From NCBI GenBank assembly GCA_003670925.1, contig QWQG01000149.1, positions 1-53,085 of the forward strand: a DNA stretch of 53,085 nt. The letters are read 5' to 3'. A program made the position numbers and the translations under genes. The notes under the pieces are model-generated. The model had not been told where the DNA came from. It saw only the letters and a program-made list of their open reading frames with translations, and made no database searches. Positions 1 through 53,085 of the stretch are shown piece after piece; within the stretch, counting starts at the first letter, position 1, and the number at the start of each line of letters is the position of its first letter. Origin of the DNA: Planctomycetota bacterium. Lineage in GTDB: Bacteria; Planctomycetota; Planctomycetia; Planctomycetales; Planctomycetaceae.

Positions 1-1
1 C

Positions 2-451
2 GTGCTGACGTACAAGAGCCTTGCGAAAGTCGAGCGTGCGTTTCGAAGTCTGAAGTCGATTGATCTGCACATTCGCCCGATTCGCCACTGGAACGATGAT
101 CGTATTCGAGCGCATGTGTTCCTGTGCATGCTGGCGTATTACGTCGAATGGCACATGCGTGATGCACTGCGTGAATTGATCTTCGACGACGATGACATCG
201 AAGCCGCTCAGGCGACGCGGAAGTCTGTCGTGGCGAAAGCCCAACGGTCGAAGTCTGCGAAGCAAAAGGACGCGACACGACGTACGCCGGACGACCTTCC
301 GGTGCAGAGCTTCCAGAATCTGTTGAAGGACATGGGGACGCTGACGCGTAACAGTATCCGCTTCGAATCCAGCGCATCGGTGTTCAACCAACTGACCGAA
401 TCCACAACTCTGCAACGCCGAGCCCTCGAACTCCTTTCAAACCACGCGTAG
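2..451 (+). pseudogene. Transposase, C-terminal part (IS1634/IS4-like), cut by window edge
   Basis: This is the last 149 codons of a DDE transposase of the IS1634/IS4 type. The recognisable block is near the start: a conserved stretch reading SLAKVERAFRSLKSIDL followed by RAHVFLCMLAYYVEWHMRD, which in this family surrounds the last acidic catalytic residue of the RNase H-like fold. The frame is open to the left edge, so the gene starts outside the window and the first codon here is not a real start. It ends in TAG at 449-451. Whether the element is intact cannot be judged. No convincing terminal inverted repeat was recognised in the bases after the stop. Confidence 0.75.
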
Positions 452-943
452 CCAGAGACCGCATTTTCTTTTCAAGGACTCGTGACGACTTTTCATTGAA
501 AAATACTGGGTTCCGCTGCGGATCCTTATTTGAATGGCCGTTCAAGTTCAGTCTAGGGGGAACCGGAATTTTTGTCTCCTAGAACGTTTATTTCTCACGC
601 CCCGAACTTGAGTTTGAACATTTCAGGCGATGCCATGGCGCTGCCTGTCTAATGGCGACTTGAGGCCTTTGCCATCGGAAGATGAAGATCAAGAGGACGC
701 GCAGTGGCACCCTTAAACTCCGTTTTAAGACATTACCGTTCAATCAGAAGAATTTTGCTTGTTTTGCGAATCTCTTGTGGCCACAGAAGCGTTTATGGCC
801 TAAACGCTTCTTGCCTCCGAGGAACGATGCCACAGCATGTTCAGTTCAGCAGAGAGTTTCTGCGGCAATTGATTTTAACTAAAAATTTTGATTTCTAATT
901 GACATTGGTCGTCTCCACCACTTTCAGCAAAACGTCCCTATTT
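452..943. other. Non-coding spacer after the transposase
   Basis: About 490 bases with no gene that I can support. Short open frames around 682-898 show no recognisable protein features. The left part presumably contains the outer end of the insertion sequence, but its border cannot be fixed without a second copy. A promoter for the three-gene set starting at 944 should lie here; none is obvious. Confidence 0.4.
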
Positions 944-1117
944 ATGAATTTCTATCTGACGCCAATCGCTTATCTCGACCCAGGGACCGGCAGCATGTTG
1001 CTTCAGGCAATCGTGGGTGGGAGCGCCGGATTGTTTGTCTTTGTGCGCCACCTCTGGCGATCCTTTCGTTATGCTGAGCAGACAAAAGCGGGTGACACGA
1101 CTCAGGAAACCAATTGA
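944..1117 (+). CDS. Small one-helix membrane protein with YLDPGTGSMLLQ motif
   Basis: A 57-residue protein starting at ATG 944. The frame is also open from a TTG at 899, but the ATG gives the compact form. It begins with a short N-terminus, then the motif YLDPGTGSMLLQ, then one hydrophobic segment (about residues 20-36) and a basic, arginine-rich tail. Small proteins with this LDPGTGSMLLQ motif are, from memory, widespread and often sit beside sulfatase-like and methyltransferase genes, as here. The stop lies 9 bases before the likely start of the methyltransferase, which suggests co-transcription. The function is unknown; a membrane adaptor or subunit for the next two enzymes is an inference only. 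Confidence 0.75.
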   Translation: MNFYLTPIAYLDPGTGSMLLQAIVGGSAGLFVFVRHLWRSFRYAEQTKAGDTTQETN

Positions 1118-1126
1118 TCGTCTCGT

Positions 1127-1207
1127 ATGCCGCTAACTCCCTTACCGATGTTTGAACATGGATCGTTTCGAGATCGATCTTCGCGTATTTTCCTGAGGCA
1201 GGGTTAG
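1127..1207 (+). other. Likely true 5' end of the methyltransferase gene, closed by in-frame TAG
   Basis: Reading from ATG 1127 (or ATG 1148) in the frame of the methyltransferase gives MFEHGSFRDRSSRIFLRQG, then TAG at 1205-1207, then VFRALGYGG and the rest of the protein. The segment before the stop has the look of the usual N-terminus of this family (a SFRDPSGRVF-like stretch followed by VYR). ATG 1127 lies 9 bases after the stop of the small upstream gene. The TAG therefore appears to interrupt a once continuous gene. A sequencing error is the main alternative. Confidence 0.6.
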
Positions 1208-2545
1208 GTGTTTCGCGCCTTGGGGTATGGCGGCCTGCAGGATTGGGAAACGGTTTCGAAAAAGTCGTTCCTGCAGACTGGAATGCAAACTGGTTTCATT
1301 GTGCAGACCGAAACTGTTGCAACCCCCACTCTCCCGAACATTGGTTTTGACTGTGCCGCAGTGTTGCAGCATACGGCCATTCCTATCATCACATGGCCGT
1401 TTGATTGGTCATTCAACATGTTGCGTGCAGCGGCATTACTCACATTGGATTTGCTAGAACAAGCGTTGGAAGACAATGCAATTTTGAAAGATGCCACGCC
1501 ATACAATGTTCAGTTTGTCGGATCATGTCCGGTTTTTATTGACACAAGTTCTTTTGTGCCATTTCAGCCCGGTCAGATTTGGGCTGGCTATCGACAATTT
1601 TGCCAAATGTTCCTGTATCCCCTGATGCTCCAATGTTGGAAAAATGTAGATTTCCAACCGTGGCTCCGCGGTTCCTTAGAAGGGATCGCCCCGCAGGATT
1701 TCTCGTCGTTACTCGGTCTGCGGGATTTTTTCCGCCGCGGGGCATTTTCACACGTCTGGCTTCATGCGCGGCTACAGACTCCACGGATGATTCAGCCAAA
1801 AGTTGCCGATTCCATGAAGTCGAGCGGATTCAGTCGCTTTATGATCGTCAACAATGTGCGAGGATTGCGACGAATTGTGGAAGGGTTATCCTGGAAACCG
1901 AGGACATCTGCGTGGTCCGATTACGACAACACGGCGGAGCCTGTACAACGCGATGCGGCTGCGAAGGAAAAGTTCGTTGAGGATGTCTGTCAGTCGAAAT
2001 TTTGGCCATTGAAGACCTGGAAAACTGTCTGGGACCTAGGTTGCAACCAAGGACGCTATTCTCGTTTGGCGGCCAAGTACGCGGAAACAGTGCTCGCCAT
2101 TGATTCAGATCACCTGACTGTCGATCGCTTGTTTGTCGCATTAAACGCTGAACGCAATCGCACGATCATCCCCTTAGTCGGCAACCTCGCTGACCCTTCG
2201 CCGTCGCTCGGGTGGCGATTGCAGGAACGTCGGTCCCTAGAGCATCGATCGAAACCAGATCTCGTCTTCTGTCTTGCGTTAATTCATCACCTAGTGATAG
2301 GCTGCAATCTGCTGCTCGCTGATGTCATCGACTGGCTAGCATCATTGAAGGCGACAGTGGTATTCGAATACGTGGACCGTGCAGACGTTCAAGTGCAGCA
2401 ATTGCTGTCAAATCGTGAAGATGTATTCTCCGACTACAACGGGGAGGCGTTTCGTGCCCACATCAATCGAGCGTTTGTCGTGGTGCGGGAACAATCGCTA
2501 CTAGGCGGGACGCGAACATTGCTGTGGCTGCAACCAAAAGACTGA
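1208..2545 (+). CDS. NoeA-like SAM-dependent methyltransferase (N-terminus lost to TAG)
   Basis: The open part begins at GTG 1208, directly after an in-frame TAG, and encodes 445 residues. The N-terminal half carries the family-specific blocks WPFDWSFNMLRAAALLTL, LKDATPYNVQF, FIDTSSF and WAGYRQFCQMFLYPL. This is the region seen in proteins annotated as class I SAM methyltransferases or nodulation protein NoeA. The C-terminal half has a Rossmann motif I (VWDLGCNQGRYSRLAA, near residues 275-290), an acidic motif II (VLAIDSD) and a later LIHHLV segment. If translated from GTG, the protein lacks only about 20-27 conserved N-terminal residues, so it might still fold. A weak GAGG lies 11 bases upstream of the GTG. 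The substrate is unknown; the neighbours suggest a surface polymer. Confidence 0.75.
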   Translation: MFRALGYGGLQDWETVSKKSFLQTGMQTGFIVQTETVATPTLPNIGFDCAAVLQHTAIPIITWPFDWSFNMLRAAALLTLDLLEQALEDNAILKDATPYNVQFVGSCPVFIDTSSFVPFQPGQIWAGYRQFCQMFLYPLMLQCWKNVDFQPWLRGSLEGIAPQDFSSLLGLRDFFRRGAFSHVWLHARLQTPRMIQPKVADSMKSSGFSRFMIVNNVRGLRRIVEGLSWKPRTSAWSDYDNTAEPVQRDAAAKEKFVEDVCQSKFWPLKTWKTVWDLGCNQGRYSRLAAKYAETVLAIDSDHLTVDRLFVALNAERNRTIIPLVGNLADPSPSLGWRLQERRSLEHRSKPDLVFCLALIHHLVIGCNLLLADVIDWLASLKATVVFEYVDRADVQVQQLLSNREDVFSDYNGEAFRAHINRAFVVVREQSLLGGTRTLLWLQPKD

Positions 2546-2656
2546 TGTGCGTTTTAGGCCAGCCGGGGATAACAGCAAGGGGAACATTTCCTGCCGCTCG
2601 TGTAACGGTCGATTCCCCTCCTTGGCTGTATTCGGCGCAGGCCATGAATTCGACAG

Positions 2657-4825
2657 ATGATGGAAATTGATCTCGGCATGTTATCCTCCGCCACGAACGG
2701 CAATTCACGAACGCTTCGTACCTGCTTTCTGCAGATAGGAACGCTGAATGCATTTGCGGTCGCCCAGCCTATTTTTGATCGCATGATTTCTAATCCGCAG
2801 TATCTACGACTGGAAGGCTATTCCGGGTTTGCGATCATTTTCGTGGTGAGCATGATCTTACTCGCGATTCCGCTCATGGTCACGGCGAGCGTTGCCACAC
2901 TGCGATTGGTGAAACTTCCCAAACTTGCGGCTGCTATTTTTTCCATAACTGGCACGTTGCTCGCGGCATTAGTGATCAATATTGCTTTTCGCTGGCTCCA
3001 GTGGAGGTTCAACCTTCGCACCGCTGGCGTCCCGGACATGTTTCTTGCCTCGCTGAGTCTGCCCCTCGCAGTTGGGTGTGCGTGGGTTTATGGCCGTCTG
3101 AACTGGCCTAGGCAAATCCTTAATCTCGCGGCAATTGGAATCGTCTTGTTTCCTCTCAATCTGCTTTCAACTCCGGCGATGCGCGCGGAACTGCTGGGTA
3201 TTCAAGTAAAGAAGTCAATCGACCTCCGTGCTGACAATCCGGTGCCCATCGTTATGATTGTTTTTGACGGATTGTGCAGCATGGCACTGCTGAACGAGAG
3301 GCATGAAATCGACGCTGTTCGCTATCCTTCGTTTGCGCGGCTTGCCAACCAAAGTACGTTCTATCGCAACGCGACCTCGGTGCATTCTCGGACTGCACAT
3401 GCGTTGCCGGCGATTCTGACGGGACAACTACCCCGACCTCAAGGCGTCAGTCCCATTGAAAACGAATACCCCGCGAATTTGTTTCGCCTCATTCATGACA
3501 CGGAGCAGTACGATCTGACCGTATTTGAACCGGTGACCTTTCTGTGTCCGACGGAACTACGTCAGCTTGATCAGACAATGTTGTTTACAGAGCAGGTAAC
3601 GCGCCTGACTGACATGCTGCTCCGCGTCTACGTTGCAACCACAGTTCCGGCGGACTTCGACGTTTTTCAGCATCTGATCCCCAAAGTATGGTTTGGATTT
3701 CCGTTAGACGAAAGCGGTTGGCATCGCCCCGCAAAAGGCCTCGTGCGTTACTCGTGGGATCAGGGACAGGATGTGCAGGCTGATCACTTCACAAGAACAT
3801 TGAAACCAACCGAAAAGCCGGGGTTTCATTTTTTGCATTTAGTCATTCCACATGATCCTTGGTGTTATCTACCGTCAGGAAAGTCATATCTACCCAATAG
3901 TGGAATTGAAGAATTGTCCCTCGGCACGCATGGCTCAGGCGGTGCGGAATGGGGGAACGATGAACTGTTTGTCAATCTTGGTTGGCAACGTTACCTGTTG
4001 CAACTGCAATTTGCGGATCGATGTCTCGGAAAGATCCTCGACCAGTTGGAAGTCACTGGCGAATTCAATCGGTCACTGCTGGTCGTTGTGGCAGACCATG
4101 GTATGGCGTTTGTGGCTGGGCAGGACCGCAGAACGCCCGCCAATGAGACGCTGGCGGATCTGATGTCAGTGCCCCTTTTTATCAAGACTCCTCAGCAATC
4201 CAGCGGTCCTACAACTGATCGTAGCGTCGAAACAATTGATGTGCTGCCGACAATTGCCGACGTCATTCAGATGCCACTGGCTAGTGTTGTCGACGGTGCG
4301 TCGCTCATTGATGAAAACGTTGCCGCACGACCTCGCAAGACGATGCACTTTGACTACGACCAAGTGACCGTAATGAATCCCGAGTTTCCTCAGCGGTTCA
4401 ATTATGTCACGCGGATGCTGGCGGTATTTGGTTCGGGTAGCGATAACGATCGCATGTGGAAGTTAGACACGATTCCAGCGCTTGTCGGCATCGACCTCGC
4501 CGCGTGCGACGTTGGTGTTGGCTCCCGCTGGACATGCCGCCTGATTCGTGGCGGGGAAAAAATGGAGCCCACGCATGCCGCCTTCGTACCGTGCTATTTT
4601 TTGGGGCGGCTTGTAGGCCCGAAGATGACCCAACCGGTGGAGATCGCAATTGCTCTGAATGGGCGGATCGAATGCACTACTCGTACCTGTTTGAATGCTG
4701 CGGCCTCTCATGAATGGACAGCCCTGCTGCGGGATGATTTGTTCCAGACGGGACTGAACAAACTGCAGTTTTACGAAGTGGAGCAGACAGCTGACGGCTT
4801 TCGGTTGCATGACATCGCTTACTAA
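2657..4825 (+). CDS. Membrane-anchored sulfatase/alkaline-phosphatase-fold hydrolase or transferase
   Basis: A 722-residue protein with about four hydrophobic segments in the first 175 residues and a large alkaline-phosphatase-superfamily domain after them. The domain begins with VPIVMIVFDGLCSM (metal-binding Asp) and continues with a region where the nucleophile is expected, around residues 235-250 (SVHSRTAHALPAILTG, with Ser and Thr candidates). It also shows HDPW and the metal-binding VVADHGMAF. This arrangement resembles sulfatases and lipoteichoic-acid-synthase or phosphoglycerol-transferase-like enzymes; sequence alone does not separate them. There is no CxPxR sulfatase signature, so it is probably not a formylglycine sulfatase. 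It starts at ATG 2657, 111 bases after the methyltransferase, in the same direction. Confidence 0.75.
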   Translation: MMEIDLGMLSSATNGNSRTLRTCFLQIGTLNAFAVAQPIFDRMISNPQYLRLEGYSGFAIIFVVSMILLAIPLMVTASVATLRLVKLPKLAAAIFSITGTLLAALVINIAFRWLQWRFNLRTAGVPDMFLASLSLPLAVGCAWVYGRLNWPRQILNLAAIGIVLFPLNLLSTPAMRAELLGIQVKKSIDLRADNPVPIVMIVFDGLCSMALLNERHEIDAVRYPSFARLANQSTFYRNATSVHSRTAHALPAILTGQLPRPQGVSPIENEYPANLFRLIHDTEQYDLTVFEPVTFLCPTELRQLDQTMLFTEQVTRLTDMLLRVYVATTVPADFDVFQHLIPKVWFGFPLDESGWHRPAKGLVRYSWDQGQDVQADHFTRTLKPTEKPGFHFLHLVIPHDPWCYLPSGKSYLPNSGIEELSLGTHGSGGAEWGNDELFVNLGWQRYLLQLQFADRCLGKILDQLEVTGEFNRSLLVVVADHGMAFVAGQDRRTPANETLADLMSVPLFIKTPQQSSGPTTDRSVETIDVLPTIADVIQMPLASVVDGASLIDENVAARPRKTMHFDYDQVTVMNPEFPQRFNYVTRMLAVFGSGSDNDRMWKLDTIPALVGIDLAACDVGVGSRWTCRLIRGGEKMEPTHAAFVPCYFLGRLVGPKMTQPVEIAIALNGRIECTTRTCLNAAASHEWTALLRDDLFQTGLNKLQFYEVEQTADGFRLHDIAY

Positions 4826-5015
4826 GTCGCTCGCGAAACTCACGACACGCCATTGGCCGCTAAAATGTTTCAGCCCATGGCGCGCGTGTTGGCAATCACA
4901 TCTGGAGATGCCTTATCAAAACATTTCGCACGAATCTGTTTGCCTTGGCTAGTGCCTACCGCCAAGTTAAAAGTTTGCTAGCCGGCGGGATTCCCTCATG
5001 GCTATTCAGCGAACA

Positions 5016-5627
5016 CTATTGATTTGGACGGCGGCCCTGTCGTTGCGGGAATGTGAACTTGGCTCCCTGCATTTTTTCGAACGCTTCTTTTTGCTCAGGT
5101 TTCAGAACAGCCAGAATCGCCGTGTTTATTTTTTCTCGACGCTCGCGTGCAGCTGCCATGAATTTGTCACGATCTTCTGGCGTTGCGTTCTGCAAATTGG
5201 GACGTTCGCTTGGCGTATTGTTTGCTTGAATCTTCGCGATCTGCTCCTTTTGTGTGTTGTCCACCTGAAGCTTGTCAGCGACTTCCGCCCGCGCGAGTGA
5301 ACTTGCACCATCACGCTGAATGCGGAGTTCTGACAGTCGATTTTGTTGTTTTTCATCCAGAACAGCTTTAGCCGCTTCGTCGGCTTTCTTAGCGAGTTCC
5401 TCACTTTGCTTCTGGCGTTCTTCTCGACTCAGATTCTGTTGACTACTGCGATCTCCACGAAGTGCTGTGAATGTTTCAACCTGAACTTGCGTCATGCTCA
5501 GTTCTTTCTGCACTTCTTCAATAGATACTAGCCACATGACGCCACCACTACCGCGACCACTTGGTCCCTGCGCGAGGGCCACTGATGCAAATCCCATCAC
5601 CACTAATACCACCAACAACTGTTTCAT
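5016..5627 (-). CDS. Secreted coiled-coil protein, Spy/CpxP-like
   Basis: A 203-residue protein starting at ATG 5627, where MKQLLVVLVVMGFASVALAQ is a clear signal peptide; an upstream extension of 17 codons to 5678 is open but would bury the signal. An AGGGA sits about 10 bases before the ATG. The mature part is rich in Gln, Lys and Glu, predicted mostly helical, with repeated helix-forming stretches around EEVQKELSMTQVQVETF and VLDEKQQNRLSELRIQRDG. Both resemble the LTxxQ-type segments of periplasmic Spy/CpxP chaperones. It ends in a basic tail. Proteins of this shape are common in planctomycetes, and their role is unproven. It is a single gene. Confidence 0.6.
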   Translation of the reverse strand: MKQLLVVLVVMGFASVALAQGPSGRGSGGVMWLVSIEEVQKELSMTQVQVETFTALRGDRSSQQNLSREERQKQSEELAKKADEAAKAVLDEKQQNRLSELRIQRDGASSLARAEVADKLQVDNTQKEQIAKIQANNTPSERPNLQNATPEDRDKFMAAARERREKINTAILAVLKPEQKEAFEKMQGAKFTFPQRQGRRPNQ

Positions 5628-5953
5628 AACGACATGATCCCTGAGTGAAATGTTTTGGCACGAAACCCGCAGAGACACATTCCTAGCCGGTCATCGCTGC
5701 CGCAAATTCGTCATAATCGTGGCGAGACCAAATGCTAAAGTAAAGTCCCTGCGTGTTAATGCCTCCGGCATTCAGAGACGCCCCCAATTCATTCGCCATT
5801 TTTACATGGTAAACCCAGTTTAAAACCCACATTATGTAGGCACCTAAGTCCACGAAAGACGAGAAAGTCGATCGTTCCAGGCAACAGGTCGCACGGTGCG
5901 AAGGTGTGTCGGACCTTTTTCATCCACGGCCTCGCGATTTGTGACGATCACGT
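5628..5953. other. Spacer with a small hairpin
   Basis: About 325 bases without a recognisable gene between two minus-strand genes. It contains a perfect 6-base-arm hairpin (AATGCC-TCC-GGCATT, 5758-5772) without a T tract. A promoter for the 5016-5627 gene should lie in the left part; none was recognised. Confidence 0.3.
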
Positions 5954-7201
5954 TTATTTCACCACGCTCAATATTGTTGGAACGGACGTGATTTTCAAGC
6001 TAGGAATTGTCATGAGTCCCTGCGGGTCGGCCTGGCCGTCCCCTTTGGTCCCACCAAAGGTCCAGTGAAACGTCTCATGGGGTTTGAGCTGAAAATTTTG
6101 CATGCGGCGAAATGTGACGTCCGCGCTGGCTTCTTGGGGAATGTCAAACTGCGTCTGCAAGTCCGTCGCAGTCACGAGGCAGAGCGACATGCCTATTTCT
6201 TCGCTCGCGTCACTGATATTCTTCCAACGAAAAAACGCATTGACTTGACCAGCCATCGTGCTTTTTAAATCATCCGGCCACGGAAGTGGGGAGTTGCAGG
6301 TAGCGTTCGTGAAGACAACATATGCCTCATTTTTTTTAACATTCAGCCAGTCCAACGAGTCAATGAGGTCGTTCATTTTCATGATTTCAGCCGAATTATT
6401 CGCGTGCCCAAACGGTCCCCAATAAAAGAAGAACGCGTATTTGCGGTCCTGCATGGACTTTACAAAGCGCTCGTGTCCCTCGGACCAACCGTCGTTCGGT
6501 GCGGAGTAGTCAATGACGATCGGCGGATCCGGCAGCGAGATGTTGTCAGGTACGGACTGCGGAGGAAAGTACATCCGCTGGGAAACATGTTCGATCCCCG
6601 CTGGGACATTCGCTTTGATCGCCGCAAACACATCACCGTGACGCATGCCAATCCCTAGCGTGCCACTGCCGCCCATGGAATTTCCGCTGAGGTAAACGCG
6701 GTTTGGATCGATGTTATATTTTTGGATTGCCCACTTGACCGTGTCGATCACACGCTTCTCCACAGGCGTCGGATCGCCACCGGAATTTCTTTTAATCAAA
6801 CCCTTATCTTTGGCGTGCATTCCTCCCCACCACCAGTCTTGAGCCTGATGTTTGCGGCAATCAAGATACAACGCGTAATGATCATCCGGCGAACGATAGA
6901 TGTCATGATTACCAACGGTCCGGCAGCAATCCACACACGACAGCACATCATGACCTGCCGAATGCAGCACCACATAGAGCGGAGCCTGCGGGTAATCCTG
7001 CTTGGGATGCATGACGACGAACGTATCCTGTTGCGGGACTGCGTATCCCCATTCCGGCCGCAATCCCGCGTCAAACGTCTCCACCGCACGGTCATTGAGA
7101 ACTGCGTCTTTAGACATATCCTTGGCCGGAACCCAAACTGCGTCTTCACCGTAAAGTGGAGACGCGACGAGTAATGACAGGACAAGGCAGACAGTTCTCA
7201 T
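5954..7201 (-). CDS. Secreted alpha/beta hydrolase (esterase/PHB-depolymerase-like)
   Basis: Start chosen at ATG 7201: it gives a signal peptide (MRTVCLVLSLLVASPLYGE) and has GAAGGAT just upstream. The frame is open to 7291 but the extension adds nothing recognisable. The protein has 415 residues. It shows PLYVVLHSAGHD (oxyanion-hole region), the nucleophile elbow SGNSMGGSG with Ser near residue 175, a possible acid region around PNDGWSEG and a catalytic His in GPFGHANN. The C-terminal 120 residues form a separate all-beta part. The layout fits secreted esterases of the polyhydroxybutyrate-depolymerase or feruloyl-esterase type; the substrate is unknown. Confidence 0.7.
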   Translation of the reverse strand: MRTVCLVLSLLVASPLYGEDAVWVPAKDMSKDAVLNDRAVETFDAGLRPEWGYAVPQQDTFVVMHPKQDYPQAPLYVVLHSAGHDVLSCVDCCRTVGNHDIYRSPDDHYALYLDCRKHQAQDWWWGGMHAKDKGLIKRNSGGDPTPVEKRVIDTVKWAIQKYNIDPNRVYLSGNSMGGSGTLGIGMRHGDVFAAIKANVPAGIEHVSQRMYFPPQSVPDNISLPDPPIVIDYSAPNDGWSEGHERFVKSMQDRKYAFFFYWGPFGHANNSAEIMKMNDLIDSLDWLNVKKNEAYVVFTNATCNSPLPWPDDLKSTMAGQVNAFFRWKNISDASEEIGMSLCLVTATDLQTQFDIPQEASADVTFRRMQNFQLKPHETFHWTFGGTKGDGQADPQGLMTIPSLKITSVPTILSVVK

Positions 7202-7466
7202 TGTGATCCTTCGGGACATCAGGGAGAGGGTCGTTTGACAATAGAAAATTAAAATCCGCGCTTGCTCAGTCACCGCAACGCTCTGCAGCATAGGCGAACC
7301 GCCCCTTTAGAACATCCTAACGGAACGAAAATGCTGCCACGTCAAATTGATCGTCCAAGGACATGCGGAACACAATCGCTCTGGCAGGTGCTAGTGGATT
7401 GCCCACGTATGAGCCTTAGCTGAAAATGGATGTGCAAGGTTAGCGATTCAAAAAGGCTATTGCCTG

Positions 7467-7640
7467 ATGTCAGCACGTCAGGTTTTAAGACCAAAGCTGA
7501 AGGTCGGGATTCTGCGGGAACACAGGATTGAGAAGGTGCCGGTCTCGCAGATCTGCCACAATTACGTCCTGAGGATCGTCCAAGAGAACATTCGTGAAAA
7601 ATGGAGATGTTGGATCTCGATATCATGTGCTAAGCAGGTC
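7467..7640 (+). pseudogene. Remnant of IS3-type transposase OrfA
   Basis: A short frame starting at ATG 7467 reads LKVGILREHRIEKVPVSQIC. This matches the helix-turn-helix start of IS3/IS66-type OrfA proteins (family pattern close to KVxILREHLIEKVPVSDVC). After about 35 residues the resemblance stops and the rest of the element is missing. No flanking inverted repeats were seen. It is the only recognisable content of the 520-base gap between 7201 and 7726; the right-hand limit is approximate. Confidence 0.5.
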
Positions 7641-7725
7641 ACAGCACGCATGAATACGGAATATTGAGCAACGAGACCGCGGCGTTCCGGTTCGTGCTAA
7701 CAGGCTGGTGATTTTGTTTGATTTT

Positions 7726-8244
7726 TTAAGTCGGGTAAGCTTCCCGTACACCAAGGTTTGATGCATCTTTTGAAAACTGGCAAGCTGCAGTGCCATGGCA
7801 GATGTCGCATTCGGGACGAGGTTGATGGTCGTGGATCGATGACGCATTTTGAAGGCAGCGGGCGATGCGGTCAGCGATGATTGCGTTCATGTCAGGATGC
7901 AGTCCGAAGGGGGCTGTGACCAGCCATTCGACGTGGGGATGTTTCTGAGCAGCTTGGGCCACGAGCGCGGGAATATCTTCGGTCCAGTGCCGACCTGGAG
8001 ACAGAAAATAGGGAAAGACAATGACACGCGTGGCACCGCGCTGCACACAGCGATCGAAAGCCGTGGCGATTGAGGGTTCAGCCAGTTCCATGTGCGCTGG
8101 CTCAACAATCGCATACTCCGAATTCGCCGCAAAACGGGCGGTGGCGCGATGCAATGTCTCGTTACTTTCCGTGCGTCGTGAGCCGTGATCGACGATGATG
8201 ACAGCGGACAGAATGTTACCCGATTGCGTCTGTGCGTTTGTCAC
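7726..8244 (-). CDS. cbiX: CbiX/SirB-family sirohydrochlorin chelatase with Cys-rich tail
   Basis: A 172-residue protein of the class II chelatase family, which inserts Co2+ or Fe2+ into sirohydrochlorin (cobalamin or sirohaem synthesis). The two metal-binding histidines are visible: His20 in VDHGSRR and His86 in FPYFLSPGRHWTEDIP. The length fits the short, dimer-forming CbiX/SirB type plus a tail. The tail carries CDICHGTAAC, a Cys cluster recalling the Fe-S or metal-binding tails of some CbiX proteins. The start is GTG 8244, which shares GTGA with the stop of the MoxR gene, so translation is probably coupled. It is the last gene of the murD operon. Other cobalamin genes are not nearby, so which metal it inserts is undecided. 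Confidence 0.8.
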   Translation of the reverse strand: MTNAQTQSGNILSAVIIVDHGSRRTESNETLHRATARFAANSEYAIVEPAHMELAEPSIATAFDRCVQRGATRVIVFPYFLSPGRHWTEDIPALVAQAAQKHPHVEWLVTAPFGLHPDMNAIIADRIARCLQNASSIHDHQPRPECDICHGTAACQFSKDASNLGVREAYPT

Positions 8245-9173
8245 GATGGCACCGCTACGCTGTCCATGATGATCCTGAGGATCTGAGACGCCCGCTGGCG
8301 ATGTCCTTCTCGCAACGCACCTCGACAGACGACACGATGTGCGAGCACCGGCAGTGCCGTTTCTTTAATATCATCGGGAATGACATAGTTGCGTTCCGAC
8401 ACCAGCGCTAGTGCTTGAGCGGCACGATACCAAGTCAGCACACCACGCGTACTCACACCGAGCGACAGTTCACTGTTTGCCCGCGTCCGTTCAATGATCT
8501 CCAGCATGTACTCGGCAAGCGACGGATCAACTGTCACCCTTTGAACCTGACGCTGCAAATCCTGAACCTGAGTGACAGATGCGGAGGCGGTCAACGTATC
8601 GACAGGTTGACCATCACGATGTCGCTTCAGGATTTCCAATTCGGATTTACGATCGGGATAACCGATGCTGAGGCACATCATGAAACGGTCCAATTGGTTC
8701 TCGGGCAAGGGATATGTGCCTTCAAATTCAAACGGATTTTGGGTGGCGATGACCAAAAAAGGATCAGGAAGTCTGTGTGTCGTGCCTTCAATCGACACCT
8801 GCCGTTCGCTCATCGCTTCGAGGAGCGCACTTTGCGTTCGCGGAGTTGTCCGATTGATTTCATCAGCGAGAAGCACGTTCGTGAAAATTGGACCACCGCG
8901 AAATTCGAACTCACCTGTCCCCGGTCGGTAGACGTTTCCACCTAAAATATCGCTGGGCAAAAGATCCGGCGTGAACTGCATGCGTGTAAATCCGCAACCA
9001 AGGGTTTTTGCCAAGGCGCGCGCCAGCGATGTTTTCCCTAGGCCCGGAGCGTCTTCCAGTAAAATGTGGCCACCCGCGAGGAGCGTGACCACGGACAATC
9101 TCACAATAGCAGACTTGCCAAGTACTGCTGATTCGACGTTGGCAATGATTTGTCGGACGACTTGCTGATTCAC
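8241..9173 (-). CDS. MoxR-family AAA+ ATPase
   Basis: A MoxR-type AAA+ protein of 310 residues. Walker A is GGHILLEDAPGLGKTSLA, Walker B is NVLLADEINRTTPRTQ, and sensor 1 is FLVIATQNPFEFEGTYPLPE, with the family-typical DRFMM following. MoxR proteins act as chaperone-like ATPases that mature metal-dependent or envelope complexes. Start GTG 9173 is preferred: GAGGAA lies 3-8 bases upstream and the start falls 16 bases after the stop of the lipoprotein gene. The frame is open to 9347, but that part overlaps the lipoprotein gene in another frame and looks unlike protein. The usual DUF58/vWA partner is not adjacent, which is unusual. Confidence 0.88.
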   Translation of the reverse strand: MNQQVVRQIIANVESAVLGKSAIVRLSVVTLLAGGHILLEDAPGLGKTSLARALAKTLGCGFTRMQFTPDLLPSDILGGNVYRPGTGEFEFRGGPIFTNVLLADEINRTTPRTQSALLEAMSERQVSIEGTTHRLPDPFLVIATQNPFEFEGTYPLPENQLDRFMMCLSIGYPDRKSELEILKRHRDGQPVDTLTASASVTQVQDLQRQVQRVTVDPSLAEYMLEIIERTRANSELSLGVSTRGVLTWYRAAQALALVSERNYVIPDDIKETALPVLAHRVVCRGALREGHRQRASQILRIIMDSVAVPS

Positions 9174-9189
9174 GATTTCCTCGCAGACC

Positions 9190-10167
9190 TTACGGTGTCT
9201 CGATATCAGGTACAACCAACAGTGGATCGTCAACCGGGGGCGTTTCTTGAGCAGGATCAGGTTGGGTCGTGGAAGACGGTTGAGCGTCGCCCCAAATTCC
9301 GAGGTCGTATCGTTTCCAAAATTCGTTGGCTGCCTGATTCTGATCAACCGTAGTCTGAATATAGACTAAACTCGTCATATTCCGAATGGTGTCGATTCCG
9401 GTCCGAATTCGTTCTGGCGAAAGGACGATGCGTTCAAGGCTCAGGTGGGCCAGAGGCCGCAAATCCATCACCGGCGTATTGGCGATATTCAGCCGTTTCA
9501 AACTCGACATTGTGGCGAGCGGAGCCAGATCAGCGACCTCTGTTCTTTCAAGGTCCAGACTCACAATTCGAGAGCCTGACAACGCCGCCAGATCTTGCAC
9601 TTTTGAGCCGGTCAGCCACAGCGTATTCAAGGGCATCTTCCGCAGGGCGTCCAGATCGCTGAACGGCAAATTGAGCACATTGAATTGCGTCAGTTGCATG
9701 CCTTCTAGAAAACTGAAATCGGTAACTTTGGTGTTCTGGATTTTCAGGATCTTTAAAGGCATCCCTCTCAACGCGGACAGATCGGCAACGTTCGTGTTTT
9801 CAAGCACTAGGCTTTCGAGTGGCATGCCAGTCAGGGGCGTTAGATCTGAAATGTAGGTGAAGCCTAGATCGAGACCTCGTAATGGAAGTCCCCTGAGAGG
9901 TTCGACGGACCGCAGTCCCGAGCGAAAAAGATTGGCTTCCACGACGTCGTTTCCTTCAACGAGAAATTTGGCCATCTCGTTGGCTCCCAACTGCGTGCGA
10001 AGCTTCTTGGGGTCTACCCGCAAGGTGGTCGTGTCGTTTTTCGCTGCACGCCGAGCCTGTTCGGCAGCGTTCAGTTTTGCGGGTTGTTCTGAGTTGCCGC
10101 ATCCGAGGCAAGTCGAAATGCAAAGCAGTACGATGTATGTGCTTACACGGGACGTGTGTTGCGTCAT
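9190..10167 (-). CDS. Leucine-rich-repeat lipoprotein
   Basis: Start ATG 10167 (325 residues) shares ATGA with the murD stop; the frame is open further upstream, but there it overlaps murD. The N-terminus is MTQHTSRVSTYIVLLCIS followed by TCLGCGNS, a signal peptide ending in a lipobox-like Cys. After a short linker come about eight repeats of roughly 23 residues with the pattern PLxxLxLxxTxVxDLxxL (for example GMPLESLVLENTNVADLSAL). This is the bacterial internalin-like LRR type common in planctomycetes. The C-terminus is Pro/Thr rich. It probably sits at a membrane facing the periplasm and binds a protein or polymer; the partner is unknown. Its fixed place between murD and moxR suggests a wall-related role. 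Confidence 0.75.
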   Translation of the reverse strand: MTQHTSRVSTYIVLLCISTCLGCGNSEQPAKLNAAEQARRAAKNDTTTLRVDPKKLRTQLGANEMAKFLVEGNDVVEANLFRSGLRSVEPLRGLPLRGLDLGFTYISDLTPLTGMPLESLVLENTNVADLSALRGMPLKILKIQNTKVTDFSFLEGMQLTQFNVLNLPFSDLDALRKMPLNTLWLTGSKVQDLAALSGSRIVSLDLERTEVADLAPLATMSSLKRLNIANTPVMDLRPLAHLSLERIVLSPERIRTGIDTIRNMTSLVYIQTTVDQNQAANEFWKRYDLGIWGDAQPSSTTQPDPAQETPPVDDPLLVVPDIETP

Positions 10168-11588
10168 GTGTTCGGGCTCCAATCTCTTGCCAGTGCGGAG
10201 AAAAGGTCTCCGCGTTCTCGAAAATCCTGAAACCATCCGTAGCTAGCGCAGCCTGGCGAGAGCAGTATGATATCGCCGCGTTGGCTAACCTCCGTCGCCA
10301 TCCGAAATGCCTCTCGAAAGTCTGTCGCGATTCTGATCTGCAGTTCACCCGGTTCGTGTGTCAGTAATTGACCAAGCTGGGGTGCAGTTTGGCCCATCAG
10401 CACAACGGCCGCCACGCGAGTTTGGATTTCAACAGCAAACGCCGCCAGATCCTGACCTTTGTCGTATCCTCCCGCCAGCAGGATAATGCGTCTAGGAAAA
10501 ACGTGCAGCGCCATCATGGCCGATTCTGGGGTTGTGGCGATGGAATCGTTCCAGAATTGTCGGCCCGCATGTTCTGCGACAAGTTGCAGGCGATGCGGCA
10601 GCGGCTGAAACGTCTGCAGGGCAGCGGAAAATTGCATTGAGTTGGCTCCCGCAAGCCAAGCGGCACAGGCGGCGGCAGCAATGTTGAGCTGATTGTGCTT
10701 ACCAGGAAGTTGCGGCGGCACAGCAAACCGAATCGCATCCTCAAATACGTGGCTCCGCAGAATTAACATTCCGCCTTCGAGAAAAGCGCCGTCGTCCCCG
10801 TGATCCGTAAGTCCAAATCGCAGACGGCCTCCGCGGACACGCCATGGATTATAGCTCGCGTGCGTTTCAAGATGTGTGTCATCGGGAATAATGGCAGCAT
10901 CGTCGGCAGTCTGCGCGTCAAAAATTGCCTGCTTGGCTTTGCGATAGCTGTCTTCAGATCCATGCCAGTCCAGATGATTGGGCGAGAAATTTGTCAGCAC
11001 GGCAATCCGTGGGGAGAATCGTTTTTCTCCAAGCAGGTGCAGTTGAAAACTGCTCAGTTCCAGAACCACGACATCCTGTGGTTGAATTAGATGAACCTGA
11101 TCCAACAGGCTGATTCCGATATTTCCACCAAGCCAGACTCGGCCTTGGAAATCAGGATTCGCGTACAGCAGCAAATGATGAAGCAGTGCTGTAGTCGTAG
11201 ATTTTCCATTGCTGCCAGTAACTGCGATCACAGATGCAGGACAGTGCCGCAGGAACAGTTCGATCTCGGTTGTCACATCGATCTGCAGGGATTTTGCCCG
11301 GACCACGAGTGGATGGTCAGGCCGAACTGCGGGATTGACAACCAGTAATTGGCAATCTGCAAGCAGATCGTCTGGATGACCATCTAACGCAAATCTTGTG
11401 ATCGGCAGATCTGACAACAACGCGAGCGAGTCTGCGAGGATTTCGGCACTCCGCTGATCTGTGACCGTAACAATTGCGGCGTGTTGACTCAAAAATTTGG
11501 CGGCGGCGACACCACCTCCGAACCGCCCTAGCCCCATGACTGTGGCGTGCATACCGGCATATGCTGAGAACGAACGCGAATTCAGCAC
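10164..11588 (-). CDS. murD: UDP-N-acetylmuramoyl-L-alanine--D-glutamate ligase
   Basis: MurD adds D-Glu to UDP-MurNAc-L-Ala in the cytoplasm during peptidoglycan precursor synthesis. Of 474 residues, the N-terminal Rossmann-like part carries HATVMGLGRFGGG. The central ATPase domain has the P-loop VTGSNGKSTT (about 123-132) and LELSSFQLH, then TNFSPNHLDWHGS. The C-terminal domain ends with LSPGCASYGWFQDFRERG, the family end motif. The length is normal. GTG 11588 is the first possible start after a stop; ATG 11552 (MHATVMGLG) is the alternative and would still leave the nucleotide-binding glycines. It is the first gene of a four-gene operon with overlapping stop-start codons. Its presence is evidence for a peptidoglycan pathway in this organism. 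Confidence 0.93.
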   Translation of the reverse strand: MLNSRSFSAYAGMHATVMGLGRFGGGVAAAKFLSQHAAIVTVTDQRSAEILADSLALLSDLPITRFALDGHPDDLLADCQLLVVNPAVRPDHPLVVRAKSLQIDVTTEIELFLRHCPASVIAVTGSNGKSTTTALLHHLLLYANPDFQGRVWLGGNIGISLLDQVHLIQPQDVVVLELSSFQLHLLGEKRFSPRIAVLTNFSPNHLDWHGSEDSYRKAKQAIFDAQTADDAAIIPDDTHLETHASYNPWRVRGGRLRFGLTDHGDDGAFLEGGMLILRSHVFEDAIRFAVPPQLPGKHNQLNIAAAACAAWLAGANSMQFSAALQTFQPLPHRLQLVAEHAGRQFWNDSIATTPESAMMALHVFPRRIILLAGGYDKGQDLAAFAVEIQTRVAAVVLMGQTAPQLGQLLTHEPGELQIRIATDFREAFRMATEVSQRGDIILLSPGCASYGWFQDFRERGDLFSALARDWSPNT

Positions 11589-11862
11589 GACTCATCTTCG
11601 TATTTTGAGGTCATCTTTCGAGGTCATGACATGGGAAGCAACGTAAAGTTGATTGCTCCTGACTACATAATGAATACAATAACGCCGGGAGGGCTGTATT
11701 TTCGAGGCTGCAGGCTGACTTACTTGTCAATTTTGCTGTTGGCAAACACCGTTTTTTGACTAGCACTCGGGTCTTCTGAACGCAAAGCTTGTGCAAGCAT
11801 GAACGCTGCCAACAGACTTTTGCTAAGACTGCACCACGTTTAAGGCCGCTTTTCCCCGAAAA

Positions 11863-13821
11863 ATGACAAGTACGGACTGGTTTATATTCATCGGTTTTTC
11901 CGTGGCGATGGTCGCTCTGACTTTGGTCGCGTTGATTCGAACGCGTTCGCCCGAGGAATACTTTACCGGCGGGCGGCGGTCTAAGTTTTTCACCACGATG
12001 CTGTTTGCGTTTGGGGCGGGAACCAGCCTTGATTCGCCATCGTCAGTGATGGCTGGGGCTTGGCGAAACGGGCTAGCGGGATTGTGGTGGCAGTTTTTAT
12101 GGCTGCCTGTCACGCCGTTTTACTGGGTTATTGCTCCGCTGCTGCGTCGCCTGCGTTCCGTCACGACGGCAGATTTCTTCGCACTGCGATTCGGGCCAGC
12201 CACTGCCGTGTTGTATTCCGTGTACGGGATCCTGATTGCGATTGTGCTGATGGCAGGCGTCCTCTTTAGCAGTGCTAGATTATTGGGAACGGTTACTGAT
12301 CCTTACTTTTCGGACGTCGCCACGCACCTGAAGATGCAGTTGCCAATGGTCAACATCGGTTCCATCTTTGAAACACCAGCAGTAGATCATCAACATTTGA
12401 TCACCTGGAAACTGGTGAAGCGGGATGACCTCATTGCCATCGGACTGGGTGTGATACTCGTCATCTTTGGTGGGATTGGTGGGTTGCGCGCAGCAATCCT
12501 CATCGACATGATTCATGGCGTCTTGGCAATAGTCCTGTCGCTCATTCTGCTACCCATGATTTTTCACCGCATCGGTGGCTTTGGGCAACTTCATCATGCC
12601 GCGGAATTGAAATCTGACATGTTCAATTTTGTGGCAAATTCAGACGCCACGCTTGGCAACGTAAATGAGCCTTTTACCCCGTTTTACCTCATCACGCTGT
12701 CAATCGCAGCATTGACGGGCATTATTGTTCAGCCGCATATCATCAGCATTTGCGGCTCAAGCAATACTGAGATGGGTGCGCGGATCGGTTTCACTTTTGG
12801 CAATCTTCTGAAACGAGCGATGGCGGTTGTCTGGACATTCACAGCTTTGGCTGCGATTGCATGGTATCTTGGGCCGTCCAGTCCCCTGCGTAATGAAAAC
12901 ATGCCCGGTGATGCAACTCTGCTGAACCAACTGGACAGCGTTGCAAAAGGGTTGGCAGTGGATGTTCCTGATACCGAACTGGCGGCTGCTCGGCAGACTG
13001 ATCTGCTGTTTTCCGAAGACCTATTTGGCAGAATCTCACGAGACATACTAGGAAGTGCCTGGCCGGGGATGCTGGGACTGGTGGCGGTGCTGGTGCTGAG
13101 TGCTGCCATCAGTCACTGTGGGACGCAGTTGATTTGCGCTAGCGGTCTGTTTGCCGAGTATTTGTATAAATATTATATCTACCTTGACGCCCCTCCCTCG
13201 CACTATGTCTGGCTCGGCAGGTTTTCCGCACCGGTCGTCGTGGCAATTGCGTTGCTGTTGCAGACATCGTTTGGGGATGTCACCGACGCGCTGCGACTGG
13301 CGATTAAGACGCCGGCAATTATTGGAATCAGCATGTGGATGGGCCTTTTCTGGACGCGGTGGAACCGAGCGTCTGTTTGGAGTACGACGTTGGTGGCCTC
13401 TTTTACCTCGCTAATCTGTGGATACTGGCCAGAAGAAGTTTACCGGACGCTGCCCGTCTTGAAGGAGATCATGTTTTATGAAACGCCTGACGGTCTGATC
13501 ATGCTAGATGCATGGAAGATCGTCTGCATTCTTGCGACTGGTCTCTTCGCGGGTGTCATTGCGACACTGCTTACCACGCATGAGTCGGACGATCTGCTGG
13601 AATATTTCTACAGCGTCATTCGAACGCCAGTTGCGCCTGATGAGGTGCCCACATTCCCGCGTTTTATTCCGGCTGAAGGTGAGGGTCTAGAACCCGTCTT
13701 CGCATTTTTCGGTTTTCAATTTCCTCAACCAACACGGCGCGGCGTGGCGGGATTTGTTGGGGCATGGCTGGTCGTGGTGGCGATGGTCTACCTCACCAAA
13801 TGGATCTCGCTTCTCGTATAG
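11863..13821 (+). CDS. Sodium:solute symporter family transporter
   Basis: A 652-residue integral membrane protein with about 13-14 hydrophobic segments across its length, starting with DWFIFIGFSVAMVALTLVA. The N-terminal region contains SPEEYFTGGRRSKFFTTML and FGAGTSLDSPSSVMAGAWR, the usual TM1-TM2 region of SSS proteins. TM3-TM4 read GLWWQFLWLPVTPFYWV. Such carriers take up sugars, amino acids or carboxylates with Na+; the substrate cannot be read from the sequence. A loop of about 50 residues near 130-180 is longer than usual. It starts at ATG 11863 with a poor ribosome site. It is a single gene, divergent from murD. Confidence 0.85.
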   Translation: MTSTDWFIFIGFSVAMVALTLVALIRTRSPEEYFTGGRRSKFFTTMLFAFGAGTSLDSPSSVMAGAWRNGLAGLWWQFLWLPVTPFYWVIAPLLRRLRSVTTADFFALRFGPATAVLYSVYGILIAIVLMAGVLFSSARLLGTVTDPYFSDVATHLKMQLPMVNIGSIFETPAVDHQHLITWKLVKRDDLIAIGLGVILVIFGGIGGLRAAILIDMIHGVLAIVLSLILLPMIFHRIGGFGQLHHAAELKSDMFNFVANSDATLGNVNEPFTPFYLITLSIAALTGIIVQPHIISICGSSNTEMGARIGFTFGNLLKRAMAVVWTFTALAAIAWYLGPSSPLRNENMPGDATLLNQLDSVAKGLAVDVPDTELAAARQTDLLFSEDLFGRISRDILGSAWPGMLGLVAVLVLSAAISHCGTQLICASGLFAEYLYKYYIYLDAPPSHYVWLGRFSAPVVVAIALLLQTSFGDVTDALRLAIKTPAIIGISMWMGLFWTRWNRASVWSTTLVASFTSLICGYWPEEVYRTLPVLKEIMFYETPDGLIMLDAWKIVCILATGLFAGVIATLLTTHESDDLLEYFYSVIRTPVAPDEVPTFPRFIPAEGEGLEPVFAFFGFQFPQPTRRGVAGFVGAWLVVVAMVYLTKWISLLV

Positions 13822-14042
13822 CCACATGTCATGATGCCGCATTGACACCGACGCGCCCTCACATTCGATCGATCTTCCAAAAGTCGATCCACGATGGTGC
13901 TTGTGGGCAACCGAGAATGGATCCAAGCCGATCCGGCCCAGCATGCCACGTCAGGTTGCCCTACGTTCTGCGTTCTGACACGATATGATCCGCGGGAGTG
14001 CCTCCCTAGGTTCTCAACTTGTTTTTCTAAATACGGTGACAG

Positions 14043-17000
14043 ATGCAGTGCTTCAGAAATTCCGATCCGCACGGATGCTGTAGACTCATGCTGTTGCTCT
14101 CAATCATCAGCGGTGGCGGCCATACACGCGTTGCCGCCGACGAAGAGAACATCCTCCCGGGGCTACATTGCTTGGTGACTGACGGGAAGCACGTTGTCAC
14201 AAGAATCGATTGGCGGCCTAGTTTCGACTGGACAGGTTCTCGTATTGAGAGTCGCATTGCTGACGTGCAATCCGTGACATGGTCCGGAAATTTGCTAGTT
14301 CGCTCGCGCGGGCGTCATACGTTTCATGCCCAATTGGCGGGTGCGGTGCAGGTTATTGTTAACGATCAGGTTGTATTGGCGGAGGATGGGGCTAACGTTT
14401 TTGTTTCCGGGACGGCAACAGACTTCTCGGCTGGAGATCACCGAATTCAGATTGTATTTAAGCCAAAGCTAAAAGATGCGGGCACGAAAGTTCCGCCAGA
14501 CTTTAGGATGCAGTTGTTTTGGTCGTCTCCGGATTTTACGCTCGAGCCAATTCCGGCGGATGTGTTGACACATGCGGAGGAACACAAGGCGTCTCCGGCT
14601 CACCAGGGCAGAATGCTTGTCGATGCCCATCGTTGCGCAGCATGCCACTCAGGTCTGGACGAGTTGCCGACGCTCAAGGCACCCAGCTTGCAGCGACTCC
14701 GTGGTAACACAAGCAATGCCGATATTGTTCGCAGACTGACGCACCCGGAGACTGTCGATGTTGGGAGTTTGATGCCTGCATTCGAGTTTTCGGAATCAGA
14801 AGCAAAAGATGTGGCCGAGTTTCTGTTTGATGGCTCGGAAGCTAGCGGCACAGTCATCTCGCAACACAAACAATACACGCCCGAAGATATTGATGCCGGG
14901 CAAAAACTGTTGCTCACGACAGGTTGCGTTGTTTGTCATGCGACGTCGCAGCTGCCACGAGGCTTCGAGCCGCAAGCGGCTCCCTATCATGGACCTGATC
15001 TATCAACCGTCACCGAACGTCGAAGTGCGGCATGGTTGACAACGTGGTTAAAGACGCCGCAAGCGATCAATCCTGAGCATCGCATGCCCATTTTCACGCT
15101 TACGGAAGATGAACAGAGACAAATCGTCGCAGCCTTGCTTCAGAAGTCTGAGTCTGCCCTGGAGAGTTCCGGTACAGAGAATGTGTCAGATATCGCGGCC
15201 GTCGTGCGTGGTCGTGAGTTGGTTCTAAAAGCGAACTGCGCAGCTTGTCACCGCATTTCCGGAATTCAACAGCCAAAATCTACAAAAACCCGTCCATTCG
15301 CTGACAAAACGAACAATGCTGCACACGACTGTATTGCAGTTCCAACACAGGCCGTCAACACAGATGCCGCGCGACTGCCGCGATTCCAGCTGAATGCGAT
15401 TCAACGCGAAAAAATCCGAAGCTGGCTGATTACTTTAACTGCAAATCTGCCGCCGTCTGCCGAATTTGCCCGAGGAGAACTTCTGCTGCATCGCCACGGC
15501 TGCGTGGCCTGCCACGATCGCGATGAGCAAACCGGACTGTCCGCAATGGCAGCCACAATTGAAGCGCGCCGATCTGATCTGCGGGGACAAAGTCCAGCAT
15601 TGATTCCCCCGCCGCTGACAGCTGTCGGCGACAGACTCCGCGACGATTATTTATTTCAGGCCGTGGCAGGTGAACATCAAGAACGTCGCCTTCCGTGGTT
15701 GCTGGTGCGGATGCCGCGTTTTGAATTCTCGCCGGAGGATCGTCAAAGCATCGTGCGCTACTTTGTCGGCTCAGATCGGATTCCTGAATCTGCGGATGTG
15801 GCGCGCCGCGAATTGTTTACGCATCTTGATCCCCAACACCCTGTGATTGCTACTACCAGTGACTTATTACTTGGAAACCAACTCGCCGGGGCTGGTGGAT
15901 TCAACTGCATTGCCTGCCACACTGCTGGTTTGTATGAACCGAGGCATGTCGCGATCGGAACACGCGGTTCAAATATTATGACAATGGGCCAGCGTGTGCG
16001 TTCAAGATACTTTATGCGTTGGATGCGAAATCCGATTCGCGTGGTCCCAGGAATCGAAATGCCGGCAATCCGAAAGCCCGTCAGTGGCTTGCCGGAAGAA
16101 TCGCTTTCAGAGCAGATTGCGGTACTCTGGAAGGCTTTGGCCGATCCGAAGTTTTCGCCACCGACTGTCGCCAGTCGCTACGAGCAATTCGTCACGCTTT
16201 CCCCCGGCGATTCTCCGCGCGTGATTCGAGACGTCTTCACGATTGGCAACACGAAAGAACACGAATCAGTGGCACGCGCCTTTGCGGTAGGATTTAATAA
16301 CGGTCAAAATCTGTTGCTGGATCTTGACGCGATGCAGTTGAGACAGTGGACAATTGGCGAATTCGCGCGGCAGCGTACCGAGGGAAAAAGTTGGTATTGG
16401 GACCTCGCTGGCGTAACTCTAATGGAGCCAAAGGGCGATCGTCCATTTGTCAGCCTAATGCAAGCGGACAAGCCCGATGCGCCACTCATGCTTCCCGTGA
16501 TCGATGAGCGTCGTCAGGCCGAATTGTTGTCATACCGCGTTACGAGTGGGTCAGTTTCGCTACGTGTGCGTTTTTATTTTGATCTCCAGCATGCCGATGG
16601 CAAACCAGATCGAGAGTTGCCCCCACATTCGCCGCTTACCGCATGGAATGATCCTGATCGACCGCTAATTGAGACGATCCTGTCCTTCGAACTGAAGCCG
16701 TTCTCCGGGGAGAATAATCATTCGGGCTGGACGTGGGATGTCGTTGCTGAAGAGTGCCCCGCGCCATACGCCTTGCAACTTGGTACGGCAACTCCTCAAA
16801 AACTACAAGGCGAGATTCCGGGAAGTGTCTCGTATGTTTCCGCAGTTCAGTCTGATCTTTTGCCAGACGCTCCACGTCTCACCGAGGGCGAAGGTGTGAC
16901 TTTAAAATATCTGTGTCACGTCAAACCGCTTATTCTTCCACTCCCGCCTGGAGCAAAAGAATCCAGCATCGCCGAGCCTATCACCGCGGTCCCAGGATTT

Positions 17001-18320
17001 GAGGGTCGACGGTTGCCGATTGGATCTGCAATCATGCCGACCGGTATGGCGTGGCTCGCGGACGGTCGCATGGTGATGTCATCGCTGAAGGGAGACGTGT
17101 GGATTTTAAGCGACACGGACAATGACGAATTGGCGGATACGATGGCCATTTTCGCTGACGGCCTTTCCGCACCATATGGAATTCAGATTGATGGCGATTC
17201 CATTCTGGTTGCCCACAAGCCAGAATTGCTGCGAATGCGTGATACAGACGGTGACGGACGGGCCGATGAGTTCAAGGTCGTAGCGTCTGGCTGGGGGTTC
17301 AGCGATGATTATCATGACTGGACGACGGGACTCGCGCGTAATCACGATGGCGATTTGTTCGTCGGCTTGGGCAGTGACTATTCACAAAACAAGCGAGCTG
17401 CCGACAACGATCGCTGGCGTGGCGCTATCCTGAAGATCGATTCTATCGGACATATCTCGCCGATCGCAACAGCGTTTCGATTTCCGATGGGACTGGCCTT
17501 TGATCGCAAGCAGAATTTGTTTGCCACCGACAATCAAGGCGTGCAGAACACATTCAATGAGATCAATCATGTGATCTTCGGAAAACACTACGGCGTTCCC
17601 TCACGACACGCAGTAGCCACCGTGGAGCCTGCGGAAATGCCGGCCGTAATGGTGCCACATCCATGGACGCGAAGCGTCAACAGTCTCTTGTTTTTTCCAG
17701 ACACGTTTCCCAATGCGGATCTAGCGGGACATGGGATCGGTTGCGAGTACGATACGCGATGTCTAATTCGTTTCACGCTGCAAGAAGTTCACGGCGTACA
17801 ACAAGGCGCATGTTATCGCTTTAGCCGTCCGGATCAGGCTGCCGGAGGCGGTAATTTTGTGGGGCCGGTAGCATCTGCCATTGGTCGCGACGGCGCTTTA
17901 TATATTGGCAGTATTTGGGACAGCGGCTGGCAGGGCGGCGCCAACACAGGCTGTATCGAACGCCTGACGGTGGGTCCCTCGATGCCCAACGGAATTCGGG
18001 AAATCCGCGCAACAGTTGCCGGCTTTGAGGTGACATTCTTTCAACCTCTGAAAAACGCAGCACTGATGAGTACCGTGTCGACATGGTCCGTTCGGGGATC
18101 CACAAGGTTGTGGAGCGGCAGTTATGCCACCCCAGATTCAGAACGGTATTCGCTCACACCGACATCCGTGGATTTATCTCATGATCGCAAGATCGCAATG
18201 CTGAATGTGCAGCCGCTGAAAGCTGGTTTCGTCTATGAAATCGGAGTCCTTGAATCAGTGGCGACCCCGGAAGCACTGTGGCCGGCAGCTGGATTTTATT
18301 CGATGAAGGCCGTACCGTAA
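14043..18320 (+). CDS. Giant secreted protein: PA14-like domain, five c-type haem motifs, propeller dehydrogenase
   Basis: A 1425-residue protein with an N-terminal signal region (LMLLLSIISGGG). Residues about 40-175 resemble a PA14/carbohydrate-binding sandwich (LVRSRGRHTFHAQLAG, then FSAGDHRIQIVFKP). Then follow five CxxCH haem-attachment motifs: CAACH about 197, CVVCH about 295, CAACH about 399, CVACH about 489 and CIACH about 621, each in a cytochrome-c-like setting with GR or GE before it. After a beta-rich middle part, residues about 985-1310 form a propeller like the planctomycete membrane-bound dehydrogenase or sugar-dehydrogenase family. It contains calcium-like DTDGDGRADE and PMGLAFD. 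The protein likely acts outside the cytoplasm as an electron-transferring oxidoreductase on a bound carbohydrate; the substrate is unknown. Confidence 0.75.
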   Translation: MQCFRNSDPHGCCRLMLLLSIISGGGHTRVAADEENILPGLHCLVTDGKHVVTRIDWRPSFDWTGSRIESRIADVQSVTWSGNLLVRSRGRHTFHAQLAGAVQVIVNDQVVLAEDGANVFVSGTATDFSAGDHRIQIVFKPKLKDAGTKVPPDFRMQLFWSSPDFTLEPIPADVLTHAEEHKASPAHQGRMLVDAHRCAACHSGLDELPTLKAPSLQRLRGNTSNADIVRRLTHPETVDVGSLMPAFEFSESEAKDVAEFLFDGSEASGTVISQHKQYTPEDIDAGQKLLLTTGCVVCHATSQLPRGFEPQAAPYHGPDLSTVTERRSAAWLTTWLKTPQAINPEHRMPIFTLTEDEQRQIVAALLQKSESALESSGTENVSDIAAVVRGRELVLKANCAACHRISGIQQPKSTKTRPFADKTNNAAHDCIAVPTQAVNTDAARLPRFQLNAIQREKIRSWLITLTANLPPSAEFARGELLLHRHGCVACHDRDEQTGLSAMAATIEARRSDLRGQSPALIPPPLTAVGDRLRDDYLFQAVAGEHQERRLPWLLVRMPRFEFSPEDRQSIVRYFVGSDRIPESADVARRELFTHLDPQHPVIATTSDLLLGNQLAGAGGFNCIACHTAGLYEPRHVAIGTRGSNIMTMGQRVRSRYFMRWMRNPIRVVPGIEMPAIRKPVSGLPEESLSEQIAVLWKALADPKFSPPTVASRYEQFVTLSPGDSPRVIRDVFTIGNTKEHESVARAFAVGFNNGQNLLLDLDAMQLRQWTIGEFARQRTEGKSWYWDLAGVTLMEPKGDRPFVSLMQADKPDAPLMLPVIDERRQAELLSYRVTSGSVSLRVRFYFDLQHADGKPDRELPPHSPLTAWNDPDRPLIETILSFELKPFSGENNHSGWTWDVVAEECPAPYALQLGTATPQKLQGEIPGSVSYVSAVQSDLLPDAPRLTEGEGVTLKYLCHVKPLILPLPPGAKESSIAEPITAVPGFEGRRLPIGSAIMPTGMAWLADGRMVMSSLKGDVWILSDTDNDELADTMAIFADGLSAPYGIQIDGDSILVAHKPELLRMRDTDGDGRADEFKVVASGWGFSDDYHDWTTGLARNHDGDLFVGLGSDYSQNKRAADNDRWRGAILKIDSIGHISPIATAFRFPMGLAFDRKQNLFATDNQGVQNTFNEINHVIFGKHYGVPSRHAVATVEPAEMPAVMVPHPWTRSVNSLLFFPDTFPNADLAGHGIGCEYDTRCLIRFTLQEVHGVQQGACYRFSRPDQAAGGGNFVGPVASAIGRDGALYIGSIWDSGWQGGANTGCIERLTVGPSMPNGIREIRATVAGFEVTFFQPLKNAALMSTVSTWSVRGSTRLWSGSYATPDSERYSLTPTSVDLSHDRKIAMLNVQPLKAGFVYEIGVLESVATPEALWPAAGFYSMKAVP

Positions 18321-18548
18321 TGACAGCGGCAAAAGCCATCCTGCTGGTTCGGTCACTGAATTCGCGGGAACTCTCATCAACTCTGAATTCTTGCGAATTT
18401 TAGCCACGCCCAACTCTTATCTGCAGGCCTCCTCAAACTGTTTTCTTCGGCGAAATTTCCGGTTAATCACGGTCCGCCTTTACCCATGAAGCACCCGCCC
18501 GTGCTTGCCTGCGATCAATTCTGGGCTGAAAATTCAACTCACATGATC
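18321..18548. other. Spacer between convergent genes
   Basis: This stretch lies between the 3' ends of two converging genes. It holds a small hairpin (AAGCAC-CCGCCC-GTGCTT, around 18488-18505) that could help end transcription, but no T tract follows. No gene is seen. Confidence 0.3.
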
Positions 18549-21500
18549 CTACTCACCGGAAGTACTAGGTCGGGGGGGGGCAACTGGTGGCGGATCAGGC
18601 TCGCCGGGAAAATCGTAGGGCTCAAAATCTGAAATCATGTATTCGCTGATAAACACCTCAGTCTGATCATTTAGCATCGCCAGATAGGCTACCGACAACT
18701 GGCGATAGTTGGACTCACCGCATTGAGTGATCACGGCCTTGAAGAATGACTGGGCCGATTCGATGTTTGCTTCTTCAAGGCGAATCAGAGCGAGCAGAAA
18801 CAATACTTCAGCACGCGATGCCGGCAACGCTGACATCCCGACACTCAACTCACTCAGATGGCTCGTCGGCCACACAGGAATCGGGCTATTCATCATGGTG
18901 TTTACATCGGCCACGAAAGGCAACGACATTAGGGATCGCATATACGGTTCTTGCATGGCCATCACTTGATCGAGATCCTTTAACTGTGAGGTCCAAGTGT
19001 CATAAGCTGAAGTCAGGTCACTGATAGCCAATTGCGTCATAGCACTCGCAAACTGCCAATCCGTACCTGCTATTTGTTCAGGTTGCTGACGTGCCTGTTC
19101 GGCCATCATTGCCAGTGTCTGATGAGCTTCCTCGAGGCGACCAGCTTCAAGCATCAACTGTCCACGATTGATTATCCCGCGCGGATCTCGATTCACGGAT
19201 TCTCGATCGTCGTCGAGGAGTCTTAAAGCAGCAAGGCCAAATCCGGTGTTGTCAATCTGGAACGCAAGATTCACCAACTGGCTGACTCGGTCTTCTTCTA
19301 CTTCAGAGGGCACTTGGGTTTCAAGGAATTCCTGCAAACGCTTTTCATTGTCACGAATTCTGTCGCGAGAGTCGCGTCGGAATCCCTGTTGCTCAGAAAG
19401 TAGAGCCTGAATTTGTGGGTCAGGAGAATCTAGATATTCGTCTTCCAACAGCGGCAGCAGACGATCAATGGCCTCTCCGGCTAAGTCAATCCGATTCTGC
19501 TGACGATAGAGCGAAAGTAATTCTCCCCAAGCCACTTTATCGTTCGGCTCAGTCACCAGTGATTGTCTGTAGGCCATGACTGCTTGAAGGTAACGCATCC
19601 GCTTGAAGCGAGTTCCTAGCGACGGGCCTCCGAGCATTTGTTCCAGCTCTGCCAGACGGGTGTAGGAAAATCCCAGCAAGCGATAGGCGTTTGCATCATT
19701 CGGAGAGCGATCCAAGGCAAGGTTCAACTGCCGAATGGCCAGATGCGACGTCGCGATGGTTGACATCGCCTCCTCCATTGACTGAGGCTGCAGACTAGCA
19801 AGCGTGGAATAATTTATTGCTAAACGCATATTTTCATCGATTGTAGGACGAGTGCGATACACATATTTTTCATAAAAATTTGGCGCACGGGCAAATTCTC
19901 GTAACGTCGATGGGGCAATTGCGGCGCTGCGAAACGCTTTGTCAGTCCAATTGGGGGCGAGGGCTGCACGTTCCGCAGCGGGTGTTGCGGGACTGATACG
20001 TTTTAGGATGGCCGCCGACGCTTCAATACTAATCGGAACCCACTGCTGCGTTTGCGTCAGGTTGAATACGGAGCGAAAGTCGGGCGGCCCGGGCGGTGCC
20101 AATCGGATGATCGCGTGAGTGATGCGAAATTCTGCCAAAGTTTCCTCAGACACTCCCATCTTGGCATTCATTAACTCTTCGTACTTCTTTTGTTCGGCCT
20201 TATCTTGGGATTTATCTTCTGGTGGCGGGGTCGGCTGAAAGAGTGTCGTCAACAGGATGGAATGTTTTGCAAAGACAGACTTAGCCAGCTTTGGTTGTTC
20301 ATTCGGGTCACCGGGACGACCAAACGGCAGAATTCGACTGTCGATAAAACTTTTGCGTCCATTCCAGATCAACATATCGCCTTGGTCAAGACGTGTGTGC
20401 AGAATGTTCGCTGCCGGATCAAGATCCTTGATTTGTGCCGCGAAAGTATCCATTGTCGCGCGTGTATCGCTATCAAATCCCCAGCCCAAGGCCGCAGCTC
20501 CCGGAAGTCGGGATGCCACAATGCAAAATGCCAATCCAGCTAAAGCCAAGACCGTGACGGCGCGCCCGCCTCGCGAAAACAGGAGCTCCTTTGTATCCAA
20601 AGTGTACTGTTGATTGAATCCGCGACGATACCAGTCTTGAGCTGAAATTCCGGCAACGACTGCGGCCACGATGGCCGCCGCCGGAAGCTCGTGAGCTGCC
20701 AGCAGCGACAGTCCGGTCACACCCAGTAGGACACACAGGAATCCTAGATCACGTCGAGTTCGCGCTAACAATAGTACAACAAATCCCAACAACAGCAGAG
20801 CGAGGCCAGCAATCTGAGAATGGTCGAACAGCCGAATTGCACTTGGGTTTAACACAGAATAGTAATCGACGCGTCCGTCGAAACTGGTGGCTGCTGCAGG
20901 AATGTCCACCCGACGCTGCGCCTTCATGGCCGGATACTCGATCGAATACATCGTGACCGGCCCTAACAGTGAGTTGCCAGGAAACGGATTCACTAACAAC
21001 GCAACCACACTCAAACCGGCAATTAACCACGGAGTAGAACTCTCAGGTTCGATGCTGGCTGCCGATTTTCTGGCCGCAATGCGCTGACGGACAAATTCCC
21101 CAAATATGTACAAAACTACCACAAACGCCCCGATCCACGCGCGTGGATCAAAGTTACACCATACGGCAATTAACAACGGCAACTTCCATGTCAGCCCAGA
21201 AGCTATTCCCAGCCGATGCTGGCTCAGCCAACGCATGGTAATCGTCATCCCCAGCATCGTCACAAGTTCCGGCAACGGCACGAAATCCGAGGAACAGGCC
21301 ACGATTGCAAACACCGCACAAATGCAATTCCACCAGGTCGGCACACCACGAATTGAAATCTGTGTGAGCAGGTACGCAACCAGCCCGGCAATCGCCACTT
21401 TGAGCAAAGTGAGTGCTTTCTCACCTCCTGCTGACCAGCAGAGACTCACCACATGATCGAAGAGCCAACTGACGTTGGGAGAAGGTTTATCGGCTGCTGT

Positions 21501-21836
21501 TAGTGACAAAACGTCTGTGCGGGGAGGCAATTGTCCATGCGCACGCATATAGTCGCCCGAGCGAATCAGAACGAGCGGTTTGGTGTCATTGATCTGGGTG
21601 AAACCCAAGAGCACCGCCAAGAAAATGGCCGCCCACCGGAGCATAAAGTCTCCCCGAACGGCCTCTTCCTCAACCATTTCAGGCGTCAACGGCTCATCTT
21701 CAGGTAACTCATCCGGCAGATCCCGTTCGTCGGAGAAGATGCTGTGGGTGGAGACAACTGTGCCGTTTGGGGGATCTGATAGGTTGCGAGATTCGGAATC
21801 TTGGGAGGCGTCGCCGGACACTCGGATGTCTCTCAT
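18549..21836 (-). CDS. Polytopic membrane protein with C-terminal TPR region
   Basis: A 1095-residue protein. Residues 1-60 are acidic and cytoplasmic-like; residues about 65-460 hold about ten hydrophobic helices. An aromatic segment WLFDHVVSLCWSAGGEKALTLL resembles the loop-and-helix units of large planctomycete membrane glycosyltransferase-like proteins, but no catalytic motif is recognised. The C-terminal half (about 640-1060) is helical and tetratricopeptide-like, for example LNLALDRSPNDANAYRLLGF and YRQSLVTEPNDKVAWGELL. It would put a TPR platform on the outer face of a membrane. A run of nine C residues in the coding strand (G9 at 18572-18580) lies ten codons before the TAG; gain or loss of one base would change only the tail. 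The function is unknown. Confidence 0.7.
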   Translation of the reverse strand: MRDIRVSGDASQDSESRNLSDPPNGTVVSTHSIFSDERDLPDELPEDEPLTPEMVEEEAVRGDFMLRWAAIFLAVLLGFTQINDTKPLVLIRSGDYMRAHGQLPPRTDVLSLTAADKPSPNVSWLFDHVVSLCWSAGGEKALTLLKVAIAGLVAYLLTQISIRGVPTWWNCICAVFAIVACSSDFVPLPELVTMLGMTITMRWLSQHRLGIASGLTWKLPLLIAVWCNFDPRAWIGAFVVVLYIFGEFVRQRIAARKSAASIEPESSTPWLIAGLSVVALLVNPFPGNSLLGPVTMYSIEYPAMKAQRRVDIPAAATSFDGRVDYYSVLNPSAIRLFDHSQIAGLALLLLGFVVLLLARTRRDLGFLCVLLGVTGLSLLAAHELPAAAIVAAVVAGISAQDWYRRGFNQQYTLDTKELLFSRGGRAVTVLALAGLAFCIVASRLPGAAALGWGFDSDTRATMDTFAAQIKDLDPAANILHTRLDQGDMLIWNGRKSFIDSRILPFGRPGDPNEQPKLAKSVFAKHSILLTTLFQPTPPPEDKSQDKAEQKKYEELMNAKMGVSEETLAEFRITHAIIRLAPPGPPDFRSVFNLTQTQQWVPISIEASAAILKRISPATPAAERAALAPNWTDKAFRSAAIAPSTLREFARAPNFYEKYVYRTRPTIDENMRLAINYSTLASLQPQSMEEAMSTIATSHLAIRQLNLALDRSPNDANAYRLLGFSYTRLAELEQMLGGPSLGTRFKRMRYLQAVMAYRQSLVTEPNDKVAWGELLSLYRQQNRIDLAGEAIDRLLPLLEDEYLDSPDPQIQALLSEQQGFRRDSRDRIRDNEKRLQEFLETQVPSEVEEDRVSQLVNLAFQIDNTGFGLAALRLLDDDRESVNRDPRGIINRGQLMLEAGRLEEAHQTLAMMAEQARQQPEQIAGTDWQFASAMTQLAISDLTSAYDTWTSQLKDLDQVMAMQEPYMRSLMSLPFVADVNTMMNSPIPVWPTSHLSELSVGMSALPASRAEVLFLLALIRLEEANIESAQSFFKAVITQCGESNYRQLSVAYLAMLNDQTEVFISEYMISDFEPYDFPGEPDPPPVAPPRPSTSGE

Positions 21837-22159
21837 TCGGGGTTATTCAGTCGCTAGAATCCGCGCATCGCGGTACCTGAACTAACCGTACGCCATTTCT
21901 TCTTAATTTGTTTGGTTCAACTTGTCAGCCGTCCCGTGAGCAAGGACGATTCCGCTCATCGGCGGGCCAAGGCCGGTTCGGGTGCATACCTGTTACCCTC
22001 TGTTTTTTGTGATTTATGAGCAAAAATGTCACGTATTTGGTACCGCGTCCCAGTATTTTTTTCCCTATGATTCCACGGCAATGGCGTGGATTGCGACCAG
22101 AGGTTAAGGGCTTTCCACGCGGATTCCTGACACAATTTTGGGCTCGGCCGCTTGGCACT
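21837..22159. other. Divergent spacer
   Basis: Sequence between two diverging genes. The frame of the right-hand gene is open upstream to 22016, but that part lacks protein-like features. Promoters for both genes are expected here; none was recognised with confidence. Confidence 0.3.
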
Positions 22160-23569
22160 ATGAAATCCATTCCCAGCAAAATCCGTGAACAGCTTCAACA
22201 CGCCTCCCAGACGCACTTGCTTCAGTTCTGGGACGAACTTTCGGAATCAGAAGTCGCCTCTCTGCTCAATCAGATCAGTCAAACCGATCTGCAGATGCTC
22301 AACGCAATCTGGCGGTCATCGACAAGCGGCGATTCTCCAGGAGATGCGAAAGCTAGGATCGAATCAGCTAAGAATCCCGGTCAGGTCGTGAGCCAGCCCT
22401 GCAGTGCAGCCGACAACGAGCGTTGGCAGCTAGCGACGCAGCTTGGTGAACGTGAATTGCAGGCGGGCAGTGTGGCAGTAATCACCGTTGCCGGAGGACA
22501 GGGAAGTCGCCTAGGCTTTGATCATCCGAAAGGCATGTTTCCAATCGGTCCAAGATCGGATCGTACATTATTTCAAATCTTCGCCGAGCAGATTCTTGCC
22601 CGACGGCGACGGCATCAAGCCACAATTCCGTGGCTTATTATGACCAGTGATGCGACGCACGCAGAGACCCTAAAATTTCTCCAGCAGCATACGTACTTCG
22701 GACTTGGTAAGGAGACTGTGCAGTTCTTTCAGCAAGGAAGCCTGCCCGCTCTTGATGCTGCAACCGGACGCATTCTAATGACAGGTCGCAGCGAGTTGGC
22801 CCTCTCCCCTGATGGACACGGTGGCCTCGTGGCGGCGATGGAAAACGCGGGTCTCTTCGATCTGCTGGCTCAACAGGGAATTCGACATCTGTTTTATCAT
22901 CAGGTCGATAATCCGACTGCGATTCTTTGCGATCCAGCATTGATCGGATTTCATGCTCAGGCACGTTCGCAACTTACCACCAACGTGGTGCGGAAAATCA
23001 GTCCAACTGAACGCATGGGAGTCCTTGCTGATATCAATGGGCGCACAGAAATCGTTGAATACAGTGAACTCACGTCCGCGCAGGCAGCGAGAACCGATTC
23101 CAATGGAGACTGGATCTTCTGGGCCGGGAACACGGCCATTCATGTGTTTGACCTTGAGTTTCTGGCACAGTTGGCGGAAGACGGGGGCAAACTGCCGCTC
23201 CACGTCGCACGCAAGAACGTCGGTTTCATCGATAGTCTCGGGGCATCGATCAAACCGGATAATCCAGCACTGCCGAACGCGATTAAGCTAGAGCGATTCA
23301 TCTTTGATGCATTGCCGCTTGCCGAACGAACCCTGATCGTTGAAGGCAACCGCATGCGAGAATTCAACCCGATCAAGAATAGTGACGGAGCAGACTCCCC
23401 CGCTACTTCCCGAGCCGCATTGTCCCGCATCGGCCGCGAATGGCTGGCGGCCGGTGGTTATGTCATCGCGGATGATCGGCCTATTGAAATCAGTCCGCTG
23501 CAGGCATTGGATGCCGCGGAAATGACGTTGAAAATTGCCGCTGGCGCCGTTCATCTTGCCGACTTCTGA
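22160..23569 (+). CDS. UDPGP-family UDP-sugar pyrophosphorylase
   Basis: This enzyme of the UDPGP/UAP1 family makes UDP-sugars from UTP and a sugar-1-phosphate in the cytoplasm. The signature VAGGQGSRLGFDHPKGMF lies at about residues 110-128. Further family motifs are PWLIMTSDATH, the sugar-binding ELALSPDGHGGL, and FYHQVDNPTA. C-terminally there is IKLERFIFDALP, typical of UDP-N-acetylhexosamine pyrophosphorylases, which favours UDP-GlcNAc over UDP-glucose. Start ATG 22160 gives 469 residues and a normal N-terminus (MKSIPSKIREQLQHA); an upstream extension is open but unlikely. UDP-GlcNAc would feed peptidoglycan or surface glycans. Confidence 0.85.
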   Translation: MKSIPSKIREQLQHASQTHLLQFWDELSESEVASLLNQISQTDLQMLNAIWRSSTSGDSPGDAKARIESAKNPGQVVSQPCSAADNERWQLATQLGERELQAGSVAVITVAGGQGSRLGFDHPKGMFPIGPRSDRTLFQIFAEQILARRRRHQATIPWLIMTSDATHAETLKFLQQHTYFGLGKETVQFFQQGSLPALDAATGRILMTGRSELALSPDGHGGLVAAMENAGLFDLLAQQGIRHLFYHQVDNPTAILCDPALIGFHAQARSQLTTNVVRKISPTERMGVLADINGRTEIVEYSELTSAQAARTDSNGDWIFWAGNTAIHVFDLEFLAQLAEDGGKLPLHVARKNVGFIDSLGASIKPDNPALPNAIKLERFIFDALPLAERTLIVEGNRMREFNPIKNSDGADSPATSRAALSRIGREWLAAGGYVIADDRPIEISPLQALDAAEMTLKIAAGAVHLADF

Positions 23570-23649
23570 ACTGCTCGTCTGTGCGGTCAGCGTGCAGCTC
23601 CTGCAGCGGAGTCAAACACCGAAATCACATGCGACATGCCGCAGCGGAA

Positions 23650-23868
23650 TTATGTGCTACGGCCAAGTCGTTGCATGGCGGCAGTCCACGCTTCCATGCT
23701 GAGTTCCTCTGCCTCTTCGACCAGCAGACGGGGAATGTCTTCCAGAATCGGATACCGAAGACGTACTTCCGGGTTTGTACAGACCAGGGATTCGCCATCC
23801 GCCACGAGGTCGCTGTGACACTTCGGACAAACGAGATAGCTTTTAGATTTTTCAAAATTAAATGTCAT
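23650..23868 (-). CDS. Trm112/YcaR-like small zinc-ribbon protein
   Basis: A 72-residue protein with a YLVCPKCHSDLV knuckle (Cys14, Cys17), a further Cys in LVCTNPEVRLRYPI, and the family ending ILEDIPRLLVEEAEELS. This matches the Trm112p-like/UPF0434 family (YcaR in enterobacteria), small zinc-ribbon proteins whose eukaryotic relatives activate methyltransferases; the bacterial role is unclear. Only three of the possible metal-binding cysteines are present, which is usual for bacterial members. It starts at ATG 23868 and is convergent with the UDP-sugar pyrophosphorylase gene. Confidence 0.8.
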   Translation of the reverse strand: MTFNFEKSKSYLVCPKCHSDLVADGESLVCTNPEVRLRYPILEDIPRLLVEEAEELSMEAWTAAMQRLGRST

Positions 23869-23920
23869 AAAATAGGGCTCTCAAAAAATCAACAAAAAAT
23901 GCCAATCTGTTCAATCTCGC

Positions 23921-24940
23921 TCAAAACCCACGCAGCGCTCGAATATCGGCAAACGTCCGCAGCGAATAATCAATCCCTGCATAGGTGAGCGCCGCACACA
24001 ATGCACGAACGGCAACTCCCATGCCGTCGGGCCCACTGAAGCCTCCAAACTGGCCGCCGCCTTTTAAGTGAGGTTCTGTCTCAAGATAGAAACCTTCGAT
24101 CCCTAATTTTTGCAGACGTTGTTGAATTGCAGGCAGTTCTTCCCGTAGATCGCGGAAGATCATTTCATGGCCAGAGTCGCCATCCGTACATGGCACAAAA
24201 TTCTTCAGGCGATCTTCATCAACCGCCCCGGTCCAGATCAGATTCGGATCAATCCGGTAGTCCTTGATGTGCATCCAGCCCAGCCAAGGAATTGTGGCCC
24301 TATATTCTTCGTAGACCTGAACGGCGTTTTTATTTTGGGCGGCCACATTGCCACCATCGAAGATCAAAACCATTGACGGATGATTGACACGTTTCGCGAG
24401 TTCAGCCAGCAGCGGCCCGGTCTCCCCAACAAGATTCGGCTCAATTTCAAGCCCATACACGAGGCCCTCCTGTGCACAGGCTTCCGTGATCGTCCGAATC
24501 TGATCAGCCGCGAGGTCCAAATGAAGATCCGGCTTTGTGCCTCGCGGATGGTAAAACGAAAACCCTCGAATCAGTTTTGTGTCTAGGGCCTTCGCACATT
24601 CAATTGTGCGCGCGACCTCACCCTGCATGTATTCGTCGAACGGCACAAACTTATTATGGGATCCGTCATCAACATTTAGTAATTTCACTTTGCCGACTCG
24701 AGCACCGATGCTCGTGACACTCACCCCATATTCGGCATGCATCTGCTTGAGTTTGTCGATTTTCTCATGGCAGAGTTCCGTAACGTGTTCGATTTTCCCG
24801 TCACCCAGCACATCAATAAACCTCGGGCTGTAATTCCGGATTCCGATGGCTGCTAATGCCGTCATCTGTTCAAGAGCCGTACGATGATTTGCGGCTTCAT
24901 CCGCAAATGCGCTAATAATGACTGCTGGCTTGTGCGCCAT
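23921..24940 (-). CDS. Sugar phosphate isomerase/epimerase-like TIM-barrel protein
   Basis: A 339-residue protein of the xylose-isomerase-like TIM-barrel fold (AP endonuclease 2 family). Metal-site residues expected for this fold are visible: Glu in GLVYGLEIEPNLVG, Asp in VLIFDGGNVA, His in WLGWMHIKDYRID and Glu in GFYLETEPHLKGGG. The strand-end pattern SFYHPRG is also present. It probably isomerises or epimerises a sugar or inositol derivative in the cytoplasm; the substrate is not known. ATG 24940 is chosen because GGAG lies about 9 bases upstream; a TTG at 24952 is the only alternative. It has no signal peptide. It is separated from the giant gene upstream by 235 bases. Confidence 0.8.
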   Translation of the reverse strand: MAHKPAVIISAFADEAANHRTALEQMTALAAIGIRNYSPRFIDVLGDGKIEHVTELCHEKIDKLKQMHAEYGVSVTSIGARVGKVKLLNVDDGSHNKFVPFDEYMQGEVARTIECAKALDTKLIRGFSFYHPRGTKPDLHLDLAADQIRTITEACAQEGLVYGLEIEPNLVGETGPLLAELAKRVNHPSMVLIFDGGNVAAQNKNAVQVYEEYRATIPWLGWMHIKDYRIDPNLIWTGAVDEDRLKNFVPCTDGDSGHEMIFRDLREELPAIQQRLQKLGIEGFYLETEPHLKGGGQFGGFSGPDGMGVAVRALCAALTYAGIDYSLRTFADIRALRGF

Positions 24941-25175
24941 GGTGGTCTCCAAGAAAGTGCTGCTGAAAGGCCATATTATTCTGGGTATGATATCGTGTCA
25001 CAAGTCAGCAGGATGTTGCTAGCCCGAGACATGCAAATCTAGGCTCGAAGAATGGCTTTCGAACATTCTCTGAAAACCTAAGGTTCTGCTCCGACGTAGA
25101 TTTCTGCCGACACTCGGTCTAAATCCACGCCACTTAAACGACTTGTGTCTCTTGCGATCCGATGCTGCGTTTCGG

Positions 25176-28100
25176 CTACTTCTCCACGGGCACTAGACGC
25201 ACGTAATCTACCGCAACCATATAGCCTCTAATCGCGTCGGCATTGGCTCCCATGATCTCTAGGCTTAGGCGATGGTTGCCCATGTTCAGTGGGACGTTTG
25301 CATAAGTCAGCACGCCAGTAGTGATCACCTCGGGGCCGTTGAAGAGATCCACATGCGCATCAAGAACAATGTCGTCGATGGACAATTTTACGATGCCGTA
25401 ATCACGTGCTCGAGTGAGGACGATCTCAACGTCGTACACACCTGCCTGCTCAACGGTAATTTCCAAAGCCAATTTGTCGCCCGGCTTGGCACCTGTCCAC
25501 CAGAGATGATCCTTGCCGCTCCAATGATCCGCGGCAAAACCACCCATATTCTGGCTGACAGCCGTACCACCCGTTTTTCCCACGATCTTCATGGATTCCC
25601 CTTCAATCGCTCCGAGAACTTTGCCCGACTTCGCATCGATCGGAGATGTCGGGCCTGCGAGTACTACTTGGTGGGGACTTCCCAAGTAGGCGATCAGATC
25701 ACGAACTTCGTCTTTTGTCATCGGATCAAGTTGTCGTTCTGGCATCATGGAGACACTCGACAAACTGCGTTCTTCAATCTCCGACTTCGGCACGACCACC
25801 TTGTCGTTGATTGTCTGAATTGTGAGCGCGCTGTCAGACTCCTGTTTGAGTAATCCACTGATCGTGCGACCATCTCTCAAGGCGACGACGGTCATCTGAT
25901 AATCACGGCCTACGATCGCGCTGGGGTCAAGCATATTTTCAAGAATATAATCAAGATTAGCTCGGTTCGAACCTGTGATATCAGGGCCAATCTGGCCACC
26001 AGTACCGAATAGAAGATGACAATTCTGACAGGTCTTGAGGAACACACGGCGACCATTTCCCGGATTTGCCTTCGCGAGCAATTTTGGCGTTAACTCTCTC
26101 TTCCACGCAGCTACCTGCTCTTTTCGATCGGTTGAAGTTTCGCGAATCTCACCCCAGTGAGCTTTAAGGAGTTCGTTGAGTTCCGCATTGTTGAACGACA
26201 GGATCTGACGCACATGGTAGGCGTGCAAATCAGCACTCGGGACGTCACCCTGCGCAATGCGAGTCAGCAGTAATTTTGTCCATGCCGGTCGTGAAACAAT
26301 CGTACTGACTGCATCCGCTCGAACTTCGTTGCTGAATTGCTGGTAATGGTGCAACAGTGTCGCTGGTGTTCTGTCATGTTCGAGCGTGGAGAGGGCCTTA
26401 ATGGCAGCCGACTGCAAGTCCGTGTTGGTCAAGACAGTATCGCTCAGCAGCACGGCGGCTGTCTCTTGATCCTGCCCCTTAACCAGAACATCGAGTGCCT
26501 GCCGCCTGCGGACGTGGGATTGTTCAGGATCGGCCAATAATGCCCGCATGGGGCCGAAGACTCGCTGATCTCCAAACAGGACGGCTAATTGATCAACGCG
26601 ATCACGCACGTCCTGCTCAGAGCTTTTTGTCAATGCCTCGTACGTCTCCTGCCATGCTGCGGGCATCGGAATGGCCACACGGCCTTCGAACGACGCCATC
26701 ATTTCGTCCATAATCAGTATCTGTAATTCACCGTCGTTTGTCCCACCAAGCGCCGCAACGACGGATGGCAGAGTGTCATTCTGGGCTGCCGCTCGACGGA
26801 GAATAAAACGCCGCAGAGTTGGAATCTTTGTTGTCAAAGCCAGCTCAATTGCCTGCTTTGGATTATCGGCAACTAGGGGTTCAACACCATACCACACCAT
26901 CAGTGGCAGATTGTGGTCGTCAGCATCTTCGACATGCATCGCCAACGCAGACGCAATGCCCCAACGCTGGTTGTGAGGAAGACGTTGCAGGGCGGAGGTC
27001 AGGTACAGTCGCACAACCGCAGATGGATCAAGCGCAGCAAGCTCCTGCAACTGTTGCAGGACAGCGTCAGAGATTTCCTGATCTTCTAGTTCAAGCTGAA
27101 TTGTCCATGCTCGAATGTATGCTTCTTTGTCCTGGAGTAATCTCTGAACTCGAGCTTCGGTAAGACCACCTACAACATGCAAACTCCACAAGTATCGCAG
27201 CCGAAGTGTCACAGCTTTGGAATCGTCGCTCGCCATCGTCCAGAGACTTTCAACGGCCTGCTGCGAACAGCCTCGTTCCATAAGCAACCGCCGCGCAGTA
27301 CGGAAATGCCAGTCGTTCCGATGTTCATGGGCCGCCAAGAGTTGCTCTTCAGTCCACGCGGAACCGTCAAATATGGCACGTGCCGTGTCGCCATACGAAA
27401 TGCGATAAATCCGCCCGTTTGAACGATCCCAGATTTCGGGGTTCGTGCGATGGCAGGCGTGCTTGTCGTACCAGTCGATCAGGTACACACTTCCGTCGGG
27501 ACCGTATCGCAGATTGATCCCGCGGAAATAGTGATCGTTCGCCAGCAGCAGATCTTTGCCGTGATGGCCAACCATCGCCGAGCTGCCGGCCTCGGCTTCT
27601 AGAAGATCGCAGTTGATCCGATTTCCATGCACGTTATTGAAGAAGATCTGATTCCGATATTCATCCGGCCAGTTGTCACCCAAATAAATCATGGCTCCGC
27701 AATGAGCGTGACCACCACCAGCATCTGCTGTGGCACCGGCCGCTTTTGGCTCATGTCCCCACCATGCAGAATCGGCGATATTCCCCACATAGTGGGCGTG
27801 ATCAGCGATCGTCTTAATGTCATCGTAGGTGTATGGGTTGAAATGCTGGCCACCTTGCCGAAAATAGCGGCCTCCCTGAATGACGTGCCATAGATGCGGA
27901 ATTACACAGGCGGTAAGAAAGGCTTGTCCCTTGTCATTGAAGTCTACGCCCCACGGATTGCTGGTTCCGTTCATAAACGCTTCAAAAACATCTTTTTGAG
28001 GATGGTACCGCCAGACGGCCGCATTGAGCGGCAAACGGTCTTTGTCCGCCGCACCCGGCTTGCCGACCTTGGAATGTGTGAACACACCATGACATCCGTA

Positions 28101-29882
28101 GAGCCATCCGTCCGGTCCCCAGATAAACGTATTAAGGGTCTCGTGTGTGTCCTCCCACCCAAATCCATCCCGCAGCACGATGCTTCCGGGCGGTACATCT
28201 TTCGGGAATTTGACTGCTGTTTGCCCTGTGTCGCTCAGGCTGCGATCGTCTTGCGTGATTCCTTCATCAGGCACGTCATCGCCATTGCGATCAGGGATAA
28301 ACATGAGATAAGGAGCGGCCCCAATGTAGACCCCACCAAAGCCAACTTCCATCCCGCTGACAAGGTTCAGACCCTCAATGAACGTCTTTGAAGTATCAAA
28401 AACACCATCGCCGGTCGTGTCTTCAAAGATCAAAATTTTATCTTTGCCTTCGCCAGCAGGAGCACGCAGCGGATAAGTGTGCGCTTCCGCAACCCACAAT
28501 CGTCCTTTGTGATCAAAACACATAGCCACGGGCTGATGCACCAGTGGTTCACCAGCGGCAAGCTGCACCTTAAAGCCCGGTGGCACAGTCATGTTCTTCG
28601 CGGCATCTCCCGGCGACAATCCTGCGGCCGTATCTTTTCGCTTTTGGGGTTGAGCCTGCTTGAATTCTTCAGCAGTCACCGCCTGCGCCACATGCCTTAA
28701 AACATTGGCCCCTTTCATCCCGCCGCAGACAATATCGCTGAGGCCATCTTGATTGAGATCTGTGACAGCAAGTCCACGCCCAATCCCCGCTTCGCCGTCG
28801 GCAAGATGAGGGATGTAATCGATGCTACCATCTTCATTGCGGCTGAGTTCAAACCAGTAAACTACCGCACCCGCATCCCACATCGGGCTTTGGGCATGGT
28901 GTGACCAGTAGGTTTTTCCCGTAACAATGTCGAGCAATCCATCGCCGTTCATGTCGGCAAGTTTGACCGCGTGAAGTTCGGTGAACAGAATTCCGTAGGG
29001 GCTGTCTGCTTTTGTTGTGCCGAGCAACAGATGTTGTTCGAAGTCAATTTCCCCGTCAGCATTGGTACCCGTGTTTTCGTACCATGCCAGACCAAAATCA
29101 TGGGCACTCAATGCGGTAATAATGTCCGCATCCTGATCTCCATCAACATCGTAAGCGAACATGTCTGAGCCGGCGCGAGCGAACGGATACTTATGGAATT
29201 CCCAGATGGCTTCCACCGTTGCCTGAGCCGGTTGTTCCATCCAACCATCTGTGGCAATCATGTCGATGCGTCCGTCGGAGTTCACATCGCCTAAACCCAA
29301 TCCATGGCCAAACGGATGAGGCGCAGTCGGTTCAGAAATTGAGAAAAACTGCCACTCAGCAAGTGGATCTGCTGCCTGCGGAACATAGAAGCCGTAGTTG
29401 CCTTTTCGCGTGCACACAAGTTCTGGCACACCGTCGCCAGTGATGTCCGCAAACTGCGGCGCTTCGTTGCCAACGGAATCAGCCACCTGATGTTTTTCCC
29501 ACAGTCTCGTCAGCCCATCGTTGCCCGGATTTTGATAGACGTAGGCTGCCGTGCCGGGAAAGCCCACGACCAAAATGTCGTTCGCACCATCTTCGTCGAA
29601 GTCGTAAACCCAGTTGAAAAAATTGTCAGCGTAGCCTTCGCGATTCTGAGGTACCGCAGCGTAGATTTCCTGCTTCACAGTGAATTCAGGGCCGGCGTAC
29701 CAGTGCGGTCCGTAGACGATATCCATCGTGCCGTCAGCATTTAGATCGCCCGCGGCGATGCCTTCCGCGTAGTACACATCCGATAATTGCTGCCTCGCAA
29801 ACGAATGCAATTGGAATTCTTGAGCCGTCACAGGGGACACAATTGGCAGAAGTAAACAAATCGCCAAGACACGCATGGTCAT
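25176..29882 (-). CDS. Giant secreted FG-GAP / membrane-bound-dehydrogenase / cytochrome c / CBM protein
   Basis: A 1568-residue planctomycete-type protein with a signal peptide (MRVLAICLLLPIVSPVTAQ). Domains in order: FG-GAP/VCBS repeats at about 35-410, with calcium-loop patterns such as GDLNADGTMDIV and DVNSDGRIDMIA; a putative dehydrogenase propeller at about 430-820 beginning PPGFKVQLAAGEP and containing RLWVAEAHTYPLR; HEAT-like helical repeats at about 840-1240; a single-haem cytochrome c domain with CQNCH near 1281 and GRTISGLLKQESDSALTIQ after it; and a C-terminal carbohydrate-binding-like sandwich (about 1425-1565). This is the PVC TIGR02604/TIGR02603 architecture. It likely works outside the cytoplasm in oxidising a bound carbohydrate or alcohol and passing electrons to the haem. 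ATG 29876 is an alternative start. Confidence 0.85.
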   Translation of the reverse strand: MTMRVLAICLLLPIVSPVTAQEFQLHSFARQQLSDVYYAEGIAAGDLNADGTMDIVYGPHWYAGPEFTVKQEIYAAVPQNREGYADNFFNWVYDFDEDGANDILVVGFPGTAAYVYQNPGNDGLTRLWEKHQVADSVGNEAPQFADITGDGVPELVCTRKGNYGFYVPQAADPLAEWQFFSISEPTAPHPFGHGLGLGDVNSDGRIDMIATDGWMEQPAQATVEAIWEFHKYPFARAGSDMFAYDVDGDQDADIITALSAHDFGLAWYENTGTNADGEIDFEQHLLLGTTKADSPYGILFTELHAVKLADMNGDGLLDIVTGKTYWSHHAQSPMWDAGAVVYWFELSRNEDGSIDYIPHLADGEAGIGRGLAVTDLNQDGLSDIVCGGMKGANVLRHVAQAVTAEEFKQAQPQKRKDTAAGLSPGDAAKNMTVPPGFKVQLAAGEPLVHQPVAMCFDHKGRLWVAEAHTYPLRAPAGEGKDKILIFEDTTGDGVFDTSKTFIEGLNLVSGMEVGFGGVYIGAAPYLMFIPDRNGDDVPDEGITQDDRSLSDTGQTAVKFPKDVPPGSIVLRDGFGWEDTHETLNTFIWGPDGWLYGCHGVFTHSKVGKPGAADKDRLPLNAAVWRYHPQKDVFEAFMNGTSNPWGVDFNDKGQAFLTACVIPHLWHVIQGGRYFRQGGQHFNPYTYDDIKTIADHAHYVGNIADSAWWGHEPKAAGATADAGGGHAHCGAMIYLGDNWPDEYRNQIFFNNVHGNRINCDLLEAEAGSSAMVGHHGKDLLLANDHYFRGINLRYGPDGSVYLIDWYDKHACHRTNPEIWDRSNGRIYRISYGDTARAIFDGSAWTEEQLLAAHEHRNDWHFRTARRLLMERGCSQQAVESLWTMASDDSKAVTLRLRYLWSLHVVGGLTEARVQRLLQDKEAYIRAWTIQLELEDQEISDAVLQQLQELAALDPSAVVRLYLTSALQRLPHNQRWGIASALAMHVEDADDHNLPLMVWYGVEPLVADNPKQAIELALTTKIPTLRRFILRRAAAQNDTLPSVVAALGGTNDGELQILIMDEMMASFEGRVAIPMPAAWQETYEALTKSSEQDVRDRVDQLAVLFGDQRVFGPMRALLADPEQSHVRRRQALDVLVKGQDQETAAVLLSDTVLTNTDLQSAAIKALSTLEHDRTPATLLHHYQQFSNEVRADAVSTIVSRPAWTKLLLTRIAQGDVPSADLHAYHVRQILSFNNAELNELLKAHWGEIRETSTDRKEQVAAWKRELTPKLLAKANPGNGRRVFLKTCQNCHLLFGTGGQIGPDITGSNRANLDYILENMLDPSAIVGRDYQMTVVALRDGRTISGLLKQESDSALTIQTINDKVVVPKSEIEERSLSSVSMMPERQLDPMTKDEVRDLIAYLGSPHQVVLAGPTSPIDAKSGKVLGAIEGESMKIVGKTGGTAVSQNMGGFAADHWSGKDHLWWTGAKPGDKLALEITVEQAGVYDVEIVLTRARDYGIVKLSIDDIVLDAHVDLFNGPEVITTGVLTYANVPLNMGNHRLSLEIMGANADAIRGYMVAVDYVRLVPVEK

Positions 29883-30256
29883 TGCTAAGCACCCCGAATG
29901 ATCGACAGCGAATTTTCAGAAACTGATGTCGCCCCGCAAAAATAACACCCAAGTGGCACATGTTGCCAAAATGCGACAAAAATAGCCACACATTGCATAA
30001 TTCGGTCCACATTATGTTCCTCATATGAATTTCCCGCAGCTTACGCGGGACTCCTCGTCTCGTCTTCGCCCCCCCCCAAAGGATGCGAATCGCTTTTCTA
30101 GAGATCCGCAACTCTTCGCAACATTTTGTGACCTATCCTTTCAACGAACTGGATCGCCCTGAAAATGCAACGTGTGGTGGCACGTCGATTCAGGCGAGCG
30201 GAATTTAAAATTCGCGATCCACACTCGAATCCGTCCTGAATGCTGAACCTCAAACA
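29883..30256. promoter_or_regulatory. Divergent promoter region with short palindromes and a C9 tract
   Basis: 374 bases between two diverging genes, so it should carry both promoters. Visible elements are a hairpin TCCCGC-AGCTTAC-GCGGGA (30032-30050), an AT-rich palindrome GAATTT-A-AAATTC (30201-30213) that could be an operator, and a run of nine C (30069-30077). No clear -35/-10 pair was recognised, and the TGGCA/TTGCCA repeat near 29957 has the wrong spacing for sigma-54. Confidence 0.3.
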
Positions 30257-31630
30257 ATGTCACCTCCCCTGACACAATCTTCATCTTGCGGCGAACTCAC
30301 GGATGATTTTCTGCCTCAATTGCTGGGGCTGAATTCAGCCGACGGGGCCGTGACGTCGCCGTTATGGCAACGCGGAAAAGCGAAAACTTCCCCTTGTGGT
30401 CTGCCATGGTTTCACATTTCGATGTTGACCGGGATTCTGGTGGCGGGACTCATAATCGGAAGGCTTCTGCAGGAATACGCGAGATTTGAAAATGCTCATC
30501 AATCGTTTGGAGCTAAGCTTTTGTGCGGAAACAGTGCCGCAACTTGGGTAGGATTCGGATTTGCCATTTACGGCTGCGTGATTAACCGACGGCTTAAACA
30601 AAAAATCCACAATCACGAACAACTTGGCCCATACTCGCTGCTGGAACTTATCGGCTCTGGTGGGATGGGGGATGTGTATCTTGCGGAGCACCAGTTACTC
30701 AAAAGGAAGTGCGCGATCAAACTGATCCGGAGAGACAAGACTTCCGACCGTCGCATGCTGGCCCGCTTTGAACGCGAAGTCAAAGCCACAGCGCAGTTGA
30801 CACACCTAAATACAGTCCAAGTGTATGACTATGGACGTACTCAGAATGGAACGTTTTACTATGCGATGGAATATCTTGAAGGCTTGAATCTGCGACAGCT
30901 AGTAGATCAGTTTGGACCGCAAACGCCAGCTCGGGTGGTTTATATCCTACGCCAACTGTGCGGTGCGTTGCATGAGGCGCATTGCCGGGGACTTGTGCAT
31001 CGCGATGTGAAGCCCAGTAATATTTTTTTGGCGGAGCGCGGCAATGTTTATGACATTGCAAAACTACTCGATTTTGGCCTCGTGCGACCGGCTCAATTTG
31101 GATCAGATACGATTTGCTGTGTCAGCGGGGAACTTCAGGGATCACCGCAATTCATGTGTCCTGAACAATCGCGTGGTCAGAAGCCTGACTGCCGAGGCGA
31201 CATTTATTCGCTCGCACTAGTAGGCTTTTATTTGCTTTCGGGGCGCGTTCCGTTCGAAGATGACAACCCTGTCGTGTTGGTAGTTGCTCATGCGACGATC
31301 CAACCTCCATCTCTGGAAGATTTTGGAGTAGAGGTACCGTCGGACCTCTCAAACATTATTAAAAAGTGCTTGAGCAAGCATGCCGCAGAGAGGTTTCAGA
31401 CGCCTCGTGAACTCGAGGATGCATTGGATGGCTGCGTCTGTAGCCATGCTTGGTCATGGCGTGATGCCGAAGCGTGGTGGCAACGACATCCGAAACCGGC
31501 TAAAAGTCAAGCCCTCGAACAGACCCAGTTGGCGTTGCAAACCCAAGCGGTTGGCAGTCCCGTCGTAAAAGATCCGGAAGAAACCTTGATTTTTAAAATC
31601 AATCGTTTGGAATTGGAAGGCGTCTTGTGA
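30257..31630 (+). CDS. Transmembrane Ser/Thr protein kinase (Hanks type)
   Basis: A 457-residue protein. Two hydrophobic segments (about 56-72 and 94-110) come before the kinase domain (about 126-395). All catalytic motifs are present: glycine loop IGSGGMGDVYLA, Lys155 in CAIKLI, catalytic loop VHRDVKPSN with Asp249, and DFG at 271-273, followed by GSPQFMCPEQS. The kinase should therefore be active and cytoplasmic. The about 60-residue tail after the domain has no known motif. Having membrane helices before the kinase domain, rather than after it as in PknB-like receptors, is a layout I associate with planctomycetes. ATG 30257 is the first usable start after an in-frame TAA at 30206-30208. 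Its targets are unknown. Confidence 0.88.
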   Translation: MSPPLTQSSSCGELTDDFLPQLLGLNSADGAVTSPLWQRGKAKTSPCGLPWFHISMLTGILVAGLIIGRLLQEYARFENAHQSFGAKLLCGNSAATWVGFGFAIYGCVINRRLKQKIHNHEQLGPYSLLELIGSGGMGDVYLAEHQLLKRKCAIKLIRRDKTSDRRMLARFEREVKATAQLTHLNTVQVYDYGRTQNGTFYYAMEYLEGLNLRQLVDQFGPQTPARVVYILRQLCGALHEAHCRGLVHRDVKPSNIFLAERGNVYDIAKLLDFGLVRPAQFGSDTICCVSGELQGSPQFMCPEQSRGQKPDCRGDIYSLALVGFYLLSGRVPFEDDNPVVLVVAHATIQPPSLEDFGVEVPSDLSNIIKKCLSKHAAERFQTPRELEDALDGCVCSHAWSWRDAEAWWQRHPKPAKSQALEQTQLALQTQAVGSPVVKDPEETLIFKINRLELEGVL

Positions 31631-31680
31631 ATCTCGAAAACTTGTGACGTCAATGGCCAAGCAAGGCGTAACCGTTGTTG

Positions 31681-32325
31681 TCAAAGATTCAATTGAAGCC
31701 ACGTTGAAGGATCATGCGCGACAGGAAAATCATCGCCTACACTCAGCGGCAACTGCCCCAATTCAGTGTCTTCCACGACGACGTAAAACCCCAAGTGGCC
31801 AATCTCAGGCGTCTCCGCAAAGCCGGGTATCTGTCCCGCTGGGATCCAAAGTTCCATTCGATAACCATCGCTGACCGTTTGAACAGAAATCACTACCCTT
31901 TTCGCATCCTGCGGGCGGTGTGTAGAACGTTGCTGAGCCATGTCGATAAACTGTCCGGTCGGAAGGTCATCAGCCGCTTCGTCTGCGGGTAAAATTTGCA
32001 AAGCTGTACAAAATTGAGTCGCCCGATGAACGTTGTTTGTGTGTCTCGTATCAATGCAGACTAACACATAATCGGAATGCTTCAGGTCGTGACGCCGCCC
32101 TGAAATTTCTGATTTCTTGCCATGCACAAGCAACTCCATTGCGAGGCCATCCGGATTCCACGCAAGCCTGACATCAAGGCGCGCTGTGCCTTCATTCATC
32201 GCGGCTGGGACGAAGACGCGAGCGGTATCCGGGAGTTGCATTCGCCTCCCATTTTTTCGAGGTAGATCATCTATTTTTGGAATGGACAGTTGATACTGAA
32301 ACAGAAAAGATGGTGGCACAATCAT
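31681..32325 (-). CDS. Conserved-looking hypothetical, possible CBM9/DOMON-like sandwich
   Basis: A 214-residue protein without signal peptide or membrane helix. Alternating hydrophobic strands are seen, e.g. ARLDVRLAWNPDGLAMELLV, DYVLVCIDTRHTNNVHRA and GYRMELWIPAGQIPGF. The last of these resembles the family-9 carbohydrate-binding or DOMON-type fold, in which a phrase like this closes the sandwich. No catalytic motif is visible. It starts at ATG 32325, sharing ATGA with the stop of the membrane-protein gene before it. It is the last gene of the operon 35161 to 31681, so its product probably works with the SRPBCC and membrane proteins. Confidence 0.6.
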   Translation of the reverse strand: MIVPPSFLFQYQLSIPKIDDLPRKNGRRMQLPDTARVFVPAAMNEGTARLDVRLAWNPDGLAMELLVHGKKSEISGRRHDLKHSDYVLVCIDTRHTNNVHRATQFCTALQILPADEAADDLPTGQFIDMAQQRSTHRPQDAKRVVISVQTVSDGYRMELWIPAGQIPGFAETPEIGHLGFYVVVEDTELGQLPLSVGDDFPVAHDPSTWLQLNL

Positions 32326-32633
32326 GGTTTAGACTCAGCATGCTTTGCCAAAAGTTTGTCCGGAGGAGGTTCGTTGTCAGGCGGCGAAACGGCTTCCATT
32401 TTCATGACAATGGGATACAGCCATCGAGCCCAGAGGAAGTACTGGACCACGAAAAATAGGACCATTCCAAAACCGGCTAACACCATCAGCAAGACACCGG
32501 GGATCACAACGGCCGCCAAGCCGATAAATGCGGCACTCAGGAAAAACCCCACAAATAACGCGATGGCGACAGTGGGTGGCTGAGCCTCGCGCTGCCTTGC
32601 CGCCCGTGCCCTTGGGAGTGGCAACTCGGTCAT
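32322..32633 (-). CDS. Small membrane protein with two helices
   Basis: A 103-residue protein with two hydrophobic segments (about 22-44 and 48-68) joined by a short turn, a basic N-terminus and a Pro/Lys-rich C-terminal tail. The positive-inside rule suggests both ends are cytoplasmic. No family was recognised. It overlaps the genes on both sides by four bases (ATGA at 32630-32633 and 32322-32325), which is strong evidence that it is a real gene and that its translation is coupled to both neighbours. Confidence 0.65.
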   Translation of the reverse strand: MTELPLPRARAARQREAQPPTVAIALFVGFFLSAAFIGLAAVVIPGVLLMVLAGFGMVLFFVVQYFLWARWLYPIVMKMEAVSPPDNEPPPDKLLAKHAESKP

Positions 32634-33088
32634 ACGAGTTTTCCGTGGCGGATAATGTCACTCAACGCATCGTACCGAATCTGCATGCCACTCTGAATGG
32701 ATGTTAACACTTTGGCTTCAGTCAACAGATAGCCGAGCATCCCGCCGGGCGGCTCGAAATTGATCCGATCGATCAGCCGGCACTGTTTGTCAGTAATAAT
32801 TTCAATCCGCTGTTCATGCTTCCATGCCCGCAGTGGTCCTTCCACTTGGTCTTCCATGATCTTGAGATCTTCTACAGTCACATATTCATGAGTCGCTCGC
32901 TGTTTGAATCCAAAGGCCGTGACTCTGAATTCAATCCGACTCCCTAATGTGACGATCGCGGGCGCTGACAGGATTTCCAGCTCCAGATCTGGATCACTGA
33001 TCTGTGCCAAGTTGCCCGTGCGTCCCAAAAATATCCGCAGGTCCGCAGCCGCACATTCAAAGATCGACGATGACAGGGATTCCGGCAT
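32630..33088 (-). CDS. SRPBCC (START-like) ligand-binding family protein
   Basis: A 152-residue protein with the pattern of the SRPBCC/polyketide-cyclase fold. It shows an N-terminal strand and helix (SSSIFECAAADLRIFLGR), a central beta region (RIEFRVTAFGFKQRATHEYV, then WKHEQRIEII), and the late block INFEPPGGMLGYLLT followed by a long C-terminal helix. Such proteins bind hydrophobic ligands in a cavity. The ligand is unknown. The start at ATG 33088 lies four bases after the TPR gene, and its stop overlaps the start of the next gene. Confidence 0.7.
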   Translation of the reverse strand: MPESLSSSIFECAAADLRIFLGRTGNLAQISDPDLELEILSAPAIVTLGSRIEFRVTAFGFKQRATHEYVTVEDLKIMEDQVEGPLRAWKHEQRIEIITDKQCRLIDRINFEPPGGMLGYLLTEAKVLTSIQSGMQIRYDALSDIIRHGKLV

Positions 33089-33092
33089 AATG

Positions 33093-34220
33093 TTAATCCC
33101 GTATAGGTTTCTGGGCCAGAACTTGGTCTAAATGGGCTTGAAGGCTTTGTTTGACATCTTCCGGAGCCAATGTCAGAGCTGTTTCAAGCCATTTTTCTGC
33201 TTCCGCGAACTGCCCATTTTCGGCCAACGCCGCCGCAAGTGTATCAAGTGTATTCCATTGCTTGTACGCAGACATGACGCACGCCTGTTTTGCCAAGGTC
33301 AATGCGCGATTTTTGTTACGGATCGACTCTTCAGGCGCTGTCGCCAGCAACCACGCCAAATCGTTCACCGCTTGGTACGACTTTGGGCTGAACTTGATGG
33401 CGGATTCAAGGTCGACTATCGCTTTGGCGTACTGGTTCATCTCGACGTAGGCAAACGACCGGTTCTCCAACGCATTGACGTACTGCGGGTAGATCTTCAA
33501 CGCCTCCGTAAAATCCCCAACAGCCTTGTCCAATTGGTCAAGTTTCTGATGCACGACTCCGCGATTATTTAATGCTTCTGGGTACTGTGGTACCAGATCC
33601 AATGCTGCTTGCAGATCTGCTAGGGCGTTGTCCTGTTCATCGAGCCCGATGTAAGCCAACGCACGGTTGTTGAGCACAACAGGATTGTTTGCTTCGATCG
33701 TGATGGCTTCGGTAAAGTCCTTAATCGCAGCTTTGTAGTCACTCTGCAGATATCGAACTTGTCCACGATTATTGAGAGCCCCGGCATTACGTGGTTCCAG
33801 CCGCAGACTTTCCGCAAAATCAGCTACGGCCTGCTCATACTTTTTGTGGACGATATAGGCGACGCCACGCAAATGATAGTTCTGTGCGGTCTTCTGTTGC
33901 GCGATCCGCTGCGAGAATGTTTCGATGGCAGTATCAAATGGGACTGCGTCTCTTTCCCAAAGCCAGCCACCCTTCTCAGCAATCCACATCCATTCGCCAT
34001 TTGTCAGCGAGACCGTAAAAACCTCCCCAACGTAACTCTCCCAAACCGTGGCCACAGGCGTCCTCAATTTCGCCTTTTCATGGGTGATAATTACTTGTCT
34101 GCCAATGCGTGGATCCTGCCTGTTCAAATTGATTTCTGCGGGCTGCCCACAGACTTCGGCAGAATTCCCAGAGAAGTAGGAGCACAAGACCACGGCCGCA
34201 AAAAAGCTAAAGCGACTCAT
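33093..34220 (-). CDS. Exported tetratricopeptide-repeat protein
   Basis: A 375-residue protein with a signal peptide (MSRFSFFAAVVLCSYFSG). A short SH3-like beta region follows (about 30-95, with TVWESYVGEVFTVSLTNGEWMWI, of the kind seen in WxG-type bacterial SH3 domains). After that come at least six TPR units of 34 residues (e.g. YEQAVADFAESLRLEPRNAGALNNRG and YKAAIKDFTEAITIEANNPVVLNNRA). It presumably scaffolds protein contacts outside the cytoplasm. It starts at ATG 34220, 29 bases after the DapA-like gene, and heads the coupled SRPBCC-membrane-sandwich set. Confidence 0.8.
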   Translation of the reverse strand: MSRFSFFAAVVLCSYFSGNSAEVCGQPAEINLNRQDPRIGRQVIITHEKAKLRTPVATVWESYVGEVFTVSLTNGEWMWIAEKGGWLWERDAVPFDTAIETFSQRIAQQKTAQNYHLRGVAYIVHKKYEQAVADFAESLRLEPRNAGALNNRGQVRYLQSDYKAAIKDFTEAITIEANNPVVLNNRALAYIGLDEQDNALADLQAALDLVPQYPEALNNRGVVHQKLDQLDKAVGDFTEALKIYPQYVNALENRSFAYVEMNQYAKAIVDLESAIKFSPKSYQAVNDLAWLLATAPEESIRNKNRALTLAKQACVMSAYKQWNTLDTLAAALAENGQFAEAEKWLETALTLAPEDVKQSLQAHLDQVLAQKPIRD

Positions 34221-34249
34221 TCAGCAAATGCCCTAGCGAAAAAAAAGGT

Positions 34250-35161
34250 TCAAAGCGGACATGTTTCTAATAGTTGCGGTAGCGCCGCCCGAATTCTGGC
34301 CGCATGTTGCAAGGTCACAAGCGACAGTGGCGGCGCGACAAGTGGACGACATAAGCCAATCTCGTGCATCGCCTGTTTCAGGCCTGGGATCAGTTTCATC
34401 TGACCGCCATCGTCATAATACACACTTTCAAAGATATGACGAATCAATAATTTTTGTGCGTTAATCCCGGCATGATCGCCTCGTGTCGCGGCTTTGTAAA
34501 GCGAAGTATAGACATGCGGCAAAAAGTTTGCTCCGCCGCATACCCCACCTGCGGCACCTAAGATCACGGCTTCCGCTAAGCGTTCTTCCGGACCCATGAA
34601 AATCTTGAAATCACTCCGTTCACGATGCCGGCCGCAAAGACTCTCAAAGTAGGCCATGTCTCCGCCGCTATCCTTAATTCCGATGATGTTCGGATGCTGC
34701 GATAATGAATCCACGATTTCCGGATCAAGCACAATTCCCACACAGGACGGCATGTTATACAGCATTAAGGGTAAGGGCGATGCCGTGGCAAGTGCGTCAA
34801 ACCAACTTTCTAAAGCTTGCTGGGAAACATCAAAATAAAACGGGGCCGCTGCCACGATCGCCGCCGCGTGGCAGCGTGACGCGTGCGTGGCTAGGGCAAT
34901 CGATGCGGCTAAACATGTCTCAGTGACACCCACCAACACAGGGACTTGCCCGGCGGCTGCTGCGCACGTGAGTTCTATCATTTCGGCCCGCATCTGAGGG
35001 GTCAATGAAGGCCCTTCACCCGTCGTCCCTAGCACGAATAATCCCGAGACTCCTCCTGAAATCAAGTGTTGCACAATTCGACTGACAGCTGGAGCGTCAA
35101 TCTGATCCGCCGCCAGAAGCGGCGAGACAATAGGTGGAATCACACCGGAGAAGCCTGACAT
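34250..35161 (-). CDS. DapA/NanA-family aldolase
   Basis: A 303-residue TIM-barrel protein of the dihydrodipicolinate synthase / N-acetylneuraminate lyase family. Family motifs are present: FVLGTTGEGPSLT (43-55), the catalytic Tyr135 in MLYNMPSCVG and the Schiff-base Lys163 in IIGIKDSGGD. The active-site set is complete, so it should be a pyruvate-dependent aldolase or dehydratase. Whether it makes dihydrodipicolinate or splits a sugar acid cannot be told. Placement with TPR and unknown genes, away from lysine genes, argues mildly for the latter. ATG 35161. Confidence 0.8.
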   Translation of the reverse strand: MSGFSGVIPPIVSPLLAADQIDAPAVSRIVQHLISGGVSGLFVLGTTGEGPSLTPQMRAEMIELTCAAAAGQVPVLVGVTETCLAASIALATHASRCHAAAIVAAAPFYFDVSQQALESWFDALATASPLPLMLYNMPSCVGIVLDPEIVDSLSQHPNIIGIKDSGGDMAYFESLCGRHRERSDFKIFMGPEERLAEAVILGAAGGVCGGANFLPHVYTSLYKAATRGDHAGINAQKLLIRHIFESVYYDDGGQMKLIPGLKQAMHEIGLCRPLVAPPLSLVTLQHAARIRAALPQLLETCPL

Positions 35162-36001
35162 GCGGTTTTGGTGCTTCGCTGAAAAGTGGCCAGCTTAGGG
35201 CAGGGGCAGGGGTCAAATACTTCAGTATGCACGCGAACCAACCCAATGCCTGCCGAATTCATCCTAGAGAAAAATATTTTTCAAGTCCGTCCGCTGCCCC
35301 CTCAGCAAGTCGCTATCCCCCGCGTGGGCTCGCGTGTTGTGTTGCCCGATTTACGAGAATTTGGACATATGCGTTGTTGATCCCCGATATTCTGACAAAT
35401 CCGGCTCCCCAAAAACCTCTAACGCAAACCCGCGCGGAGGATAACTGATGCGAATCCCAAAAAATTAGCGAAACGATGGCGAAATTCAAGCCCCGACGGC
35501 TATTCCGTCCCGTTTGATGTTGATCTGAAATTCAATCAACTTTTTCAAGTTGTCACTCAACATTCTTCACATGTCAGTCCGAAAACCCACGCATCGCGAT
35601 GCAGCAATTCTTGCCGGAGTCTAGCACTTGTCATCCATGGTTTGGCGATAAAGCCTGTGTTGCAAGCAAGTTACAAACGTCACGCTAAGGCAAATTTCAG
35701 TGACAACTACCGTTTTTTTGCGAGAACAGAGACCCAAATCGATAAACAATGTTTGGGTTGACCTTGACTTCAAGGTAAACTTCTTGGCTTGCAAAAAATG
35801 CACGCATTTGAACATTTGAATGCTGTCTGGATTGCTGATTCAAGTTGAGAGCGATTTGTCGACCACAATTTAATTCCGAATCAGACTTTTTGATGGTTGA
35901 ATAGGCAGTGATTTGAAAAGTTTGCGTTGGGTGGGGTATCGCCCACTGAGGCCGCTTCTAAACTCAGGGACTGCTACTTCGATTTTTTCCGAGGAGAAAC
36001 G
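35162..36001. promoter_or_regulatory. 840-base divergent spacer with short perfect palindromes
   Basis: No gene can be supported here: the open frames lack any protein-like pattern. Visible elements are three perfect inverted repeats, CAACTT-TTTC-AAGTTG (35537-35552), GCATCGCGATGC (35591-35602) and ACCTTGA-CT-TCAAGGT (35761-35776). They could be operator sites or small hairpins in the long leader of the SDR gene. The right end carries AGGAG, the ribosome site of the SDR gene. Confidence 0.35.
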
Positions 36002-37483
36002 ATGTATACTTTGCTGACGGGTGCCACCGGATTGGTGGGACGATATCTGGTTCGTGACTTGCTTTTGAATGGTCATCAACTGGCTGTTGTTGTAAGGCCA
36101 TCTCGCCGCCAATCGCCACGCGAACGCATGGAAGAAATCATGCAGCACTGGGAACGTGAACTGGGCCGCCAATTGCCTAGACCCATTGTGCTCTCCGGTG
36201 ACATTACCGAAACAGGCTTCGGGCTTTCTGGTGAAGACACGGCATGGGTGAAGCAAAGCTGTGATGCAATCATCCACAGTGCCGCCATTTTGGAATTTTA
36301 TGGTAAAGATCGGGCCGCTGAGCCGTGGCGTACGAATCTGAACGGCACTCAAAACATGATTGATTTGTGCCGCGATCTGGAGATTCACGACATTCATTAC
36401 GTGTCCACAGCATACGTTGCTGGATATCAAGATGACCGCGTGATGGAGAGCAGTCTAGATGTCGGTCAGTCGTTCAGGAATGACTATGAAGAAAGCAAGT
36501 TCATGGCCGAATCGCTCGTGCGGGCGATTGACTTTGCCAACCATGTGACTGTCTATCGTCCTGCAGTCATCGCCGGCGATTCAAGCACGGGCTACACCAA
36601 CACCTACCACGGAATTTATTTGTATCTGCGGCTGATGGCATTGATGATCCCGACACTCCCCGTGGGACCGGACGGAAAACGTTACACCCCGATCCGCATG
36701 CGGATGACGGGTGACGAGAGGCGAAACATTATTCCCGTTGAATGGGTTTCGGCGGTGATGTGTCGTTTGTTCGAAACCAAGGAAGCCCGGGGACTGACGT
36801 ACCACATTGCTCCTGAGAATCCGATCACGTCAGGTCAGATCATTGAATACTGCGGAGACTGTTTCAACTCGACAGGTGCTACCTTCTGCGGACATGATGA
36901 AATTGATCCACCGGGTCCAAGCCGGGACGAAAACGAAGATCAATGGATGTTCGAAAGAATGTATTGGGAGAATGCTGAAACATACGCTCCGTACGAACGC
37001 AGCGACAATGTTTTTGATCTTTCAAACCTTAAACGATTTACAGGCGATATCGTTTGTCCCGATTTCGACCGCACGGTGATGAGCCGTTATATCGAATATG
37101 GAAATGAAGACCGCTGGGGCAAACGTAGAACTGAGACCGAGGGCGTGTCATTCTGGGCGGAAGAACAACTCGCAGCGTTATCACGTGAGCTGACGAAAAA
37201 CGGCGTACAGACGATCGGCTTGGATGTCAGTGGACCGGGTGGTTGCCAAGTGACAGCGGTTGTCTCGCGCGCCGGGATCCATTCGGTGGTACGCGGTTTG
37301 CCTGAGGATACGTTTCCAATACTGCACGTATCAAATGCAGAAATTGCCGAGATGCTTCAGTCGACCACGGCCAAGAATCTGGCAAAAGGTGACTGGGAGC
37401 TCCAGGAAGGGATGTCAGCTGAAGCCCTAAGCGAACTCCTGCTGGGTGCGTTCCAACCAGATTCAGTCGGATCGCGTGCTTGA
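36002..37483 (+). CDS. NAD(P)-dependent SDR, fatty-acyl-CoA-reductase-like, with extra C-terminal domain
   Basis: A 493-residue protein starting at ATG 36002, preceded by GAGGAGAAAC, an excellent ribosome site. The N-terminal extended-SDR domain starts with the NAD(P) motif LLTGATGLVGRYLV and has VVVRPSRR. The active site is YVSTAYVAGYQDD and, further on, YEESKFMAE, where YxxxK is the catalytic pair. The set resembles the NAD_binding_4 (male-sterility/fatty acyl reductase) family and thioester-reductase domains. The last 120 residues, from about FWAEEQLAALSREL, form a separate alpha/beta domain that I cannot assign. It may reduce an acyl thioester to aldehyde or alcohol; this is not proven. 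It is a single gene with its own terminator. Confidence 0.75.
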   Translation: MYTLLTGATGLVGRYLVRDLLLNGHQLAVVVRPSRRQSPRERMEEIMQHWERELGRQLPRPIVLSGDITETGFGLSGEDTAWVKQSCDAIIHSAAILEFYGKDRAAEPWRTNLNGTQNMIDLCRDLEIHDIHYVSTAYVAGYQDDRVMESSLDVGQSFRNDYEESKFMAESLVRAIDFANHVTVYRPAVIAGDSSTGYTNTYHGIYLYLRLMALMIPTLPVGPDGKRYTPIRMRMTGDERRNIIPVEWVSAVMCRLFETKEARGLTYHIAPENPITSGQIIEYCGDCFNSTGATFCGHDEIDPPGPSRDENEDQWMFERMYWENAETYAPYERSDNVFDLSNLKRFTGDIVCPDFDRTVMSRYIEYGNEDRWGKRRTETEGVSFWAEEQLAALSRELTKNGVQTIGLDVSGPGGCQVTAVVSRAGIHSVVRGLPEDTFPILHVSNAEIAEMLQSTTAKNLAKGDWELQEGMSAEALSELLLGAFQPDSVGSRA

Positions 37484-37544
37484 TTTGGTGACTCGATTCG
37501 TTCCCACGGATCCCGACGTTGGCTTTGCGTTGCTAGCAGTCAAT

Positions 37545-37577
37545 AATGGCCGCCCATGAGGGTGGCCATTTTTTTTT
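37545..37577 (+). terminator. Intrinsic terminator after the SDR gene
   Basis: A stem of 11 pairs, AATGGCCGCCC-ATGA-GGGTGGCCATT, with one G-T pair and a four-base loop (37545-37570), ends directly in a run of nine T (37569-37577). This is a textbook Rho-independent terminator, 61 bases downstream of the SDR stop codon. It also shows that the SDR gene is not co-transcribed with the gene at 37856. Confidence 0.9.
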
Positions 37578-37855
37578 CCACCTCCGGCTGGGTAGCGTCT
37601 GTCGCGCTGCGTTCATCAGAATTCACGGACAGATGTCATCCCGAATCCTCGGCCACTTCCTGTCTGCTGGGCGGACTTCGGCTTCGGGCCGCATGCGAAA
37701 GCGTTCGAGCCTGCTGTGGCAAGTCGGACGGCGATCCAGTTGGTCATAATTGTTACCATGGAATTGCTGTTTGATCATACCTGAACTTTGCGTTCCCGCC
37801 ATGAACTGATCAGAATAACGGTTTTCTTAAGTCGTGTCCCTTTTTTAGACGGGTC

Positions 37856-39685
37856 ATGTGTGTGTTCTGTCGATGTGCCATTTTCATTTTTCTGATTGCC
37901 AGCTCAATTCTGTCTGTCGGCCAACGAGCGACAGCGTCTGCCCCGAAGGCACTGCATCCGATTTCAGTGACGGAAGCCAGCATCTTTGTCACGCGTTCAA
38001 AAGCTATTGTGCGGATTCAGATGTTTGCCGAGGATCTGATTTTGTTTCAGGGGCTTGAACCAAACGATCAGGACCGTATCTCACCGGAAGACCTCACACG
38101 CGGCTTGGCCGACCACCGGCAGTTTTTGTTGGAACGCGTGACTCTGCGTGACGCCAAAGGCGAACCAATCAAGGGAGAAGTCACCGATGTTAAGCCGTTC
38201 GTTATTCCGGTCGACGGAATCCTCAGCACCGACATGATGCTGCATACGGCAACGTACGAACTGGAGTTTTCATTTTCAGAGCCGCCTGAATTCCTGACAA
38301 TTCAACAGGATATGAGTGATGAGAACTTTATCATTCCCAGTGAGATGAAACTCACCGTGCATCAATCCGGCACGGCGTTAAATTATACCGAATCACTACT
38401 GCCCGGAGCTTCGACGTCTGTGCGTTTTGACTGGGAGCAGGGCATCACCGAAGATGCGTCAGACGCTGAATGGGAGACGTGGTTTTCCAAACAGCGTGAA
38501 GCGACGCTCGGAATCACCAGTTACAGCAGCGTCTATTCGTTCGTGTACATCGAGCCTAACGAAATTCGGCACGAAATTCTCATTCCCCTCGCGACACTGA
38601 AGACCATTTTGCCGGTGAAGAGTCGAGACGCGTCGTTTATTGAGATCGATGAGCAAGATCCCATTCGGGCTTTGATTCGGGATTGGCTGCGGGACGAAAA
38701 TCCAGTCACGATCAACGGGATCCGGGTGTTACCCGAGTTTTCTCGGATTGACTTTTACGGCCTTGATCTTCGCGATTTTGCCGCACAGGCGGCGGAGCAG
38801 AAAGTCAGCCTTGCCAGTGGCCGGATCGGCATCATTCTACGCTATCGAGCACCAGACGATGCCGTCCGTGAGACTACTATTACGTGGGAAAAATACTATT
38901 CAAAGATGAACAAGATTCAGTCCATTGTGATCTCGTATCCGGATCGAATCGACCGTTTTGAATTTTCAAAGCATAACAAGGCCGTCGACAATGTGCTCCA
39001 GTGGACATGCGATCCTACGGCCCTGCCGCAACCGATCAAACTCGTTCCCGCTGTCCTCGTTTCGCCACCGAAACTGATGATTCCCGTTGGCAGTCTGATC
39101 TGCTTGGCAATTGCGTTTGTCAGCCTGCGGATTTCGAAGACGTCCGTTCGTTTGGTGGTCAGCGGCGCAGCATTCATGCTGGCGATCGCAGGTTGGCGTT
39201 CTGCGGGTTTCGCCATCGAACATCCATGGCGGCGACCGCCAGAGTTGAGTGAAACGCAAGCGACTGAGATTTTTGAAAAACTGCATCAGGGTGTTTATCG
39301 TTCGCTGGATTTTGGGAGCGAGGATCGCGTTTACGACGTGCTCGCGACCAGCGTGGACGGCACCTTGCTGGAGAAACTCTATTTGCAGTTGCATCAAAGT
39401 CTGGAAATGCGAGAACAGAGTGGTGCCGTGGCCCGAATTCAGTCAATCAAATACGACAGTGGCAAACAGGCATCCCGGCCTTTGACCACGGTGCCGTGGC
39501 CTGGCTTTGAGTACAGTTCCACGTGGACCGTGGCAGGTACCGTCGAACACTGGGGACACATTCACGAACGCCAGAATCGCTTCGACGCAGTTTTTACGAT
39601 TGAACCACGCGATGGCAACTGGAAAATCACGCGGATGGATATTGCCAACCAACAACAGATCGCCGCAAAAACTCGCCTGCGATAG
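37856..39685 (+). CDS. Hypothetical secreted/membrane protein
   Basis: A 609-residue protein with a signal peptide (CRCAIFIFLIASSILSVGQ). Residues about 35-390 are beta-rich with no recognisable motif and would lie outside the cytoplasm. Two hydrophobic helices follow, near 400-445 (MIPVGSLICLAIAFVSL and VVSGAAFMLAIAGW). The last 150 residues (from HPWRRPPELSETQATEIF) form an alpha/beta domain with the ending NWKITRMDIANQQQI, reminiscent of an NTF2-like or SnoaL-like fold, which is a weak guess. No family is named. It starts at ATG 37856 and stands alone between the terminator and the DUF1805 gene, 116 bases upstream of the latter. Confidence 0.6.
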   Translation: MCVFCRCAIFIFLIASSILSVGQRATASAPKALHPISVTEASIFVTRSKAIVRIQMFAEDLILFQGLEPNDQDRISPEDLTRGLADHRQFLLERVTLRDAKGEPIKGEVTDVKPFVIPVDGILSTDMMLHTATYELEFSFSEPPEFLTIQQDMSDENFIIPSEMKLTVHQSGTALNYTESLLPGASTSVRFDWEQGITEDASDAEWETWFSKQREATLGITSYSSVYSFVYIEPNEIRHEILIPLATLKTILPVKSRDASFIEIDEQDPIRALIRDWLRDENPVTINGIRVLPEFSRIDFYGLDLRDFAAQAAEQKVSLASGRIGIILRYRAPDDAVRETTITWEKYYSKMNKIQSIVISYPDRIDRFEFSKHNKAVDNVLQWTCDPTALPQPIKLVPAVLVSPPKLMIPVGSLICLAIAFVSLRISKTSVRLVVSGAAFMLAIAGWRSAGFAIEHPWRRPPELSETQATEIFEKLHQGVYRSLDFGSEDRVYDVLATSVDGTLLEKLYLQLHQSLEMREQSGAVARIQSIKYDSGKQASRPLTTVPWPGFEYSSTWTVAGTVEHWGHIHERQNRFDAVFTIEPRDGNWKITRMDIANQQQIAAKTRLR

Positions 39686-39801
39686 TCGGAAACCAGATCA
39701 GTCCTTCAACTCGTACGCCATTGAGATTTCGCAAAAAAACGATGCATTGTGTGCATGCAAAGGCGCCTGCGAAGATACCGTTTAATAAAAGTCTCAGAAC
39801 C

Positions 39802-40131
39802 ATGAGTATTGACCGTCTGGTTTCCTCCCAAGGCATCCTGAAAACTGCTGATGGGGACGTCCTAGGATGCAGCTACCGCTGGCCTAGTGGTCAGTACTGT
39901 GCGATTCATACCGATCGTGGCATCATAGGTTGTGGCCTCTATGATTGCTCAGTCGCCACTCGTTTCGGGATGGCGCTCGCCATTGCGCGGGGAACGCCCG
40001 AACATCCGCTGTTCGAACCTGCGGATCTGCTGACTGCTTGCATTGTTGAAGTGAGCGTTTCTGCCGGACAGCTGGGAATCTTCGTTGGTATGACCGGAGC
40101 TGAGGCTCTGCATCAAATGCTGAAAGAATGA
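39802..40131 (+). CDS. DUF1805 family protein
   Basis: A 109-residue protein matching the DUF1805 (YunC-like) family: the block GQYCAIHTDRGIIGCGLYDC followed by RFGMALAIARGTPEHPLFEPADLL is the family core. The function of this family is unknown; it forms small alpha/beta oligomers. Start ATG 39802 is chosen because it gives the family length; the frame is open to 39721. Its stop shares ATGA with the start of the methyltransferase gene, so the two are very likely translated together. Confidence 0.75.
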   Translation: MSIDRLVSSQGILKTADGDVLGCSYRWPSGQYCAIHTDRGIIGCGLYDCSVATRFGMALAIARGTPEHPLFEPADLLTACIVEVSVSAGQLGIFVGMTGAEALHQMLKE

Positions 40132-40820
40132 TGATGCTTGGGATGCGACAGAGTCAATGTCATTCCGGCAGCGACGACGACAGCTGCAGGGAAAGTTGCA
40201 CCCTGTGCGGCGGCGCGTCTGAATTTTTCCACAAGGACTCTGCTCGCCGCTATTTTCGTTGCCAAGGCTGCAGGCTTGTAATGGCTGACCCTCGAACATG
40301 GCCGACCCGTGAAGATGAAAAATCGTATTACGATTTGCACCAGAATGCCCCAAGCGACTTGGGTTATCGCCGTTTTCTGAATCGCATCTTCGAACCCCTG
40401 AATGCTCGTCTGGCTGCCAAGAGCCGCGGACTTGATTTTGGCAGTGGCCCCGGGCCCACACTTTCAGTGATGTTTACTGAGGCGGGACACATCATGCAGA
40501 TCTACGATCCGTTCTATGCTCCCGCACCAGCCGTCTTGCAGAGTCAGTATGATTTTGTCACTGCCAGCGAAGTGGTGGAACATTTCCATCAACCTGGGGA
40601 TGAGTTTGCGAAGTTATGGTCACTCGTGAATCCTCGCGGATGGCTAGGCATCATGACAAAACGTCTCCGCAATCCGGACTCGTTCACGCGGTGGCACTAC
40701 AAGCAGGATCCTACCCACGTGAGTTTCTTTTCACTGGAAACCTTTCACTGGCTGGCTGATCACCTGCAGGCCGAATGTACTGTCCACGGAGACGATGTGG
40801 TCCTCTTCCAGCGACGATGA
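40128..40820 (+). CDS. SAM-dependent methyltransferase with N-terminal zinc ribbon
   Basis: A 230-residue protein. It starts within ATGATGATG at 40128, so the exact first codon is uncertain. An N-terminal zinc ribbon is formed by Cys24, Cys27 (CTLC) and Cys45, Cys48 (CQGC). The methyltransferase domain follows, with motif I GLDFGSGPGPTLS (about 99-111), the acidic motif MQIYDP and the later FDFVTASEVVEHFHQP-like block (here YDFVTASEVVEH). This is the Methyltransf_23 class, whose members modify small molecules, sugars or lipids. The partner DUF1805 gene overlaps by four bases. No substrate can be named. Confidence 0.8.
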   Translation: MMMLGMRQSQCHSGSDDDSCRESCTLCGGASEFFHKDSARRYFRCQGCRLVMADPRTWPTREDEKSYYDLHQNAPSDLGYRRFLNRIFEPLNARLAAKSRGLDFGSGPGPTLSVMFTEAGHIMQIYDPFYAPAPAVLQSQYDFVTASEVVEHFHQPGDEFAKLWSLVNPRGWLGIMTKRLRNPDSFTRWHYKQDPTHVSFFSLETFHWLADHLQAECTVHGDDVVLFQRR

Positions 40821-40900
40821 CCTGAAAGTGAGTTGCTGACACGTGAACGGCAGCGTGTCTCGTTTGCCGGTCGCTTTCTTTTACGTGCAGCACGCTGCAT

Positions 40901-41446
40901 TTAGATCTCACCATCCAATGCCATCTGATGGAAGCAGTGCGTGACTTTGTCTTGATTTTCGAGCAACCAGTCAATTGTCGGTTCATTTCTCATGGCTTTG
41001 CCGATTGCTTTTGAGATGGCAGCGCGATGTGTGCGGAAGAGGATTTCGTAATCGACATCTGCGGTGATCACAGCTGGGTCTAGCCAGACGGATACGATAA
41101 TGCCCAAGTCGTTCGCTTTTTCTTTCGGAATATCGCCCGCGCGGACTGCATCAAGGACGCCATTGGCAATTGCGGCCTGCACTGTCCCCATCAAGATATT
41201 GGTATACTTCTCGTTTTTCACCGTCACCTTGCTGACCATCACGGTCACGGGCCGCACTTGGACATCACAATTCAGGATCGCGAAAACTTTGGAATGCCCT
41301 TTCGACTGATCACCCATCAGATTGGCGATCGCATTTCCAACCGGTCCATCAAGTTCCCCGATCACAACTTCTGGCTCAGCGGCTGACCAGCCTGCTTCAT
41401 CTTCGACCAACGCTTCGCCAGTACGCATGACAATTCTCTGAGACAT
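40901..41446 (-). CDS. Formaldehyde-activating enzyme (Fae) homologue lacking the usual active-site His
   Basis: A 181-residue protein with clear Fae-family blocks: GEALV at 10-14, AIANLMGDQSKGHSKVFAIL, then TVMVSKVTVKN, and VQAAIANGVLDAVRAGDIPK followed by LGIIVSVWLDP. Fae condenses formaldehyde with tetrahydromethanopterin, a pathway known in planctomycetes. In classical Fae the motif EVAHIDLIIG supplies a catalytic histidine; here the aligned segment is SAAEPEVVIG, with Glu24 at the His position and a two-residue insertion. The protein may therefore be a Fae-like paralogue that binds pterin or aldehydes without full Fae activity. It starts at ATG 41446 with AGGAA just before it, 33 bases after the end of rnpB. 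Confidence 0.8.
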   Translation of the reverse strand: MSQRIVMRTGEALVEDEAGWSAAEPEVVIGELDGPVGNAIANLMGDQSKGHSKVFAILNCDVQVRPVTVMVSKVTVKNEKYTNILMGTVQAAIANGVLDAVRAGDIPKEKANDLGIIVSVWLDPAVITADVDYEILFRTHRAAISKAIGKAMRNEPTIDWLLENQDKVTHCFHQMALDGEI

Positions 41447-41479
41447 TTCCTAAACCTTTGTTGAATCATAAAAATAAAA

Positions 41480-41873
<394 letters not shown>

Positions 41874-41875
41874 GG

Positions 41876-41904
41876 TATTGTGGAAATTCCTGTGCGTTTA
41901 GCAA
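41876..41904 (-). promoter_or_regulatory. Candidate rnpB promoter
   Basis: On the minus strand TTGCTA (41899-41904) and ACAATA (41876-41881) are separated by 17 bases, close to the -35 and -10 consensus of the housekeeping sigma factor. Transcription would start within a few bases of the 5' end of the RNase P RNA. The -35 part lies just after the moaA coding frame, so rnpB has its own start even though it follows the moa genes. Confidence 0.5.
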
Positions 41905-41917
41905 TCGAGTCCGTAAC

Positions 41918-42976
41918 TTAACCGCCAATTGAGTACATCGGGCGATCTGGCTGCACAAACTTTGCCGAATTGATCTCATGGCCTTCGTTCTTGGCTGCAA
42001 TGCAGGCCAACATCAATTCCGCGATCTCAGCATCGGTCCCGCCCGACCTGAGCGTGGTCTTAACGTCGGTCTCTTCATGACTGAACAGGCAATTGCGAAA
42101 CTTGCCGTCCGCCGTGACGCGAAACCGATTGCAGCTGGCACAAAACGGCTGGCTCACACTAGCGATTAGTCCAATCCGGCCGCGACCGTCGGCGAATTCG
42201 TAATCTTGGGCTGGTGCGTGTGTTGCCGCATTCCCGATGATTGCCAGCGGACCGTTCGCAACCACGACCATTGTGTTGGCTCCGACAGGCCTGAGTGGCC
42301 CGAATTCGGACTCTAGAATGGCGATGATCTCATGCGCAAACAACACTTTGTCCCGTTGCCATTGACCATCAGCGTCGAGCGGCATAAATTCGATGAAACG
42401 GACAATCGTTTCCGTGTCTCGCGCCATGTGACCGAATGGTACGATCTGATCTTCCGTCAGGCCACGGACCGATACGGCATTCAATTTAATAGGCGAAAAC
42501 CCTGCCGCACGCGCTGCCTGAATTCCTAAAAGTACGCGTTCATATCCATCGCGACGTGTGACAGCCTTGAAGACCGTCGCATCTAACGCATCGAGGCTAA
42601 TGTTGAGTCGTTTCAGACCGGCATCTTTTAGAAGTTGCGCCTGTTCGTCTAACAGAATTCCATTCGTAGTCAGCCCGATGTCGCGAATTCCGGGTACTGC
42701 CGCAAGCCGTTGGACAAGCAAATGTAGGTCGCGGCGGACAAGCGGTTCGCCACCCGTGAGGCGAATTCGATCGATACCAAGCGTCGTACCGACACGGACG
42801 ATGCGTTCGATGTCTTCAAACGTCAGCAGATGCTCCTTGGGCATGAAATCCACGTTATCCGCTGGCATACAGTAAAAGCAGCGAATGTTACAACGATCTG
42901 TGACGCTGATGCGCAGATTGTTGTGGAGACGACCAAAGCGATCAAGCAGACGTCGTGGTGATTGGGTGTGGTTCAT
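41918..42976 (-). CDS. moaA: GTP 3',8-cyclase MoaA
   Basis: A radical-SAM enzyme that starts molybdenum cofactor synthesis by cyclising GTP. Of 352 residues, the first Fe-S site is CNIRCFYC (Cys29, Cys33, Cys36), with GGEPLVRRDL following. The second, GTP-binding cluster is in FCASCNRFRVTADGKFRNCL. The C-terminal Gly-Gly (YSIGG), needed for activity in known MoaA, is present. Length is normal. ATG 42976 shares ATGA with the moaE stop. It is the last gene of moaD-moaE-moaA. Confidence 0.95.
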   Translation of the reverse strand: MNHTQSPRRLLDRFGRLHNNLRISVTDRCNIRCFYCMPADNVDFMPKEHLLTFEDIERIVRVGTTLGIDRIRLTGGEPLVRRDLHLLVQRLAAVPGIRDIGLTTNGILLDEQAQLLKDAGLKRLNISLDALDATVFKAVTRRDGYERVLLGIQAARAAGFSPIKLNAVSVRGLTEDQIVPFGHMARDTETIVRFIEFMPLDADGQWQRDKVLFAHEIIAILESEFGPLRPVGANTMVVVANGPLAIIGNAATHAPAQDYEFADGRGRIGLIASVSQPFCASCNRFRVTADGKFRNCLFSHEETDVKTTLRSGGTDAEIAELMLACIAAKNEGHEINSAKFVQPDRPMYSIGG

Positions 42977-43443
42977 TCTGGTTGCTCACTGTCAATGGTC
43001 TCTGAATGTGACACAGCCCCGGAACTCTTAACAGGCTCCGCGGGCAGCCATTCCATCCGACCGTCAGCATAGTGCTCCTTCTTCCAAATTGGCACACTGT
43101 GTTTCAGCGTGTCGATCAGCCATCTACCGGCTTCGAAAGCCTGAGCGCGGTGCGGCGAACTGACAACAACAGCCACCGCGATATCTCCGAGTGCCAGTTG
43201 TCCGTAGCGATGCGACATCGCCACTTCGATCACTGAGAATTGTGCCCGGACTTCCGCCTCAAGGCGTTGCATTGCGGCCGTCGCCATTTCGGGAAACGCT
43301 TCGTATTCTAGCCATGCCGTCCGCGCCTCACCGGTGAACTCACGCACCGTCCCCAGAAACAGCACGACCGCACCCGCCTGATGACTGCGCACGGATTCGG
43401 TCAGTAACGTAAAATCAATCGGTTGCTGAGTCAATTCGATCAC
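42973..43443 (-). CDS. moaE: Molybdopterin synthase catalytic subunit MoaE
   Basis: MoaE forms a heterotetramer with MoaD and turns cyclic pyranopterin phosphate into molybdopterin. Of 156 residues, the family blocks are AGAVVLFLGTVREFTGE, MATAAMQRLEAEVRAQF, HRYGQLALGDIAVAVVVSSPHR and the active-site Lys region PIWKKEHYADG. The C-terminus is about 20 residues longer than the core and polar. GTG 43443 begins two bases after the moaD stop; the stop overlaps moaA. Confidence 0.93.
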   Translation of the reverse strand: MIELTQQPIDFTLLTESVRSHQAGAVVLFLGTVREFTGEARTAWLEYEAFPEMATAAMQRLEAEVRAQFSVIEVAMSHRYGQLALGDIAVAVVVSSPHRAQAFEAGRWLIDTLKHSVPIWKKEHYADGRMEWLPAEPVKSSGAVSHSETIDSEQPE

Positions 43444-43445
43444 AA

Positions 43446-43691
43446 TTAACCTCCGCTTACAGGCGGAAAACAGGCCACCACATCGGTCTCCTGCAGCACC
43501 CGATCGTCTGAGGCATAATCGTGATTCACAGCCCAGAGCAAGGTTCCTGTCCTCGTTGCCAATGCCGGCAATGACTGCAGCAATGCCACACGTGCCTGAG
43601 CGACAGTAGCGGCCTCTGGAAGGTGCAGTTCAAACGATTCACAACCCGCGATTTCGCGAGCGGCGGAGAAAAGTAAAATAGACAGTTTCAT
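43446..43691 (-). CDS. moaD: Molybdopterin synthase sulfur carrier subunit MoaD
   Basis: An 81-residue ubiquitin-fold sulfur carrier. It ends in the required Gly-Gly (FPPVSGG), which receives the thiocarboxylate, and shows KLSILLFSAAREIAGCESFELHL at the N-terminus (shown in part). Length is normal. It starts at ATG 43691 and is the first gene of the moaDEA operon; other Moco genes are not in the window. Confidence 0.92.
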   Translation of the reverse strand: MKLSILLFSAAREIAGCESFELHLPEAATVAQARVALLQSLPALATRTGTLLWAVNHDYASDDRVLQETDVVACFPPVSGG

Positions 43692-43767
43692 GCGGACGCT
43701 TCATAGCAGGTTCACCGCCGATGTCATGCTATCCAAGCAGGCTTCCGCAGGTTCCTCTCGGAAGTTC

Positions 43768-44988
43768 TCACGAAACCGGAACCTCAGCATCCTCAATTCG
43801 ACTTGAATAACCGTATTGCTCAAAGATCCATTTGATGCGCCCGTAAATTTTTTGCATCATTTGGCGATCCATGCGGAACGAATTCTTTTTATAGGCCATT
43901 AATTCCGACAATTCCGCCTTGATCAATGGTTCGACCAACGACCAACTTTCCAATCCCAGAACTTTGTAAATCTGCGCGACTTCACCAAGGGGATCGACCT
44001 CCAAGTCCTCAAACCGTATTTCGTGAAGGTTGCCGGCAGGAATAAGCGACTTCGTGTCCTCGTACGTGCGAATGCACTTCTCGTACATCATCACCATTTC
44101 ATCTTCGCTGCCTTCCATGCTGTTTGGAAATAACGCGTTCTCAGCAAACATCGTTTGCCGCAGATGCATCGACGAATTGTAGACAGCGTATGGATCGCGA
44201 TAAATGTAGACAAACTTTGCGTTTGGAAACATCTCCAGCAGGGTTGCCACACGGTACGTGTGGCTGGGCGATTTCAATACCACCGGCCGGTTTTTGCGAA
44301 TTGTCAACTTTTTAATCAGCCTCAGCAAAGACGCCTTCCATGTGGTTCTTTCGTCTTCAGTCATATCGCGTGGATCATAAAACCGCCCGTAAATATCCTG
44401 ACGCATAGGGAATCCCGTCATTAGATACGGTGACAATCCGCAGTCAATTGCCAAAGCAATTTCATCTTCCTGCGGGGTGTGCCAAGTCGTCGCCATGTTG
44501 TCCATCGGCCGCGTCTTGGGAATAATATACTTTGTCAGCTTTGTGACGATGCCTTCCGTGAGCAAAAAATTTCCGGGATACAGGCACTGGTATAGATTAG
44601 CGTAGGTCATCTCCGGATCCATGGTCATCAAATTGTGCAGCAATGTCGTGCCGCTCCGCCAGTGTCCAAGAATAAAGATTGGCGGATGTTCTACTTCCGT
44701 GCCCGCAACCTTGCGCCCGTAAACAATTGACTCAAGCAGATTTTGGGCGGACGTAAGTACGCTCAAGGCCGTGATCGACGCCCAGCGAAAAGCATATGGC
44801 ATTGTGAATTTCGGCTTATAACTGAGCAGCCGCAACCAGCCGCTTACCCCCAAGCCGTGCCACATGCAGATGACGCCCTGACGCGACACCTTTACTTGAG
44901 CGTCCTGCAGGTTGAGGACTGAGGTTTGTCCTACACGCTCGGAATGAGTTGAGTTTGCCATTTTTAACGGGATGGTTGAGTTCACCAT
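43768..44988 (-). CDS. Sulfotransferase family protein
   Basis: A 406-residue PAPS-dependent sulfotransferase-like protein. The 5'-phosphosulfate loop is FILGHWRSGTTLLHNLM (about 103-119) and the 3'-phosphate-binding part is KFVYIYRDPYAVYNSS. Start ATG 44988 (MVNSTIPLKMA) is preferred; an upstream GTG at 45063 would add a hydrophobic stretch of about 20 residues, possibly a membrane anchor, and has AAGG close before it, so it cannot be excluded. It would transfer sulfate to a sugar or lipid; the acceptor is unknown. The ATP sulfurylase gene at 51155 lies nearby but is not linked to it. Confidence 0.8.
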   Translation of the reverse strand: MVNSTIPLKMANSTHSERVGQTSVLNLQDAQVKVSRQGVICMWHGLGVSGWLRLLSYKPKFTMPYAFRWASITALSVLTSAQNLLESIVYGRKVAGTEVEHPPIFILGHWRSGTTLLHNLMTMDPEMTYANLYQCLYPGNFLLTEGIVTKLTKYIIPKTRPMDNMATTWHTPQEDEIALAIDCGLSPYLMTGFPMRQDIYGRFYDPRDMTEDERTTWKASLLRLIKKLTIRKNRPVVLKSPSHTYRVATLLEMFPNAKFVYIYRDPYAVYNSSMHLRQTMFAENALFPNSMEGSEDEMVMMYEKCIRTYEDTKSLIPAGNLHEIRFEDLEVDPLGEVAQIYKVLGLESWSLVEPLIKAELSELMAYKKNSFRMDRQMMQKIYGRIKWIFEQYGYSSRIEDAEVPVS

Positions 44989-45336
44989 CGGTGCGTATCC
45001 AAATCGATAGAAATTCAAGCAAGACGATATCAGTAGGAATAGTATCGGTACAACCGAAATCACGTGCCTTACCCAAATGCCTTCGAAAGTTTATTCCGGT
45101 TAATTTTGATCGATTGCTGTCCTTGCGGCTTCCCCAACCGCATTTTCCCGTGGATCATAGAACCCGGATTTGAAACAAGCCTGCTCAGGTTTGTACACCT
45201 TCGGCAAGGATTCACCTACATTGAGTGTGAACATTTAGCATTCCTCAAGGGCTCGTTGGCTCAAGAAATGCGTTTTTGTGATGGCAGCCCGCGGGCGGCC
45301 GCGTTTTAAATCACACCGCTGCTTCGGGAGTTTGCT
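44989..45336. promoter_or_regulatory. Divergent spacer between sulfotransferase and vWA genes
   Basis: About 350 bases between diverging genes, or 270 if the sulfotransferase starts at 45063. Promoters for both are expected; I see no convincing consensus pair. The right end contains CGGGAG, the ribosome site of the vWA gene. Confidence 0.3.
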
Positions 45337-47268
45337 GTGAAGTCATTCTTTAAAACTTTGCCCTCGTTGGGGGTATCCCTTCTATTCAACGTGGCAGTAA
45401 TTGCCGCCCTCTACTTCGTGCATCGTTCACTGCCCGTGTTTGCGAAGGAGATGCTCCTCGAATCGATCTTCACGGAGGAAATGCCTCAGGAAGAAATAAC
45501 CCGCGAAGTGGAACTCGACACCGCCCCCGCTGAAACGCTCAACGTAATTGCCGGAGGTACTCCATCGACCGCAGTTGGCGCGTCGGCTCAAGCTGCGGCA
45601 GCCCCGGTCAATGTGCAAAAAGCTGCAGTGATGAAAGAAGTCAATATCCGACCGGTGACCACCGATGTGGGCCTGCCTTCAGACGAAATGCTGGGACAGG
45701 AATTGGGTGAAGGCGAGATTGTAGGCGAAGTGGGCTCCATGGTCGAAGGCTACGGTGCCGCGATGGGAATCATCACACAGGAAATCATTCGCATGATGCG
45801 CCAACAGAAAGTGACGGTTGTCTGGCTGTTTGACGAATCCGGAAGTATGAAAGATGACCGCAAAGAGATCCGCGAAAATTATCTCCGCGTACTCCATGAA
45901 CTGGAAGTCGCCGCCACCACCGATGAAGAACTGAAGAAAGGCAGCGAACAATTACTGACAGTCGTGGCCAGTTACGGCCAAGGCATTCACGAACATACTC
46001 CGCGGCCTACCGCTGACCTCGACATGATTAAAGCCGCCATCGACAAAGTTCCTGTGGATGAGTCCGGCCAAGAAAACATGTCTCAATCCATTGCCACGAT
46101 TGTCAATAAATACAAACAGACGGCGATTCGCGGCAAACGAAAATTGGCTGTGATCGTGGTTTCTGACGAGTCCGGTGATGACGGTGATTTTGTTGAAAAT
46201 GCCATCTCCGAAAGTCGGGCTGCAAAGGCACCCCTCTATTTTCTCGGACGCGAAAGTATGTTTGGCTTTCCCTACGCACACCAGCGCTGGGTTGACGAAC
46301 CGACCGGAGAAGAGTTTTGGATTCGCATCCGCCGCGGGCCCGAAACGCCATATCCGGAGTGCCTCCAATGGAATGGTCTGCATTCTCGATGGGACACGCA
46401 GTCTGCAGGCTTCGGTCCCTTTGAGCAGGTCCGCATGGCTCGGGAATCGGGGGGGATTTTCTTTGTGCTTCCGGGTGATGAAAGCACACTGGTTGGCGAA
46501 GGCGCGAATGACCGACGAAAATACGATTTTCTGTCAATGAAAGAGTATCAACCTAATTTGATTTCGCGGCCGGAATATGTCCGAGACCGTTCTACAAGTG
46601 AGTTCCGCGAAACGATCTGGAGCGTGATTGCGACTTTAAATCCAAACAGCGACAAGCTGCTGTTTCAGGCATCCGATCCTGAGCTGAATATTCAAACCGA
46701 ACATTTTCCGCTGCCTGTAGAAGGATTCCGGACGGCTGCCGCTACGCAAGTTGTCAAGGCCGCACGCGCGATGCAACTTATCGAACAGGCGATTGGTCTG
46801 CTGGAAAAAGTCAAACCACTTCGCGCCTCTGAGGCGAGTCAGCGTTGGCGGGCAGGTTACGATCTGGCACTGGCCCAATTGTATATCTTTCGGCTGCGAT
46901 TGTATCAGTTTCTGCTGGTGATGGATCAACACGCCAATCAGATGCCGGCGCCGAAGAACCCAAACTCGAACGAATGGAATCTTTGGTGGAATACCCAAAC
47001 CATCGTCCCCGAAGACGCGCAGTTCAGTCGGCTGAAAGCTGCGTTTGGGATGAAGCAGTCCCGCGACGAATATCTCGAAATGATCAAGACCGAAGAAGCC
47101 GCCGCCGTCGCTCGTATTAAAGCGGTGACCGTCGTTCATCAAGGCACCCCTTGGGCCCGCCGTGCTCAGACGGAACTGGATATGGGATTCGGCTTCGTCA
47201 TCGGCGATCGACTTTGGGATCCGTCCGGGAAACGCACCGAAGCCTCTAAACGCGTGCCAAATCTGTAG
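45337..47268 (+). CDS. Membrane-anchored von Willebrand A domain protein
   Basis: A 643-residue protein with one N-terminal membrane helix (about 8-28) and an acidic, Ala/Pro-rich linker to about 155. The vWA domain (about 155-370) has the metal-binding MIDAS motif DESGS at 166-170 and VVSDESGDDG. The C-terminal 200 residues are helical (EQAIGLLEKVKPL, then YDLALAQLYIFRLRLYQFLL) and unassigned. The domain should bind a protein partner through a divalent metal outside the cytoplasm. It starts at GTG 45337, with GGAG 6 bases upstream. No MoxR or DUF58 gene is adjacent, so it stands alone. Its function is unknown. Confidence 0.78.
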   Translation: MKSFFKTLPSLGVSLLFNVAVIAALYFVHRSLPVFAKEMLLESIFTEEMPQEEITREVELDTAPAETLNVIAGGTPSTAVGASAQAAAAPVNVQKAAVMKEVNIRPVTTDVGLPSDEMLGQELGEGEIVGEVGSMVEGYGAAMGIITQEIIRMMRQQKVTVVWLFDESGSMKDDRKEIRENYLRVLHELEVAATTDEELKKGSEQLLTVVASYGQGIHEHTPRPTADLDMIKAAIDKVPVDESGQENMSQSIATIVNKYKQTAIRGKRKLAVIVVSDESGDDGDFVENAISESRAAKAPLYFLGRESMFGFPYAHQRWVDEPTGEEFWIRIRRGPETPYPECLQWNGLHSRWDTQSAGFGPFEQVRMARESGGIFFVLPGDESTLVGEGANDRRKYDFLSMKEYQPNLISRPEYVRDRSTSEFRETIWSVIATLNPNSDKLLFQASDPELNIQTEHFPLPVEGFRTAAATQVVKAARAMQLIEQAIGLLEKVKPLRASEASQRWRAGYDLALAQLYIFRLRLYQFLLVMDQHANQMPAPKNPNSNEWNLWWNTQTIVPEDAQFSRLKAAFGMKQSRDEYLEMIKTEEAAAVARIKAVTVVHQGTPWARRAQTELDMGFGFVIGDRLWDPSGKRTEASKRVPNL

Positions 47269-47283
47269 AGCTCTTGCGGTGAA

Positions 47284-47742
47284 CTATCCTCCCCGCGAGT
47301 TGGTTTGAGATGAGCGAAAAATCTTGGGAACCTTGTTCGGATCTATTTTCAAGTGGAAAGGATACGAGGCATGCTCTTGAAGCAGCTCACCAAAGCACGC
47401 ATCAAGATCGGTTAGCAACCGGGCGACGTCAATTCTGCCGCAGGTTGGAGCAAACGGACTCAAGTACATGCCGCAAGAACTTGCCATGCGTCGAGCTCCG
47501 CCAAGATTCCCCTCTTCAAAATGAAACAAAGCGACAGCAGCTTGGATGAGTCCCTGAAAGAAAGGCTTTTCGGGACAGGTCAATTCTCCCCAGAAATCCT
47601 CCCATACGTCGTGACATGCAAAAAATTCTCCAGCGTTAAAGAGTGAGATTCCTTCGTCAATACGGGAATCATTAAAACTGCATTCGGGCATTTGAAGTGC
47701 GTTGTCCTGAATAAAAAGTGGGATAACGTACCAGCTTGTCAT
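47284..47742 (-). CDS. DUF309 family protein
   Basis: A 152-residue helical protein of the DUF309 family. The family blocks are IDEGISLFNAGEFFACHDVWEDFW and FFQGLIQAAVALFHFEEGNLGGA (shown in part), with the invariant HDVWE and GLIQ. The family's function is not known. ATG 47742 is used; ATG 47691 (MPECSFNDSRIDEG) is the alternative and is closer to the usual family N-terminus. It is convergent with the vWA gene, 15 bases away. Confidence 0.8.
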   Translation of the reverse strand: MTSWYVIPLFIQDNALQMPECSFNDSRIDEGISLFNAGEFFACHDVWEDFWGELTCPEKPFFQGLIQAAVALFHFEEGNLGGARRMASSCGMYLSPFAPTCGRIDVARLLTDLDACFGELLQEHASYPFHLKIDPNKVPKIFRSSQTNSRGG

Positions 47743-47814
47743 GCGTGATTCTTCGCAACCTGCGAAGCTTACGCCACAACAGAAATCTCTGGATTCAATT
47801 TGGACACCGCAATT

Positions 47815-48519
47815 GTGGCAAAAAAAAAATCATCGAATACCCAAACCTCAAACTCCGATTCACTTGCTGCTGAACAACAGGATCGCGTGAAATCCATCAT
47901 CCGGATCCTTAAAAAAATTTTCCCGAAAGCCGAATGCGCGCTTTATCATAAATCCGCGTTTCAGTTACTCGTAGCGACAATTCTTTCTGCGCAGTGTACG
48001 GACGAACGCGTTAACAAGTCGACGCCGGAGCTGTTCCTCAAATATCCCGATCCCGCAACTTTGGCCGCCAGTTCCCAAGCTGACATTGAACGGATCGTGA
48101 GACCTCTGGGCTTTTTCCGAAATAAGGCCACAAATATTCGAGGCATGGCTCAGGGACTGATTGATCGTTTCGATGGCGAAATCCCCCAAGACATCGAGCA
48201 ATTGGTTTCCTTGCCTGGCGTCGGTCGAAAAACGGCAAGCGTGGTCTTGGGAACTTGGTTCGGAATCCCATCTGGCGTCGTGGTCGACACACACGTGCGC
48301 CGGATCACAAACCTCCTCGGTTTGGCAACATCTCAAAATCCTGAGATCATTGAACGCAACCTCATGCAGATTGTCGCTAAATCCGAATGGATTAATTTCT
48401 CGCATCGCCTGATTCACCACGGACGCCAAACCTGCATCGCCCGCCGACCCAAATGCTCCGCATGCGCGCTCCTTAAGTTCTGCCCACGCACTGGATTGGA
48501 GGCAATCGCAGATTCCTAA
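47815..48519 (+). CDS. nth: Endonuclease III
   Basis: A base-excision-repair glycosylase/AP lyase for oxidised pyrimidines. The helix-hairpin-helix with catalytic Lys is [14 protein letters not shown], the catalytic Asp is in [11 protein letters not shown], and the 4Fe-4S loop is [17 protein letters not shown] (C-x7-C-x2-C-x5-C spacing). All parts for activity are present. GTG 47815 (MAKKKSS) is preferred, with GGA upstream; a TTG at 47800 is possible. The start region contains a run of ten A, a possible slippage site. Confidence 0.93.
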
Positions 48520-48595
48520 ATTTACCGCTTGCACGGAATTCTGCCCGAACACCACAGGATGCTCCAACAGACATAGATCCGCACGTTCACCACGG

Positions 48596-49549
48596 CTAAT
48601 CGAACAGGTAGCTCACCGATTCATTGCGATGCACACGGCGGATAGCTTCCCCCAGCAATTCGGCGACTGACACCACCGTCAGATTCGATAGTCGTTGTTG
48701 CTGACTGATGGGGCATGTATTTGTCACGACAATCCCGTCCACACCGGCGCGTTCCAGCCGTTCGAAGGCTGGACCGCAGAGGACCGCATGGGTCGCGCCA
48801 AGATAGATTTTCTTGGCACCGTGCGCGCGAGCGACTTCAACAGCCCCACAGATCGAACCGGCGGTCGTAATCATGTCATCAAAAATTAACGCGGTCTTTC
48901 CTTTGATTGGACCACCAATCAAATTGGCCTGACGTGTTTCCAACGCATTGGCGCGCCGCTTATCGACGATCGCCAGTGAACCACCCAAATGCTCAACATG
49001 CTGCAGCGTCCGTTTAATACTCCCTTCGTCGGGACTGATGATCACTAAGTCTTCCTGCGAAACTCCCAATGATAAAAAATGTTTGTCCAAAATTGGCGCG
49101 GCATAAAGGTGATCGACAGGAACGTCAAAAAATCCCTGAATCTGAGCGGCATGAAGATCCATCGTGAGCACTCGGTCCGCACCAGCTTCCACGATCAGAT
49201 TGGCGATCAGTTTCGACGTGATTGGTACGCGCCCGGAATCCTTGCGGTCTTGCCGTGCGTATCCGAAATACGGCATCACCGCCGTGATCCGCGCTGCACT
49301 CGCGCGACGGCACGCGTCAATGAGTACCAGCAGTTCTACAAGATTCTCGTTGACTGGAGGACAGGTCGGCTGGATCAGGAACACATCGCAGCCGCGAATA
49401 TTCTGATTCAGTTTGACGCTAATCTCGCCGTCCGGAAAATTCCCGACGTCAACTTGCCCCAAACTGATCCCCAGATAATTTGTAATCTCCCGAGCCAAAT
49501 CCGGATTGGCTCGACCACTAAGAATTGTCAGGTGCTCGTACATTCGCAT
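48596..49549 (-). CDS. prs: Ribose-phosphate pyrophosphokinase
   Basis: Makes PRPP from ribose 5-phosphate and ATP, feeding nucleotide, His and Trp synthesis. Of 317 residues, motifs are NFPDGEISVKL, MPYFGYARQDRK, the metal-binding DLHAAQIQGFFD (normally DLHA.QIQGFF) and the PRPP loop FDDMITTAGSICG. Length is normal. Starts at ATG 49549; ATG 49543 is possible. It is convergent with nth. Confidence 0.95.
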   Translation of the reverse strand: MRMYEHLTILSGRANPDLAREITNYLGISLGQVDVGNFPDGEISVKLNQNIRGCDVFLIQPTCPPVNENLVELLVLIDACRRASAARITAVMPYFGYARQDRKDSGRVPITSKLIANLIVEAGADRVLTMDLHAAQIQGFFDVPVDHLYAAPILDKHFLSLGVSQEDLVIISPDEGSIKRTLQHVEHLGGSLAIVDKRRANALETRQANLIGGPIKGKTALIFDDMITTAGSICGAVEVARAHGAKKIYLGATHAVLCGPAFERLERAGVDGIVVTNTCPISQQQRLSNLTVVSVAELLGEAIRRVHRNESVSYLFD

Positions 49550-49675
49550 GGTATGGCAAAATGGGCACTGTGGGCGTCGGAAGGCTGATCTATCAATGTC
49601 CCTCAGGACGGTAGATCTGGGATATTTTCAAAATCAGCGACGAAGGGCAGATCGTGACAAGTTGCAGCCTCCGAG

Positions 49676-50464
49676 TCAATCCGCGCAAGTTGCGTTGGAC
49701 AGATAAACCCGAGACTGCATCGAAAATGCCGGACCAGACGTAAGCGAGGGGCCCACAGGAGTGGCCGTAATTCGCTCCTGAAAGACGTGGTCCACGTCGC
49801 AGAGTGGAGAACGGCCTCGATCGCGATACGCTGCAGAATACTCGAGGATTTCGAAGTTTTTTCCCTGTTCCACAACCTTAAATGCCACGGCGTGTGGTTC
49901 AACGCCTTGCGGTGCCATGGTGATTTCATTGGGATATTCGGCCTCAGCCATTGCCGGAAAGTTAATGTTCCAGAAATGTCCGATCGGCAACCGATATTCG
50001 GGTTCCATGATTCGGCGAATGACGCGCGTCACGTGTTTCGCGAGAATATCCCAGTCGACGGCTAAATCGCCGTTTAACAAGCGGGACAGAGCGATCGCCG
50101 GCACACCGAGTAATGCGGCTTCACGGGCAGCAGCGGCTGTCCCCGAATAAAACAGATCCACTCCCAAATTGGCTCCGGGATTGATACCAGCCAAGACAAC
50201 ATCTGGCGGCGATTGCAATAAATGCCGCATTCCAATGCGAATGCAGTCGGCTGGCGAGGAATGTACGATGTGAATTTCGCCGAACGGCTCAACGTGGCGG
50301 CGTTCGACTCTAATGGGATTTTTGGTGTCGACAGCATGTCCCTTAGCACTGTGGCAGGTGGCTGGCGCGACGACCATCACATCACCCAATGGCAGCAATG
50401 CTTGATACAATGCGGCCAGTCCGGCAGCGTCAAATCCATCATCGTTTGTAATCAGAAATCGCAC
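49676..50464 (-). CDS. surE: 5'/3'-nucleotidase SurE
   Basis: A metal-dependent nucleoside monophosphatase. Of 262 residues, the N-terminus MRFLITNDDGFDAAGL has the metal-binding Asp pair. Further family blocks are VVAPATCHSAKGHAVD, SPADCIRIG, VLAGINPGANLGVDLFYSGT and GVPAIALS. Length is normal. The start is GTG 50464. It is followed by prs in the same direction, after a 126-base gap. Confidence 0.93.
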   Translation of the reverse strand: MRFLITNDDGFDAAGLAALYQALLPLGDVMVVAPATCHSAKGHAVDTKNPIRVERRHVEPFGEIHIVHSSPADCIRIGMRHLLQSPPDVVLAGINPGANLGVDLFYSGTAAAAREAALLGVPAIALSRLLNGDLAVDWDILAKHVTRVIRRIMEPEYRLPIGHFWNINFPAMAEAEYPNEITMAPQGVEPHAVAFKVVEQGKNFEILEYSAAYRDRGRSPLCDVDHVFQERITATPVGPSLTSGPAFSMQSRVYLSNATCAD

Positions 50465-50480
50465 AGGAAGTAGGCCTTTC

Positions 50481-50627
50481 GTAACCGTTCACGACATTTG
50501 GAGAATGACAGTTTAAACCACAGATGGACACGGATGAACACAGATTGATTGTTGAATTCTATCTGTGTCAATTTGTGTTTATCTGTGGTTGCTTGCGCAG
50601 GTTTCGTTCTGAGGCGTGAACGGTTAC
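50481..50627. repeat. Nested inverted repeat, possible MITE-like or folded RNA element
   Basis: The outer arms GTAACCGTTCAC (50481-50492) and GTGAACGGTTAC (50616-50627) are perfect 12-base complements. Inside lie longer, imperfect arms of 30 bases (50516-50545 and 50561-50590, 24 of 30 complementary, both made of ACACAGAT-like words) around a 15-base loop. The whole 147 bases can fold into one long hairpin with an internal bulge. It contains no coding frame. Confidence 0.6.
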
Positions 50628-50828
50628 CCTTAATCAACGTTGTGAATGCTAGGCAAATCGCTGAATTCTCAAGAATTCGGCGACAACTCAAATTGAGACC
50701 GCGAGAGGATGGACCGGAGTCCCCCCCCAGGAATTTGTCGAAATACCAATGTTCTTGTGAGCGTCAAGGCGCTGGCCGCCGGTTTTTGCAGGCGAATTAC
50801 CTGCGGCTAGCGGTCGGTTGAAATCGTT

Positions 50829-50886
50829 TAACCCTGAGCCGCAGGCGACGGCGTGAGCCGAAACCATCGACTACGGCTCAGGGTTA
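50829..50886. repeat. Inverted repeat TAACCCTGAGCCG
   Basis: Perfect 13-base arms TAACCCTGAGCCG (50829-50841) and CGGCTCAGGGTTA (50874-50886) around a 32-base middle that itself contains GTGAGCCG. The Cys-free, non-coding setting and GC-rich arms resemble dispersed repeats of planctomycete genomes, as far as I remember. It could be a REP-like element or a terminator without T tract. Confidence 0.6.
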
Positions 50887-51154
50887 CACAAAATTGCTGA
50901 CCATGCAAACTCAATCAACAGAGCACTAGCGCCTCGCGGCTCACAGTACTGGAGTCTCCGGACATAATTCGGGAATCATCGTGCGTCACAGCCATGAAAA
51001 CGAGTCCAGCCTCGCTGAAGTATCGCTTCCAGGAACTTCTTGACTCAAATTCTGTGTTCCCATAGGTTCCGTGGATTCGTGGGATTCGGCAGCCGTTTTG
51101 ACCGAAGCACGTCGAATTTCTTTGAATTTACCAGTCTCTAAGGAACATTTTGAA

Positions 51155-52414
51155 ATGGCCGATCTGATCGCACCGCATGGTGGATTGTCAGAACCTGTAT
51201 GTTGCACTGTCAGTGAAAAGGATCGAGATACGTTCCTTGCAGAAGCAAAAACCCTGCCTCAGGTTCCGGTTTCTGCTGCCGACCTCTCCAGTGTTTACCG
51301 CTTCGGCGACGGAACACTTAGTCCCCTGACCGGGCCAATGAATTCTGGAGTTTACAATCAAGTGCTTGATGACAGTTATGTCGTCAGCAACGGACAGAAA
51401 TATGCTTGGACGATTCCGATCGCGTTTCCGCTGACTGCTGATCTGGCCAAAACCCTCAAAGCCGGCCAAAAGGTTGCTTTGACAGCCCCCAACGGCGACA
51501 TCGTGGCCACGCTGGACGTCAACGACGTCTACGCCTGGCCAAAGTTGAAGTACCTGCGATCGGTCTACCTCACCGATCGCATTGATCATCCGGGTGCCGA
51601 CATGGTGATCAAAGGCGAAGCAGCGAACTCACACCTGATCGGTGGCGAGATCAAGGTCCTGCCGCAGCCAAAGAATCCTGCATTTGGCAAATACGTGTTG
51701 ACACCGCGGGAAGTACGCAAACTGTTGGCTGGCAAAGGCTGGAACGCCGTTGTCGCATTTCAGACACGCAATCCCCTCCATCGTGCGCATGAATACGCGC
51801 TCGTATATGGATTGGAAACTTTGCTGCAGCAGGGACTGAACGCTGGGGCCTGTTTGAATCCGCTCATTGGCGAAGTCAAAGGTGACGACGTCAACGCGGA
51901 GATCCGGATGCAGACGTATGAAAAGCTGATCAGCGATCGCTCACTGGGCGATGGCGATAGCGATGCCAATCTTTGGGGACCTCGCAACGAATCGGTTCCG
52001 GATCGCGTTGTCCTGTTGGGTCTCGACATTAAGATGTTCTACGGTGGTCCAAAGGAAGCCGTGATGCATGGGATCTATCGCCAGAACATGGGCTACACGC
52101 ATCTGGTCATCGGCCGCAAGCACGCTGACGCTCCGTATGCCAACGGCGAATCTATCTGGGGCGACTTCGACGCTCAGGAAATCTTCAATAAGCTTGGCGG
52201 TGATCTGAAGATTAAGACCGTCAATGTCGGCTTTGCCGCGTACTACGAATCTGCGGGGCGGGTCGATCTCATGGAACGCCACAAAGACGAAAAGCCGTGG
52301 TCCATCAGCGGCAAAGACATCCGCGCGACTCTGCAAAAAGGCGAACTCGTGGACGGCCGCATCATGCGCCCCAGCACCTCGCAAATTCTCGGGGCTGCCA
52401 TGAAGGTCGGCTGA
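51155..52414 (+). CDS. sat: Sulfate adenylyltransferase (ATP sulfurylase)
   Basis: Activates sulfate with ATP to adenylylsulfate, the first step of sulfate assimilation and of PAPS supply. It has 419 residues from ATG 51155, with AAGGA 10 bases before it; the frame is open to 51071. The N-terminal PUA-like part contains [17 protein letters not shown]. The catalytic domain has the nucleotide motif [11 protein letters not shown] (about 203-213), [12 protein letters not shown] and the closing [12 protein letters not shown]. No APS-kinase fusion is present: the protein ends at the Sat domain. It has its own terminator and a repeat-rich spacer before it. Confidence 0.93.
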
Positions 52415-52455
52415 GGCCTGCCGCAGAAATGCAGATGGCATGAATTGAAAGCAGA

Positions 52456-52490
52456 GAGGCATGTTGACGTCCGACGAGTCAACATGCCTC
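52456..52490 (+). terminator. Hairpin after sat, probable terminator
   Basis: A perfect 13-base stem GAGGCATGTTGAC / GTCAACATGCCTC with a nine-base loop, 41 bases after the sat stop codon, followed by TTCTTCGTTC, a pyrimidine-rich but not pure T stretch. Probably ends sat transcription. Confidence 0.65.
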
Positions 52491-52524
52491 TTCTTCGTTC
52501 TGCCGTCATACCACTCGGTTTCCA

Positions 52525-52939
52525 ACTTATTTCCGAATGTCGTGGTTCAACGTTACGCAGGCATCAAACGCAACAAGCAGCGGACGAAGAACGGCCAGCC
52601 GACTTACAAGGAACTCCTCGAAGCGTTGAAAGCTAAACGCATCGTCTTCATCTTCGACGAATGCCATCGCTCGCAGTTTGGCGACAACCATCGGGCCATC
52701 AAGGGATTCTTCCCGCGTGCCCAGCTCTTCGGCTTCACCAATACACCGACCTCACCGAGGAAAATAAAGACCGCATGATCTTCGATGGTGAGCAGCTCGG
52801 CGACCTCATGGCCCCGCTCGACCTCGGCTGGAAAGCCCGCACTCAGGCCGAACTGTCGCTGATGGAAGACTGCGTCCCGTACCTCATCAAACGCGCCGGT
52901 GGCCGCGACATTTCAGGACTCAGCGCGTATGAGCAATAA
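52525..52939 (+). pseudogene. hsdR: Broken type I restriction subunit HsdR
   Basis: Two HsdR pieces in different frames. Piece one (about 52525-52745) reads [20 protein letters not shown], with the motor-domain DECH box, then [20 protein letters not shown]. Piece two (from about 52762 to TAA 52939) reads [19 protein letters not shown] and ends GGRDISGLSAYEQ, the usual HsdR C-terminal phrase. Between them most of the helicase region is missing, and the nuclease N-terminus is absent as well. So this is a decayed gene. The hsdS start follows 49 bases later. Confidence 0.7.
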
Positions 52940-52946
52940 GAAGGTT

Positions 52947-53035
52947 TCACGCAAAGACGCGAAGACGCAAAGCAGGGAAGCAGAGCCGATGAGCAAGAAA
53001 TCAAAAACTCTTGGCGTCTCTGCGTCTTTGCGTGA
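52947..53035. repeat. Inverted copies of an ACGCAAAGACGC repeat
   Basis: Two 22-base arms, 52947-52968 (TCACGCAAAGACGCGAAGAC and two more bases) and 53014-53035, complementary at 20 of 22 positions, flank 45 bases. The word CGCAAAGACGCAAAG is a dispersed repeat seen in many bacterial genomes. The right arm lies inside the hsdS frame. Confidence 0.7.
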
Positions 53036-53085
53036 CCCAGAAAAGCAAGACGGCAAACCCGCGCTGGTGCCCAAGCTGCGGTTTC
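52989..53085 (+). CDS. hsdS: Start of type I restriction specificity subunit HsdS, cut by window edge
   Basis: An open frame from ATG 52989 to the window end (32 codons) that reads MSKKSKTLGVSASLRDPEKQ and then DGKPALVPKLRF. The last phrase is the characteristic N-terminal start of HsdS proteins (KPALVPKLRFPEF). HsdS gives DNA-sequence recognition to type I restriction-modification enzymes. Codons 9-16 are supplied by the right arm of the ACGCAAAGACGC repeat, which makes the N-terminus longer than in other HsdS proteins. Alternatively the real start is a later GTG (GTGCCCAAG, 53067) and the repeat is leader. Confidence 0.55.
   Translation, partial: MSKKSKTLGVSASLRDPEKQDGKPALVPKLRF

Follow-up and report, generated by a model that had tools for sequence, protein, structure and literature searches.

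A window of 53,085 nucleotides (the whole stretch of DNA analysed here, from the draft genome of an uncultured planctomycete) carries a noeA-like gene whose frame is interrupted close to its start, and the question raised by this locus is whether the interrupting amber codon is decoded, bypassed, newly mutated, or a flaw of the assembly. The frame that opens at ATG 1127 meets a TAG at 1205–1207 (+ strand), codon 27 of the gene. A GTG at 1208–1210 directly abuts the stop, and from there the frame is open for 445 codons to a TGA at 2543–2545 (+). This layout had been described in an initial annotation, and both its coordinates and its open frames were confirmed. A six-frame search using the full-length protein of a neighbouring species as query recovered the gene at 1130–2542 (G000:C161) with 79% identity and one internal TAG; no internal stop was found in the gene in the other genomes of the genus by the same search. 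The gene is present as a single copy in the G000 assembly.

The interrupted gene and its family

The 26 codons that precede the stop (1127–1204, +; MPLTPLPMFEHGSFRDRSSRIFLRQG) aligned to homologues, a near-invariant SFRD block among them, and take in the strand that opens the first hairpin of a kinase-like N-lobe; by this alignment, the in-frame TAG is more than a chance occurrence. The remaining 445 codons of the putative kinase-methyltransferase and the TGA occupy 1208–2545 (+), with GTG 1208 as a possible restart. The initial annotation had taken the region before the TAG for the normal N-terminus of the family, unless homologues were found to begin at the equivalent of VFRALG; they begin earlier, and its reading holds. 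Nearly all homologous loci retain the upstream block as S(F/Y/W)RD. Residues S13, R15 and D16 (before the TAG) and R30, D122, N127 and D139 (after it) were invariant in 54 sequences. Automatic annotation would begin the protein at GTG 1208, and the near-invariant block would be lost.

Membership in a NoeA-like family, also suggested at the outset, was borne out by BLASTP to the annotated NoeA of Ensifer canadensis (E 8e-80, 36% identity over read-through residues 4–465, nearly the full length, with the SFRD block aligned) and by tblastn to the plasmid noeA gene (E 7e-61). The downstream protein had no Pfam family at E 0.01 and only weak methyltransferase matches in NCBIfam. Full-length NoeA homology and the expected N-terminal kinase-like and C-terminal class I methyltransferase domains were both found; the SxRD block does not lie in one uninterrupted frame with them, being separated by the TAG at codon 27. 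Judged by homology, the interrupted gene appears to be a NoeA-type kinase-methyltransferase, in a copy that is broken or possibly misassembled.

An AlphaFold model was built with the TAG read as glutamine (a modelling choice) and reached a pLDDT of 92. Because methyltransferase matches crowded the fold search with the entire protein, a separate model and search were made for the N-terminal part; the Foldseek matches listed for residues 1–240 were kinases (best Z 9.8 over 185 residues), and residues 259–472 adopted a class I methyltransferase fold (Z ~17). The initial label of a split “methyltransferase N-terminus” needs refining in one respect, the interrupted part being a kinase-like N-lobe, with the methyltransferase domain at about 259–472. 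In the model, the first hairpin is formed by strands 19–24 and 27–32, and the TAG corresponds to residue 27, the first after the turn. NoeA homologues have been described as kinase-methyltransferases in a published survey, in which an arginine of the family was proposed as an ATP-site residue (PMC9758233); we infer that Arg30 is its equivalent.

Reading of TAG in the genome

Terminators were counted for 151 long open reading frames found in 303 kb of the genome (TGA 57, TAG 49, TAA 45). Beyond TAG, the next in-frame stop came at a median of 28 codons, against 19 for TAA and 21 for TGA, with no sign of coding beyond TAG. Release factor 1 is present as an open frame (prfA, TIGR00019, 461.5 bits against a cut-off of 423.25). 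No UAG-reading (CUA) tRNA was seen among the 36 tRNAs typed, a set that is incomplete (tRNA-Asn, for example, was not seen). No internal stop occurred in 144 domain matches from four large families of the same genome (15, 62, 26 and 41). These families served as the error control, since the stretches of two relatives that were compared had too few genes in common with this genome for that purpose.

Reassignment of TAG to an amino acid would account for the site at 1205–1207 and is favored by nothing beyond it. Against it stand the use of TAG to end 49 of the 151 long frames, with the next in-frame stop about as near as for TAA or TGA, the score of RF1 above its curated cut-off, and the 144 clean matches. 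Given the terminator use of TAG, reassignment is refuted for practical purposes, and the probability that we leave to it is negligible. The earlier judgment that genome-wide reassignment was unlikely is upheld, as are the three TAG stops on which it drew (449–451 and 39683–39685 on the + strand, 18549–18551 on the − strand), all of which are real.

Origin of the stop at codon 27

An alignment of homologues at the TAG, which had been proposed as a check, returned varied sense residues (R 38, E 18, G 9, Q 8, A 6, and others). A sense codon was found in 94 of 94 other homologous loci reaching the column (a few records are held in two collections, so that independent genomes are slightly fewer), and G000 is the sole genome with a stop. 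In the nearest relative, at about 80% identity, the codon is CAG, with 7 of 10 residues before and 8 of 10 after the TAG identical. Given this CAG, one C-to-T change explains the stop.

Ratios of dN/dS against the nearest relative were 0.11 for codons 1–26, 0.09 for codons 9–26 and 0.10 after the TAG, rough values given that synonymous sites are near saturation and only 26 codons precede the stop. With dN/dS near 0.1, the gene has been under selection before the TAG as well as after it. No second disabling change was found in the gene, and no further stop occurs across the 445 codons. An accelerated G000 branch was considered and rejected, as relative-rate counts with four outgroups (14 v 17, 17 v 15, 16 v 13 and 15 v 11) showed this copy evolving no faster than its sister. 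In a neutral simulation of substitutions only, at 5% divergence, the frame from codon 28 on had still acquired no stop in 5% of runs. Since the frame rarely stays free of stops under such conditions, the stop is young, if real; it is either recent or else an assembly error.

A single C-to-T nonsense substitution (CAG to TAG at codon 27) in an otherwise intact NoeA-type gene, whether a true mutation or a population variant, is the explanation that we consider probable, with some reserve. Of the four options offered by the initial annotation, a fresh nonsense mutation was the best supported, given the CAG of the relative, the uniqueness of the stop, and selection on both sides of it. The ancestral codon would have been the glutamine codon of the nearest relative, and the T at 1205 would be real in the DNA of the organism.

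The main rival is an assembly error, in which a consensus error or a minor-strain base was recorded and the gene is intact in the living population. G000 is a fragmented draft of 259 contigs, available as consensus only and the one assembly of the species that was searched; as read from a draft consensus, the TAG base may be an error or minor variant. Consistent with such an origin, the gene has no other damage and shows normal selection, and Cooley and Wright traced many of the putative pseudogenes in public assemblies to errors of assembly, so that false pseudogenes commonly arise in this way (PMC11017572). The absence of internal stops in the 144 other domain matches, however, indicates that the assembly is not error-ridden, and the site lies 1.2 kb from the contig end, outside the repeated insertion sequence (which ends near 555). 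We regard this rival as clearly the less likely of the two, and still as one of real weight.

If the nonsense substitution is real, translation from ATG 1127 would end once 26 residues had been made, where the first beta-hairpin of the kinase-like domain turns, and little or no full-length enzyme would be made; a null or weak allele is most likely. A restart at GTG 1208, perhaps a weak one, may yield some product without residues 1–27; this product would be missing the first hairpin strand as well as the near-invariant SFRD block, and its kinase would probably be impaired. Some activity could survive through low-level misreading or restart, since many different residues are tolerated in this codon column.

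The stronger proposal, in which termination at the TAG and a new start at the adjoining GTG yield a working enzyme without residues 1–27, is mechanically possible. Termination-reinitiation over short distances is widespread in bacteria (PMC6728339), the GTG follows the stop directly, a weak Shine-Dalgarno-like GAGG (1195–1198, +) lies 9 nt before it, and Arg30, the presumed counterpart of the proposed ATP-site arginine (PMC9758233), would be retained. A comparable 4-mer nevertheless precedes 5.7% of random sites, and such an enzyme would lack S13, R15, D16 and strand 19–24. Selection in codons 1–26 is not relaxed, and none of the homologues examined surely lacks the N-terminal block by starting at the codon-28 point. 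A working restart enzyme is accordingly rated unlikely.

Readthrough of the TAG, by a near-cognate glutamine tRNA or a recoding signal, would give the full-length protein and would fit the similar selection up- and downstream and the position of the site at a hairpin turn that accepts many residues. We hold it to be very improbable, as the stop is conserved in no relative, the RNA around the site shows unremarkable folding (z −0.63), an Rfam search returned no element, and no CUA tRNA was among the 36 found; neither conservation nor RNA folding nor any known element supports programmed readthrough. We are just as doubtful of a maintained switch at the TAG-GTG junction, working by restart or as a leaky stop and splitting the NoeA-like protein into a leader of 26 residues and an enzyme with its own initiation, the first hairpin strand being absent from the kinase N-lobe of the latter.

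The locus is an ordinary gene, broken (or misread) probably very recently, and not the sign of an unusual genetic code. It mainly provides a clean negative, in which a single substitution, confined to one genome, accounts for an in-frame amber that could pass for recoding.

The cassette and known systems

The gene is the second of three. The first (944–1116, +; AYLDPGTGSMLLQ...) encodes a small conserved membrane-type protein, is intact up to its TGA at 1114–1116, has homologues in many loci and no Pfam match, and shares 46% identity over 39 amino acids with the small gene preceding noeA in Ensifer canadensis. Unnamed small proteins with the motif YLDPGTGSM(L/I/V/M)(L/V)Q directly precede the kinase-methyltransferase from planctomycetes to rhizobia (loci L002, L003, L004, L014, L091–L094, L096, L103, L104, L107, L112, L119 and L172:3098–3313). 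The third gene (2657–4825, +), in the NoeB position, encodes an intact sulfatase/alkaline-phosphatase-type membrane protein (PF00884, E 3.1e-17) that is 79% identical to its counterpart in the nearest relative (G001), with no internal stop, and weakly similar to NoeB (E 6e-6).

The cassette (944–4825) is collinear with that of G001, where the three-gene block has 76% DNA identity over 960–4827 and nothing outside it is common in the stretch compared; the neighbourhood there differs and, by eye, adjoins uppS- and cdsA-like genes. Judged from this collinearity, the cassette looks as if it moves as a unit. Known from rhizobial nodulation, it is, together with its small front protein, widespread in planctomycetes and beyond. 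One matching record (L076, CAMAXD010000367.1), labelled Candidatus Kuenenia stuttgartiensis, has the same match and length (6065) as contig G005:C367 of a member of the genus, which suggests that it is misnamed.

Positions 1–555 hold a truncated IS1634-family transposase at the contig end, with near-identical pieces at several other contig ends of G000, and this repeat probably broke the assembly there. The IS1634-family copy was rejected as a cause of the interruption, as 389 bases separate its end near 555 from the cassette, and it interrupts no cassette gene.

Among known systems, the nodL-noeA-noeB operon of Sinorhizobium/Ensifer has the same cassette order (small AYLDPGTGSM protein, noeA and sulfatase-like noeB, which follow nodL on the Ensifer canadensis plasmid). 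It differs in that nodL is present there and none was found adjoining the planctomycete gene, which has a planctomycete host, a NoeB-like neighbour of weak similarity, and a frame interrupted at codon 27. The Lani_1194-type kinase-methyltransferases (PMC9758233) likewise have a kinase fold followed by a class I methyltransferase, and R30, D122, N127 and D139 fit their R and D/N/D pattern, a kinship drawn through NoeA, which is named there as a Lani_1194 homologue. WbdD, the kinase-methyltransferase of E. coli O9a, aligns with the methyltransferase domain (Z 16.4, rmsd 2.9, 188 residues) and also joins a kinase to a methyltransferase, but its methyltransferase lies at the front of the chain (aligned range 10–222), whereas that of the planctomycete protein lies at the end. 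The nonsense-mutation pseudogenes of draft bacterial genomes likewise have one internal stop in a conserved gene that is intact elsewhere; the planctomycete gene differs from them in showing no other decay and in that its base may be an error.
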